DNA of 49,274 nt from Candidatus Helicobacter avicola (GTDB lineage Bacteria > Campylobacterota > Campylobacteria > Campylobacterales > Helicobacteraceae), in the NCBI GenBank assembly GCA_019112865.1, contig DXIN01000029.1, positions 1-49,274 of the forward strand, given 5' to 3'. Below are positions 1 through 49,274 of this stretch, one piece after another; positions within the stretch are counted from its first letter, which is position 1; each line of letters begins with the position of its first letter. Both the position numbers and the translations under genes were made by a program. Below the pieces are notes generated by a model. The model was given only the letters and a program-made list of their open reading frames with translations, was not told where the DNA came from and searched no databases.

Positions 1-75
1 CAAAAAAAAAAAAACGCATAAATTGCCATAAAATATTAAACAAAAAATCAAAAAAGGGCAAAAAAGTAAAAGTTT

Positions 76-91
76 TTGAATCTAGATTCAA
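76..91. terminator. Short palindrome and T-rich tail downstream of rnpB
   Basis: A perfect 16-base palindrome containing TCTAGA lies 50-65 bases beyond the rnpB 3' end. On the minus strand it is followed by AAACTTTTACTTTTTT. It may end the rnpB transcript, but it has no unpaired loop and would make only a short hairpin, so this is weak. Bases 1-75 are very AT-rich and include an A13 run at 2-14; I see no gene there. Confidence 0.3.
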
Positions 92-139
92 GAAATGTAA
101 GAAAATTGTGTATGAGGGTTTTTTGGATTTGAGATCTTA

Positions 140-464
140 GGCATAGCATAAGCCGAGTTCTGTCGTGGGTGGCTATTTATCTAGGTGCGGCATCGCTACC
201 GCACTCTTGCGAAGAGCTAAGAGATTTAAGACTTCTAACCTACTCTTCTTGCTACGGATTGGGTTTGCACGGCACAATGTATTGCTACAATGTCGGTGGG
301 CTCTTACCCCGCCTTTTCACCCTTACCATTTTCTTACGCTGGCGGTTGTTTTCTGTTGCACTTTCCCTTGATTTACATCAGCCATTTGTTAAATGGAATC
401 CTGTCTTAATGTAGCTCGGACTTTCCTCTTTTAGATTCTAAAAGCAACCACCTGCTATGCCCAA
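140..464 (-). ncRNA. rnpB: RNase P RNA (M1 RNA), bacterial type A
   Basis: This is the catalytic RNA of RNase P, which trims the 5' leader of pre-tRNAs. Read on the minus strand it shows the hallmarks of the family: GAGGAAAGTCCGAGCT near the 5' end (about 435-412), AAGGGTGAAAAGG and GGTAAGAGCCCACC in the middle (about 330-300), and a 3' part with CGACAGAACTCGGCTTA (about 167-148). GGCATAGC near the 5' end (about 462-455) pairs with GCTATGCC at the 3' end (about 146-139), giving helix P1 and setting both ends. A TATAAT box lies just upstream. The short translatable stretches on the opposite strand across 165-414 are fortuitous. The exact ends are uncertain by a few bases. Confidence 0.95.
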
Positions 465-500
465 GCTGGCATTATACCCCCACTAAGCAAAACAAAAGCT
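465..500 (-). promoter_or_regulatory. rnpB promoter
   Basis: Minus-strand GGTATAAT (TATAAT at 476-471) lies about seven bases before the first base of the RNase P RNA P1 helix, as expected for a vegetative -10 element. No good -35 hexamer is visible, which is usual for epsilonproteobacterial promoters. The G5 run just upstream of the -10 is part of the spacer. Confidence 0.6.
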
Positions 501-544
501 TATAGGGCTTACAATGCCTCAAATTTCACACAAAGGTATTCGTG

Positions 545-1837
545 ATGCAAGATTCACAGATGTTAAAAGCCCAAGATCTCGCCCATATTTGGCACCCCTG
601 CACGCAAATGCACGATCACGAGGCGACTTACCCACTCATACCGATAAAGAGCGGCAAAGGCGTGTATGTCTATGATTTTGACGACAAAGCCTATATTGAT
701 TGTGTTTCGAGCTGGTGGGTCAATCTCTTTGGGCATTGCAATCCTTATATCAACCAAAAACTTTGCGCCCAAATTGAGAATCTCGAGCATATTATCCTAG
801 CGGGATTCTCACACGAGCCTATCATCACGCTTTCTTCTCGCCTGTGTGGGATTCTCCCTGCGCCACTTAGCAAGTGTTTTTTTGCCGATAATGGCTCAAG
901 CGCCATCGAAGTTGCGCTCAAAATGGCTTACCACGCCAAAGCTATAGAATCTGCTAGCACCTTTTATGATACATTTTTGTCTTTAGAAAACGCCTATCAC
1001 GGCGAGACAATTGGTGCGCTTAGCGTGGGCGATGTGGGGCTGTATAAACAAGTGTATGAGCCTATCTTGCTACGCACACTCACAAGTAGCGCACCCACAC
1101 TGCATAATACCGACAAAGCCCTGCAAAACTTAGAATCTATACTAGATTCACACCCTAATATCGCTGCCTTTATCATCGAGCCACTTGTGCAATGCGCGGG
1201 CAATATGGCGATGCACACGCCCGAGTTTGTCGCACAAGCTACTAAGATGTGTCAAAATCGCGGGATTTTTGTGATCTTTGATGAAGTGGCGGTGGGATTT
1301 GGGCGCACTGGAAGTATGTTTGCGCTTGAGCAATGCGGGGTGGTGCCAGATTTCCTCTGTCTTAGCAAGGGGATTAGCGGTGGGTATCTGCCTCTCTCGG
1401 TGGTGGTTACAAGTGATAGAATCTATGAGTATTTTTACGCGCCTTATGAGAGCCACAGGGCGTTTTTGCACTCACATTCTTATACCGGTAATCCCCTAGC
1501 GTGTGCTTGTGCGAATGCGGTGCTGGATATTTTTGAGCGTGAAAACATCATAGAATCTAATAAGATTCTAAGCGCGTATATTTGGGAGCAGGCACAGAAT
1601 CTACAGACTTTTGGCTTCGTGGGTAATATGCGACAAAGAGGTATGATCCTCGCCTTTGATTTGCTAGGGTTTGAGGGGCAGCGCAAGGGGATAGAGGTGT
1701 ATAACAAAGCACTTGCTAGAGGGCTATTGCTACGCCCACTTGGCAATACAATCTACTTTATGCCACCTTATGTGATTACTAAACAAGAGGTGGCATATGT
1801 GTTTGAAAATCTAGCCGCGATTTTGGCTAGTCTGTGA
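545..1837 (+). CDS. bioA: Adenosylmethionine-8-amino-7-oxononanoate aminotransferase
   Basis: BioA transfers the amino group of S-adenosylmethionine to 8-amino-7-oxononanoate to give 7,8-diaminononanoate in biotin synthesis; it is a cytosolic PLP enzyme of aminotransferase class III. The product (430 residues) begins with the typical HIWHPCTQM region and has the SSWWVNLFGH segment, the NAYHGETIGALSVG segment, FDEVAVGFGRTG, and the PLP lysine in LSKGISGG at residue 275, matching the usual position. The ATG at 545 is chosen over the overlapping GTG at 542 because AAAGG (about 533-537) is well spaced for it. The gene stands alone: no other biotin gene is in the window, and the RNase P RNA gene is divergent. 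It ends 7 bases before the convergent carbonic anhydrase gene. Confidence 0.95.
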   Translation: MQDSQMLKAQDLAHIWHPCTQMHDHEATYPLIPIKSGKGVYVYDFDDKAYIDCVSSWWVNLFGHCNPYINQKLCAQIENLEHIILAGFSHEPIITLSSRLCGILPAPLSKCFFADNGSSAIEVALKMAYHAKAIESASTFYDTFLSLENAYHGETIGALSVGDVGLYKQVYEPILLRTLTSSAPTLHNTDKALQNLESILDSHPNIAAFIIEPLVQCAGNMAMHTPEFVAQATKMCQNRGIFVIFDEVAVGFGRTGSMFALEQCGVVPDFLCLSKGISGGYLPLSVVVTSDRIYEYFYAPYESHRAFLHSHSYTGNPLACACANAVLDIFERENIIESNKILSAYIWEQAQNLQTFGFVGNMRQRGMILAFDLLGFEGQRKGIEVYNKALARGLLLRPLGNTIYFMPPYVITKQEVAYVFENLAAILASL

Positions 1838-1844
1838 GGTTGCG

Positions 1845-2561
1845 TTATTGTGCGCTTTGAATCTCCCTACCATTGAGCGGTTGGACATCACGCGAATTGT
1901 CATGCATAATCCTATGTAACACATCAATTTGTCTTTTGGAGGCACTCAACACACCCTGTAAGACTACCCACTGGACATTTTGGCTACAAGGTGGCGTCGT
2001 CAAACTCCCATCAAAGGCGTAGTATGCCAAGGTTTTTGGGAGTAGTTTTTGGGGATTAAGTTTTGTGAGCTTATTGTTGCCACCACTTTTTGCGGGGGCA
2101 TTCACGATGATTTTTTGCAATTCCGCATTTGCCCTGCCCTCTTCAAACAATACACCAATCACGAGCAAACCACCCTCGGCATTACTATGGACAAGATGCA
2201 TCTCTAATGGATAGACGACATTATCAATCGTATTTTCAGAAGGTGTGTGAAAATGTAATTGCACGAGCTTGTAGTCCTTGCCCTGGTAACTTATCCCACC
2301 TTTTTGGGTGAAATTCACTTGCACAGAATGCCCATTGTTGATGATATTTTTAGAATCTGCCTTGTAAGCGACTTTAAGCGCATTGGTGGTTGATCTCGCT
2401 GTTTTGGTGAGGATATTTATAGGGGATTGTTCTTTGCCATTACATTGGGGATAGTGCGCACCCCATTTGTGTGGTCCATTATGCTCTCCATATCCCCAAT
2501 GGGCAGCATTCACAACGCTAGTTCCTAATAGGCTCGCCAACATCAAACTATAAATTTTCAT
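1845..2561 (-). CDS. Periplasmic alpha-class carbonic anhydrase
   Basis: This zinc enzyme interconverts CO2 and bicarbonate. In Helicobacter the periplasmic alpha enzyme helps acid acclimation with urease; that role here is inference. The product (238 residues) starts with a Sec signal peptide (KIYSLMLASLLGTSVVNA), so it is exported. The mature part opens with HWGYGEHNGPHKWG, and the zinc histidines are in QLHFHTPSE and in EMHLVH. QSPINI and the C-terminal SLTTPPC motif are both diagnostic for the alpha class. The ATG at 2561 is preferred to the TTG two codons upstream because AGGAG lies six bases before it. An inverted repeat sits just upstream (2581-2602). Confidence 0.93.
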   Translation of the reverse strand: MKIYSLMLASLLGTSVVNAAHWGYGEHNGPHKWGAHYPQCNGKEQSPINILTKTARSTTNALKVAYKADSKNIINNGHSVQVNFTQKGGISYQGKDYKLVQLHFHTPSENTIDNVVYPLEMHLVHSNAEGGLLVIGVLFEEGRANAELQKIIVNAPAKSGGNNKLTKLNPQKLLPKTLAYYAFDGSLTTPPCSQNVQWVVLQGVLSASKRQIDVLHRIMHDNSRDVQPLNGREIQSAQ

Positions 2562-2580
2562 AAACAACTCCTAACACTAT

Positions 2581-2602
2581 GTAAAATAAAAGCATATTTT
2601 AC
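2581..2602. promoter_or_regulatory. Inverted repeat in the carbonic anhydrase promoter region
   Basis: GTAAAATA, six bases, then TATTTTAC form a perfect 8-base inverted repeat 20 bases upstream of the carbonic anhydrase start codon, where the -10 region of that gene should be. An operator is plausible; no regulator can be named from sequence. The rest of the gap to flhB (2603-2796) shows no coding sequence or RNA structure I can support. Confidence 0.35.
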
Positions 2603-2796
2603 GCATTTGGGCTTAAAAATGGTTTGGATTTACAGAATCTAGTCCTTGAGATTGTTGAGATTCTTAATGTTGCTGGTTGCTTTGGATTCTATAAACCAAC
2701 CTTTTGGCAAACAAGCCAATGGTTTATGCACGCTCAAATCCGCTCTCATCTGGCGTTCATACTATCTGAATCTAGGGCTACTAATTGTTGGAGATT

Positions 2797-3951
2797 CTAA
2801 GAAATGTTTCTTGCTTCTTGCTGCTGGGCGGCTTGGGCTTTTTGACGCGCTTTAATGGTGGTATTTAGCAGTGTGTCTTTGCCCTGTAAATGATCAAGCC
2901 ACGCCACTTGCTGCAAGACTTCTGATACCGCCCTAAAGAGGTCAGGGTGGATAAAGCTCCCCACTTCTACCATTGCATACAAGCTCCTTGCTAGAGGTGG
3001 ATTCTCGATAATGCGTATGTCATACTCTCGTGCTACTGCCTTTATGCGTATGGCAAGCTCATCGACACCTTTTGCCACCACGCGTGGGGGCATACCTAGA
3101 TCCACATCTTCATCTTGGTAGCGCACCGCTACGGCATAGTGCGTGGGGTTGGTGATGACTACGGAAGCAGTGGGGATTTCTTGCATCATACGAGAACGTG
3201 CCATTTTTTGCTGGGTTTGGCGGATACGTGATTTGATTTCGGGATTTCCTTCATAACGTTTGGTTTCGTCTTTGAGTTCTTTAACGCTCATACGCAAACT
3301 CCGCATATATTGATAACGTTTGATGAGGTAGTCTGCTATCGCCATAGTCAAAAAAAGTATGAGCAAAATCCCAATCAAAATCAACGCCTTTTCTCTAAAC
3401 CATAGAATCTGATCGTAGATTCTAAGACGCGATATGGTGGGCAATTCTCCAAAAAACCCCACAAATACAACAAATCCTACTACAAATGCTATAAAAACCT
3501 TGAAGGTAATCATAAATCCATCAAGAAGTTTTTTGAGCGAAAAGACATTTTTAATGCCTAAAAGAGGATTGATTTTTGAGAGCTTGGGTCGCAAGGCTTT
3601 GGTGGAGAGCAAAAATCCAAATTGTCCGATATTTGCTAACACACCAATGACCATTAATCCCACAAATACCGGCAGCACCATTTTGAGCATTTCAATCCCT
3701 ATGCCAAGCGTGAGCCACAAAAGCTCTTGTGCGCTAAACTCACTAAGTGTAAAAAAACTTACGATATAGGTAAAAATCCCCTTGCAACCACTAACCCAAT
3801 AAGGAATCATAAAAAATATGAGTGCCAAACCGCTTAGCATCACAAAAAACCCCACGAGCTCCACGCTTTTACTGACATTGCCCTCTTCGCGTGCTTGCTG
3901 GAGTTTGTGCTGTGAGGGGGCTAGGGTTTTTTCTTCATCATCTGCAGGCAT
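2797..3951 (-). CDS. flhB: Flagellar type III export apparatus protein FlhB
   Basis: FlhB is an inner-membrane part of the flagellar export gate; autocleavage of its cytoplasmic domain switches substrate class from rod and hook to filament. The product (384 residues) has the usual start (DDEEKTLAPSQHKLQQAREEG), four hydrophobic segments across about residues 30-210, and a cytoplasmic domain with the self-cleavage motif NPTH in VVITNPTHYAVAVRY. A 20-30 residue Gln/Ala-rich tail follows the conserved core. AAGGA sits well before the ATG. It is the last gene of csd3-NUDIX-pgbA-like-flhB, 16 bases after the stop of its upstream neighbour. Confidence 0.96.
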   Translation of the reverse strand: MPADDEEKTLAPSQHKLQQAREEGNVSKSVELVGFFVMLSGLALIFFMIPYWVSGCKGIFTYIVSFFTLSEFSAQELLWLTLGIGIEMLKMVLPVFVGLMVIGVLANIGQFGFLLSTKALRPKLSKINPLLGIKNVFSLKKLLDGFMITFKVFIAFVVGFVVFVGFFGELPTISRLRIYDQILWFREKALILIGILLILFLTMAIADYLIKRYQYMRSLRMSVKELKDETKRYEGNPEIKSRIRQTQQKMARSRMMQEIPTASVVITNPTHYAVAVRYQDEDVDLGMPPRVVAKGVDELAIRIKAVAREYDIRIIENPPLARSLYAMVEVGSFIHPDLFRAVSEVLQQVAWLDHLQGKDTLLNTTIKARQKAQAAQQQEARNIS

Positions 3952-3967
3952 CGTGCTTCCTTAGCAT

Positions 3968-4690
3968 TCACTCCTGTTTTTGCACAAGTGCATCGTAGTA
4001 GGAAAAATAATCCTTAGAATCGTTGGATTTGAATCTACTCCCAAGTGGCTTGTCTGGGTGGCTTATGCGTGAAAAAAATGGTGCAAGCGTGCTAGAGTGT
4101 AGAATCTCACTAGGTGGTGGGGATTGTGTCTCAAGTAGGGCAAAGGATTGGCAATCAAAAACTTTGGTATGTGCAGAATCCACGATAAACACCAAGCCTA
4201 TGCTGTATTTTGGACAAAATTCTCTAAAGTGCTTTGGTTTTGGGTCATTGAGGCTTTCTTGCTGAAGATATGCGGCAAAAAGATCGATATGCATAAAGTG
4301 GATTTTAGGGTTGTTGCGAATCACAAATTGATAACTTTCTTGATTGGGCGCGATGACAAAGGCACGATTATAAAAACTCCTAAAGAGCACTTCATCGCCT
4401 ACTTGTGGCTTATTGATTGGAGTGGGGAGATAGTGTTGCTCTATGGTATCAAAAGAGTCAAAACGCGCATTTGCTCTGCCATTTTCGATAGATTCTATGG
4501 TGGCACTTGCAATGATAATTGCGTGTGTTTGGTTTTTGGTGAGCACCACACCGCTCTCACCTACTAGCAGATTCTTTGCATCAAAGACGATGGTGTCTTT
4601 TTGCACAGAATCTATATTTGTGCGCACGACTTTTGTATCTATTCCGAAGGCACAGCTCCAAACAAACACGACACACACAACCCATTTCAT
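3968..4690 (-). CDS. PgbA-like exported protein, core domain only
   Basis: The product has 240 residues and an N-terminal signal peptide (KWVVCVVFVWSCAFG). From memory of H. pylori PgbA (HP0508, reported as a plasminogen-binding surface protein), the blocks HYLPTP, GDEVLFRSFYNRAFVIAPN, FFSRIS and YFSYYDALVQK line up with that protein, so I assign it to the PgbA N-terminal family. H. pylori PgbA continues with a long Lys/Glu-rich tail credited with plasminogen binding. This protein stops right after YYDALVQKQE, so that tail is missing and a plasminogen-binding role should not be assumed. Its start overlaps the NUDIX stop by four bases (ATGA). The neighbours csd3 and the NUDIX gene are also next to pgbA in H. 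pylori. Confidence 0.7.
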   Translation of the reverse strand: MKWVVCVVFVWSCAFGIDTKVVRTNIDSVQKDTIVFDAKNLLVGESGVVLTKNQTHAIIIASATIESIENGRANARFDSFDTIEQHYLPTPINKPQVGDEVLFRSFYNRAFVIAPNQESYQFVIRNNPKIHFMHIDLFAAYLQQESLNDPKPKHFREFCPKYSIGLVFIVDSAHTKVFDCQSFALLETQSPPPSEILHSSTLAPFFSRISHPDKPLGSRFKSNDSKDYFSYYDALVQKQE

Positions 4691-5274
4691 TTAATCATTC
4701 CTTTGCATGTCGTGTGTCGCAAAAACCACAAGATACCAAACCCAAGCCCGGGTGTTTTGACAATGCTTGTATCACACAAAAAAGCGTCCATCTTCTCTCG
4801 AGCCAAAAGTATGCTTTCTATGACTTCTCCATCGACACCACCGCCATCTGTTCGCTTATGGCTCGCTTCAACCTGTGTATAAAAAAGGTATTGTTTTGCA
4901 CCACTTGTCCCCACCGATGTGTGAAATACTGCTACTTCTTGCAAATCCTCTGAATCTATCGCATAGCCGCATTCCTCTAGCACTTCTTCTACGGCAATTT
5001 CCCTGATACTCTTGCCCTCTTTGTCTATAAGCCCTGCACAAAGCTCATAGGTATAGCCGTCATTGTTTTTTAAAAAAACCGGTGGGCGAAATTGTCGCAC
5101 TACCACGAGCGCGTCCTCATCGATTCGATGTAGGATAATCGCCACGCTATCAAGGCTTTGGACAAAATCCCAAGCTTTTTGATAGCCATTTTCGGTGTAA
5201 GTCATTCGCTGGGGTCTGATATAGGGAGAATCTACGCATTGTGTGATACAAATATCACGTATATCGGTTTTCAT
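4687..5274 (-). CDS. NUDIX hydrolase, NUDT14-like (nucleoside-diphosphate sugar type)
   Basis: NUDIX enzymes hydrolyse nucleoside diphosphates linked to another group, using metals held by the Nudix box. The 195-residue product has the box in AGLIDKEGKSIREIAVEEVL followed by EECGY. This is one residue longer than the standard 23-residue signature, a spacing I recall from the NUDT14/UDP-sugar pyrophosphatase group. The upstream VVRQFRPPVF segment also suits ADP-ribose or UDP-sugar pyrophosphatases. The substrate is therefore probably a nucleotide sugar, unproven. The gene begins one base after the csd3 stop and overlaps the PgbA-like gene by four bases, so the four genes are likely cotranscribed and translationally coupled. 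Confidence 0.85.
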   Translation of the reverse strand: MKTDIRDICITQCVDSPYIRPQRMTYTENGYQKAWDFVQSLDSVAIILHRIDEDALVVVRQFRPPVFLKNNDGYTYELCAGLIDKEGKSIREIAVEEVLEECGYAIDSEDLQEVAVFHTSVGTSGAKQYLFYTQVEASHKRTDGGGVDGEVIESILLAREKMDAFLCDTSIVKTPGLGFGILWFLRHTTCKGMIK

Positions 5275-6456
5275 TTACTGCAAGCCTTCTGCTAATCCAC
5301 CTATGGGGAGACTCACAATAATAGATTCCTTTTGCTCCTCTTGAACTTGTGCGAGAATGGTCTCAATCTGTCCTTTGAAGTCATCACTAAGTTTGGCAAA
5401 ATGCTCCTTGTGTGTCTTATCAAGCTCTTTGGTTGCTGCTTTGATATTGCCTAGGGGATTAACTGGCTGATTGTTTTTATACACACCAAAATGCAAATGC
5501 GGACCCGTGCTAAGCCCAGTATTTCCGACTTTTGCAATGTATTGTCCTTTTTTGACATATTTGCCTGTTTTCATTCCGGGAGCAAAGGAGTTGAGGTGTG
5601 CATACACGGTTTTTATGCCATTTTCGTGTCGCACTTCGATGACATTGCCATAGCCACCCTTTTGTCCGACAAATACGATTGTGCCGCTTCCTGCCGCACT
5701 TACCACCGTGCCTTTTGGTGCAGCATAATCCACACCATAATGCGGTCTCACAAAGCCTAGTATTGGGTGTTTGCGTCCTAGAGAGAATTTCGAGCTAATG
5801 CGCGCACCGACAATTGGCATAGAGAGCAAAAACCCCTCAATCTCCTTGCCTTTGATGTCATAATAGCGACCATTGTAGGCAAATAGATAATTTGGTTTTT
5901 TGTTTGTTTCCACCATAGCGGCTTTGATTTGGGCATTGCCTAGGGGTTTGCCTAAGCGATATTTGCGATTATAGATAAGCGCGATTTTATCCCCTTTGAG
6001 CACGGTGCGGTTAAAGCTGATACTATTTTTGTAGGCATTGAGTAGCTCATTAACAAGTCCTTGGTCATCGGTAACTTCCATAAGGTCTTGGTAGATAGAG
6101 CGTTGGATAGAAAGCACAATGCGTTGCTCATTTTCAAAATACGCAATGGGCGTGAAATCCATCTTGTAGCTGTCTTTGTAGCGAAATATGTGAATCTGCA
6201 TACCATCACCGATAGGAATTAGGGCTTGCAAGAGATTGTTGTCGGTATCAAAGGCGGTATAGTATCGCACACCAGCGTAAATCTCACTCGTAAGCTCTCT
6301 ATCCTCTGGGGGCAGGTCATAATACACACTTGTGGGGATATTGTATTTTTGAAAAAACCCAAAAAGCGTGCTACCACTTTCCCAAGTCTGGTTATTTACC
6401 ACCGCACTTACCAAGCACTGCATTGACACACAAAAAAGCAGTATGTATTTTTTCAT
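5275..6456 (-). CDS. csd3: M23 zinc peptidase Csd3/HdpA, cell-shape peptidoglycan hydrolase
   Basis: Csd3 (HdpA, HP0506 in H. pylori) trims peptidoglycan as a D,D-endopeptidase and carboxypeptidase and is needed for helical cell shape. The product (393 residues) has a signal peptide (KKYILLFCVSMQCLVSA), an N-terminal region of about 220 residues corresponding to the regulatory domains of Csd3, and a C-terminal LytM domain. The zinc ligands are visible in HYGVDYAAP and in GPHLHFGV, with YAHLNSF between them. The ATG at 6456 is chosen because AAAGG precedes it by eight bases; upstream in-frame ATGs would add 19 residues before the signal peptide. It heads the csd3-NUDIX-pgbA-flhB operon and is divergent from another M23 gene. 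Confidence 0.92.
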   Translation of the reverse strand: MKKYILLFCVSMQCLVSAVVNNQTWESGSTLFGFFQKYNIPTSVYYDLPPEDRELTSEIYAGVRYYTAFDTDNNLLQALIPIGDGMQIHIFRYKDSYKMDFTPIAYFENEQRIVLSIQRSIYQDLMEVTDDQGLVNELLNAYKNSISFNRTVLKGDKIALIYNRKYRLGKPLGNAQIKAAMVETNKKPNYLFAYNGRYYDIKGKEIEGFLLSMPIVGARISSKFSLGRKHPILGFVRPHYGVDYAAPKGTVVSAAGSGTIVFVGQKGGYGNVIEVRHENGIKTVYAHLNSFAPGMKTGKYVKKGQYIAKVGNTGLSTGPHLHFGVYKNNQPVNPLGNIKAATKELDKTHKEHFAKLSDDFKGQIETILAQVQEEQKESIIVSLPIGGLAEGLQ

Positions 6457-6646
6457 TTGATAAACCTTTAAGATTAATGAGATTGAACTTTCTAGGCTGC
6501 ATTTTGTCATCAAAACCAGCCAACGACTAAATCGGCTTTTGCAATGCTATCATAAAAAATCCTAAAAACACATATAATTTTTATTTAAGTTTTGTGAAAA
6601 AGCCACGATATTGTGAAGTTAGCATTCGTTTATAGAGGGTTGTTAG
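6457..6646. promoter_or_regulatory. Divergent promoter region between two M23 peptidase genes
   Basis: This 190-base gap must hold both promoters. On the plus strand TATAAT at 6573-6578 could drive the M23 gene at 6647. On the minus strand TATGAT (6554-6549) could drive csd3. The two -10 candidates lie back to back about 20 bases apart, so the divergent promoters may interfere or be co-controlled. No clear operator is seen. Confidence 0.4.
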
Positions 6647-8056
6647 GTGAAAAATATAATCATTGGACTTGTGGTAGTGTGTTTAGGTGGTGTCGCGTAT
6701 TTGATACTCAACTTCTTTGTGTTTGAGCGACAAAAACCGGTTTTTCAGTCTCAATCCAGCCTCCCCACACATTGGAATTTGAAAGATGATTTGGTATTGC
6801 AATTTAGTGATGAGAGCGGGATACGGAGCTATAGTGTCGAGATATTGTTAGATTCTCAAACGCTTTTTAGTGAGAATGAAGTGGTGCTAAACAAACCTAA
6901 AAAATTCGGTATCTCTCTCCCCAAACCTCTAACCGAACTCAAAGATGGCACAACGCTTCAATACAAAATCTGCGTGAGTGATTGGAGTAATGTCAATTTT
7001 TTTGCGGGCAATACGACTTGTGTCGATGTGTCTTTGATAATTGATACAAGCGCTCCACAAATTGAGATTTTAGCGCGTTCGCCCAAAATATCTCGCAGTG
7101 GCAGTGCTTTTGTGCTTTTTAAAGTCAGGGATATTGCATTAGATTCTGTGATACTTAGCAATGGCAAAAACGAGTTTCGCGCCTTTAGACATACTTTTGA
7201 TGATATTGTGCTTCCACCAGATGAGGCGGTATTTGGAGCATTTATCGCATGGCCCCTAGAAAATGTGCTTTTTGAGGGGAGTATCAATGTGGTTGATAAG
7301 GCATCGAATAAATCACGGATTTTGCTAAATTTCCCAAAAAACCTTTCCGCTCCTATTCGCAAATCCAACATACGATTAAAACCAGAGTTTTTAGAATCCA
7401 AGCTTCGCACCCTCCTAGATCAGATTAGCGATGTGCAATATGATGATTTTGCAGATGATAGAGAGCGATTTTTGTTTATCAATGAAAGAGCGCGCTCAAA
7501 GGATTTAGAGCAAATCTTAGAAGCCACGACAACCACAATATCAAACAAAAGTTACATTTCCTCTGGCATTGTGCCATTTACACCGCTCAAAAATGCTATT
7601 ATTGTGGGGTATTTTGGCGATGAACGGAGTTATTATTTGAACAAAGATTTTGTGAGTGCGGTGTATCATATGGGCTTAGATCTTGCAAGCGTGCGTAATG
7701 CACCAATATTTGCGACTAATGGCGGTGTGGTGATAATGCGTCAATACCTAGGACTCCACGGCAATACAGCGATTGTGTATCATGGGTTTGGGCTTTCAAG
7801 TTTGTATGCACATATGTCAGATTCTACGCTCAAAGTGGGTGATGAGGTAAAAGTTGGTGATATTATCGGCTATACGGGGTCTAGTGGCTGGGCATTTGGT
7901 GATCATCTACATTTAGAAATGCTCGTGCAGGGTTATGCTGTAAGTGTGCAGGAATGGGCGAATCCCAAATGGATAGAGGAGAATATCAATGCCGTGTTTG
8001 AGCAAGCTCGCACGAGATTGCTTGAGCAAATTGCGGCAAAAAATAAACCCAAATAA
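6647..8056 (+). CDS. Membrane-anchored M23 family peptidase
   Basis: The product has 469 residues. One N-terminal hydrophobic segment (IIIGLVVVCLGGVAYLILNFFVF) anchors it to the inner membrane with the rest in the periplasm. Residues of about 45-230 contain two weakly conserved all-beta, Ig-like stretches (SGIRSYSVEILLDS; SAFVLFKVRD). The C-terminal LytM domain has zinc ligands in HMGLDLA and DHLHLEM and the intervening SLYAHMSD. It therefore very likely cleaves peptide cross-links in peptidoglycan. It starts with GTG, preceded by GAGGG seven bases away. It belongs to a family found across Campylobacterota but is not Csd1, Csd2 or Csd3, so I give no symbol. Divergence from csd3 suggests a shared role in wall remodelling. 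Confidence 0.88.
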   Translation: MKNIIIGLVVVCLGGVAYLILNFFVFERQKPVFQSQSSLPTHWNLKDDLVLQFSDESGIRSYSVEILLDSQTLFSENEVVLNKPKKFGISLPKPLTELKDGTTLQYKICVSDWSNVNFFAGNTTCVDVSLIIDTSAPQIEILARSPKISRSGSAFVLFKVRDIALDSVILSNGKNEFRAFRHTFDDIVLPPDEAVFGAFIAWPLENVLFEGSINVVDKASNKSRILLNFPKNLSAPIRKSNIRLKPEFLESKLRTLLDQISDVQYDDFADDRERFLFINERARSKDLEQILEATTTTISNKSYISSGIVPFTPLKNAIIVGYFGDERSYYLNKDFVSAVYHMGLDLASVRNAPIFATNGGVVIMRQYLGLHGNTAIVYHGFGLSSLYAHMSDSTLKVGDEVKVGDIIGYTGSSGWAFGDHLHLEMLVQGYAVSVQEWANPKWIEENINAVFEQARTRLLEQIAAKNKPK

Positions 8057-8154
8057 ATGTTTGTGAAAATAAAATCTTACAACCGCTAAGCGACATTAGA
8101 GAATCTAAACAATCTCAAAGTGTAGATTCAGATGATGTATGGGCGCGTAAGCGG

Positions 8155-8207
8155 GGAGTGAGGGTGGATCACTCCTTCGTGAGCGAGAAACAAGAGTAAA
8201 GCTCTTG
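8155..8207. terminator. Two hairpins between convergent genes
   Basis: GGAGTGA/TCACTCC (8155-8161 with 8169-8175, seven-base loop) and CAAGAG/CTCTTG (8191-8196 with 8202-8207, five-base loop) lie between the convergent M23 and chemoreceptor genes. On the minus strand the second hairpin is followed by TTTCT, so it could end the chemoreceptor transcript. Neither has a strong T run. The rest of 8057-8221 shows no gene. Confidence 0.4.
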
Positions 8208-8221
8208 CACAAAATAATGTG

Positions 8222-9946
8222 CTAAAACTTCTTATCCACCAGATTCTCATTGATAGAATCTGCAAGGCTTTGCACCCGTTGCGCGATTTGGTGTGTGCTA
8301 TGGGCAGCTTGTGTGTTGTTTTGGTTACTAGATTCTAGGGCATTCATAGATTGAGTAATTTGCTCAATTCCTTCACTTTGTTTGGCAATTTCGTTCATCG
8401 TTTTATCAATGCTTTCGACTAAGACACCGATATTTGCCTCTATCTCTCCAAGACTTTTGCTTGTGCGTTCAGCCAGCTTACGCACTTCATCAGCGACCAC
8501 TGCAAAGCCTCGCCCATGTTCTCCTGCTCTTGCTGCTTCAATCGCGGCATTGAGCGCGAGGAGATTAGTCTGTGAGGCGATGTCTTGAATCATATTCACA
8601 ATATTGCGGATATTTTGTGTTTGCTCAATAACTTCTTTTGAATGCTCATTGATTCCTTGTATCGCAACATATACAGATTCTGTATGTTGGGCATTGGTTT
8701 TGAGTTGTTGGGTTTGTTGTGTGGAAGCGTTCATTAGGTTTTCTACCTCGGTATTGAGAGTGTGAGAATCTGCCTCAAGTTTTTGTGCCATTTCGTAGGA
8801 GTGTGTGAGCAATGATCGGATTTGCTCACCTAGCGTATTGATGCTCATCTCAAACTCCCCACTTGCATTTTCTAAATTTTGTGTGAAGTCAAAATGCTGA
8901 TAGGATTCTATAAGGCTTGATATGGTTGGTAAATGCGCACCGATTTTGTGCTCTAACTGCTCTAGAGTGGCATTAAAAAGTGTGATAAGCTCATTTATCT
9001 GTGCGTTGGCACCTCGTGTATTTATACGCTTGCTCAAATCCCCTTCTTGCACGATTTTTAATGTTTGGATAGCATCTTGTATGGCTGCATTATCACTTTT
9101 GATTTGAGATTCTATATCTTTGGTGCTTTGGTTGATGAGTGTTGCCATAATACCAAGCCTATCTTTGCTCTGTAAGGGGATAGGTTTGATTTGATCTTGT
9201 TCTTTACGCAAGAATCTAAAAAATTCTGCCAAACCTTTGCCAACCATAGAAATAGAGCTCACTAAGCCCTGCACAATAAAAAATCCAAATCCACTAGAGA
9301 TAAGCACATACACGATAACCCCAGCAATGCTGATAATAGCAATATGACTAGCAAACTCTTTGTCTATTTGTGCTGTGATCTTATCTACCTGGTCTATATA
9401 CACACCTGTGCCTATCCAGAGATTTTCCTCTCCTGCAATTTTTGTGGCATAGGAGATTTTGGGTGTATCGATGAGTTTGTCATTGATTTTTTTAGGCCAC
9501 ACATATCGCACAAATCCCCCACCATTATGCGCCACTTTGTAGAGTTCTTGGATAAGAAGCACACCATTAGGATCTTTGTGATTATAGAGGTCTTTGCCTA
9601 TGGTGTCTTGCATATAATATGGGTAAGCAATCGCTACATAATCACGATAGACGAAAAAATATCCACTTTCATCAGATTCAAAGACCGCATGCGCTAAGAG
9701 ATCGTTGATGATGTGTTCTTTTTGTTTGGGGTCTGTGATGTCTTTGATAGATTCTGCAAGGAGGTTTGCCATAGAATCTACTTGGTTGCGTAGTTGGTTT
9801 TTGATTGTAGATTCTATATTGTGTCCAATGATGGTGTGTGCTTGAGTTTTGAGTTGGAAGCTTAGGGTCGCGATAACCCCGACACTTACAAGCAAAAGGA
9901 CTAAGAGTAAGATTGCTAAGCGCCACTCGACTTTTATATTTTTCAT
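8222..9946 (-). CDS. Methyl-accepting chemotaxis protein with single Cache sensor
   Basis: This is a transmembrane chemoreceptor that feeds CheA/CheW. The product (574 residues) has a first membrane helix at about 10-32 and a periplasmic region of about 160 residues with the single-Cache pattern ([26 protein letters not shown]). A second membrane helix lies at about 198-225 ([22 protein letters not shown]), then HAMP-like linker helices, then the signalling hairpin with its highly conserved tip ([20 protein letters not shown] and [20 protein letters not shown]). Only about 90 residues follow the tip and the protein ends in DKKF; the other receptor in this window ends in KKKF. AGGAG precedes the ATG. 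The ligand cannot be read from sequence; Cache_2 domains often bind small organic acids. Confidence 0.93.
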
Positions 9947-10069
9947 TCTACGCTCCTATTAGGTAATCTTTTTCTAGGGTATCATATTTCTTTGTGGTAT
10001 TTGCTCTAGCGATGGTTTTTTATAAAGTATTTTGTATGAGGTTTTGTAGAAATGAAACAAATTTTTAAC

Positions 10070-10678
10070 TTATTTCCCAAAGACTTTTTGAGAGATAAGC
10101 GCACGCAAAGCCTGCACATCATAGAGTTTGTGCTGGAGTTTTGGCGGAGGTTGTGTGCTGACAAGCACAGAGTTGGTGTTTTTGAGTGTATGTAGCTCGC
10201 TTTGGGTGAGTTTATCGGCTTTGGTAAAAATGGTTAAAATCTCCTGATCCCCGCGTTTAAGCCCATTTAGCAATGCTAGCACTGCATCATCTTGTGGGAG
10301 ATGTGGGTGGCGCGCATCGCGTAAATGGATAAAAAGCTTGATGCTCTCTCGTTTCTGTAAAAACTCTAGTAGGTATTGCTCCCATTTGGTTTTAGTCTCT
10401 TTGCTTACCTTAGCATACCCAAATCCGGGCAAATCCACAAACACAAGCGGAATCACCTCCTCATCACATACAAACTCTACACCAAAAAAATTTATGAGCT
10501 GTGTCTTGCCCGGTGTGGCAGAGCTTTTGGCGAGCTTTTTGCCTAGCAGGAGATTGAGTAGGCTGGATTTGCCTACATTACTGCGTCCTAAAAAGACAAT
10601 TTCACTGCTTTGTGGGCTTGGGGCTTGGGCGATGTGCTGTGCGCTGGTGAGAAAATGTGCATTTTTGGTAATAATCAT
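10070..10678 (-). CDS. engB: Ribosome biogenesis GTPase YsxC/EngB
   Basis: EngB is a small Ras-like GTPase needed for assembly of the large ribosomal subunit. The product (202 residues) has G1 GRSNVGKSS at residues 31-39, a threonine-containing G2 region (TPGKTQLINFF), G3 DLPGFGYA and G4 TKAD. The start at 10678 (MIITKNAHFLTSA) matches the family's usual N-terminus and has AGGG six bases before it; upstream in-frame codons belong to the lptA reading region. It lies 13 bases after the lptA stop, as in H. pylori and C. jejuni, where engB also follows lptA. Confidence 0.95.
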   Translation of the reverse strand: MIITKNAHFLTSAQHIAQAPSPQSSEIVFLGRSNVGKSSLLNLLLGKKLAKSSATPGKTQLINFFGVEFVCDEEVIPLVFVDLPGFGYAKVSKETKTKWEQYLLEFLQKRESIKLFIHLRDARHPHLPQDDAVLALLNGLKRGDQEILTIFTKADKLTQSELHTLKNTNSVLVSTQPPPKLQHKLYDVQALRALISQKVFGK

Positions 10679-10691
10679 ACACAACCCTAGA

Positions 10692-11198
10692 TTACTTGCT
10701 TTTGGTGGTATTAGCACTTGACTTAGAATCTTTGTCCTTTTCTTCATCGAGCAAAAAGATAAGGGTTGTAGGCTTGTCTTTCGCTCCCTCTGAATACGCT
10801 TCTCCCTTTTTGTTGTTGAGCGTCATAAATTCACCTGTGATGGTGTTGGGGCTGTCTTTTTCTTGAATCTTGGCATTGTCATAGAGCCGATACTCATCAG
10901 CTATTGTGTCATACACGACTCTTTGCGCACTGCCATTGATTTTTCTACCATCTTGAGTTTCCACATAGAATCTCACATTACCGGTTGCTGTGTATTCTAG
11001 GGGTTTGCGTTTTTTGTCGGTTTTGATGATGACTTTGTCTGCCCAAAGTTTGTCGTTGGCTTTTTTGACAAACACATCGGTGTTAAGCTCAATTAGGCTG
11101 GTTTTGTCATTGCTACTAAATGTCCTTGCATTGACTTCAAGTTTGTCTGCACCCAAGAGCATCTGTGCTACCACCACCATAAGACCAAGTCTTTTCAT
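10692..11198 (-). CDS. lptA: LptA-like periplasmic lipopolysaccharide transport protein
   Basis: LptA bridges the inner-membrane LptBFGC complex and the outer-membrane LptDE complex in lipopolysaccharide transport. The 168-residue product has a short signal peptide (KRLGLMVVVAQMLLGA), then an OstA-type beta-rich domain (LEVNARTFSSNDKTSLIELNT; GNVRFYVE; TGEFMTLNN) and a charged Lys/Asp/Ser tail of about 25 residues. Its place directly upstream of engB matches lptA in relatives. The lptC gene that normally precedes it in this cluster is not here (mltD is the upstream neighbour, 16 bases away). Confidence 0.85.
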   Translation of the reverse strand: MKRLGLMVVVAQMLLGADKLEVNARTFSSNDKTSLIELNTDVFVKKANDKLWADKVIIKTDKKRKPLEYTATGNVRFYVETQDGRKINGSAQRVVYDTIADEYRLYDNAKIQEKDSPNTITGEFMTLNNKKGEAYSEGAKDKPTTLIFLLDEEKDKDSKSSANTTKSK

Positions 11199-11214
11199 AC
11201 ATTGCCTTAAGATT

Positions 11215-12288
11215 CTAGGATTTTTTGGGAATAGGAATCACGATTTTTTGGTTGATTGAAAGACGCGCATTGCTCAAGCCATTGATACGTTTTAGCTCAT
11301 TGATATTTGTTTTGTATTGACGCGCGATAGAACTTAGTGTATCACCTTTTTGGACTTTGTGCAAGATAAACGCGGAATTTGGCTTGTAGTTTGCGTCAAA
11401 ATGCTGCTTAAAACGCGCAAGTTTTTCATAAGGCAAATAGACATTGTATTCTTTGTTGTTTGCTCCGGGCGGTAAAAATGCGTATTTAAAATGCATATTA
11501 TAACTACGCAATTCTTTTAGGGACATTCCTGCACTTGAAGCGACTATCCCCAAAGGCACGCCACTTTTGAGCTTTAAAATCGCAAGTGTGTCTGTTGCAC
11601 CGCGATTTAAAAGATATTCGGAATTATTGCTTTTCAAAAAATCTGCATCGTTAAACACAAGACTCATTGCCACGATTTTGCGGATATAGTTGCGCGTTTC
11701 TGGCGGAAGATATTTCTTGTCTTCATCAAGCAGGGTTTGGAGTGAGCTATCGCCCCCAGCTTCTTCTATGGCTTTTTGCAAACGCGTATAGCCACAATTA
11801 TATGCCATCATTGCTAGATACCATTCCCCTGTAAGATTGTAGAGTTGCTTTAGGTAGGTAATAGCTGCTTGTGTGCTTTTGATAGGATCTTGTCGCTCAT
11901 CTATATAGTCATTAATCTCCAATCCCAATCCCTTAGCTGTGCCGGGCATAAACTGCCAAATGCCTGAAGCTTTTTTGGAGCTTTTGGCGTTGATGATAAA
12001 TTCCGATTCCACCATCGCTAGAAACAAAAACTCTTGAGGCAAGCCCTCTTGGGCTATCATATTGCGGATAATGGGGATAAAGGTATAGCTATTGTCAAAA
12101 CGTTTGAGGAAGTATTGCGCGCTGGATTCTATGGCATCACGCTGGTCTGTCTGCTCGGGTAAAAAGTCATAACCCAGTCCAAAAGACTGCAAAATTTTTG
12201 GTGTATGCTGGTCGCTATCGACAAAGGAATAATATTCCGCTGCCACACAGCTAATTCCCAAGAATACGCTAAGGATAATATGTCTCAT
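11215..12288 (-). CDS. mltD: MltD-type membrane-bound lytic transglycosylase with LysM domain
   Basis: This enzyme cleaves glycan strands of peptidoglycan to give 1,6-anhydromuramyl ends. The product (357 residues) has a signal peptide (RHIILSVFLGISCVAA) and an SLT domain with the catalytic glutamate in LAMVESEF, then SGIWQFMPGTAKGLGL and MAYNCGYTRLQKA. A C-terminal LysM domain (HKVQKGDTLSSIARQY, NGLSNARLSINQKIVIP) binds peptidoglycan. The only Cys near the signal peptide (GISC) does not make a good lipobox, so it may be soluble rather than a lipoprotein. The start overlaps the tatD stop by four bases. In H. pylori and C. jejuni an rlpA gene follows mltD; here lptA does. Confidence 0.92.
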   Translation of the reverse strand: MRHIILSVFLGISCVAAEYYSFVDSDQHTPKILQSFGLGYDFLPEQTDQRDAIESSAQYFLKRFDNSYTFIPIIRNMIAQEGLPQEFLFLAMVESEFIINAKSSKKASGIWQFMPGTAKGLGLEINDYIDERQDPIKSTQAAITYLKQLYNLTGEWYLAMMAYNCGYTRLQKAIEEAGGDSSLQTLLDEDKKYLPPETRNYIRKIVAMSLVFNDADFLKSNNSEYLLNRGATDTLAILKLKSGVPLGIVASSAGMSLKELRSYNMHFKYAFLPPGANNKEYNVYLPYEKLARFKQHFDANYKPNSAFILHKVQKGDTLSSIARQYKTNINELKRINGLSNARLSINQKIVIPIPKKS

Positions 12289-13076
12289 ACGGCTTGCTCC
12301 ATAGTTGTGTGGATTGGTGGCACTTGTGTAAAAAGTCTATACGCATTTTGTGTGCTAAGGGATTGAATCTCTTCATTCGTGAGGCAGAGAATCTCTGCGA
12401 TTTTTTGGGCAATAAGCGGAATGTATTTGGGCTCATTGCGTTCCCCTCTGTGTGGGTGGGGTGTGAGATAGGGCGCATCGGTTTCAAGAAGTAGGCGATC
12501 TTTTGGCACCAATGGAAGCACCTCTATGAGCCTACGCGCGTTTTTAAAGGTGCAAACTCCGCCAATGCCATAATAAAAGTTTTCAAGCTCTAAGAGGATT
12601 CTATCAGCATTGAAGCAGTGCAAAACACCTCTAAGGCTTGGATAGTTTTTTAAAATCTCAAACGCATCATTTGATGCCTCACGCACATGCACGATAAGTG
12701 GCTTATCAAGCTCTAGCGCAAGCTCAATTTGCGTGATAAAAAGCTCTTTTTGACGACACTTGTAGGCTGCCACCTCTGAATCTGGCAGACGGAAATAATC
12801 CAGCCCACATTCTCCGATAGCCACGCACTTTTTATCACGTGCAAACTCTAGTAGCAATTCCCTATCAAAGCTTTCAATCTCACAGGGGTGAATCCCCGCA
12901 GCAAAATAGATATGCTCGTATTTATGCGCTATGTCTCTAGCCCTAGGGAGATCGCCACCAAACGCACCGGGTATGATAATCTGCTTAACTCCTGCACCAA
13001 AAGCATTGGCAATCACACAATCCAAATCCTCATCATAGGCTTGTGAATCCAAATGGCAATGTGTATCAATCATCAT
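12285..13076 (-). CDS. tatD: TatD family metal-dependent hydrolase (DNase)
   Basis: TatD proteins are TIM-barrel metallohydrolases with 3'-5' exonuclease activity on DNA, active in the cytosol. The 263-residue product shows the metal-binding start (IDTHCHLD), AAGIHPCE, IGECGLDY, PLIVHVREA, GVLHCFN and the final LLETDAPYLTPHPHRG. These cover all the usual metal-ligand motifs, and the length is normal. AAAGG lies about ten bases before the first ATG; a second ATG directly follows (13073), so the start is uncertain by one codon. It is coupled to mltD by a four-base overlap and is divergent from ribE, with an 82-base gap between them. Confidence 0.95.
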   Translation of the reverse strand: MMIDTHCHLDSQAYDEDLDCVIANAFGAGVKQIIIPGAFGGDLPRARDIAHKYEHIYFAAGIHPCEIESFDRELLLEFARDKKCVAIGECGLDYFRLPDSEVAAYKCRQKELFITQIELALELDKPLIVHVREASNDAFEILKNYPSLRGVLHCFNADRILLELENFYYGIGGVCTFKNARRLIEVLPLVPKDRLLLETDAPYLTPHPHRGERNEPKYIPLIAQKIAEILCLTNEEIQSLSTQNAYRLFTQVPPIHTTMEQAV

Positions 13077-13158
13077 TGTGTAAAAACCTTTAGAGAAATT
13101 ATGATAAAATTTTTCACAGAGGCTAATTGTAGCACAATAAATTAAAGCAAGGGTTGTA

Positions 13159-13797
13159 ATGTTTAGTGGGCTTATCAGAGAGATTGGTAAAATCGCGAGT
13201 TTGAGGGGTAATAGGCTTGAGGTGTTTTGTGAGTATCAGCCTTGCATTGGGGATTCTGTAGCGGTTAATGGTGTGTGTCTGACTGCCATAGAATCCAGCA
13301 AGCAAGGATTTGTAGCCGAGCTTAGTGAGACGACAAAATCTCTTATTGCTTTAGAAAACTTCTCGCCCAACGCACCCGTGCATATCGAACCAGCGTTGCG
13401 CGCGGATTCTCGGCTTGATGGGCATATTGTGCAGGGACATATCGATGGTATAGGTGTGATAGAGCATATCACGCACCTTCCCGCTCAAAGCAATTTTTTC
13501 ATCACGACTGCGCCACAAACCCTCCTTGCTATTTTGCCCAAAGGCTCTATTAGTGTAGATGGCGTAAGCCTCACGATTGTTGATGTTGCGCATAATGGCT
13601 TTTGGCTCACGATTATCCCCCATACATTGCACAATACGCTCTTTAAAACCTACAAGCTTGCGCAGCGAGTGAATCTCGAAACTGATATGTTTGTGCGTAA
13701 TACCCTCGCAATCCTACAAAACCTTGATATGCGCACAAAGGGACATCGATTTCCAAAATCATGGGTAGATGTGGATTCTATCCAGCTTGCCTTTTAG
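13159..13797 (+). CDS. ribE: Riboflavin synthase alpha chain
   Basis: The enzyme converts two molecules of 6,7-dimethyl-8-ribityllumazine to riboflavin and a pyrimidine. The 212-residue product has the two lumazine-binding repeats of the family: MFSGLIREIGKI and GDSVAVNGVCLTA in the first, DGHIVQGHIDGIG and GSISVDGVSLTI in the second, with the C-terminal trimerisation helix after VNLETDMFVRN. AGGG five bases before the ATG is the ribosome binding site. Its stop is two bases from the flhX start, as in H. pylori HP1574-HP1575. Confidence 0.95.
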   Translation: MFSGLIREIGKIASLRGNRLEVFCEYQPCIGDSVAVNGVCLTAIESSKQGFVAELSETTKSLIALENFSPNAPVHIEPALRADSRLDGHIVQGHIDGIGVIEHITHLPAQSNFFITTAPQTLLAILPKGSISVDGVSLTIVDVAHNGFWLTIIPHTLHNTLFKTYKLAQRVNLETDMFVRNTLAILQNLDMRTKGHRFPKSWVDVDSIQLAF

Positions 13798-13799
13798 TG

Positions 13800-14081
13800 A
13801 TGCCAAAGACATTTCCCAAAGCAGCGGCACTCGCGTATAATGCAGCCACACACAATGCCCCAAAAGTCGTGGCAAGTGGTAGGGGTGAGGTGGCAATGCG
13901 CATCATTGCTAAAGCAAAGGAATTTGAAGTGCCATTGTTTTGCAACGAAGCATTGGTGGATTCACTGCTTGGTGTGCCATTAGATTCAGAGATTGCGCCC
14001 GAGCTGTATTTAGCGGTGTCGCGTGTGTTTGCGTGGATTATCCGATGTGAGCAAAATGCACAATTAAGTCAAAAGGAGTGA
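13800..14081 (+). CDS. flhX: FlhX, small FlhB C-terminal domain homologue
   Basis: The product has 93 residues and resembles only the cytoplasmic FlhBc part of FlhB (compare VVASGRGEVAMRIIAKAKEFEVPLF with VVAKGVDELAIRIKAVAREYDIRII in FlhB here). It lacks the membrane region and the NPTH cleavage site; the position equivalent to the residues after the cleavage point begins near the N-terminus. FlhX in H. pylori can partly replace the C-terminal cleavage fragment of FlhB. The start is ATG 13800, which directly follows the ribE stop; a GTG overlaps upstream. It lies between ribE and an ABC ATPase gene whose start follows its stop by two bases. Confidence 0.85.
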   Translation: MPKTFPKAAALAYNAATHNAPKVVASGRGEVAMRIIAKAKEFEVPLFCNEALVDSLLGVPLDSEIAPELYLAVSRVFAWIIRCEQNAQLSQKE

Positions 14082-14083
14082 AG

Positions 14084-14761
14084 ATGGAATTGCTAAGTGC
14101 GCACAATCTAAGCCATAGCTTTGATTTTATGATTTATGAAGGATTAAATCTCACGCTCAATGCGGGTGAAAAAATCGCTATTGTCGGAGTGAGTGGGAGC
14201 GGAAAAAGCACGATTTTAAACAACCTCTCCACGATGCTTGCGCCAAAAAGTGGTGTAGTCAATATCTTAGAATCGCACAATATTTATGCGCTCAAAGCAC
14301 AAGAATTGCTCCACATACGTCGCTATCAGCTCGGCATTATTTTTCAGGCACACTATCTTTTTCGCGGATTTGATGTCAGAGAAAATCTCGAACTTGCGAG
14401 TATTGTGAGTAATCAGCCTATTGATATGGAGCTTTTGGAACATTTTGAGATTGCCCATACACTCAAGCAACAAATCGGCGAGTTAAGCGGAGGGCAGCAG
14501 CAACGTCTCTCTATCGCAAGAGTGCTTAGCAAGAAGCCAAAGATTATTTTTGCTGATGAACCTACTGGGAATTTGGATTCACAAACTGCACACAAAGTAA
14601 TGGAATGCGTTTTTGAGTATGTAGCGACACACAATGCCGGTATTATCATCGCCACTCACGATATGCACATCGCCCAAATGTGCGATAGAATCTACAAGCT
14701 AGAAAATCACCATCTCCACGCAAATATAGGCTTGGCAACAGAATCTCGCACGAGGTCTTAG
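14084..14761 (+). CDS. ABC transporter ATP-binding protein, LolD/FtsE-like
   Basis: The 225-residue cytosolic ATPase has Walker A GVSGSGKS, a Q-loop (IIFQAHYLF), the signature LSGGQQQRLS, Walker B IIFADEPTGNLDS and an H-loop ATHD. The ADEPTGNLDS form places it in the MacB/LolD/FtsE group, which works with FtsX-like permeases in lipoprotein release or cell division. No permease gene is adjacent, so the partner and substrate are unknown; LolD is my first guess. The ATG at 14084 is preferred over the GTG at 14078 because AGGAG lies five bases before it. The coding region opens two bases after flhX. Confidence 0.85.
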   Translation: MELLSAHNLSHSFDFMIYEGLNLTLNAGEKIAIVGVSGSGKSTILNNLSTMLAPKSGVVNILESHNIYALKAQELLHIRRYQLGIIFQAHYLFRGFDVRENLELASIVSNQPIDMELLEHFEIAHTLKQQIGELSGGQQQRLSIARVLSKKPKIIFADEPTGNLDSQTAHKVMECVFEYVATHNAGIIIATHDMHIAQMCDRIYKLENHHLHANIGLATESRTRS

Positions 14762-14890
14762 TGCGGTTTGTTTTGCGGATTTGTTAGTATTTGTGGAGAA
14801 TGAATCCTCCCGCGCTTAGTTTTGTGCGTATCTCGAATCTAAGGCTTGCTTTTGTTTAGATTCTGCAGTGTTGTTAGTGGCTTCTACTCC

Positions 14891-14918
14891 ACCCAAACGC
14901 CAAAAGGTGGCTTTGGGT
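14891..14918. terminator. Hairpin between the ABC ATPase gene and rpsR
   Basis: ACCCAAA-GCCA (14891-14902, one bulged C) pairs with TGGC-TTTGGGT (14908-14918) around an AAAGG loop, a stem of eleven base pairs. It lies 18 bases beyond the rpsR stop and between convergent genes, so it probably ends the ribosomal-protein transcript, but there is no T run on either side. The rest of 14762-14935 shows no gene. Confidence 0.45.
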
Positions 14919-14935
14919 AGGCTTGTGAGGATAGC

Positions 14936-15190
14936 TTAGATTTTGAAAGGATTTTCAATAACCTTTTTGCGATCGATGATATATGGGATAAGCGCCATAT
15001 GTCTTGCGCGCTTGATAGCTACCTCCACGCGTTCCTGCCATTTTTTTGTGTTGCCAGTGAGGCGGCGAGGCATAATCTTATAACGTTCTGAAAGCGAATG
15101 CTTAAGCATATCCACATCTTTGTAATCAATAAATTCGAGCTTTGCCTCTGTGTAGCGGCAGTATCGTTTTGAATATTTTTTCTTTTCCAT
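14936..15190 (-). CDS. rpsR: 30S ribosomal protein S18
   Basis: S18 binds the small subunit platform together with S6. The 84-residue product has the family core: [30 protein letters not shown] and [28 protein letters not shown] precedes the ATG. It is the last gene of rpsF-ssb-rpsR, ten bases after ssb, an order conserved across bacteria and seen in H. pylori (HP1246-HP1244). Confidence 0.98.
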
Positions 15191-15200
15191 TGTTTCTCCT

Positions 15201-15695
15201 TTAGAATGGTATTTCTTCGTCGTCTATGTTGATTTCTGGGATATTTTGTGGGTAGGTGTTGTTGGGTTGGGCGTTGTATGCTTGCTGTGGTTGATTGTAG
15301 CCCATATTTTGGTTTTGTGGTGCTTGGTTGTAGCCACTATCTCCATAGCCTGCATTATCCCCACTTTGTGAGCGTGAGCCCAGCATCTGCATACTTTCAG
15401 CAATTATGCTGTGCTTGGATCGTTTTTGCCCGCTTTGATCTGTCCAGCTCTCAAAGGATAGACGCCCTTCGATGAGGACCTTTGAGCCGCTTCTTAGATA
15501 CTGACTGGCAACTTCAGCAGTTCTACCAAATAGTTTGACATCGACATAGCACACTTCCTCGCCCTTGCTTCCATCTTGTTTGTTATAACGTCTATTGGAG
15601 GCAAGTCCGATTGTTGCTACCGCACTCCCACTGGGTAAATAGCGTAAATCCACATCACGTGTGAGATTTCCTACCATAATCACCTTATTATACAT
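15201..15695 (-). CDS. ssb: Single-stranded DNA-binding protein
   Basis: SSB coats single-stranded DNA in replication, repair and recombination. The 164-residue product has an OB-fold domain ([19 protein letters not shown] through about residue 108), then a Gln/Asn/Tyr/Gly-rich flexible linker, and the acidic partner-binding tip DDEEIPF. Of two consecutive ATGs the second (15695) is chosen because it lies five bases from the AGGGGG ribosome binding site and matches the family N-terminus. It sits between rpsF and rpsR, so it is likely made from the ribosomal-protein transcript. Confidence 0.97.
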
Positions 15696-15719
15696 CATAT
15701 CCCCCTTAAGCTTCCTAGC

Positions 15720-16163
15720 TTATGCCTCTTGTGCTGCTCCATCTTGTGCGTCTTTTGTTTGCACTTCTTTTGGTGTTTCCTGAATTGGTGTGGATTCACT
15801 AGAGGTTTTTTGCTTTTTGGGCTCTGGCTTGTTATTGGCTCTATCTACAAGTGTTTGCCACGCTTTTTGCTCTCTTTTGTTTTCGTATTTGATAACGATA
15901 AATCGCAAAATCTCTTCGTTGATTCTGTAATTTCTCTCAAGTTCTGCGATAAGGCTCGTAGGTGCTTTGAAATAGATTACAAAGTAATACCCACGTTTAT
16001 TTTTCTTAATCTCATAGGCAAGATTTCTCATACCCATATCTAAGCAAGTCTCGATAACGCCGCCATTTTTGGTAATAATGTCTTTGAAAAAATCAATTTT
16101 TGTTTTGATTTCTTCCTCGACTAGAGTAGGTTTGATGATAAACATCGTTTCGTAGTGTTTCAT
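15720..16163 (-). CDS. rpsF: 30S ribosomal protein S6
   Basis: S6 partners S18 on the small subunit platform. The 147-residue product starts [14 protein letters not shown], with [29 protein letters not shown] and the [10 protein letters not shown]-like helix ([13 protein letters not shown]). After about residue 105 there is a long Lys/Glu/Gln/Ala-rich tail, longer than in E. coli S6, probably disordered. The start at 16163 is supported by AAGGAG; in-frame codons upstream have no ribosome binding site. Confidence 0.97.
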
Positions 16164-16232
16164 AAAGTCTCCTTTTGGTGTAACCGCCCTTTTGACAAAC
16201 AAACAAAAGAGCAAGGCTTAAGAGGGGGGATT

Positions 16233-17249
16233 CTACCTAAGCATAGCTTGAATTTTGATTAAATTTGTAAGAGAGTTTTTGCTCTTGCCATTTTTGGCGT
16301 CCATATCCCAGCGATTTAGCAAATCAAAAATCTCAATATAGTCGGTTTGCTTGAAATACAGGCAATATTTGCGTTGTCGCTCAAGGATATGTTTGGGTGG
16401 GGTAAAGCCCAAAATATCGCTAGCATTGAGATTGCCTCTTGTCTTGATATAGCTAAAAAATAAAAAAAGTTGATAAAAAAACCGCTGCAATTCCCGCACG
16501 AGCATTACTTCACTTGTGCCTTCTTCATAGATGCTTTGGAGAATCTTGACAAATGGCTTTTTGTCCATCACTGCACAAAAAAGCTCCTCTATGCTAAAAC
16601 TTGCTATCCCCTCGCACAAAAACCGCACCTCCTCACTGCTTACCGCTCGCACGCCATTTTGTGAATCTAGCCCAATGCAAAATTTCTCAAGCTCCTTGTG
16701 GGCGATTGCGAGGTTGTTGTTTTGGAGTTCTAAAATATAGCGCAAATCTTGCGTGTGAATCTCTATCCCTAGCTCTTTTGTGCGCGTGCGCAAAAACTCC
16801 AAGTTCTCCTGCACACTCGGCTCAAAAAACCGCACCTCTGCCACCGGGATAGCACTACTCCTAAAGGCATTTGCAAATGCACGCGCATCTTGCATATACT
16901 CCGCCTCGCTCTTAGCACTAGAGATATGAAACTCGATGATAAGGGCGTTGCTTGGGTTAGATTCTATGGCTTTTAGGAGCGCTTCACAGGATTTTTTATC
17001 GAGCTTTTTATCAAGCTTTAGGAGGATAAAGGTATCGCCGCCAAAGAGCGAGTTTTGGCTAAGGAGTGAGTGGATACTCTCTACATCACACTCATCATAA
17101 AAAAACCGCTGCACTTCCTGCCCGCCAGAGAGCAATGCGGCGATTTTGCTCCCATAATGGCTGATGAGAAATTCATCTGCCCCATAGAGTAGGTAAGCAC
17201 GAGGAGGATTGGGTTTATTAAGGAGAGAATCTAAGTCTTTTTTATACAT
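16233..17249 (-). CDS. holA: DNA polymerase III delta subunit (HolA-like)
   Basis: HolA opens and loads the beta sliding clamp. The 338-residue product has the family's N-terminal AAA-like fold without a functional nucleotide site (RAYLLYGADEFLISHY, then FFYDECDVESIHSLLSQNSLFGGDTFILLKL) and helical middle and C-terminal domains (ILELQNNNLAIAHKELEKF; VRELQRFFYQLFLFFSYIK). The start at 17249 gives the expected MYKKDLDSLL beginning. It follows the H. pylori order rnr-holA-rpsF-ssb-rpsR, except that an unrelated insert on the other strand now separates it from rnr, so it may depend on a promoter within 17250-17350. Confidence 0.88.
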   Translation of the reverse strand: MYKKDLDSLLNKPNPPRAYLLYGADEFLISHYGSKIAALLSGGQEVQRFFYDECDVESIHSLLSQNSLFGGDTFILLKLDKKLDKKSCEALLKAIESNPSNALIIEFHISSAKSEAEYMQDARAFANAFRSSAIPVAEVRFFEPSVQENLEFLRTRTKELGIEIHTQDLRYILELQNNNLAIAHKELEKFCIGLDSQNGVRAVSSEEVRFLCEGIASFSIEELFCAVMDKKPFVKILQSIYEEGTSEVMLVRELQRFFYQLFLFFSYIKTRGNLNASDILGFTPPKHILERQRKYCLYFKQTDYIEIFDLLNRWDMDAKNGKSKNSLTNLIKIQAMLR

Positions 17250-17264
17250 TGCTAGATAAATTCC

Positions 17265-17317
17265 TTTACATTTATTGTAAAAAATATATTGACAAAATTT
17301 GTAAAAATTTTTATAAT
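17265..17317 (+). promoter_or_regulatory. Strong promoter with inverted repeats upstream of the HTH gene
   Basis: TTGACA (17289-17294) and TATAAT (17312-17317) are separated by 17 bases: both hexamers and the spacing match the sigma-70 consensus exactly, which is rare in this phylum. Overlapping it are two inverted repeats: TTTACA-N5-TGTAAA (17265-17281) upstream, and ACAAA-A-TTTGT (17292-17302) over the -35 and spacer. TTGTAAAA occurs in both. They are good candidate operators for the HTH protein encoded just downstream. The same gap must also serve holA on the other strand. Confidence 0.6.
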
Positions 17318-17350
17318 GGCACAAACATTCTAGCATTTGAGGATATAAAA

Positions 17351-17845
17351 ATGAATAAAACGCACAAAAAACTTTTGCGGGAAAAAATGAAAGGCTTAGG
17401 ACTGCATTTGGTAGATATTGCGGAGTTTTTGGATATTTCAAGACCCACAGCTTATAAGTTTATAGAATTATATGAATTGGGATATAAGGATAAGTTGGAT
17501 TCACATATTTTGGGACTTTTTGACTTTATCGACCAGACTCCAAATCTTACCAAACCAAAGGTGCTAGGCTATATCGTGGAACATATCACAAAGCTTGGCG
17601 AGCTAAAGACCAAAGAACAAACCATAAAAAATCTCATAGGCAAAAACAATCCCACAAAGGTGGAGTTTATCGGCAAAATCTGTAAAGAAAGCATTTTTGA
17701 ACCAATCTTAGAATATTTGCTTGAGTGTGAAAAGATTTTGCACACAAAGAGTGGCACTCGTAGGAAAAATCTAAATCAAGATGAGCTCAAAAAGATTGAG
17801 GCACTCAAAGTATTGTATGAAAACTTAGGGTTAAAACTTATCTAA
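17351..17845 (+). CDS. Helix-turn-helix protein of the accessory insert
   Basis: The 164-residue protein has an N-terminal helix-turn-helix (about residues 16-40: LHLVDIAEFLDISRPTAYKFIE), resembling MerR/XRE-type recognition helices, followed by about 120 mostly helical, Lys/Glu-rich residues I cannot assign to a family. It is probably a DNA-binding regulator of the module. GAGG lies eight bases before the ATG at 17351; the reading frame is open upstream, but those codons overlap the promoter. Next come a 12-codon ORF and the AAA/TOPRIM gene, 46 bases away on the same strand. Relatives of the flanking operon have no gene here, so it is accessory. Confidence 0.7.
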   Translation: MNKTHKKLLREKMKGLGLHLVDIAEFLDISRPTAYKFIELYELGYKDKLDSHILGLFDFIDQTPNLTKPKVLGYIVEHITKLGELKTKEQTIKNLIGKNNPTKVEFIGKICKESIFEPILEYLLECEKILHTKSGTRRKNLNQDELKKIEALKVLYENLGLKLI

Positions 17846-17856
17846 AAGGAGAAAAT

Positions 17857-17895
17857 ATGCAAAACACACAAAACACCACAAAGGAGCAACAATGA
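17857..17895 (+). CDS. Twelve-codon ORF coupled to the AAA/TOPRIM gene
   Basis: ATG at 17857 opens a frame of 12 codons (MQNTQNTTKEQQ) whose TGA overlaps the ATG of the next gene (ATGA at 17892-17895). It has its own strong AAGGAG five bases before its ATG. Inside it lies the AAGGAG that serves the downstream gene. It could be a translational coupling or leader peptide, or a remnant of a gene. Peptide function is unknown and its expression is inferred only from the ribosome binding site. Confidence 0.4.
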   Translation: MQNTQNTTKEQQ

Positions 17896-20372
17896 ACATC
17901 ACAAAAGTAACTTTTAAGGATTTTAGAAATTTAGGCTGTGCCAACTTGGCACCAGACAATGCAAATGGCTTGAGCAACGATCTCAAGCTAAATGGGGGGG
18001 GGTTAATAGTCCTCTTAGGTGCCAATAATGAAGGCAAAAGTAATGTGTTAGAGGGCTTAAGGAAACTTGGGAGATTCTATGAGAATAATGCCCTTGATAC
18101 AGAAGATAAGCCAAATTTTGTCAGGTATGAGAGTGGCTTACCAGAGATAGTCGCACACTTGGAGGATACGCTAGAGCAAGAGCATGATGACTTCGCGGAT
18201 AAAACCTATAACATCACTTTTACAAAGGGAGTGATTGAGAAAGGATTGGAAAATCATTCAGAGATTAGAGATGAGGCGACATATAAGGAGTTTTTGCAAA
18301 AACTTTTGGAGAGTGGTAAGTCAATAGTCTATGGAAAAGACCAAGAAGGCACACGAGATGAGATAAAGATTTTTATCCCAGAGCATAATTTTACATTGTG
18401 TTGTAGTGCGACAAATGGTGGGAAGTCTTTGCAATGCTTTTCTATCCTAGAAAAGAAAAGCTGTGAATCTATCAAGGATTTTGACAAAGCTATGGCATTG
18501 CGATGTGGGTTTGTAATCAATGGCTCTAAGGGTGCAGATGATGCGAGTGAGCTACGCGAATATCTCAAAAACCCAAAGCAACCAAACATACAAAAACATA
18601 CACTCACAATCTCTTTGGAAAAGGGCATAATACCTAGTGAGAATCTATCGCCAATCATTGAAAGAACTTCTTTTAACGAGCAGGTCACACGCATCGTAGA
18701 GTGGGGTAAAAACCTTGATTTTACCATGGCAAAACTAGAAAATAATGCTTGGAGCCGGATTGGGTGGGTTGGAGATGAGCTTGCAATACAATACAAAAGA
18801 GATATTGATTCCCTAGAATCAAAACTTTCTAGTAGTGATTATAAAACAATGCTAGATGTTTATCAGAGATTTTATACATTTTTTTATGGCGAGTCGTTTC
18901 AAGAATTGTTAGGAAAGGTAAAAAGATACTATTCTCAAGAACTTCAAAAAATGAATGTAGATATAGATTTGCAGTTACCCTCATCAAAAGAGCTAGAAAG
19001 CTACATTGAGTTTAATGAGAATTTTCCTAGAATTTACTACTATAAACAGCGTGAGCTAAAAGATAGTGATTTGGAAGTCAAGCCTGATAACTTTGAAAAT
19101 TCTGCATTTTTCAAGGCACTTTTTGCGATATTGGGTCCGGGATATAGCGAGAAAGTGAAGAAGGCATATGAACACCAAAGTAGCCAAGATTCGTATTTAG
19201 ACCCAACCGAAGGACTCATTAATGAACATATCAAAGAAAAAATCAACACGCGCTTTAATGAAATGTATTGCTTAGACCAAGATACCTATAGTTTTAAAAT
19301 AAAGCTTTCAGAAACGAAAATTTCTTTTATAATGTCCAAAAATACCGAGCCCCTTGAACTCTCCAAGCAAAGCGTGGGGTTTAGGAAATTTTTTGCTTTG
19401 TTTTTTAACTTTCTCTATCAGACTAAACACAACAAAGGCGACATTGTGCTTATCGATGAAGCCGAATCCCATCTAAGCGTGCCAGCTCAAAAGGACTTTA
19501 GGAAGTTTTTAAAAGATTTTGGACAAAATCAAGGCATTACCTTTATCATCGCCACGCATTCGCCCTATATGCTTGATAGTGATTATCTTGATGAGATTAG
19601 GATTGTGAAAAATCTTAGCACGCAAGATACAGATTCTAAAGACACAGATTCTCAAAGCCATAAAGGTGCAGCGATTATTAATGATTTTTCGGTGATTTCT
19701 GAAGAGGGTGCTGATACATTGCGTGAGATTCGCAAGGCTTTAGGCACAAACTTCGCACCAGAGGATAGGATAATCTTTGTAGAGGGCATTTCAGACTATA
19801 ATTACCTCACAGCCTTTAAAAATCTCTATGAGCAGGAAAAAGACACAAAGATAAATCTAGCCTTTTTGCCAATTGCTGGAGTGGGCAAGGGCGAGAATGG
19901 CGAGGGCTTTAGCGAAACCCAAAGACAAAAATGCAAGGCTATAATAGCGTTTGCCAAAACCTGCAAGATAGCCAATCCCACACTTTTGGTGGATAATGAC
20001 AAAGCAGGTCAAACCATGAAAGAAGGGGCAGAAAAGGAGTTTAAAAAAGAACTATCTGTTTTGAATCTCGCCGATTATGTCTGTGGAGCAAAAGAGAAAA
20101 AGGACGGAAGCAAGGATATAAAAGATATAGAATCTCTGTTTTCTAACGAGGATCGAGCAATGTTTGGCATATTCACAAGCGGTGAGATCGAAAAACACAA
20201 GGAGCAAAATACTTATCAAAGGGACACAATGAGCAAAAATATCGTAAGTCGCCGGATTAAATACAAGCTTATCAAAGAAGAGAATAAAGTAAGCGAGGCA
20301 ACCAAAGGAAACTTTTTCACGCTTTTAGAATCTCTGAAAAAATACGAGGATTCCGATAATCCTAACTCATAG
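17892..20372 (+). CDS. OLD-family AAA ATPase with TOPRIM nuclease domain, phase-variable
   Basis: The 826-residue product has an ABC/SMC-like ATPase head: Walker A GANNEGKS (43-50), a signature-like SVG at 494-496, Walker B IDEAE (D522, E523) and an H-loop THS (H556). A TOPRIM domain follows, with its acidic residue in FVEG (E631) and the DxD pair in LVDNDKAG (D701, D703). This order is that of OLD (overcoming lysogenization defect) nucleases, many of which act in phage defence. It is larger than classical OLD or GajA (about 550-600 residues as I recall); the extra sequence lies between Walker A and the signature. Codons 35-37 are GGG in a G9 run just before Walker A. No UvrD-like helicase is adjacent, so it is not Gabija. 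AAGGAG precedes the ATG; the last 11 bases overlap the convergent rnr end. Confidence 0.88.
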   Translation: MNITKVTFKDFRNLGCANLAPDNANGLSNDLKLNGGGLIVLLGANNEGKSNVLEGLRKLGRFYENNALDTEDKPNFVRYESGLPEIVAHLEDTLEQEHDDFADKTYNITFTKGVIEKGLENHSEIRDEATYKEFLQKLLESGKSIVYGKDQEGTRDEIKIFIPEHNFTLCCSATNGGKSLQCFSILEKKSCESIKDFDKAMALRCGFVINGSKGADDASELREYLKNPKQPNIQKHTLTISLEKGIIPSENLSPIIERTSFNEQVTRIVEWGKNLDFTMAKLENNAWSRIGWVGDELAIQYKRDIDSLESKLSSSDYKTMLDVYQRFYTFFYGESFQELLGKVKRYYSQELQKMNVDIDLQLPSSKELESYIEFNENFPRIYYYKQRELKDSDLEVKPDNFENSAFFKALFAILGPGYSEKVKKAYEHQSSQDSYLDPTEGLINEHIKEKINTRFNEMYCLDQDTYSFKIKLSETKISFIMSKNTEPLELSKQSVGFRKFFALFFNFLYQTKHNKGDIVLIDEAESHLSVPAQKDFRKFLKDFGQNQGITFIIATHSPYMLDSDYLDEIRIVKNLSTQDTDSKDTDSQSHKGAAIINDFSVISEEGADTLREIRKALGTNFAPEDRIIFVEGISDYNYLTAFKNLYEQEKDTKINLAFLPIAGVGKGENGEGFSETQRQKCKAIIAFAKTCKIANPTLLVDNDKAGQTMKEGAEKEFKKELSVLNLADYVCGAKEKKDGSKDIKDIESLFSNEDRAMFGIFTSGEIEKHKEQNTYQRDTMSKNIVSRRIKYKLIKEENKVSEATKGNFFTLLESLKKYEDSDNPNS
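17994..18002 (+). repeat. G9 homopolymer, candidate phase-variation tract
   Basis: Nine consecutive G encode Gly35-Gly37 of the AAA/TOPRIM protein. With G9 the frame is open through 20372. With G8 the next codon is TAA. With G10 the frame reads nine codons and stops at the TAA in CCAATAA, about 25 bases downstream. It is the only G or C run of eight or more I found in the window, and poly-G tracts of this length are classic slippage switches in Campylobacter and Helicobacter. Confidence 0.8.
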
Positions 20373-22767
20373 CCTTACACCCCAACGCCACCCCATAAAT
20401 CTCACGCTTTATGAGGTCTGCGCCGGTGAGGCACACACGCAAAGTGGCAAACTTCTCTAGCGAATTTGTAGAATCTATAAAATCCATAGTCCCCAAATCC
20501 GCACAATCTACCAAAATGTATGTATGTGGGATTAAATCTAGCGCAAGGGTGCGCACAAACCCATCATCGTGGTGATAATCATCAAGCACTATTGCCTCAC
20601 ACACAAGAGGCTTTTTGCTCGGCGATTTTTGCCTAGCAAGGAGACTTAGCACATAGCGCACGCTTTTTAAATCATTAAACTCCCGCTCTAGGTGGCTTAT
20701 GCTCTTTTGCTTGAGATTGAGCTCTTGGGCGACACTCTCCATATTTGCACAGAGGTATTCTAACTCCTTAGAGTCGCGCAGGAGGGATTTTAGGATTCTA
20801 TGCACGCACAGGTCGCTATATCGGCGTATTGGCGAGGTAAAATGCGTATAGAGGCTAAAACCTAGCCCAAAATGCCCTGTAGGCGTGGCACTATAACATG
20901 CCTTGGCAAAAGAGCGAATGATAAGTGTGTCGATAATCTGCGCGAATTGTTCACCCCTCTCTCTCGCCCAGCTCTGAATCTCCCCTATCTGTGTGCGCAG
21001 ATCCCCACGCACAATCGGCGCGCCCAGCTCCTGCATATCGTATAAAAGCTGTGAGATCTTGCTCTCTTTGGGTGGTTGGTGGATTCTATAAAGTCCGATA
21101 GGTGCGTGTGTATGGAGCATTTGTGCCGCTGCGATATTGGCTAGGAGCATAGATTCTTCAATGATATGATGAGCGAGGGAGGACTGCTCCAGGCTTATGT
21201 GCGTTACTTTGCCTAGTGAATCTAAATGTATCTGCACATCGGGGCTGTGGAGATCGTAGCCGCTGCGCAGGCGATTAGCACGGAGTTTGCGCACCTGTGG
21301 GATATAGGATTTGAGCCATTGCAAGGATTGTGGCAGACTATCGCGATCTAGGAGAGAATCCAAGCTATCATAGTCTCTATGCTCGTGTGCCTTGATAATC
21401 CCCTCATAGAGCCTAGAATCTACCGCCTTGCCATCTTGTAGTGTGATCTCCCACACAAGCGCAAGACGCAAGCGATTTTTTTGTAATGAGCAAAGTCCGC
21501 TGGAGAGCTCAAAGGGCAGCATAGGCACGACACTATCGGGGAAATACACGCTAAAGCCCCGCTCCCGCGCTTCTTTGTCAAGTGCGCTATTTTTGCTCAC
21601 ATACTCACTCACATCAGCAATCGCTACATAGAGTTTTTGGGATTTGCAATCATAGTAAATCGCATCATCGTGGTCTTTAGCACCTTTGGGGTCGATGACA
21701 CAAAATCCCAAATGTGTGTAATCGCGTCTATGCGGATAATGTGCGCGCAATACGCGTGTGCCATAGCTTTGAGCAAGTAGTAGGCTCTGTGGTGTGAAAT
21801 CCTGCGCTATGGCGTATTGCTCAAGCACGATTTGTTTATCGATATGCGCGTCATCAAGCACGCCTAGCACCTTTTGAATCTCAAGTGAGCGCAAGTTGAT
21901 TGTGATGACACAATTTGGAGGGAGTGCGCGGAGGGATTTTTGTGAGGCTTTGGGGGTAAGTCTTTGTCCATTTTGTAAGCTAAAGGCGTATATTGTGCCT
22001 CTTTGCTGGAGCAGCACGCAGATAGCGAGATTTTCTCTCGTCTCTAGCACGCACACAAACCGCGCCACACTTTTGTAGCGCATCACACCCTTTCTCTTGC
22101 CTTGCTTGATAGATTCTATTTTGGCGAGGACGATATCGCCACTAAAGACATTGCGTGGGAGGTTTTTGATGATGAGGTCTTGGTGGTGGTTTGGGTGTAG
22201 GGGCGTGAGGAAGGATTTGCCTAGTGTGAGTTCTGTAATGCCGATAAGGAAGGTGGGCTTTAGCGCGACATATTGCTTGGATTGTGAATCTTGGCTTGTC
22301 TTTTTTGCGCTTTTACTTGATTTCTGCGTTCGGGTTTGGTCATTACCCTCAAGGTAACTCCCTGCACCCTCTCTTGAAAAACAAGTAAAATCATCAAAAA
22401 ATACTTCGCCACTTATCAGCTTTGTTGTGTGCAAATTTTCATTACTTGATTGTGTGGATTGTGAATCTTTCTTAGATTCTATTGCACTAGATTCTAAATT
22501 TTCAGTAGATTCTGAATTTACCTCTGAATCTTGTGCTCGGCTTGTCCCGGAAATTCTAGGATTGTGTGTAAGATTTGCTTGTTTTTGGAGCGAACCGAAC
22601 AAATCAAGCAAAGATTGCGTGCAAGCCGAATTTCCTTTATCGCTCAATACTGAATGCTTGTCTAACACCCCAAGTTTTTGCAACCTCTCAAATGCAGCCC
22701 TATGTGCCTTAGCAATACTCCCAACCGCACACCCTGCACTAATAGCGATGTAAAATTCAATCATCAA
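20362..22767 (-). CDS. rnr: Ribonuclease R family 3'-5' exoribonuclease
   Basis: RNase R degrades structured RNA processively from the 3' end. The 801-residue product has the RNB catalytic domain with the acidic cluster in IDPKGAKDHDDAIYY, then IADVSEYV, FPDSVVPMLPFELSSGLCSL and the end block FTSPIRRYSDLCVHR. An S1-like region follows. Between about residues 70 and 165 is a low-complexity Ser/Glu/Asp/Thr/Gln-rich stretch that contains a cluster of AGATTCT motifs and is unusual for the family. The start overlaps the metallophosphoesterase gene by 11 bases, and the end overlaps the inserted AAA/TOPRIM gene by 11 bases. In H. pylori and C. jejuni rnr lies beside holA; here 3.1 kb separates them. 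Confidence 0.93.
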   Translation of the reverse strand: MMIEFYIAISAGCAVGSIAKAHRAAFERLQKLGVLDKHSVLSDKGNSACTQSLLDLFGSLQKQANLTHNPRISGTSRAQDSEVNSESTENLESSAIESKKDSQSTQSSNENLHTTKLISGEVFFDDFTCFSREGAGSYLEGNDQTRTQKSSKSAKKTSQDSQSKQYVALKPTFLIGITELTLGKSFLTPLHPNHHQDLIIKNLPRNVFSGDIVLAKIESIKQGKRKGVMRYKSVARFVCVLETRENLAICVLLQQRGTIYAFSLQNGQRLTPKASQKSLRALPPNCVITINLRSLEIQKVLGVLDDAHIDKQIVLEQYAIAQDFTPQSLLLAQSYGTRVLRAHYPHRRDYTHLGFCVIDPKGAKDHDDAIYYDCKSQKLYVAIADVSEYVSKNSALDKEARERGFSVYFPDSVVPMLPFELSSGLCSLQKNRLRLALVWEITLQDGKAVDSRLYEGIIKAHEHRDYDSLDSLLDRDSLPQSLQWLKSYIPQVRKLRANRLRSGYDLHSPDVQIHLDSLGKVTHISLEQSSLAHHIIEESMLLANIAAAQMLHTHAPIGLYRIHQPPKESKISQLLYDMQELGAPIVRGDLRTQIGEIQSWARERGEQFAQIIDTLIIRSFAKACYSATPTGHFGLGFSLYTHFTSPIRRYSDLCVHRILKSLLRDSKELEYLCANMESVAQELNLKQKSISHLEREFNDLKSVRYVLSLLARQKSPSKKPLVCEAIVLDDYHHDDGFVRTLALDLIPHTYILVDCADLGTMDFIDSTNSLEKFATLRVCLTGADLIKREIYGVALGCKAMS
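22474..22513. repeat. Three AGATTCT heptamers clustered inside rnr
   Basis: AGATTCT occurs at 22474-22480, 22489-22495 and 22507-22513. This is the densest cluster of a heptamer found throughout the window (about 115 copies on both strands). On the minus (coding) strand it reads AGAATCT and helps encode the Glu-Ser/Asn-Leu pairs of the rnr low-complexity region. Confidence 0.85.
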
Positions 22768-23443
22768 AACTTCTTTTTTTTCTATGTGAGTGTAAAATCT
22801 CTCCTAATGTGCGGGGAATAAAACCGAGCTTCTCGCAGCTGACATTGATACAAAAATCATTACCACTTTCTTTGGAATGCAAATGCCCATGGATATTGAG
22901 CGAACATTGTGCGAGTTTGAAAGTCTCATCTAAGATGTCGCGTGCGTGGGCAAACCTATCGCGTGCCTTGCGATTAAACACCGGAAAATGCGAAAACATA
23001 ATCCGCTCACCTTCTATATCACGAACAACAGCGTTGAGATAGATATTTTTTAAAGCTTCTTTGCCAAATTTTTGTTTGAGATAGTCTTTGATAAGGCGAG
23101 ATTCTGGAATCTGCAAATGGAGTTTTTTGCACACACTCCAATGCTTTAATCCATTGACATATTCGTATTTACCAATGTCGTTGTTACCTACGATAAGGAG
23201 CTTGGTGCCATTGAGCTTTTTGAGCACTTTGTATCCACTGCCAAAGTATAAATCACCCAAATGCCAAATCGTATCCTTGGGACTTAGAGCGTTATTCCAC
23301 ATTGCCACGCTAAATTCATCAAAATCCTTAAATCCATGGAGTAGCGCGCTCTTAGCCCTTATGGGTTCTTTGAGCAGTGCGGCTTGATGCCCAAAGTGTG
23401 AATCTGAAATCAAAAAGGTATCTTTTGAGATGAAATACGACAC
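22757..23443 (-). CDS. Calcineurin-like metallophosphoesterase
   Basis: The 228-residue cytosolic protein has the metallophosphoesterase motifs in order: ISDSHFGH (metal ligands), HLGDLYFG, GNND, MFSHFPVF and the terminal HGHLHS. These give the two-metal site used on phosphodiesters or phosphomonoesters. The substrate is unknown. Such proteins are often labelled phosphoesterase or YfcE-like, but the match is at family level only. Its stop lies inside the rnr start, so translation of rnr may be coupled to it and a link with RNA turnover is possible. No signal peptide is seen. Confidence 0.85.
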   Translation of the reverse strand: MSYFISKDTFLISDSHFGHQAALLKEPIRAKSALLHGFKDFDEFSVAMWNNALSPKDTIWHLGDLYFGSGYKVLKKLNGTKLLIVGNNDIGKYEYVNGLKHWSVCKKLHLQIPESRLIKDYLKQKFGKEALKNIYLNAVVRDIEGERIMFSHFPVFNRKARDRFAHARDILDETFKLAQCSLNIHGHLHSKESGNDFCINVSCEKLGFIPRTLGEILHSHRKKRSFDD

Positions 23444-23576
23444 ACGCGACCTTAGTGAAAAATTTGGCTAGGATTGTATAGCAAGTTGGCTAAAAGCTTA
23501 CTAAGATTTTAGCCATGCTCGCACCACCAAAATGGCATAATGATAGCGGTGCGATCATAGGAGAAGGAAATGTGCC

Positions 23577-24104
23577 TTAGCGTAAGCTAAGAGCGACATT
23601 GATTTTTACAGAATTACTCATAATCGCATAGCTCTCCATTCCAAAATCTTTTTTGACATCGACTTTGCCTTTGAGAGTGAGTGTGTAGCCACTTGGAGTA
23701 GATTCTAGAGTGCTAGAAAGGCTAATTTCTTTAGATACGCCATGCATTTCAAGTGTGCCGACAACTTCCCCTGTGGTGTCTGTGAGCTTTTTGTATTCTT
23801 TCATTACAAAGGTGATGTAGGGAAACTTTTGGCTATCTATGAGTGTCGCACCCCTGATATGCTCATCTCGTGTGTCATTCCCGCTCTGCACAGAATCCAC
23901 CACGACTTTGCCATTTAGGGCAGTTATGGCATTATCCTCTATGCTTATCTTGCCCTCATAGTCGCTAAATGCTCCCTCCACACCTACTGCTAGGAATTTA
24001 CTCCCCTCAAAACCCACTTTGGATTGGGATTTGTCTATTGTGTAATCTTTTGCGCCCAAAAGGCTAAGAGTGGCGATTAATATGCCCATCGCTGCTATTT
24101 TCAT
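23577..24104 (-). CDS. YceI family periplasmic lipid-binding protein
   Basis: The product (175 residues) has a signal peptide (KIAAMGILIATLSLLGAKD) and a lipocalin-like YceI beta barrel: YTIDKSQSKVGFEGSKF, NALNGKVVVDS-like strand, DTRDEHIRGATLIDSQKFPYITF and LEMHGVSKEISL. YceI proteins bind long isoprenoid or lipid chains such as polyprenols; the ligand here is unknown. AAGGAG precedes the ATG. The start overlaps the end of the marR gene by about 40 bases in another frame, so the two are coexpressed and marR probably controls this operon. Confidence 0.92.
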   Translation of the reverse strand: MKIAAMGILIATLSLLGAKDYTIDKSQSKVGFEGSKFLAVGVEGAFSDYEGKISIEDNAITALNGKVVVDSVQSGNDTRDEHIRGATLIDSQKFPYITFVMKEYKKLTDTTGEVVGTLEMHGVSKEISLSSTLESTPSGYTLTLKGKVDVKKDFGMESYAIMSNSVKINVALSLR

Positions 24105-24528
24105 CGGATCTCCTTATTAAGAAATTTTGGTAAATATCTTCTAGGATTTTCTGCAGTGCCTCATAGTCCTCATTACACAAAAACCCCAAGATTTCTCTTT
24201 GACGTTTTTGCATCATTTGGTATAGCTCATTTGCGATGTTTTGCCCATTTGGCGTGAGAAATATCAGGTTTTCTTTGCGATTTTTTGGATTTTTGACGCG
24301 TTTTAGCAATTTTTTCTCCTCCAAATCGTCTATCATATTGACCACGATATTTTTATCCACGCGCAAAGTCTTGGCAAGCTGTGCTTGAGAGGGCTGCGAA
24401 TGCAGAGCGACAAATAAAATCCCGCACTGCCGCACGCTGACATTGTATGCTTCTACCACCTCTGTGAAGTCATTATATAATGTTGTGGCGAGTTGTGTCG
24501 CCAAAAAACCTAGAGAATGCTGCACCAT
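24064..24528 (-). CDS. MarR family transcriptional regulator
   Basis: The 154-residue protein has the winged-helix MarR fold: recognition segment PSQAQLAKTLRVDKNIVVNMIDDLEEKKLLKR, wing residues NPKNRKENLIFLTPNG, and dimerisation helices at both ends. Cys36 (VRQCGIL) and one other Cys could sense oxidation, by analogy with OhrR-type MarR proteins, but the positions do not match the OhrR sensor Cys, so this is speculation. The ATG at 24528 has AAAGGAG five bases upstream; codons before it lack a site. The yceI gene overlaps its end. A 22-base palindrome lies just upstream, between this gene and bcp. Confidence 0.85.
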   Translation of the reverse strand: MVQHSLGFLATQLATTLYNDFTEVVEAYNVSVRQCGILFVALHSQPSQAQLAKTLRVDKNIVVNMIDDLEEKKLLKRVKNPKNRKENLIFLTPNGQNIANELYQMMQKRQREILGFLCNEDYEALQKILEDIYQNFLIRRSDENSSDGHINRHS

Positions 24529-24546
24529 AGAATCTCCTTTCAGATA

Positions 24547-24568
24547 CATATAATAATTATATTATATG
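24547..24568. promoter_or_regulatory. Palindromic candidate MarR operator
   Basis: CATATAAT and ATTATATG form perfect 8-base arms around AATTAT, giving a 22-base palindrome 19 bases upstream of the marR start and 106 upstream of bcp. MarR proteins bind AT-rich palindromes of this size, so autoregulation is plausible. It also contains -10-like hexamers on both strands. Confidence 0.5.
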
Positions 24569-24673
24569 CAAAACATATTTTATATAAAAAATATAAATGA
24601 AGTGATGTTGTCGTAAGAATTATATACTATATTTTTTGTAGAATGCTGGGTGCATTTTTACAAAGGAGTTTAT

Positions 24674-25150
24674 ATGAAAAAATTAGAAATAGGCAATTCC
24701 GCACCGAGTTTTCGTGCGGTAGATTCACAAAGCACCGAGTTTGCTCTAGCGGACTTTAAGGGTAAATATGTGGTGGTGTATTTTTATCCCAAAGACAACA
24801 CGCCCGGTTGCACACTTGAGGCACAAGATTTCAGCGAATTATTAGAGGAATTTAACGTTTTGGATTGTGTCGTGATAGGTATCAGTCCCGATACTCCCAA
24901 ATCCCACCAAAATTTTATCACCAAGCATAGTCTGCGTCATATTTTGCTCTGTGATAGCGAGAAAAGTATCGCAAGCAGCTATGGAGCATATGGTGAAAAA
25001 ATGATGTATGGCAAAAAGGTTATGGGGATTATCCGCTCAAGCTTTCTTATCAATCCACAAGGCAAAATCGCCAAAACTTACTACAATACTCGTGCTAAAG
25101 GACACGCACAAGAAGTCTTAGAGGATCTTAAAAAGCTACAAGATAAATAA
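24674..25150 (+). CDS. bcp: Thiol peroxidase Bcp (peroxiredoxin)
   Basis: Bcp reduces hydrogen peroxide and organic hydroperoxides using a peroxidatic cysteine, with thioredoxin as reductant. The 158-residue product shows the peroxiredoxin core: GNSAPSFRAVDSQSTEF, VVVYFYPKDNTPGCTLEAQDF with the peroxidatic Cys in PGCT, then GISPDTPKSHQNFI. The second Cys five residues later seen in E. coli Bcp is not present (CTLEAQ), so any resolving cysteine must lie elsewhere. AAGGAG precedes the ATG. It is transcribed away from the marR-yceI pair, a peroxide-linked arrangement. Confidence 0.95.
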   Translation: MKKLEIGNSAPSFRAVDSQSTEFALADFKGKYVVVYFYPKDNTPGCTLEAQDFSELLEEFNVLDCVVIGISPDTPKSHQNFITKHSLRHILLCDSEKSIASSYGAYGEKMMYGKKVMGIIRSSFLINPQGKIAKTYYNTRAKGHAQEVLEDLKKLQDK

Positions 25151-25162
25151 GATAAGAAAAGC

Positions 25163-25190
25163 GGGGATTAAAAAGCAAATCTAAATCCCC
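25163..25190. terminator. Hairpin between bcp and the BI-1 gene
   Basis: GGGGATT (25163-25169) pairs with AATCCCC (25184-25190) across a 14-base AT-rich loop, just after the bcp stop and between convergent genes. No T run follows on the plus strand. It may serve either transcript. Confidence 0.4.
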
Positions 25191-25235
25191 CCTCGTGCAA
25201 GTGCATAAGGGAGATTCTATAAAGAGATAGCGCGA

Positions 25236-25925
25236 TTAATCTCTGCTACCAGCGATACCAAAGAGTTGGAGGATTGATACAAAGATATTGTAAAAATCCA
25301 AATACAAAGAAATCGCCGCATCTACAGGGCTAGCATACAATCCACGGATAATATTCTGCGTATCATATGCTACATAGACGCTAAAGAGCAGTGCCGCTGC
25401 ACCTGCGATAATCGCTTGGAATCCCATACTAAGCACAAAGATATTGATAATAGAGCAAACCATCACCACGATGAGAGCGATAAAGAGCATTTTGCCCATA
25501 CTTGCTAGATCGCGTTTTGTCTTGACCCCATAAATGCTCATCACACCAAAGATGATAGTCGTCATACCAAACGCCGCTACCACTCCCGCACTACCATTTT
25601 TTGCGAGAACTACTCCAAGCAAAGGCGTAATCGCAAGCCCTGTGAGGAATGTGAAAATAAAGAGCATTGCGATGTTTAAACCCGGTTTAGAGCGTGAAAA
25701 CATAAGCCCAAAGAGCGCAGCAATCTCTGCAACAAAGATGAGCATACGATTTTCCATAACCATTTGGAAATTCATAAAGCCTACCAACGCACCGATAGTC
25801 GCGATAAGTAAGCTTGCACCAAAAAACTTATAAGTCGTTTTTACGAAATTTACAAGCGCACTCTCCTGCGCCGCTGCCATAGAGGCAACATCTACATTCG
25901 TATAATTTCTATCGTATAAAGCCAT
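25236..25925 (-). CDS. Bax inhibitor-1 family membrane protein (YccA/YbhL type)
   Basis: The product (229 residues) has about seven hydrophobic helices (for example FFGASLLIATIGALVGFM, MLFIALIVVMVCSIINIFVL and AIIAGAAALLFSVYVAYDTQ) and the family's conserved C-terminal half with YDTQ and SLYLDFYNIFVSILQLFG. BI-1 family proteins are inner-membrane proteins linked to calcium leak and, in E. coli YccA, to FtsH control; the role here is unknown. AAGGAG lies six bases before ATG 25925. It is the last gene of a minus-strand run that includes trpS and acpS, with a 60-base gap from its upstream neighbour. Confidence 0.92.
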   Translation of the reverse strand: MALYDRNYTNVDVASMAAAQESALVNFVKTTYKFFGASLLIATIGALVGFMNFQMVMENRMLIFVAEIAALFGLMFSRSKPGLNIAMLFIFTFLTGLAITPLLGVVLAKNGSAGVVAAFGMTTIIFGVMSIYGVKTKRDLASMGKMLFIALIVVMVCSIINIFVLSMGFQAIIAGAAALLFSVYVAYDTQNIIRGLYASPVDAAISLYLDFYNIFVSILQLFGIAGSRD

Positions 25926-25985
25926 AAGCAACTCCTTTTATGAAATTTGCGGGAATTGTATAGTAAATTCCTAAACAAACTCTAA

Positions 25986-26513
25986 TTACTTGCTTCTCAA
26001 ATCATCAACAATAAAGATGATGTTTTGTTTTAAGAGACGATCTATCTCGTTTTTTGAGATTTTGCTTTCCTTGCCTGTGCCAAAATAATGCTCTTTGCTA
26101 AGCTTGAGCTCTCCATTAGCGCGTTCTTTGATAGTTTGTTTGGCTTGGATTAGGTCTAGTGTTACCAAAGACTTGAGTGTCGCTTCGCTTTGTCCCTTAG
26201 CGATGTTGAAATCTTGGCTTTGTGCGTTTGTTTCGAGTTTGTAGGTAACCTCCATCTTCCAAGTGTTTTCATTTGGGGTTTGCACGAAACTAAAACATTG
26301 TGAATCTTGCATAATCTTGCCTAGCAATGCCTTAAAATCTTGCACACTATAGAGGTTTTGTGTCCCAGTTATTTTGCTTGTGTCAAAAAGCACTTGATAT
26401 TTTGGAGATTCACATTTTGTGATCTTTTCTTCTTTTGGGCTTGGATTTCCTTTTTGGCATGCCACAAACATTGCTGCTACCAGCACTAACCCCAATAACT
26501 TTACTTTTCGCAT
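25986..26513 (-). CDS. Putative lipoprotein of unknown function
   Basis: The 175-residue product begins with a lipoprotein signal peptide (RKVKLLGLVLVAAMFVAC) with the lipobox ending in VAC at residue 19, so it is probably an envelope lipoprotein. The rest is polar with no family I recognise, and includes a predicted alpha-helical C-terminus rich in Lys and Glu. It lies between trpS and the BI-1 gene on the minus strand. A ribosome binding site (AGGAG) precedes the ATG. Confidence 0.75.
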   Translation of the reverse strand: MRKVKLLGLVLVAAMFVACQKGNPSPKEEKITKCESPKYQVLFDTSKITGTQNLYSVQDFKALLGKIMQDSQCFSFVQTPNENTWKMEVTYKLETNAQSQDFNIAKGQSEATLKSLVTLDLIQAKQTIKERANGELKLSKEHYFGTGKESKISKNEIDRLLKQNIIFIVDDLRSK

Positions 26514-26592
26514 AGTATCCTCCTAAAATTAAAATATAAACACCCAATTCTACTTGTGTAATTGTTAAAATTTCATAAATCCCCACGAGAAT

Positions 26593-27579
26593 CTACACAA
26601 GTCCCACAAGCTCTTTGGCTTTTTGGTAGGTTTTGGTGGCAATCGGGCGCACATTATCCGCACCCTGTTCAAGAATCTGGCGGATATAAGCCGTATCATT
26701 CATAAGTCGCTCGTATTTTTCTCTGATGGGGCGCAGAGATTCTATCACGATTTCAGCGATAGCGGTTTTTAGCTGTCCATACCCTTTGCCCACAAATTCT
26801 TGCTCAATAGATTGGGGGCTTTTGTGTGTGAAGATTTCATAGATACTTAGGAGATTATAAATCCCCGGACGCGTGGGATCAAACACAATAGTATTCTGTG
26901 AATCTGTGGTAGCTTTTTTGAATTTACTCATAATCGCCTCTGGGCTATCAAGCAAAAAAATCGCGTGGTTTGCGCCACTATTTGATTTGCTCATTTTAGA
27001 TTCTGGATTGTCTAATCCCATAATCCGTGCCCCTACCTTTGGGATAATTGCCTCGGGGATTTTGAAACACTCGCCATAGTCGCGGTTAAAGCGCATCGCC
27101 ACATCACGCGTGAGCTCCAAATGTTGTTTTTGGTCCTCTCCTACTGGCACACCATCGACTTGATAAAGCAAAATATCTGCTGCCATAAGCGCAGGATAGT
27201 TAAAGAGTCCGACATTGATATTTTTGGGATTTTTGGCAGATTTGTCTTTGAATTGTGTCATTCTACTCATATCGCCCATAGGGATATTGCAATCTAGTAT
27301 CCACGCAAGTGCGGCGTGTTCATCGATTTGGCTTTGGATAAAGAGATGAGATTTTTGGGTGTCAATCCCACATGCTAGGAGTATAGCAGCAAGCTCATAG
27401 GTTTTTTGATGTAGTTCTTTTGGATCTTGTTTAATCGTGATGGCGTGAGAATTTACCACACAAAAGATATTTTCATAATCCTCTTGGGAATCCACCCAAT
27501 TTTTTACCGCTCCCAAATAATTACCTAGATGTATGTTTCCCGTGGGCTGAATCCCTGAAAAAATGCGTTTTTTTGCCAT
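26593..27579 (-). CDS. trpS: Tryptophanyl-tRNA synthetase
   Basis: The enzyme charges tRNA-Trp. The 328-residue product is a class Ic synthetase with the HIGH-type motif [10 protein letters not shown] near residue 13, DRVYS-type tRNA contact region, and the KMSKS loop ([10 protein letters not shown]) near residue 200. The Rossmann fold, the GQD-type region and the helical C-terminus ([11 protein letters not shown]) are all present, and the length is normal for bacteria. AAGGA lies five bases before the ATG. It follows acpS by 37 bases in the same orientation. Confidence 0.97.
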
Positions 27580-27616
27580 AAATTTCCTTTCTATTGTTTG
27601 TGTTTAGGGTGTCTAT

Positions 27617-27988
27617 TTATCGCAGAGCCACACACGCTATGGCAATATCAGCATCGTGTGTGATGCTTAGGGCTATGTGGGCAAAGGATTTTTTGGCTTG
27701 AAAATAGGACATTTTTTGAGAATCTAGGGCGATGTGCGGTGCGCCCTTAGAATCTAGTGTGATAGACATATCCAAAAACCCAATCTCTGTGCCAATCCCA
27801 CACCCAAGTGCTTTGCTTAGTGCTTCTTTTGCTGCCCAAAATCCCGCGATTCGTGCATAGTTATAAGCATTTTGTCGTTGGCAAAGCTCTATCTCATCTT
27901 GGTGTAAAAACCGCTCCAAGCCCTTTGTGCCAAATCTCTGTGTCAAATCCTCAAGACGTGAGATACGCACGACATCAATGCCTAACAC
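27617..27988 (-). CDS. acpS: Holo-[acyl-carrier-protein] synthase
   Basis: AcpS transfers 4'-phosphopantetheine from CoA to the serine of ACP. The 123-residue product has the diagnostic GIDVVRI at residues 3-9 and FWAAKEALSKALGCGIG near residue 52, which supply the metal-binding Asp and Glu, and ends with the family's SITHD segment. Length is typical. It begins three bases after the fliL stop, in the order rsmD-fliL-acpS also found in H. pylori (HP0810, HP0809, HP0808). Confidence 0.95.
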   Translation of the reverse strand: MLGIDVVRISRLEDLTQRFGTKGLERFLHQDEIELCQRQNAYNYARIAGFWAAKEALSKALGCGIGTEIGFLDMSITLDSKGAPHIALDSQKMSYFQAKKSFAHIALSITHDADIAIACVALR

Positions 27989-27991
27989 ACA

Positions 27992-28552
27992 TTATCCGAT
28001 GAGAAAGCTCGTAAAATAAATATTTTTGATACTTCCATCGATGAGAAACTCATTAAGCCGCTGCACAATCTCGTCTTTTACACGATTTTTACCCTTTGTT
28101 GTGGCGACTTCTTCAAAGGATTTAGAGGAGAGAATCTCAATGATTGCATCACAAAGCACAGGGAGTTTGGTCTCTATCTCTGGTTGGCTCTCTGGTTTGT
28201 CAAGCTCAAGACTTACTCTAGTGATGAGGATTTTTTTGCCCGTTTGGGTGAGAAGATTGACTTTAAATTCCTCGGCAATGGGAAAGATAGGTCCCATTTT
28301 GCCATAATCACTTGCCCTTGCGGTTACCGAGCTTCCGACATTGACCACCGTTTTTTGTGCTTGTGGCTCTTGTTGCACCACGGGTGCTGCTTGTGGCTCT
28401 TGATGATTACCACCAGAGAGCATAATCACTGCTACCAAAATCCCTATTAGCAACAAAAACACTACCACCATACCGATGATGATAAACAAAATTGCCTTAT
28501 TTTTTTTCTCATTTCCCGCAGGCGAACTAGCGGCTTCTTGTTCCTCTGCCAT
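27992..28552 (-). CDS. fliL: Flagellar basal body-associated protein FliL
   Basis: FliL is a membrane protein next to the flagellar stator that affects torque and stator function. The 186-residue product has a cytoplasmic N-terminus rich in Glu/Ala, a single membrane helix (about residues 20-45: AILFIIIGMVVVFLLLIGILVAVIML) and a periplasmic domain with the FliL pattern (EFKVNLLTQTGKKILITRVSLELD, DEIVQRLNEFLIDGSIKNIYFTSFLIG). The last residues are the family's usual ending. Its place between rsmD and acpS is conserved in Helicobacter. Confidence 0.93.
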   Translation of the reverse strand: MAEEQEAASSPAGNEKKNKAILFIIIGMVVVFLLLIGILVAVIMLSGGNHQEPQAAPVVQQEPQAQKTVVNVGSSVTARASDYGKMGPIFPIAEEFKVNLLTQTGKKILITRVSLELDKPESQPEIETKLPVLCDAIIEILSSKSFEEVATTKGKNRVKDEIVQRLNEFLIDGSIKNIYFTSFLIG

Positions 28553-28561
28553 ATTTTCTCC

Positions 28562-29161
28562 TTACACTGCTAGATTAAAATACGATATCGTGCTTTTTCC
28601 GAATTTTTTTTGTTTGATTCTAGCATATTTGCCCAAAGTTTGTGGCATATTTTGCTCACTCATTCCCTCAAAAGCAATAAGCCAGATATAGGGATTATTG
28701 AGCGCACGGACAAAGTCAAAGCATTTGTGGTATATGTCTTCCATACCCTCTCGCAAGGCAAATGGTGGATCAAGATACAAAATCGTATATGTCTGAAGAG
28801 ATTGCAAAATATGTGCGCAGGCAAAAAAATCCTGCGTATAGATTCTGTATCGCACTGCTGCATCGCGTTGCTTCGCGTGCAAGAGGTTGTGTGTGAGAAT
28901 CTGCGCACTTTGTGAATCTTGCTCGAAAAACACGCTTTCACTCGCACCACGACTAAGGGCTTCAATCCCCATAGAACCACTGCCTCCAAAACCCTCTATA
29001 AATACACAATCCACAATTTCACTCCCAAGTGTGTTAAAAAAGGATTGTCGCACGATGGATTTAGTCGGACGCGTAGTGTGCGAAGGCGGCAAGATAAGCC
29101 TAAGCCCTTTGAGTTTGCCCGCACTGATAGTGATGTTAGACGTGTTTTTTGAAGAGTTCAT
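28562..29161 (-). CDS. rsmD: 16S rRNA (guanine966-N2)-methyltransferase RsmD
   Basis: RsmD methylates G966 of 16S rRNA using S-adenosylmethionine. The 199-residue product has the SAM-binding FIEGFGGSGSMGIEALSRGA segment and the catalytic LYLDPPFA motif, preceded by the N-terminal signature GKLKGLRLILP. The start at 29161 overlaps the end of the upstream small gene by 26 bases in another frame. The ribosome binding site is weak, so translation may be coupled to that gene. Confidence 0.92.
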   Translation of the reverse strand: MNSSKNTSNITISAGKLKGLRLILPPSHTTRPTKSIVRQSFFNTLGSEIVDCVFIEGFGGSGSMGIEALSRGASESVFFEQDSQSAQILTHNLLHAKQRDAAVRYRIYTQDFFACAHILQSLQTYTILYLDPPFALREGMEDIYHKCFDFVRALNNPYIWLIAFEGMSEQNMPQTLGKYARIKQKKFGKSTISYFNLAV

Positions 29162-29477
29162 AGAGCTTATGTGTGTATTCTGTGAGGAGTTGAGAGATTT
29201 CAGATTCTAATGTCGTGAGCGATTGTGATGATGTGTGGGAAAAATTGGGTGAGAGGGTGGCATAAAATCGTTGCAAGGATTGGAGGAGGGATTGGGGTGT
29301 GAAAGGCTGGTGCAAATCACAATCTTTGCTCCCTAGCACACACACGGGTTTTTTGGATTTTTTGGGGGTGTCGCTAAGGATAAAATCACACGATTCTTGT
29401 GGGCTTAGATATTGGCGCAAAAAATACTCTAATGTGCTTTGCAGCAAGAGATTTTCACATTGCAATGCTATTTTCAT
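29136..29477 (-). CDS. Small hypothetical protein, possible degenerate receiver domain
   Basis: The 113-residue product has no firm family match. Its layout (KIALQCENLLLQSTLEYFL, FILSD, PVCVLGS, then QPFTPQSLLQSLQRFY) is suggestive of a response-regulator receiver, where a Lys-Pro-Phe near the last strand and helix would be expected. The Lys is Gln here, and the acidic cluster at the start is missing, so it would be a non-phosphorylated pseudo-receiver. A Ser/Thr-rich helix ends it. AAAGGAG precedes ATG 29477. It lies between priA and rsmD and may be coupled to both. Confidence 0.55.
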   Translation of the reverse strand: MKIALQCENLLLQSTLEYFLRQYLSPQESCDFILSDTPKKSKKPVCVLGSKDCDLHQPFTPQSLLQSLQRFYATLSPNFSHTSSQSLTTLESEISQLLTEYTHKLYELFKKHV

Positions 29478-29506
29478 CACACACTCCTTTTAAGATTCTA
29501 TAAATA

Positions 29507-31414
29507 TTATATCGTGCTTAGCGGGTCAATATCAACCTCAAACACAAACTTTACACATTCTTTGGCATACATAATCGCCTGCACAAGCGCGTGGGCAGAG
29601 TGAGAACGCAATAAAATATTACAACGATACTTGCCATACAGCCGCTCAATATCACAGACTTTTGCTCCTACGATTTCAAAAGGTTTCTTAGGATTGTGTG
29701 CTTCTAAGAATTTTTCCAAAATTCCTAGCACTTCTTGCATTTGTGCAAACGCTTGATTTTGGTGCTTGTGTGTGAAACCAAGGTTGGCAAGACGCACAAA
29801 TGGTGGATAGAATCTCGGTCTGTGTGTGAGCTCATACTCCAAAAATTTTTCATAATCTTGCATAAATGGCGTAAAAAATTCCTTGTGCAATGTCTGAATA
29901 TACACTACACCACTTTCTTTGCGTCCGCTTCTACCGGCAATCTGTGTGAGCAGGCTCATCGCACGTTCATTGGCGCGATAATCCACGCTATTTAGCACAT
30001 AGTCTATGCCTACCACCACGCACAGCGCGACATTATGATAGTCGTGTCCTTTGCTTAGCATTTGTGTGCCTACAAGTATATCAAGCTTGTGGTCATTGAA
30101 CTTTTTAAGGGTTTGTTGGAGCTTATTGTGTGTGGTGATATGGTCGCGGTCAAAGATTCCTATGCGCATTGTGGGGAAGTGTTCTTGCATTTCTTTGGCA
30201 AATTCTTGTGTGCCTATGCGTTGGCTCTGGAGGTTTGGGCTTTGGCAATGGGGACAGAGTTTGGGGATTGCTTGTGTGTAGCCACAATAATGACATACCA
30301 TCGCGTTTTTATCCAAATGCACGCTCATACTAACACTACAAAAGACACATTGCACCTTATAGCCACATTCTTGGCAAAAGAGTGTCTTAAAATGCGCTCT
30401 TGTAGGTAAAAATACGATTGTTTGTTTGCGAGATTCATAGGCTTGACACACAGAATCTAAGAGTGAGGGTGCATAGAGTGGTGTATCATCAAAAATATAA
30501 GATTTTTGAGTGTCAAAGTATTGTCCTTTGAGGCGGTAGATTCTGTGTTCTTTGTGTGCGTTGGCATAGGAGTTTAGGCTCGGCGTGGCAGAGCCTAGCA
30601 ATACCTTGATGGCAGTGTGTTTGCCAAGATAGAGAGCGAGATCACGGGCGTTGTAACGCGGAGTGGATTGGGATTTATACGCGTCATCGTGTTCCTCATC
30701 TATGATGATAAGTCCGAGGTTTTCGAGTGGCAAAAACAATGCAGAGCGTGCGCCGGCAATGATTTGTATCGTGCCATTTTGGAGATTTGTGAGAATCTCT
30801 TGTTTTTTTTTGGCTGTGATTTTGGAGTGCCAAATCCCCACCTTATCCCCAAAAACTTTTTTTAGTCGCTGTTCAATCTGTGGTGTGAGCGAGATTTCGG
30901 GCATTAGAAAAAGTGCTTTTTGTCCATTTTGCAGGTATTGGGCGATGAGATGGATATAGATTTCGGTTTTGCCACTTCCGGTATCGCCAAAAAGCAGAGG
31001 ATTTTGGGTGGTATTGATAAACTCTAGTGCCTCGCTTTGGGATTGTGAGAGTGTTGGTATGTTTGCTATGGCTTGTGAATCTGGAGTGTGTGATTCTTGT
31101 GTGAGAGATTCACAAGATTGGGACACTATCTTGGGAGTAAAAAGCCCATAGCTCTGCGAAAAACTACAACAATAATAGCGCGCAATAAACTCTGCCAAAA
31201 GCTTTTGCGTGGGCAAAAACGCATATGCACTCTCTCGTGCTAGCTTGCAGGCAAAATTGATTGTTTGTGTTTGCTCTCCTAGCACCACACCCAACACTTG
31301 TTTGCTTTTGAGTGGGATTTCGAGCAATGCTCCACGCTCACAAGGGGTTTGCACCTCATAGGTTAGTGGAGGAGAGGATACGCCTAAGGGTGCGATGAGG
31401 ACAAATCTACTCAC
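29507..31414 (-). CDS. priA: Primosomal replication restart helicase PriA
   Basis: PriA recognises stalled forks and D-loops and reloads the replicative helicase. The product (635 residues) has the helicase Walker A GDTGSGKTEIY, Walker B LIIIDEEHDD, the ARSALFLPL and TARAHF-like helicase motifs, and eight cysteines for two zinc sites (CQECGYKVQCVFC, CHYCGYTQAIPKLCPHC). The first GTG (31420) is jammed against AAAGG; the second GTG (31414) has a six-base spacing, so I take it as the start. A run of nine A encodes Lys-Lys-Lys in the middle of the gene. Confidence 0.93.
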   Translation of the reverse strand: MSRFVLIAPLGVSSPPLTYEVQTPCERGALLEIPLKSKQVLGVVLGEQTQTINFACKLARESAYAFLPTQKLLAEFIARYYCCSFSQSYGLFTPKIVSQSCESLTQESHTPDSQAIANIPTLSQSQSEALEFINTTQNPLLFGDTGSGKTEIYIHLIAQYLQNGQKALFLMPEISLTPQIEQRLKKVFGDKVGIWHSKITAKKKQEILTNLQNGTIQIIAGARSALFLPLENLGLIIIDEEHDDAYKSQSTPRYNARDLALYLGKHTAIKVLLGSATPSLNSYANAHKEHRIYRLKGQYFDTQKSYIFDDTPLYAPSLLDSVCQAYESRKQTIVFLPTRAHFKTLFCQECGYKVQCVFCSVSMSVHLDKNAMVCHYCGYTQAIPKLCPHCQSPNLQSQRIGTQEFAKEMQEHFPTMRIGIFDRDHITTHNKLQQTLKKFNDHKLDILVGTQMLSKGHDYHNVALCVVVGIDYVLNSVDYRANERAMSLLTQIAGRSGRKESGVVYIQTLHKEFFTPFMQDYEKFLEYELTHRPRFYPPFVRLANLGFTHKHQNQAFAQMQEVLGILEKFLEAHNPKKPFEIVGAKVCDIERLYGKYRCNILLRSHSAHALVQAIMYAKECVKFVFEVDIDPLSTI

Positions 31415-31423
31415 GCACACCCT

Positions 31424-31699
31424 TTAGTAAGGCTGTGCGTGATTTTCTGGAATGATGTTTTGTGGAGGGATAGAGGCATTTTCTATCTCGTGATAGAGAG
31501 ATTCTAGCGATGAGTGAATCTTGGCATATTTTTCAGCAGCAATGATGTAGGCTTGTAGAAGCTCCACGACCGATACTCTCTTGCGTTGTCCATTTGGATA
31601 AAACAATGCCAAAAGCTCCTCTCTTACTGCGCAAGAAAGCTCTTTTGTCGAAAAGGCAAAAAGCTTACCTTCTATATTGACTTCTAGTTTTTCACTCAT
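31424..31699 (-). CDS. Conserved small hypothetical protein
   Basis: The 91-residue product (SEKLEVNIEGKLFAFSTKELSCAVREELLAL and then a helical LQAYIIAAEKYAKIHSSLESLYHEIE) has no family I can name. It is acidic and soluble, with no signal peptide. Its start overlaps the previous gene by eight bases and its stop is ten bases before priA, so it is in the same operon. It may be a Campylobacterota-specific protein. Confidence 0.55.
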   Translation of the reverse strand: MSEKLEVNIEGKLFAFSTKELSCAVREELLALFYPNGQRKRVSVVELLQAYIIAAEKYAKIHSSLESLYHEIENASIPPQNIIPENHAQPY

Positions 31700-31922
31700 A
31701 GCGCAAGCCTTCTTCGATTTTGCTAAATAAGTCTTCTATACCCTTTTTTTGTGATCCAAGAAGCGCATAAAGATCAGAGATTTGTGTCTCTTTGGCTTGA
31801 TTGTCTGCTTCAAGCTCACGGATTTTGTTGCGTAGTGAATCTATCTCAAGTTTTTGGTCAGAGATTTTTTGTAGCATTTGCTCGATTTTGTGTGAGAGTT
31901 TCTCCATAATTTGTGTGTCCAT
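31692..31922 (-). CDS. Small coiled-coil protein
   Basis: The 76-residue product is almost entirely coiled coil (MEKLSHKIEQMLQKISDQK, then LEIDSLRNKIRELEADNQAKE), with heptad Leu/Ile spacing. Such small coiled-coil proteins include ZapB and ZapA-like division factors, but no residues identify it as one. AAGGA lies six bases before the ATG. It is the first gene of the block that leads through priA to trpS, and it is divergent from uvrB. Confidence 0.55.
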   Translation of the reverse strand: MDTQIMEKLSHKIEQMLQKISDQKLEIDSLRNKIRELEADNQAKETQISDLYALLGSQKKGIEDLFSKIEEGLRYE

Positions 31923-32001
31923 TTTGCGTCCTTAAAGTATTTGTGGGGTAAAATTCGCCCACAATTATAACACAAAGCCTCTTAAAGTCTAAAGGAGAAT
32001 T

Positions 32002-33984
32002 ATGGCAAGTTTTAGGCTAAATTCCTCATACACACCAGCAGGAGACCAGCCCCAAGCGATTGAAAAAATCGTAGATTCTATCCGCAATGGTGCGCAATAC
32101 TCCACACTCATAGGTGTTACAGGGAGTGGCAAAACCTTTAGTATGGCAAATATCATTGCGACTTTGCAGATGCCAACCCTCATTATGACACACAACAAAA
32201 CCCTTGCTGCACAGCTTTATAGCGAGTTTAAAGGTTTTTTTCCAGACAATAAGGTAGAGTATTTTATCTCACATTTTGATTACTACCAGCCCGAAGCCTA
32301 CATACCGCGCCGTGATTTGTTTATCGAAAAAGATTCTAGTATCAATGAAGACCTTGAACGACTGCGTCTTAGTGCGACCACATCGCTGCTAGCCTATGAT
32401 GATATCATCGTGGTGGCGAGCGTATCGGCAAACTATGGCTTGGGCAATCCAGCGGAATACCTCACGATGATAGAAAAGCTCCAAGTGGGCGAGCAACGTT
32501 CCCAGCGAGATTTTTTGCTCAAGCTCATCGATATGGGCTACACGCGCAATGACACGACATTTGAGCGTGGAAATGTGCGCGTGGTGGGGGAAGTGATCGA
32601 TATTTTTCCTGCATACAATGAGCGTGAGTTCGTGCGGGTGGAGTTTTTTGGCGATGAGATCGATCGTATCAGCGTGTATGATAGCCTTGAGCGCACGGAG
32701 CTAAAGCGGCTGGATTCGTTTGTGTTATATGCGGCAAACCAATTTATCGTGGGGGAAAATCGCCTAAAGCAAGCCATTAGAGATATAGAATCCGAGCTAG
32801 ATTCACGATTAGCGGAGTTTAGCGCACAAGATAAGCAGATTGAGTATCAGCGATTGAAGGGGCGCACCGAGTTTGATCTAGAAATGATACGAGAATCTGG
32901 GATTTGCAAGGGGATTGAAAACTACGCACGACACCTCACAGGCAAGGCTCCCGGCGAGACACCCTATTCGCTCCTTGATTATTTTGCGCAAAAAAACAAG
33001 CCCTATCTTATCATTGTCGATGAATCCCATGTGAGTTTGCCACAATTTGGCGGTATGTATGCAGGCGATAGAAGTCGCAAAGAAGTGCTAGTAGAGTATG
33101 GATTTCGCCTACCTAGCGCGCTAGATAATCGCCCTCTGCGCTTTGATGAGTTTATCACCAAAGCCCCGCATTTTCTTTTTGTCTCCGCCACGCCTGCTAA
33201 GCTAGAGCTAGAGCTTAGCAAAAGCCACATCGCCGAGCAGATTATCCGCCCCACTGGGTTGCTTGACCCACTTTATGAAGTGCGAGATTCAGACTCGCAA
33301 GTGTTAGATTTGCTCGATGAGATAAAGGCACGGGTGGCAAAAAAAGAGCGTGTGCTTATCACCACGCTCACCAAAAAAATGGCAGAGGAGCTGACTACCT
33401 ACTACACGCAGCTAGGCATCAAGGTGCGCTATATGCACAGCGATATAGATTCTATCGAGCGCAATCATCTCATACGCGCACTGCGCCTAGGGGAGTTTGA
33501 TGTGCTTGTTGGGATTAATCTCTTGCGTGAGGGGCTAGACCTCCCGGAAGTAAGTTTGATTGCGATTTTGGACGCGGACAAAGAGGGGTTTTTGCGTAGT
33601 GAGACAAGCCTCATACAGACGATGGGACGCGCCGCGCGCAATGTCGAGGGCAAAGTCATCTTGTATGCCAAAAAAATCACAGGCTCTATGCAACGCGCCT
33701 TTGCTATCACAGACTATCGCCGAAGCAAACAAGAGGAGTTTAACAAGCTTCATAATATCACGCCAAAATCTGTGCAGCGCAATATCGAGGAGGAGCTAAA
33801 GATAGAATCTAGTGGCTTGGCGCGGTTGTATGAAAAAGGTGCCAAGGGCAAAAAAATCCCAAAAAGTGAGCGAGATTCGATTATCAAGGAGCTAAGTGCC
33901 AAAATGCACCAAGCTGCTAAAATGCTGGAGTTTGAGGAAGCCGCGCGTTTGCGTGATGAAATCGCGAGAATCCGCAGTATGTAG
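32002..33984 (+). CDS. uvrB: UvrABC excision nuclease subunit B
   Basis: UvrB is the damage-verifying helicase-like subunit of nucleotide excision repair. The 660-residue product has Walker A GVTGSGKT (38-45), the beta-hairpin region ([22 protein letters not shown]), [11 protein letters not shown], the helicase motif [37 protein letters not shown] and a C-terminal UVR domain ([24 protein letters not shown]), which binds UvrC. AAAGGAG precedes the ATG. Confidence 0.97.
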
Positions 33985-34115
33985 GCATTCTGTGATTAAA
34001 ACTCAAATTTTGCCATAAGTTTCAGAGATAAGCATCTTTACAAGGCAAGGTATGTGGATGTATGATTTATAAGCCAAAATGAACTTAAATTGTAACTATT
34101 TGTAGCACCAAATTG

Positions 34116-34129
34116 TTTTTTTTTTTTTT
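34116..34129. repeat. T14 homopolymer upstream of a chemoreceptor gene
   Basis: Fourteen consecutive T lie between uvrB and the chemoreceptor gene, about 110 bases before its start codon and about 60 bases before the candidate sigma-54 element. Long poly-T tracts in Helicobacter promoters can vary in length and change expression (known for sabA in H. pylori). Confidence 0.75.
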
Positions 34130-34190
34130 GTAATGGTTTTATTGCGCTTACCATAGTTTGTGTTTATTATTATAGCGATTTTTTCGTGTT

Positions 34191-34206
34191 TTGGCACTAT
34201 TTGTGC
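34191..34206 (+). promoter_or_regulatory. Candidate sigma-54 (RpoN) promoter
   Basis: TTGGCAC-TATTTGT-GC (34191-34206) has the invariant GG-N10-GC core of a -24/-12 promoter and matches TTGGCAC exactly; the -12 half GTGC differs from TTGC at one base. Start codon 34240 would follow a leader of about 20 bases. A -10-like TATTAT (34165-34170) nearby offers a sigma-70 alternative. Confidence 0.45.
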
Positions 34207-34239
34207 GACACATAACTACGGCTTAAGGAGTATGGCAAT

Positions 34240-36342
34240 ATGAATTTTTTCAAAAATCTTAAATTGGGTCATAAAATCGTCTTTGTTATTGTTATTATTT
34301 TGGTGGTGGGTATGGGGATTTTGACTTTTGTGATCAACACTCAAGTGCGCAATGTGATACAACACGATATTGAGGAGATTTTGCAAGCCAATACAGCGCG
34401 TTATGCTAACTATATACAGGGCAACTTCAACGAAGCTATTGCAGTGCTACAAACTGCGCGTGATGTCGTGTATCAAAAACTTCTAAATGCTGACCCAAAT
34501 ATTATCCAGACACTTAGCGTTACTTTAGAGCAAATGCTCAACGCTTCGGAGTGGATTTATGTCGGATATGCCTATATCCCCAATCCTTCACTTCGCGCAC
34601 AAGAGCAGCTTAGTAAAGATTCTCGATTTCTCACACCAAATGGGAAGCATGTAGTAACACTCATTAGTGATTATGAGCAACACAATGCCAAGATAATCCA
34701 ATCACCGGATTTTTTGACAGATTTACCAATCATACAGGAGATTATACAGACTAAAAAGGCGCATATCGGTGTCCCAAGGATTATGAAAATCCAAGATACT
34801 GAATTTACCGGGATTAGCGTGGCTATGCCTGTATTTTATCCAAATGGCGATGTAGCAGCGGTGATATCAGCGATTGTGAATCTCAAGGATATGTCCGATC
34901 ATCTGCTTGATAAACGATTTGATTTGTATGAGGGGAATTTGCGCTTTGTGATTACTGATGAGGCGATAGTCGCTATCCATCGTAACCAAACTATCATCGG
35001 CAAGGACGCGCGTGATATCAATAAGCACCCAAGTATGCAAGATCTCTATAGGGCTGTGAGAGATCACAAAAATACGATCTTGCTCTATACGACTTTCGAA
35101 GCTCAATCTCCATCGGTGGCATCTGTACGCACATTTGATATCGGGCATGGGGATTTGGTGGGGCATTGGGCTATGGTGATGACTGCGCCCATAAATGAGG
35201 TATATGCGCCACTCACAGAGCTTTCGTGGATCGTGATTGGGAGTAATATAGGGATTTTGTGTTTTGTGATACTTGTGAGTTTGTTTGTGATACATAAATT
35301 CGTAACTATACGCATAGGAGCGATTTTGGACGCTCTTATGTCATTTTTCCAACTTTTGCATTACAAAAAAGTCGATGTGCGTCCTATTAGAATCCGTGCT
35401 AATGATGAACTTGGTGCGATGGGTAGGACACTCAACGAAAATATTCAATACATAGAGACAAATCTCACACAAGATTCTCGCTTAGTTGATGAAGTGGTGG
35501 CGATTGTCGATGAAGCCAAGCAAGGACGATTTGGCAAGACTGTCGTGCAGACAAGTTTCAATCCCCAAACAAACCGATTAAGAGATTCTCTCAATGAAAT
35601 GTCCCAAACTCTTGCAAGTCTTGTAGGTGATGATCTTGCAGATCCTACGAGAGTGTTTGGTGCATATCAGAGCAACGACTTCACGCAAAGGGTGCAAGAT
35701 CCACGAGGTATGGAGCTAGGAGTGAATGCGCTAGGAGATTCTATAAGTGCGATGTTATCGGCTAGTGCAGGTTTTGCCAAAGATTTGGCTACACAAAGTG
35801 AGGAACTCAAAACCTCTATGCAAAAACTCACTGATGGTAACCAATCTCAAGCAAGCTCACTAGAACAATCTGCAGCAGCAGTAGAAGAGATAAGTTCTTC
35901 TATGCAAAGCCTCAATGATAGAACGATTGAGGCGACCAAACAAGCAGAGGATATTAAAAATATTGTGGGCGTGATAAAAGATATTGCCGATCAGACCAAT
36001 CTCCTTGCACTCAATGCTGCTATTGAGGCAGCGCGTGCAGGTGATCATGGACGAGGATTTGCTGTAGTGGCAGATGAGGTAAGGAAGCTTGCCGAACGCA
36101 CGACAAAGTCTCTAGGTGAGATTGATGCAAATGTCAATGTGCTTGTCCAGAGTGTCAATGAAATGTCAGATTCTATACGCGAACAAAATGAGGGCTTGGG
36201 ACATATCAATGAATCCATTACGCATTTGGAAACCCTCACGCAAGAAAATGTGAGTATAGCGCGCATAACTAACACCATTACACAAAAAGTTAATGATATA
36301 GCTACAGAGATTCTGCAAGATGTGGAAAAAAAGAAATTCTAG
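34240..36342 (+). CDS. Methyl-accepting chemotaxis protein with double Cache sensor
   Basis: The 700-residue receptor has a first membrane helix at about 11-32, a periplasmic region of about 300 residues with dCache features ([59 protein letters not shown]), a second membrane helix at about 332-358 and a HAMP-type linker. It then has the signalling hairpin with tip [20 protein letters not shown] and [20 protein letters not shown]. The [20 protein letters not shown] ascending helix is classic. It differs from the receptor at 8222 in its sensor but ends likewise (VEKKKF). AAGGAG (34225-34230) precedes the ATG. dCache receptors in Helicobacter and Campylobacter often sense amino acids or organic acids; the ligand is not known here. 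Confidence 0.94.
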
Positions 36343-36380
36343 CTTTTTGGTGGCTTACACTTTTTTGTGAGATTGCTAGA

Positions 36381-36433
36381 CCGAGGTAATGAGGGGACTT
36401 AATCCCTCCTCCGAAGTCCCCTCATTACCTCGG
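36381..36433. terminator. Long perfect hairpin between convergent genes
   Basis: Twenty bases (36381-36400, starting CCGAGGTAAT) are exactly complementary to 36414-36433 (ending TTACCTCGG), with a 13-base loop. It lies 38 bases after the chemoreceptor stop and 11 bases before the end of the convergent DUF354 gene. A bidirectional terminator is likely, although only a short TTT follows. The stem is much longer than the usual intrinsic terminator. Confidence 0.65.
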
Positions 36434-36443
36434 TTTGGTGTAT

Positions 36444-37532
36444 TTAGAATCTCTGTTGGTAAAATCGTCGTTTTAGTTCTGTGATGATGTTATCGATAGC
36501 CTGCTCTTTGGGTGTGCGAAAAAATAGAGAATCTTGCCTTGTCTTTGGCGAGGGATTCTGGAGGGCTTGGCGCGTGAGGGCTAGCACTTCTTGCGCGCTT
36601 GTAGTGTGGGTCATCAGGCGATGTCTTAGTAGGTATTTGTCATGAAAAAGTAGCAAAGAACGCGTAGAAATCGTGGGTATGCCAAGATAGCAAGATTCTA
36701 GATTCATCGTGCCACCACCACCTACTAGCACATCGACAAAGGGGTAAAAATCCTCTGGTGCGAACTTTTGGCGCGCAATATAGACATTATCAAGTCCTCC
36801 AAACTCTCTCTCTAGCTCCTCACTTCCATAACGTGGCATAATGACAATATTTGCATCAAGGTTTTGTGCTAGCAGCGGGATACTCTCATAGATTACTGGT
36901 AGTTTGCGTGCGACATAGTGGGCTTTGTATTCTTCCTCACGCACGAGAATTGTGGGGCGGTGTGTGGGTAGAGAGAGAATCTGTCGCAAGTCTCTGCCTT
37001 GAGGCATATCCTGCAGCCACAATGCCACATCGATAAAGGGATAACTGATAAGATTCTCTGCGCTCATACCAAGTAGCTTGAAGCATTCCTGCGGTAACAC
37101 AAAGGGATAAAAAATGAGACTTGAGAGTGGGAGCGTGAGACGCGCGAGTTTGGTGAGCAGATGTGCCTCACAAGTATGCCCTGCTATGGGCGTATCGGCA
37201 AAATGCACAATGGGTATGCCAAGCCCAAAGGCAAACTGCACCGCGTCAGCACTCGCACCCGTGATAAGCAGTGTGGGGAGTTTATCACCAAAGAGACGCA
37301 AAAACATCTCCTGTCTCTGTAATCGCGCATGGAATTTCCCCTCCTTACTCGCTCCTCCATAGTTGCCTATGCAGTGATGAGGGATAGCAAAGAGTTCTAA
37401 AAGCCGCACGCACTCATCATAGTCGCTACTTGCACGCGTGGTGATAAGTAACTCATCAAGTATGTTAAGTTTGGGCAAAAGTGTGCGAAAAAATAGCACA
37501 TACTTGGGATCAGTGATGTCAAGCCAAATCAT
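36444..37532 (-). CDS. DUF354 family protein (glycosyltransferase-like)
   Basis: The 362-residue product begins WLDITDPKYVLFFRTLLPKL and has LLITTRASSDYDECVRLLE and, near residue 270, VGGGGTMNLESCYLGIPTIST. This matches DUF354, a family with a GT-B (glycosyltransferase-like) fold and no firmly assigned substrate, found in archaea and Campylobacterota. The HFADTPIAG segment may be the other half of the sugar-nucleotide site. No membrane segments. It overlaps the upstream HIRAN-like gene by four bases (ATGA). Confidence 0.8.
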   Translation of the reverse strand: MIWLDITDPKYVLFFRTLLPKLNILDELLITTRASSDYDECVRLLELFAIPHHCIGNYGGASKEGKFHARLQRQEMFLRLFGDKLPTLLITGASADAVQFAFGLGIPIVHFADTPIAGHTCEAHLLTKLARLTLPLSSLIFYPFVLPQECFKLLGMSAENLISYPFIDVALWLQDMPQGRDLRQILSLPTHRPTILVREEEYKAHYVARKLPVIYESIPLLAQNLDANIVIMPRYGSEELEREFGGLDNVYIARQKFAPEDFYPFVDVLVGGGGTMNLESCYLGIPTISTRSLLLFHDKYLLRHRLMTHTTSAQEVLALTRQALQNPSPKTRQDSLFFRTPKEQAIDNIITELKRRFYQQRF

Positions 37533-37855
37533 CGTGTAAGGAGAAGTAGTCTTTGTGGGGCTGGGATAAGCTCACATATCGCCCAATTTTGCGCGATAAA
37601 CTCGACTTTGGCATAGCCTTGCGTGGTGAAATCAAAATAGATTCCACGCGCACTAACACAACCCTCAAAAAGTAGTTGTGCCGTGTTGGCAAGGTAGCCT
37701 ATTGTGCCGATGTAGGGAAGTTGAGCATAGATAGCGTAGGGGTCATAGGGATTATGTGGGTCTTTGGTAAGACGTAAGATTCTATGTGGGCGTAAGAAAG
37801 CCCTGTTTCCAAAACTCTGCAAGCCAATGATAAGAATGTGCTTTTTGTGCTTCAT
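37529..37855 (-). CDS. Small HIRAN-like domain protein
   Basis: The 108-residue product resembles a stand-alone HIRAN domain: IGLQSFGNRAFLRPHRILRL, then KDPHNPYDPYAIYAQ and IGTIGYLANTAQLLFEG. HIRAN domains occur in Rad5/HLTF, where they bind 3' ends of DNA; stand-alone bacterial copies exist but their roles are poorly known. This identification rests on recalled motif spacing. It is placed between thyX (20 bases upstream) and the DUF354 gene (four-base overlap), so the three are probably one transcript. Confidence 0.6.
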   Translation of the reverse strand: MKHKKHILIIGLQSFGNRAFLRPHRILRLTKDPHNPYDPYAIYAQLPYIGTIGYLANTAQLLFEGCVSARGIYFDFTTQGYAKVEFIAQNWAICELIPAPQRLLLLTR

Positions 37856-37875
37856 AGAGTTTCCTTGGATTCTTG

Positions 37876-38511
37876 CTATGACTTGGTGTCATCTTGAAGA
37901 CAATGGCTAAAGAGATATTTGTGTGAATCTGGCAAAGCATCAAAGATGGCGCGTGCAAGGTTTTGAATCTCCCAAAGCGCGCTTCTTGCACTGCGCAATG
38001 AAAGAAAGTTTTGCAACGATCGCGCATTGATACTCCACGAGAGTTCGGTTTTGTAAGATTCTGGCATACAAAATTTTGCTAAATCATTGCTAATCCCCTC
38101 ACTAAGCAAGATTCTAAGATTTTCTAATGCACGCACACTGGCTTCATTGACTTTTGGCTCTTGACAAAATACAAGAAATTGTTGCGCACGTGTGAGATTG
38201 ATAGAATCTAGTGGCAAAAAACTCTCACAGCTTTTAAGTTCTTTGAGTGTATAGCGCGAGGATTTTACGCTTAGGCTCGCCATTCTGTGTCGTGCTAACT
38301 CTTGTAGGCACGCTCGCGAAATGCCTTTGATATAAAAGTTATAAAACAAATGTTCCAAGGTCGAGCTGTGCTTGTTTTTGTTGCCCACACGATCAATAAG
38401 TGCCAAATCCTTCTCACCACCATTATCGCTTTTATCAAAGCTCTGCCAACAAGTCCTAATAGCATTTGAACAAATTTCTAAGGGTGTGGCGTGTAAAAGA
38501 GTAATTTGCAT
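37876..38511 (-). CDS. thyX: Flavin-dependent thymidylate synthase ThyX
   Basis: ThyX makes dTMP from dUMP using methylene-tetrahydrofolate and FAD; many Campylobacterota use it in place of ThyA. The 211-residue product has the diagnostic RHRxxSxxxxSxR motif as RHRMASLSVKSSR (about residues 75-87), preceded by STLEHLFYNFYIKGISRACLQELA. It also has the downstream NARSLQNFLSLRSA segment and Arg-rich ending typical of the family. It is the first gene of a three-gene group with the HIRAN-like and DUF354 genes. Confidence 0.95.
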   Translation of the reverse strand: MQITLLHATPLEICSNAIRTCWQSFDKSDNGGEKDLALIDRVGNKNKHSSTLEHLFYNFYIKGISRACLQELARHRMASLSVKSSRYTLKELKSCESFLPLDSINLTRAQQFLVFCQEPKVNEASVRALENLRILLSEGISNDLAKFCMPESYKTELSWSINARSLQNFLSLRSARSALWEIQNLARAIFDALPDSHKYLFSHCLQDDTKS

Positions 38512-38738
38512 AACAATCCTTTGTGTGAGCTTTGGCAGATTATAGCTAAAGTTTGGTTAAAACAAAGTAGATTCTGCATATATTGGTATAGTGGCATTTA
38601 GGATTGATAGTGTGGTAGGGTTTGCAAAAATAATAAAGGTTTTGTTATAAAAAATACAAGTTTTTTGAAAAAGTCTTGCATTTTTTAGTGGGTTTTCTGT
38701 AAAGTGGTTTCACAAACAAATAATGTAAGGAGAGTTGT

Positions 38739-40310
38739 ATGCAAGATAGACGCAAAGCCTTGAAGATTATTGCCGGAGGTGTAGGAATCTGTGCGTTGCC
38801 AATAAGCGCGATTGCCAAGGTATTTGAAGATGAGATTCCAAAATGGGATAGGGAGTTTGATGCTATTGTCGTGGGGAGTGGCTATGCGGGATCAGCAGCC
38901 ATGCAAAGCCTGCTAGATAATGGCATAAAAAATGTCGTGATGATAGACAAAATGCCCTACCTAGGCGGAAATAGTGCTTATAGTGGAGGCAAAATCGCGG
39001 TGGCTGGCTCGCGATTCCAAAAAGAAGAGAATGTAGAGGATTCTAAAGAAAAGTTTGTCGCTGACATCTTAAAAAGTGGGCACAATCTCAACGACAAGGC
39101 ACTCGTGGATATTATGGTGGAGGACGCACCCCGCACATTAGAGTGGCTTATGGCAAGTGGTGTGAAGTTTAGCGCGCTCACGCGTAGTGGCGGACACTCG
39201 GTGGCGCGATCACTCTCGCCGGGTGTGGGTAGCTACATCACGCGTCCGCTGCAAGAGAAGATCCAAAAAGATGGTGGCAAGATTCTCACGCGTGTGATAA
39301 TGGACGGCATCGTGTATGACAAAAAGGGCAATGTGATTGGGCTTAAGGTGCGTGAGAAATATCAGTTTGACTTTAATCCCGATGCTATAGAATCTGCGAA
39401 TAAAAGCGGACAGGTCAAATACTACAAGGCTTGGGGTGGTGTGATACTTGCCACAGGTGGCTGGGGTGCGGACTATCGGTTTCGCTCGCGTTTTGATTCT
39501 AGCCTCACCAAAGAGTTTAAGACGACTAACCACCTCGGCGCGACAGGCTACACAGCAGAGATTCTACTCAAAGACAATGTCAAGTTTGTGGATATGCAAT
39601 ATATCCAAAGTATGCATGTTACGAGTTTTGATGAAGGGGGCTTTGGGTTTGGGTATCGATTCATCACGCAAGCTTATGATTATGGAATCGCGATTGATCC
39701 AAAGAGTGGTAAGCGGTTTTTTAACGAAATCGCTGATAGAAAAATCGGCTCGGACGCAATCCTCAAAGTAACGGCACAAAATGACGGAATCCCACCGGTG
39801 GTAATCACTGATGTGGAGGGAGCGAAGACGATTAAACTACCTGATTTGCAACGCGGTATGCTCGCAGGTGCAGTGCGGCAGTTTGAATCTCTTGATGAAC
39901 TCATTGCGTATTATGGGATTAACAAAGAGCCGTTTTTGGAGCAACTCAAGCGATACAATAGCTTTGTCGATGAGGCAGCCAAAAATCCAAACTACACAGA
40001 TCCAGAGTTTGGGCGCAATTTCTCGCAGTTTAAAGGCAAATATATCAAGGTAGAAAAACCTCCATTTTTTGCCGCGCGTCCGGGACCTAAAGTGCATCAT
40101 TGTATGGGCGGGGTCAAAACCACGACTTGGTGTGAAGTGTATGATAATGATCTAAAAATCATCAAGGGCTTGTATGCGTGTGGAGAGCTCACAGGTGGAA
40201 GGCATGGGTATAATCGCCTAGGAAGCTGTGCGGTGCTGGATTGTCTCGTGTATGGAATGCGTGCGGGCGAGGCGTTAGCGAAACGATACAATGCAATAAG
40301 GAGTGTGTGA
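38739..40310 (+). CDS. fccA: Flavocytochrome c flavoprotein subunit (FccA-like periplasmic reductase)
   Basis: The 523-residue product carries a Tat signal (DRRKALKIIAGG, with ALPISAIA before cleavage), so it is exported folded with FAD. It has the FAD-binding GSGYAGSA and a fumarate reductase-type active-site set: Arg in EIADRK, His in PKVHHCMGG and Arg in GYNRLG. The MQYIQSMHVTS segment corresponds to the substrate-clamp His region but is not the standard HP(T/E) form. It lacks its own heme domain; that is supplied by the next gene. In Wolinella, FccA with FccB and FccC is associated with methacrylate reductase activity. Substrate here is unproven: it may be fumarate, methacrylate or a related enoate. 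AAGGAG precedes the ATG. Confidence 0.88.
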   Translation: MQDRRKALKIIAGGVGICALPISAIAKVFEDEIPKWDREFDAIVVGSGYAGSAAMQSLLDNGIKNVVMIDKMPYLGGNSAYSGGKIAVAGSRFQKEENVEDSKEKFVADILKSGHNLNDKALVDIMVEDAPRTLEWLMASGVKFSALTRSGGHSVARSLSPGVGSYITRPLQEKIQKDGGKILTRVIMDGIVYDKKGNVIGLKVREKYQFDFNPDAIESANKSGQVKYYKAWGGVILATGGWGADYRFRSRFDSSLTKEFKTTNHLGATGYTAEILLKDNVKFVDMQYIQSMHVTSFDEGGFGFGYRFITQAYDYGIAIDPKSGKRFFNEIADRKIGSDAILKVTAQNDGIPPVVITDVEGAKTIKLPDLQRGMLAGAVRQFESLDELIAYYGINKEPFLEQLKRYNSFVDEAAKNPNYTDPEFGRNFSQFKGKYIKVEKPPFFAARPGPKVHHCMGGVKTTTWCEVYDNDLKIIKGLYACGELTGGRHGYNRLGSCAVLDCLVYGMRAGEALAKRYNAIRSV

Positions 40311-40762
40311 TGAGGTGGATTGTCGTGTGTATGATACTATGCAGTGCGTTTGTATGGGCAGAGGGTGTGAGAGAGAATCCTCTAAGGGATTCTAAAGGGC
40401 AGATTCCAAGCGCGTTTGATGAGGAGCATTTCCCCATCTATGGAATCCACAAAAAGCTAGAACTTTCCTGCACAGATTGCCATTTGGAAAAGGAACCAAA
40501 GGAGTATTCTAGTGCGATGAATAGGAGCTGTGAGAAATGTCATGGGGATTCTCAAAAGCTTGCAGACTATACGAGTGGATTGGGGCATAACAACAATATC
40601 CACCAAAGCCCACATTATGAGAGCTTGGATTGTGATATTTGCCACAAAAGCCATATTGATGTGAGCGTGGGGGCAGAGAATCTAAACTCCAACAAAGCTC
40701 CAAAAGTCTTGTGTGCGCAATGCCACGGACAAGAAGCTATGCAAAACCTAATAGCGAGGTGA
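40310..40762 (+). CDS. fccB: Periplasmic tetraheme cytochrome c subunit (FccB-like)
   Basis: The 150-residue product has a Sec signal peptide (RWIVVCMILCSAFVWA) and four CxxCH heme motifs: CTDCH, CEKCH, CDICH and CAQCH, with several extra His for distal ligands. This is the pattern of the heme domain of flavocytochrome c3 fumarate reductases and FccB. It would pass electrons to FccA. ATG 40310 overlaps the fccA stop (TGATG), so the two are coupled. Confidence 0.88.
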   Translation: MRWIVVCMILCSAFVWAEGVRENPLRDSKGQIPSAFDEEHFPIYGIHKKLELSCTDCHLEKEPKEYSSAMNRSCEKCHGDSQKLADYTSGLGHNNNIHQSPHYESLDCDICHKSHIDVSVGAENLNSNKAPKVLCAQCHGQEAMQNLIAR

Positions 40763-40766
40763 GGTT

Positions 40767-41366
40767 ATGAAAAATAAAGTCTTGTATATAGTTGTGGTAA
40801 GTGTTTTTGCGACATTGATTGTTACTTCGTTGGGTTATAAGGCGGTGATAGCAACGGGCGAGTATCCATTTTGCGGGAGTTGCCACGCATGGGATGGGGC
40901 GATTGCAGAGAGCAATATCGCCGATACGATTCATGGCGCAAGCAACCCAAAGGGCGTGCAAGCCACCTGCACACAATGCCACTTGCCCCATGATAGTTTG
41001 CATAATTACCTCTTCACAAAGGCTAAAAATGGCATCGCAGAGGGCTGGATAGCGCTCACAGGCGATCCAAGCGCAAAAGACTGGCTGGGCAATAGAGAGC
41101 ACGCGCGCAAACACTATACCTTTGATAGTTCGTGCCTAAAATGCCATCAAAATGCTTTCACGCCCGAAAACGCACTCAAAACTTCAGGCATTAGCAAAAT
41201 GCACCAAAAGTATTTGGAGTTTAAAGGCACAAGTGAAGCGATGAAATGCACGGACTGCCACAAGCATGTCGGACATACAAATCTCGGTGGCACACTCTAT
41301 AGTCTCAAGAGTAAAGAAGCTGCAAATTGGGAGGAGTGGGAGGCACTGCGCGCGCAGGTGAAATAA
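40767..41366 (+). CDS. fccC: NapC/NirT family membrane-bound tetraheme cytochrome c (FccC-like)
   Basis: The 199-residue product has one N-terminal membrane anchor (LYIVVVSVFATLIVTSLGYKAVIA) and four heme motifs: CGSCH, CTQCH, CLKCH and CTDCH. NapC/NirT cytochromes take electrons from menaquinol and pass them to periplasmic partners, here probably FccB. The gene starts five bases after fccB. The three genes make a complete menaquinol-to-enoate electron chain. A hairpin directly follows the stop. Confidence 0.88.
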   Translation: MKNKVLYIVVVSVFATLIVTSLGYKAVIATGEYPFCGSCHAWDGAIAESNIADTIHGASNPKGVQATCTQCHLPHDSLHNYLFTKAKNGIAEGWIALTGDPSAKDWLGNREHARKHYTFDSSCLKCHQNAFTPENALKTSGISKMHQKYLEFKGTSEAMKCTDCHKHVGHTNLGGTLYSLKSKEAANWEEWEALRAQVK

Positions 41367-41395
41367 ACACATAGTGAGGGTTGCTCACTATGTGT
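41367..41395. terminator. Hairpin after fccC
   Basis: ACACATAGTGAG (41367-41378) pairs exactly with CTCACTATGTGT (41384-41395) across a GGTTG loop, directly after the fccC stop. On the minus strand the stem is followed by TTTATTT, so it can also end the transcript of the convergent lipoprotein gene. Confidence 0.7.
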
Positions 41396-41407
41396 TGAGT
41401 AGGGTGT

Positions 41408-41872
41408 CTATTTGTTTCCGCACTCAAAGACTTGGGCGTGGATTCTATGGGATTCTAACCTAGCAGAGATAGCTCCTTGTGGTGCGCCATCTGTGCAATC
41501 AACCATTTGCATCTTTGCGTCTTTTTGGAATTTTGCTTGACACATTACTTTCTCTTTCGTGATGGCTAACATAATGCGTTTGCCATTGCTTGCGACATTT
41601 CCGGCTTCATTTTTTAGGTCATTAAGCGCACTTTCGCGCAACAATTCCCCAGTAACACCTCGTGTATTTCCTACATTGTCCTTACCCTCAACCTCTCCTA
41701 GTATTACACAATTATAAGGCGTGCTTTTAGCAATCGTGATACCCTTGCCCTGTGCTTCAAGTGCTTTAGGTGTGTATTGTGGTAGGGGTTGTGGTTCTGG
41801 TCCGAAACAACCGCTTAGAAGTAGTGCCGCTCCAATAGATAAGGCTCCAAATGATAAAGCAGAGACTTTCAT
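41408..41872 (-). CDS. DUF4156-like lipoprotein
   Basis: The 154-residue product has a lipoprotein signal peptide with lipobox LLLSGC (Cys about residue 22), then a proline-rich linker and a domain with YNCVILGEVEGKDNV and ALNDLKNEAGNVASNGKRIML, which resembles DUF4156. Envelope attachment is expected; the function is unknown. Its promoter region is a 30-base palindrome shared with the divergent XRE gene. AGGAG precedes the ATG. Confidence 0.7.
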   Translation of the reverse strand: MKVSALSFGALSIGAALLLSGCFGPEPQPLPQYTPKALEAQGKGITIAKSTPYNCVILGEVEGKDNVGNTRGVTGELLRESALNDLKNEAGNVASNGKRIMLAITKEKVMCQAKFQKDAKMQMVDCTDGAPQGAISARLESHRIHAQVFECGNK

Positions 41873-41896
41873 AGTTCGCTCCTATAGGTAATTTTG

Positions 41897-41926
41897 AATT
41901 TCACTCTATTATAATAGAGTGAAATT
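41897..41926. promoter_or_regulatory. Perfect 30-base palindrome over the lipoprotein promoter
   Basis: AATTTCACTCTATTA and its exact complement run from 41897 to 41926. The palindrome contains TATAAT on the minus strand (41913-41908), which would start the lipoprotein transcript about 29 bases before its ATG. A second, imperfect copy lies 30 bases away upstream of the XRE gene, so these look like operators for that regulator. Confidence 0.65.
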
Positions 41927-41955
41927 GGATTATAAACAAACTAAACTTAAAAAAA

Positions 41956-41970
41956 TCTATTATAGTAGAG
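41956..41970. promoter_or_regulatory. Second operator-like site, over the XRE gene promoter
   Basis: TCTATTATAGTAGAG shares TCTATTATA-TAGAG with the palindrome at 41897-41926 and is itself an imperfect palindrome. It includes a -10-like TATAGT (41961-41966) for the XRE gene that starts at 41979, so the regulator probably controls its own promoter. Confidence 0.5.
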
Positions 41971-41978
41971 TTTAGGAT

Positions 41979-42230
41979 ATGATAAACGATTTTTATGAGT
42001 GTGATAGGGATCAAATACAGGATTTTTATCGCCATATTGCCAAAAATGTTGCAAGAGTGCGGAAAGAAAAGGGGCTTTCTCAACTTGACTTAAGTCTTGC
42101 GATAGGGTATAAATCAGTTTCTTTAATCGCAGGAGCAGAAGCTGGATATAAAAATATCCACTTTAATTTGGAACATCTCTATAAAATTTCAAAAGTTTTA
42201 GAAGTCGATATAAAAGAGTTTTTTGTGTGA
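41979..42230 (+). CDS. XRE family transcriptional regulator
   Basis: The 83-residue protein is a single helix-turn-helix domain of the Cro/C1 type: IAKNVARVRKEKGLSQLDLSLAIGYKSVSLIAGAEAG, then INFNLEHLYKISKVLEVDIKEFFV-like helix 4-5. An extra N-terminal segment (DRDQIQDFYRH) precedes it. No good ribosome binding site is seen: AGG is only two bases before the ATG, and the -10 candidate lies 13-18 bases upstream, so the message may be leaderless. It probably represses itself and the divergent lipoprotein gene. Confidence 0.8.
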   Translation: MINDFYECDRDQIQDFYRHIAKNVARVRKEKGLSQLDLSLAIGYKSVSLIAGAEAGYKNIHFNLEHLYKISKVLEVDIKEFFV

Positions 42231-42344
42231 TGCAATTTGTTTAATTGATTGTTGATTTTGTGTGTAGTATGGATTCTAAATAGTTCTTTCTGCGCAGACT
42301 GCTTTGTAGCGTTGGTTATGCAAGTGGATTTATCCTCAATGCCA

Positions 42345-44132
42345 TCACTCCACGGTTACGGACTTAGCGAGGTTTCGTGGCATATCTACATCATTGCCTA
42401 GTTTGGTAGCAATCTCAAGGGCGAGGAGTTGGAGCACTACCATCATCGCATAAAACTCCTCCATATACTCGCTACACTTAGGGATATACACCATATCATC
42501 AGCTTCTTGTATCTCCTCACTACAAATCGCACAGATTGTCGTATCACGCGCGCCTAGCTCTTGGACATTGCTTTTGATTTTGTCAAAGAGCAGGTTTTTA
42601 GGCAGGAGTGCTAGGCAAAAAAGCTCGGCATCAGCTAGCGCAATAGGTCCGTGTTTCATTTCGCCGCTTGGGTAGCCTTCGGCGTGCAAATAACTGATCT
42701 CTTTGAGCTTGAGCGCACCCTCAAGCGCGAGTGGGTAAAAAATATCACGTCCGATAAAGAAAAAGCCATGCCCATGTAAATACCGCTTAGAAAGTCGCTT
42801 GAGACGATCGTGCAGATGTGAATCTACTTTGGTAAGCTTGGTGGCATTTAGCATCGTGTTGGCGTGGTGTTTAAAATCCTGCACCCCAATGTGTCCGCGC
42901 AAATGCCCCAAATACACGCTTAGAATCCAAAGCACCATTACCTGCGTGGCAAAGGCTTTGGTGCTTGCCACACCTTTTTCTATCCCTGCACGCGTGAGGA
43001 TTACTCCATCTGATTCTCGCACAATCGAGCTATTATCGACATTGCAGATAGCAAGAGTCTTTAATCCGCTAGATTTGGCGAGTTTGAGGGCTTCGAGTGT
43101 GTCGGCAGTCTCACCACTTTGGGAGATGCACACGAATAGCTCGTGTGTGTGTAGCACGGGCTTAGCATAGCGAAACTCACTGGCAAAGACGACATTAGTG
43201 CGGATTTTGGCTAGTCGCTCTAGGAGGTATTTGGCACTAAGCCCCGCGTGGTAGCTCGTCCCACACGCACAAATCGTGATTTCATTAATACCGCTAAAAA
43301 ACTCACTTCCCACTTCTTCAAACCCGATAAACTCATCGCTCACGCGCCCCATCATTGTTTCTAACAAAACTTTGTGCTGCTCATAAATCTCTTTTTCCAT
43401 AAAGAATCGATAGCCATCTTTTTGCGCGTAGGATTTGCTGATGGTGAGTTCTTTGATGTCTTTTAGGTGCGCAAAACCCTCCAAATCCATACGCCCTATG
43501 GTGTCATCTGGCATATAATGCACTTTGTTAGCAAGTCCAATAAGTGGTGCGTCCGAGCTGGCAAAATACACGCCACCCTCACCTTGTGCAATGATGAGCG
43601 GTGAGCCTTTTTTGGCATAAAAAATCGCTTGTTCATCGGCTTTGGTAATAAGCAGTATCGCATAGGCTCCCTCCAAAGCTTCTATAGTGTATTTGAAAGC
43701 TTCCATTGGGTTTTCGTGGGCTTTGAGGTTTTCCTCAAACAAATGCACGATGACCTCGGTATCGGTTTGGCTGATGAATTGGTGTCCTTTGTCTTGGAGG
43801 GTTTGTTTGATTTGGGCGTAATTTTCTATAATCCCATTATGCACGACATTGCTAAATTCTGCAAAATGTGGGTGGGCATTTGTCTCTGTAGGTTTGCCAT
43901 GAGTTGCCCAGCGCGTGTGTCCTATACCTAGTCCAAAGCCTTGGGAGTGGAAGTCTTTGCATTTTTCTTCGAGATTAGCGATCTTGCCCACGGATTTGAA
44001 GTTGTGCAGCTGCCCGTTGGCTAGCACCGCGATCCCCGCGCTGTCATAGCCTCTGTATTCTAGTTCTTTTAAGCCATTGAGGAGAATTTGCTTTTTTTCG
44101 TTGTTGCCGATGTAGCCCACAATTCCGCACAT
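42345..44132 (-). CDS. glmS: Glutamine-fructose-6-phosphate aminotransferase (isomerising)
   Basis: GlmS makes glucosamine-6-phosphate for peptidoglycan and lipopolysaccharide. The 595-residue product has the N-terminal glutaminase domain with the nucleophile Cys2 (MCGIVGYIG), RWATHGKP, GIIENYAQIK and DTEVIVHL. Two SIS sugar-isomerase domains follow (ICACGTSYHAG; FFIGRD), and the terminal KSVTVE lies at the C-terminal loop. No GlmS riboswitch is visible upstream; the 88-base gap to pldA is AT-rich. The AGATTCT heptamer is absent here. Confidence 0.97.
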   Translation of the reverse strand: MCGIVGYIGNNEKKQILLNGLKELEYRGYDSAGIAVLANGQLHNFKSVGKIANLEEKCKDFHSQGFGLGIGHTRWATHGKPTETNAHPHFAEFSNVVHNGIIENYAQIKQTLQDKGHQFISQTDTEVIVHLFEENLKAHENPMEAFKYTIEALEGAYAILLITKADEQAIFYAKKGSPLIIAQGEGGVYFASSDAPLIGLANKVHYMPDDTIGRMDLEGFAHLKDIKELTISKSYAQKDGYRFFMEKEIYEQHKVLLETMMGRVSDEFIGFEEVGSEFFSGINEITICACGTSYHAGLSAKYLLERLAKIRTNVVFASEFRYAKPVLHTHELFVCISQSGETADTLEALKLAKSSGLKTLAICNVDNSSIVRESDGVILTRAGIEKGVASTKAFATQVMVLWILSVYLGHLRGHIGVQDFKHHANTMLNATKLTKVDSHLHDRLKRLSKRYLHGHGFFFIGRDIFYPLALEGALKLKEISYLHAEGYPSGEMKHGPIALADAELFCLALLPKNLLFDKIKSNVQELGARDTTICAICSEEIQEADDMVYIPKCSEYMEEFYAMMVVLQLLALEIATKLGNDVDMPRNLAKSVTVE

Positions 44133-44220
44133 TTGCTTTCCTTTTGCAAAATTTACTTTTATTCTTAAGCGTTTTCAGACTACAATCTTACGATTTTTTA
44201 GCTTAAGTTTGGGGTGTGTG

Positions 44221-45069
44221 ATGAGAAAGCAATTGATAATTTTGGCTTTGACTTTGGGTATATCGGCAGATGAGATTCCCTTGCAGGATTTACCTAAACC
44301 AATGAAGCAAGAAAATATCCAAGAGACATTCTCTCGCCTAAGCGCGCTGTTTGCACACGAGGCGATTTATATCCTACCCTATTACCATAGTTTTTCACCC
44401 ACATACGACAACAATATGGCGACAGAGACAAAATTCCAATTTAGCTTTAGAATCCCTATGTTTGCTATCGGCGAGCACCATAAAGCATTTTTTGCTTACA
44501 CACAAACCTCGTTTTTCCAAAACTACAATGAACTAGATTCACGCCCCTTTCGCGATACGGACTATGCGCCGGAGTTTTATTGGTCGTATGAGGGGATAAA
44601 TAACATCGTGCGTTGGGTGCAACTAGGCTATAAACATATCTCAAATGGCGAACGCGCCTTGCGATCACGCACACAAAATCAGATTCTGCTCAAAGTCCGT
44701 TTGCAATACGATACGCCTTGGGGGCTAAAAATCGGGACTATCGCACGCACATGGTTTTGGTTGAGCTTGCATTATGAGGGCTATCTGCACGATAATCCTG
44801 ACCTTGCGCGATATAGGGGCTATGCGGATTTGTTTTTGTATCTCAAATACACCAATCATTTGTTAGAATTTAAGGCATCGCCAATTGTGAGTGATTTTGG
44901 ATTTTGGAAACCTCACTTTGAGGTGGGCTATACCTATCGATTGACCAAAAATCTCGGAATCTACGCGCAATACAGCAATGGTTATGGCGATAATATCTAT
45001 GAATACAAGATTCACTCTAATAGGCTAGGGATTGGACTTAGACTTTGGCAGGGTGTGTTTGATGAGTGA
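44221..45069 (+). CDS. pldA: Outer membrane phospholipase A1 (PldA)
   Basis: OMPLA is an outer-membrane beta barrel that hydrolyses phospholipids at the outer leaflet. The 282-residue product has a signal peptide (RKQLIILALTLGISA), the catalytic region YKHISNGE followed by SRTQNQ, which supplies the His, Ser and Asn of the OMPLA triad, and a barrel ending in an aromatic-rich strand (NRLGIGLRLW). The ATG at 44221 has a weak GGGG site and is preferred over the upstream in-frame start at 44209. Its stop touches the end of convergent ctsF. Unlike H. pylori pldA, no homopolymer tract is seen in it. Confidence 0.9.
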   Translation: MRKQLIILALTLGISADEIPLQDLPKPMKQENIQETFSRLSALFAHEAIYILPYYHSFSPTYDNNMATETKFQFSFRIPMFAIGEHHKAFFAYTQTSFFQNYNELDSRPFRDTDYAPEFYWSYEGINNIVRWVQLGYKHISNGERALRSRTQNQILLKVRLQYDTPWGLKIGTIARTWFWLSLHYEGYLHDNPDLARYRGYADLFLYLKYTNHLLEFKASPIVSDFGFWKPHFEVGYTYRLTKNLGIYAQYSNGYGDNIYEYKIHSNRLGIGLRLWQGVFDE

Positions 45070-46122
45070 TTAGAACACGTTTGCGCTCATATCCCACATA
45101 GGCACAAACACTCCCAGTGCTAAAAACACGATGAGCGCACCCATAACAAGACTAAGCGTGGGTTCTATAAGGCGCACAAGCATATCGAGCTTTTGGGTAT
45201 TGTGAGCTTGGAGATTGTCCGCAATAGATTCAAAGATTTGGGGGAGTTTGGCACTTTTTTCGCCCGAGCGCACTAATGTGATAGATAGAGAATCTAGAAG
45301 TGCAAGTGCTTCTAGGGCTTGGCTTAGTGGAGCTGCAGTGGTTTGGATATATTCTAGGAGAGTGTGGTAGCGAGACTGCAGGGCGCGGTTTTGCACGCTT
45401 TGGGCGGCAAGTGGGAGAGCCTTATCAAGCGGCATCGCACCTTTAAGCATACAACTAAGCGCAAAAGCAAATCGATACCGCTCCTGTGAGATGATAAGCA
45501 TACCCACAAGTGGCAGGTGGAGCGTGAGTGTATCAAACTTGTGTCTAAAGGTAGGATTGTGCCTGTATGCGAGAATGCTGATAAGTGCGATAAGCGCGAA
45601 TAAAAAGATGATAAAAAGCCCAAAAGTATGTGCAAACTCATAGAGCCATAGCAAAGCTCGTGTGTAAAATGGCAAACTCACTCCAAGCTCACTAAAAAGC
45701 ACCATAAATGGTGGTATCACAAACCAAATGATAGCCAAAAATGCCGCAATCATCGCACATAGAACTAGAGTAGGATAAAGCAGAGCTTTGGTGATGAGGG
45801 CTTTATTTTGCGCGCGTTTTTTGAAATATGCGCTTAGCTCAAAAAGCACTGATGGGAGGTTACCGCTTTGTTGCCCAAGACTAAGGAGCACACAAGAGAT
45901 TTCCCCAAACACTACTTTATGCCTTTCAAAAGCTTGAGCGAGACTTAGTCCGTGTTGGAGGTTTTGGCAAATATCACTTATAATGTGTGCAAGGGCTTTG
46001 TGTGTGGATTGCACGCTCTGCATACACTCTAGCACCCCCACACCAGAATCTAGCAAAAGCCCCATTTGCAAAAACAATGTGCTAATCTCTTGTGCGCTTA
46101 TAGTGTGTCTAAAAATCATCAT
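45070..46122 (-). CDS. ctsF: Competence type II secretion-like inner membrane protein CtsF
   Basis: The 350-residue product is a GspF/PilC-type inner membrane protein. Two T2SSF domains (ISTLFLQMGLLLDSGVGVLECM and FAFALSCMLKGAMPLDKAL) are each followed by a hydrophobic region (ALLYPTLVLCAMIAAFLAIIWFVI; LSLVMGALIVFLALGVFV). Proteins of this family anchor the pseudopilus assembly ATPase. In C. jejuni the orthologue CtsF is required for natural transformation. The start follows the ctsE stop directly. Function is inferred from the cluster with CtsE and CtsD. Confidence 0.85.
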   Translation of the reverse strand: MMIFRHTISAQEISTLFLQMGLLLDSGVGVLECMQSVQSTHKALAHIISDICQNLQHGLSLAQAFERHKVVFGEISCVLLSLGQQSGNLPSVLFELSAYFKKRAQNKALITKALLYPTLVLCAMIAAFLAIIWFVIPPFMVLFSELGVSLPFYTRALLWLYEFAHTFGLFIIFLFALIALISILAYRHNPTFRHKFDTLTLHLPLVGMLIISQERYRFAFALSCMLKGAMPLDKALPLAAQSVQNRALQSRYHTLLEYIQTTAAPLSQALEALALLDSLSITLVRSGEKSAKLPQIFESIADNLQAHNTQKLDMLVRLIEPTLSLVMGALIVFLALGVFVPMWDMSANVF

Positions 46123-47589
46123 CTAGCCCCACACACGATAGATTTCCTCCACACTGCACAAACCAAGTGAGAGAATCTCTGCGATATGTGTGTGCATAGG
46201 GATAAGGTGGGATTGGAGCGTGGGCTTGTCGATTTGGGAAGTGTTGCGGGGATTTTGGAGCACTTCGCTAAGGAGTAAGCGTCCGCTAAAACCGCTATTA
46301 TCACAATACGCACAGCCTTTGGAGCGATAGAGTGGGGTTTGGAGAGCAAACTTTGCGAGGAATTCTTGGTATAAGCCACTTTTGAAGGTCGTATAAAACT
46401 CATCGGCTACGATGTATTTGCAGTGCTCACAGAGTTTGCGTGCTAGACGTTGGGCGATAATCATACTAAGGTTTGTTGTGAGGGTTTCGGGCTTGCCACC
46501 AAGTGCTAAGATTCTATCAAATGCCCCTAGTGTGTCATTAGCATGCAGTGTCGCAAAAACTAAATGCCCAGTGAGTGAGGCTTGGAGCGCAAGATCAAGT
46601 GTCTGATAATCCCGAATCTCTCCTATCATAAGCACATCGGGATCTTGTCGCAAGCACCCACGCAAAGCACTTTCAAAGCTAAAGTCATATTGTGGATTAA
46701 GTAGCACTTGGGTAATCCCATCGACTTGGTATTCTATGGGGTCTTCTAGGGTGATGATTTTTTTGGTGCTATCTTTGATTGCTTCGAGCATCGCATAGAG
46801 TGTGGTGCTTTTGCCACAGCCTGTGGGTCCTACGAGCAAGATTACTCCGCTACCTTTGGCGATTTCTTGATTGATGAGGTGGAGGGTAGAGGGTAAAAAG
46901 CCTAGAGATTGGAGTGTGTGGCTTTTAGCACCTTTTTGCAAAATCCGCAAGACAAGCGATTCGCCATCAATACTAGGCATACTTGAAAATCTAAAGTCAA
47001 ATGCACCCTGCGAAAAATCCCGAGAAAATCGTCCATCAAGGGCTTTGCGTTTTTCGCTAATGTCAAGTTTGCATTCGAGCTTGAGGCGCGTGGAGAGTAC
47101 TTCGAATATACTAATGGGGATTTCAAAGCTTTTGTGCAAGATTCCATCAATGCGGTAGCGGATAATCCCTTCTTGTGTGTTAGATTCTAAATGTATATCG
47201 CTACTTTGGTTTTGTATGCCATATTCAAGGATAAAATCTAGGAGGTTGTTAATATCGTGGCTTTGGTCGCTGGTAGCTTCTGCACCATCGTGCAATAATG
47301 TAAGTTTGGCACATAAAGCTTGTGTGAGGGTGGTGAATCTAGCATTTGCAAGGGCTTTTTGATAAAACAGGTCAAAGTCATTGATGGGAGAGCATTCTAG
47401 GGCAAGGTTTGGGAATTGTTTGTGTATATGAAACTTCACAAGTTCCATATCTGGAGGATTGTCAGGATCTGTGGCGATAGCAATGTGCGTAGAATCTAGT
47501 CCAAAGGCAAAACAACGCAATTTTTCTATAAACGAGAGATTGAGTGCGCATAGGGCTTTGTGATCAAGGTTTTCTAGGGAATAGTTCAT
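46123..47589 (-). CDS. ctsE: Competence type II secretion-like ATPase CtsE
   Basis: The 488-residue product is a GspE/PilB-type ATPase with Walker A GPTGCGKST, Asp box-like LEDPIEYQVDGITQV, Walker B DVLMIGEIRD, His box LTGHLVFATLHAND and a tetracysteine zinc motif (CEHC ... CAYC). It powers pseudopilus assembly for DNA uptake in the CtsE model from C. jejuni. The start at 47589 overlaps the ctsD stop (ATGA), so the genes are coupled. C. jejuni has ctsP and ctsX between ctsD and ctsE; here they are absent. Confidence 0.88.
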   Translation of the reverse strand: MNYSLENLDHKALCALNLSFIEKLRCFAFGLDSTHIAIATDPDNPPDMELVKFHIHKQFPNLALECSPINDFDLFYQKALANARFTTLTQALCAKLTLLHDGAEATSDQSHDINNLLDFILEYGIQNQSSDIHLESNTQEGIIRYRIDGILHKSFEIPISIFEVLSTRLKLECKLDISEKRKALDGRFSRDFSQGAFDFRFSSMPSIDGESLVLRILQKGAKSHTLQSLGFLPSTLHLINQEIAKGSGVILLVGPTGCGKSTTLYAMLEAIKDSTKKIITLEDPIEYQVDGITQVLLNPQYDFSFESALRGCLRQDPDVLMIGEIRDYQTLDLALQASLTGHLVFATLHANDTLGAFDRILALGGKPETLTTNLSMIIAQRLARKLCEHCKYIVADEFYTTFKSGLYQEFLAKFALQTPLYRSKGCAYCDNSGFSGRLLLSEVLQNPRNTSQIDKPTLQSHLIPMHTHIAEILSLGLCSVEEIYRVWG

Positions 47590-49274
47590 AGGTGCGCCCA
47601 CGCGTGATTTGTGATTACATCTTGAGCGTGTCTAGATTCTCCTATTTTGTCGTAATTTGTTTGTGGCAAATTAGCATAGTTGGCGAGGGGTGAATCTCCC
47701 ACATTGCGCACATATGCACTACTTTTTTGTAAATCTAACAATGGTTTAGTTTCTGCAATGTCTTTGGTGGTGTGAGATTCTCCCATTTCGTCTATCTTTG
47801 TAGATTCTAAAAAATCTCCTTGAATCTGATTGGGCGGGATTTGGTCTTGGAGTTGTTCTATGACTTCTTTATTCATAATTTTGGGCGAGAGGATTATTAC
47901 CATTTCTTTGGTTACTTGTGTGTTTTTGGTGTAGCTAAAGAGGTATTTTACAAGCGGTATGCTCCCTAAGAGAGGGACTTTTTTGAGAATCTTTGTGTTG
48001 GTTTTGTCAATCAGCCCACCTAGCACGATGCGTTGCCCATCTTCGATCGCTACGAGTGAGGAGAGGTGCTTGGTGGCGAGATTGGGTGGGGAGCTAAGGG
48101 CGGTTGTTTGGTTTTCGACTGATGAATCTTTGGTCTTGGTGATGGAGGGGTTTATCTTGAGAATGATTTTTTTGTCTTGGATACTTGGAGTGACATCGAG
48201 CAAAATCCCCGCAAAGACAGATGGGAATATTTCGGAGGCGTTCTGCACCGAAGTACCTTGCGTGGTGGTCTGGTATGTGGTGCTCTGCTGATAGCGTAGC
48301 ACGCTACCCACGCTGATGATGGCGGGTTGATTATTGAGTGTGAGGACTTTGGGGTTGGAGATAGATTCTACCTTGCCATAGGTTTGTAAAAACTCCACGA
48401 TGCGCTCGATACTCACGCCTTGTGAGAAAATATTGATCCCATAGGAATTGCCCGCATTATCAAGCGCAATCGAACTAGAGCCTTCACTTCCCATAGGTGC
48501 GGTGGCGAGGTTGGTGAGGTTAAAAAACTGCTCCCAATCAATGCCATAAGTCGCGCTGTCGTTGTGCTCGACATTGAATATATTAACATCAATGAGCACT
48601 TGTGCGTGAATCTTTTGGGCGAGTGAGGCGAGGTATTCCTCTACGCGTTGAACTTGTTTTTGTGATCCCGTGATTGTTAAAAGTCCAGCACCTTTGTTTA
48701 TGACAATATCTTTGTGTGTGAGTTTAGAGTCTTTAGAATCTGGAGAATCATTAGAATCTGGCACATACCAATCTCCTGGGCGATACGCAATATTGTAGAT
48801 TTCGTTTTCTAACTCGCCCCAAAAATCCATCTCATCAATAGAATAAATCTTGGTGCCACTTTTGCCCGTGCCAAGTGTGTGTCCAGCGGCTTTGTTGAGT
48901 GCCATTTTATGCGCTTGTTGGGTGGATTCAAAGGTATTAAAACCCTGCATAGCATAGGAGTTTTGGTAAGTGTTGAGAGTGTTTTGAGAATCTTGAGAGA
49001 AAAATACATCAGTATTGCTAGAGCCAACACGTGCGGTAGAGATGTAGTTGATACTAAAGGTTTTGGTCTGGAGTGCCCAGACATTGAGGAGGTTATCTTG
49101 GAGTGTGAAGCCTAGGTCGTTTTGGGTGAGCAAGACATTGAGAATCTGCTGCAGTGAGGCATCAGAAAAATGCAAAGACATTTTTTTGGAATCTAAAATT
49201 TTGCGGGCAAGGTCTTGGGTGTAGATGATATTGAGCTTGCAATCTGAAGCAATAGCCTCTAAAATCTTAGAAAG
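47586..49274 (-). CDS. ctsD: Secretin CtsD (partial, N-terminus beyond the window)
   Basis: The frame is open to the right edge, so the gene starts outside. The first visible residues (LSKILEAIASDCKLNIIYTQDL) and KKMSLHFSDASLQQILNVL resemble the STN/N0 domain of secretins. A low-complexity segment rich in Asp-Ser follows (VPDSNDSPDSKDSKL), then N-type domains and the secretin domain (PAIISVGSVLRY, GILLDVTPSI, LVAIEDGQRIVLGGLIDKT and VPLLGSIPLVKYLFSY), about 560 residues visible. It would form the outer-membrane channel of the DNA uptake machine in the CtsD role. About 75 residues follow the secretin core, a tail rich in acidic and polar residues. Confidence 0.88.
   Translation of the reverse strand, partial: LSKILEAIASDCKLNIIYTQDLARKILDSKKMSLHFSDASLQQILNVLLTQNDLGFTLQDNLLNVWALQTKTFSINYISTARVGSSNTDVFFSQDSQNTLNTYQNSYAMQGFNTFESTQQAHKMALNKAAGHTLGTGKSGTKIYSIDEMDFWGELENEIYNIAYRPGDWYVPDSNDSPDSKDSKLTHKDIVINKGAGLLTITGSQKQVQRVEEYLASLAQKIHAQVLIDVNIFNVEHNDSATYGIDWEQFFNLTNLATAPMGSEGSSSIALDNAGNSYGINIFSQGVSIERIVEFLQTYGKVESISNPKVLTLNNQPAIISVGSVLRYQQSTTYQTTTQGTSVQNASEIFPSVFAGILLDVTPSIQDKKIILKINPSITKTKDSSVENQTTALSSPPNLATKHLSSLVAIEDGQRIVLGGLIDKTNTKILKKVPLLGSIPLVKYLFSYTKNTQVTKEMVIILSPKIMNKEVIEQLQDQIPPNQIQGDFLESTKIDEMGESHTTKDIAETKPLLDLQKSSAYVRNVGDSPLANYANLPQTNYDKIGESRHAQDVITNHAWAHL

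Follow-up and report, generated by a model that had tools for sequence, protein, structure and literature searches.

A run of nine guanines (G9) early in the gene for an OLD-like ATPase–Toprim protein is probably a slippage contingency tract that switches translation of this OLD-type effector, which belongs to an acquired cassette with a helix-turn-helix (HTH) partner. Judging from the sequences of the gene and its relatives, phase variation of the effector is very likely. The gene lies in the window, i.e., the whole stretch of 49,274 bases that was analyzed, which is contig 23 of a 1.76-Mb, 42-contig draft genome from a family that includes named Helicobacter species (Table 1).

Table 1. Features of the G9 tract locus in the window
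Feature	Position	Strand	Basis
Two-gene cassette insert	17250..20361		Between holA (16233-17249, -) and rnr (20362-22767, -)
HTH partner gene, 164 aa, helix-turn-helix ISRPTAYK near N terminus	17351..17845	+	Weak Pfam HTH_29/HTH_23 matches
12-codon leader ORF MQNTQNTTKEQQ, own AGGAG	17857..17895	+	Read from sequence
OLD-like ATPase–Toprim gene, 826 aa, frame open at G9	17892..20372	+	Pfam, PADLOC, alignment, fold match
G9 tract, codons 35-37 (GGG GGG GGG), proposed switch	17994..18002	+	Read from sequence
Walker A GANNEGKS, residues 43-50	18018..18041	+	G43, N45, N46, G48, K49, S50, N51 invariant in 14 homologues
Walker B IVLIDE, residues 518-523	19443..19460	+	V519, L520, D522, E523 invariant
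Toprim motif 1 IFVEG (E631)	19773..19787	+	F629, V630, E631, G632 invariant
Toprim DxD LLVDND (D701, D703)	19983..20000	+	L698, L699, V700, D701, D703 invariant

An OLD-like protein encoded by an inserted two-gene cassette

By its motifs and predicted fold, the product of the gene is an OLD-like ATPase–Toprim protein. It matches AAA_21 and AAA_15 in Pfam, as well as the PADLOC profiles AriA, AbiLi, Old, and GajA, every match being partial; the AriA profile covers the ATPase part only. When 14 homologues were aligned, the ABC ATPase set (G43..K49-S50, the QSxG signature Q493-S494-G496, D522-E523, and the H-loop H556) and the C-terminal Toprim set (E631-G632 and D701-x-D703) were found to be invariant. 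The AlphaFold model has a mean pLDDT of 70, with a low-confidence insert at about residues 231-373, in which residues 244-373 are modeled poorly. Its best fold match in the PDB is 6p74, the Class 1 OLD of Thermus scotoductus, followed by PtuA- and GajA-type ATPases, although global TM-scores are low because of the domain arrangement and the uncertain insert. The protein is a putative nuclease, and cutting of phage or plasmid DNA by such an effector would follow from OLD biology.

The genes on either side of the cassette, rnr and holA, are adjacent in all five genus-mates, with a gap of 14 bp in the two closest and neither an HTH nor an OLD gene in between, and none of these five genomes has an OLD homologue. 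Since holA and rnr adjoin without the cassette in genus-mates, the HTH–OLD pair is an insertion of ~3.1 kb. Plasmid records yielded distant ATPases only, and IMG/VR two distant relatives with no copy of the G9 tract, so that these searches do not point to carriage by plasmids or phages. The acquired two-gene cassette most likely defends against phages or foreign DNA of other kinds. The neighboring RNase R has a peculiarity of its own: residues ~36-159, encoded at 22287-22662 of the window (- strand), are absent from the two closest genus-mates, which align over 1-36 and then 159-801. Pieces of this extra segment recur in the genome at 73-100% identity and in scrambled order (C36:8-388 and C7:57875-58231, with traces on C4 and C32), and the segment therefore resembles a mosaic of repeats that entered rnr in frame.

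The HTH protein is probably a regulator or partner of the effector. Its AlphaFold model is all-helical (pLDDT 81); a fold search with this model gave no significant match, and the protein has no PADLOC match. Of 95 homologue loci scanned, 47 have an HTH homologue directly 5' of the OLD gene; some genes are counted more than once in this set, and some loci are cut by contig ends. The pair occurs in Helicobacter, Campylobacter, Clostridia, Treponema, Fibrobacter, Moraxella, mollicutes, and a Thermoplasmata archaeon, while gastric and H. cetorum-type OLD homologues have no recognizable HTH partner. One genome of the Helicobacteraceae, G110, carries a pair of the clostridial type, which suggests interphylum transfer. 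In H. cinaedi, H. canis, H. bilis, and genome G088, the HTH gene itself ends with a stop that overlaps the OLD start. In the window, the place of this overlap, found in several Helicobacter, is occupied by the leader ORF, whose TGA overlaps the ATG of the OLD gene (ATGA), an arrangement in which translational coupling to the OLD gene is possible.

A change of one base in the G9 tract closes the frame

The tract encodes Gly35-37 of the 826-aa product, in the early coding region. Reading the frames shows that one G fewer (G8) brings a stop at codon 38, directly behind the Gly codons, and that one G more (G10) brings a stop at codon 46, nine codons further. Since Walker A starts 15 bases past the tract, it is missing in both OFF frames. 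The preliminary description, which had placed the G9 run at residues 35-37 ahead of Walker A and had G8 and G10 closing the frame, was therefore correct on both counts. It was also right that no other G or C run of at least 8 is present in the window, where all others reach 6 at most in 49,274 bases; the genome as a whole, however, has 90. Under a dinucleotide model, 0.24 runs of at least 8 and 0.05 of at least 9 are expected in the window, and by itself G9 is only mildly unusual there. Among A/T runs of at least 10, the window has only T14 at 34116-34129 and A13 at 2-14, at its edge.

Such a mildly unexpected run might simply encode a fixed glycine loop before the P-loop, with three GGG arising by codon choice and no switch. 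Gly36-Gly37-Leu38 is indeed invariant in the 14 aligned homologues, tract codons 36-37 encoding this Gly-Gly, and GGG makes up 24% of the Gly codons in window genes, so that three in a row have a chance of ~1.3% from codon choice alone. However, no other Gly-Gly among the window genes examined is written entirely in GGG. In relatives, which usually have two Gly, the pair is written in mixed codons (GGT GGA, GGC GGA, and GGG GGC), and the genome holds 89 runs of at least 9 when 1.75 are expected. We consider a fixed loop very unlikely.

The relatives also bear on the age of the run. The nearest homologues found are only ~40% identical, and close relatives were recovered by an alignment query, a single-sequence contig scan having given none. 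None of them has a tract at this site, so that a tract site conserved across homologues was rejected, and the idea that the Gly run might be kept as GGG, raised in the preliminary description, was not borne out. Since Gly codons are mixed in relatives, the protein does not require a G run, and the run arose in the window lineage, which apparently gained one extra glycine along with it. Interrupted codons in homologues had been named in the preliminary description as grounds against the switch, and they are what the relatives have. They do not refute a switch, because the same gene has tracts elsewhere in other species.

Long G runs form a separate population in the genome

A pattern search of the whole genome found 90 G runs of at least 8, against 8.6 expected under the dinucleotide model, and 89 of at least 9, against 1.75. 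This excess over chance is decisive, and it means that nearly all runs of at least 9 belong to a nonchance population. The numbers of runs by length are 802 (length 4), 128 (5), 11 (6), 1 (7), 1 (8), 28 (9), 38 (10), 15 (11), 6 (12), and 2 (13), where counts from 8 upward cover the whole genome and shorter ones the stretches read around tracts, ~280 kb. The spectrum is bimodal, with a steep fall from 4 to 7, a gap at 7-8, and a second peak at 9-10. The G9 tract thus belongs to a separate upper mode rather than to the tail of short runs.

According to Pfam matches of 77 ORFs, tract genes mostly encode glycosyltransferases, cytidylyltransferases, methyltransferases, sulfatases, and other surface-glycan enzymes, which are the classic phase-variable kinds. 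The OLD gene is the sole AAA/OLD-type ATPase among the Pfam matches listed, and when PADLOC was run on 38 of the 77 tract proteins, it alone matched a defence profile. By an automatic, uncurated call, 44 of the 90 tracts are in frame with an upstream ATG and ~26 are out of frame. Two further observations concern individual loci. On contig C39, a gene for a C5 cytosine DNA methylase (L172:1348-2418) has a G9 tract ~54 codons into its open frame and is a candidate for a further DNA-acting phase-variable gene. A 20-kb region of contig C10 (L187, 4500-24499), which looks like a glycan cluster, has thirteen G9-G12 tracts, nearly one per gene. Many of these sit in the final few codons, like the C-terminal switching at tracts described for H. 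canadensis (PMC2823697).

Five contigs of the draft (C24, C26, C37, C40, and C41) end within ~100 bases of a poly-G tract, e.g., at C26:62816 of 62827 and C41:9672 of 9735, and C26 and C37 have a tract at the identical position (104-112). Since contigs end near tracts, assembly breaks and repeats are located at switches. An assembly or sequencing error at the homopolymer, or a true state that is mixed, might therefore be suspected in a genome of 42 contigs. Yet G9 is exactly the length that keeps the conserved 826-aa frame open, and a miscount by one would leave the run itself standing, which makes this explanation highly improbable.

Tracts recur at different positions in OLD-like genes of the Helicobacteraceae

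We found a G/C tract of at least 8 inside the gene in 12 of 40 Helicobacteraceae homologues, whereas the tract density of the individual genomes predicts 3.6 under a uniform-density null (P = 6.6e-5). Compared with their own flanking DNA, the genes also have an excess of tracts (P = 0.02). Both P values are optimistic, because neither test allows for relatedness among the genes or for uneven tract density. A contig break interrupts a 13th tract gene, in genome G051, which has G16. The tracts found upstream of L096, L100, and L101 are extragenic and were left out of the count, while L071, whose G12 was rejected as a clean OFF allele since its N-terminal frame closes before the tract, was kept among the 12 tract-bearing genes. 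No in-gene tract was seen in homologues from Clostridia, spirochaetes, and archaea.

Tracts in homologues are 11-16 G or C long and occupy at least four positions beyond the window site, giving five clean positions in all. The first position, before Walker A, is that of the window gene (G9, ON by its frame). The second, ~40-60 residues past Walker A, is shared by H. rappini (G13, ON), H. bilis (G14, OFF), H. saguini (G11, OFF), G052 (G12, OFF), and G051 (G16, OFF), and H. didelphidarum is a further member with G13 and G16. Near residue 250, the third has C11 in H. canis and C12 in G058, both OFF. A proline run in an N-terminal extension harbors the fourth, with G025 (C14) and G010 (C11) in the ON frame, and G011 (C12) and H. 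cetorum (G012, C13) in the OFF frame. The fifth, near residue 316, is found in Campylobacter troglodytis (C13, OFF). In a tree of the homologues, tracts of differing position fall in separate clades.

The preliminary description had proposed an ON/OFF switch at G9. That proposal is well supported by evidence beyond the letters of the window, namely the genome's tract population and the ON and OFF lengths in homologues, while the expectation of a tract at the same site in homologues failed. The pairing of the gene with a conserved HTH gene in a cassette between rnr and holA had been overlooked there.

The OFF alleles tested remain intact

Judged by their sequences, the OFF copies that were tested are intact, with dN/dS of 0.33-0.51 past the tract. 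Between H. bilis G14 (OFF) and H. rappini G13 (ON), 633 stop-free codons past the tract are 84% identical with a dN/dS of 0.33, compared to 0.15 before the tract. Between H. canis (OFF) and the tract-free H. cinaedi, the values are 0.27 before the tract and 0.51 after it, and the C11 of H. canis aligns to unrelated mixed sequence in H. cinaedi. At one site, three near-identical genes have C14, C7, and C6. Intact OFF alleles together with varying length are predicted by reversible switching and not by decay.

Decay does occur in the family. Tract-free homologues that are decayed include a second copy in H. rappini and genes of G029, G023, G032, G056, and G030, and such tract-free pseudogenes would be expected of a gene that often carries a cost or can be lost. 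Seven loci without a long tract (L075, L090, L091, L092, L095, L097, and L098) are split by ordinary stops or indels, with long forms from H. pylori-type genomes among them; inside the long homologues of the H. pylori clade, no other repeat switch was found. In Helicobacter, the OLD family often seems to be either switchable or broken.

These decayed copies, and the 90 tracts of the genome, leave room for a neutral account in which a dispensable, recently acquired gene drifted into a tract in a run-prone genome and no switching was selected. However, the OFF copies are open on both sides of the tract with dN/dS of 0.15-0.51, which needs repeated return to ON, the tract lengths peak at 9-10 instead of falling off geometrically, and at least five sites of one family have acquired tracts, above the genomes' own density. 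We therefore regard a neutral by-product as unlikely.

At homopolymers, RNA polymerase can slip and ribosomes can shift frame. Slippage during transcription or translation could give each cell a low dose of full-length effector or mixed products, with no inherited switching, and out-of-frame tracts with intact downstream frames would also be expected from it. Against this stand the C14/C7/C6 series and the G13/G14 pair, which show that change occurs at the DNA level between close relatives, and Helicobacter poly-G tracts that vary in DNA reads (PMC2823697). An account confined to RNA or the ribosome seems improbable to us. In H. canadensis, G9 tracts range over G8-10 and G7-11 within the sequenced population (PMC2823697). 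With nine Gs, the window tract is among the shortest that switch and could be slow or fixed.

Comparison with known systems

Like poly-G/C phase variation in Helicobacter and Campylobacter, the OLD-family tracts combine a G run of 8-16 early in the frame, closure of that frame by a change of one base, and a tract-rich genome. Phase variation is known from genes for surface glycans, flagella, outer-membrane proteins, and restriction-modification, and, in contrast to the window, no OLD nuclease is among those named (PMC2823697, PMC6321876). Our search of the open-access literature found no report of a phase-variable OLD or defence ATPase in Helicobacter, which is weak evidence of novelty. Phase-variable restriction-modification includes the type IIG cj0031 in Campylobacter and the type III modH in H. 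pylori. Like the window, such systems and phasevarions have DNA-acting genes under tract control, with potential effects on foreign DNA; they differ in that a methyltransferase marks DNA, whereas the window cassette is without one.

The published OLD classes are a single gene, a gene with a UvrD-like helicase, a gene with a retron, and PARIS, none of them with an HTH partner (PMC10568477). The window protein resembles Class 1 (P2 Old and the T. scotoductus OLD, 6p74) in its N-terminal ABC ATPase and its C-terminal Toprim E and DxD. Class 1 members, however, are single genes (PMC10568477), whereas the window gene has a conserved upstream HTH partner, and the window protein is ~830 aa with a long low-confidence insert compared to 528 for Class 1. 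With Gabija GajA-GajB (Class 2), it shares the ATPase–Toprim architecture as well as Gabija-like profile and fold matches, but Gabija has a UvrD/Rep helicase, while the window gene is followed by RNase R on the opposite strand. The neighbors in the window are the HTH gene, holA, and rnr, with no adjacent reverse transcriptase or ncRNA as in the retron class (Class 3). In Class 4 (PARIS AriA-AriB), which also includes AriAB fusions, AriB is a separate Toprim nuclease; ATPase and Toprim are fused in the window protein. PARIS and AbiL, as examples of conserved pairs akin to toxin–antitoxin defence operons, resemble the window cassette in having two genes, the same broad ATPase clan, and AriA and AbiLi profile matches, but the partner here is a 160-aa HTH protein. 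The HTH–OLD pair would be a type outside the published OLD classes.

Proposed switch and its meaning

We propose that slipped-strand mispairing at G9 during replication is the most likely mechanism. Nine Gs would yield the full ATPase–Toprim protein (ON). Loss or gain of one G would bring a stop at codon 38 or 46, respectively, 15-38 bases past the tract (OFF), and leave cells with a 37- or 45-residue stub without Walker A, until a later slip restores the open frame. Since the HTH gene lies 5' of the tract and is in frame in both states, the effector alone would be switched. In a population mixed for ON and OFF cells, the cost of the effector would be balanced against the danger of infection as a form of bet-hedging. 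That the tract slips in the window species, that the cassette defends, and that the population benefits is what we infer.

Discussions of phase variation usually center on surface structures and on restriction-modification, in which the methylase provides a link to epigenetics. The sequences of the homologues, in which tracts recur at differing sites, suggest that switching off a probable defence gene has been repeatedly favored. Evenly balanced, in our judgment, is the broader proposition that the HTH–OLD module lies outside the four OLD classes, occurs in several phyla, and is an antiphage system whose effector, in Helicobacteraceae and at least one Campylobacter species, gained switches independently at no fewer than five positions, as convergent bet-hedging without a methylase. 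The repeated origin of switches in one family of nuclease-type effectors suggests that immunity is paid for in only part of the population. Genes that gain tracts repeatedly would be those worth switching off, which may offer a way to recognize costly immune genes in phase-variable genomes.
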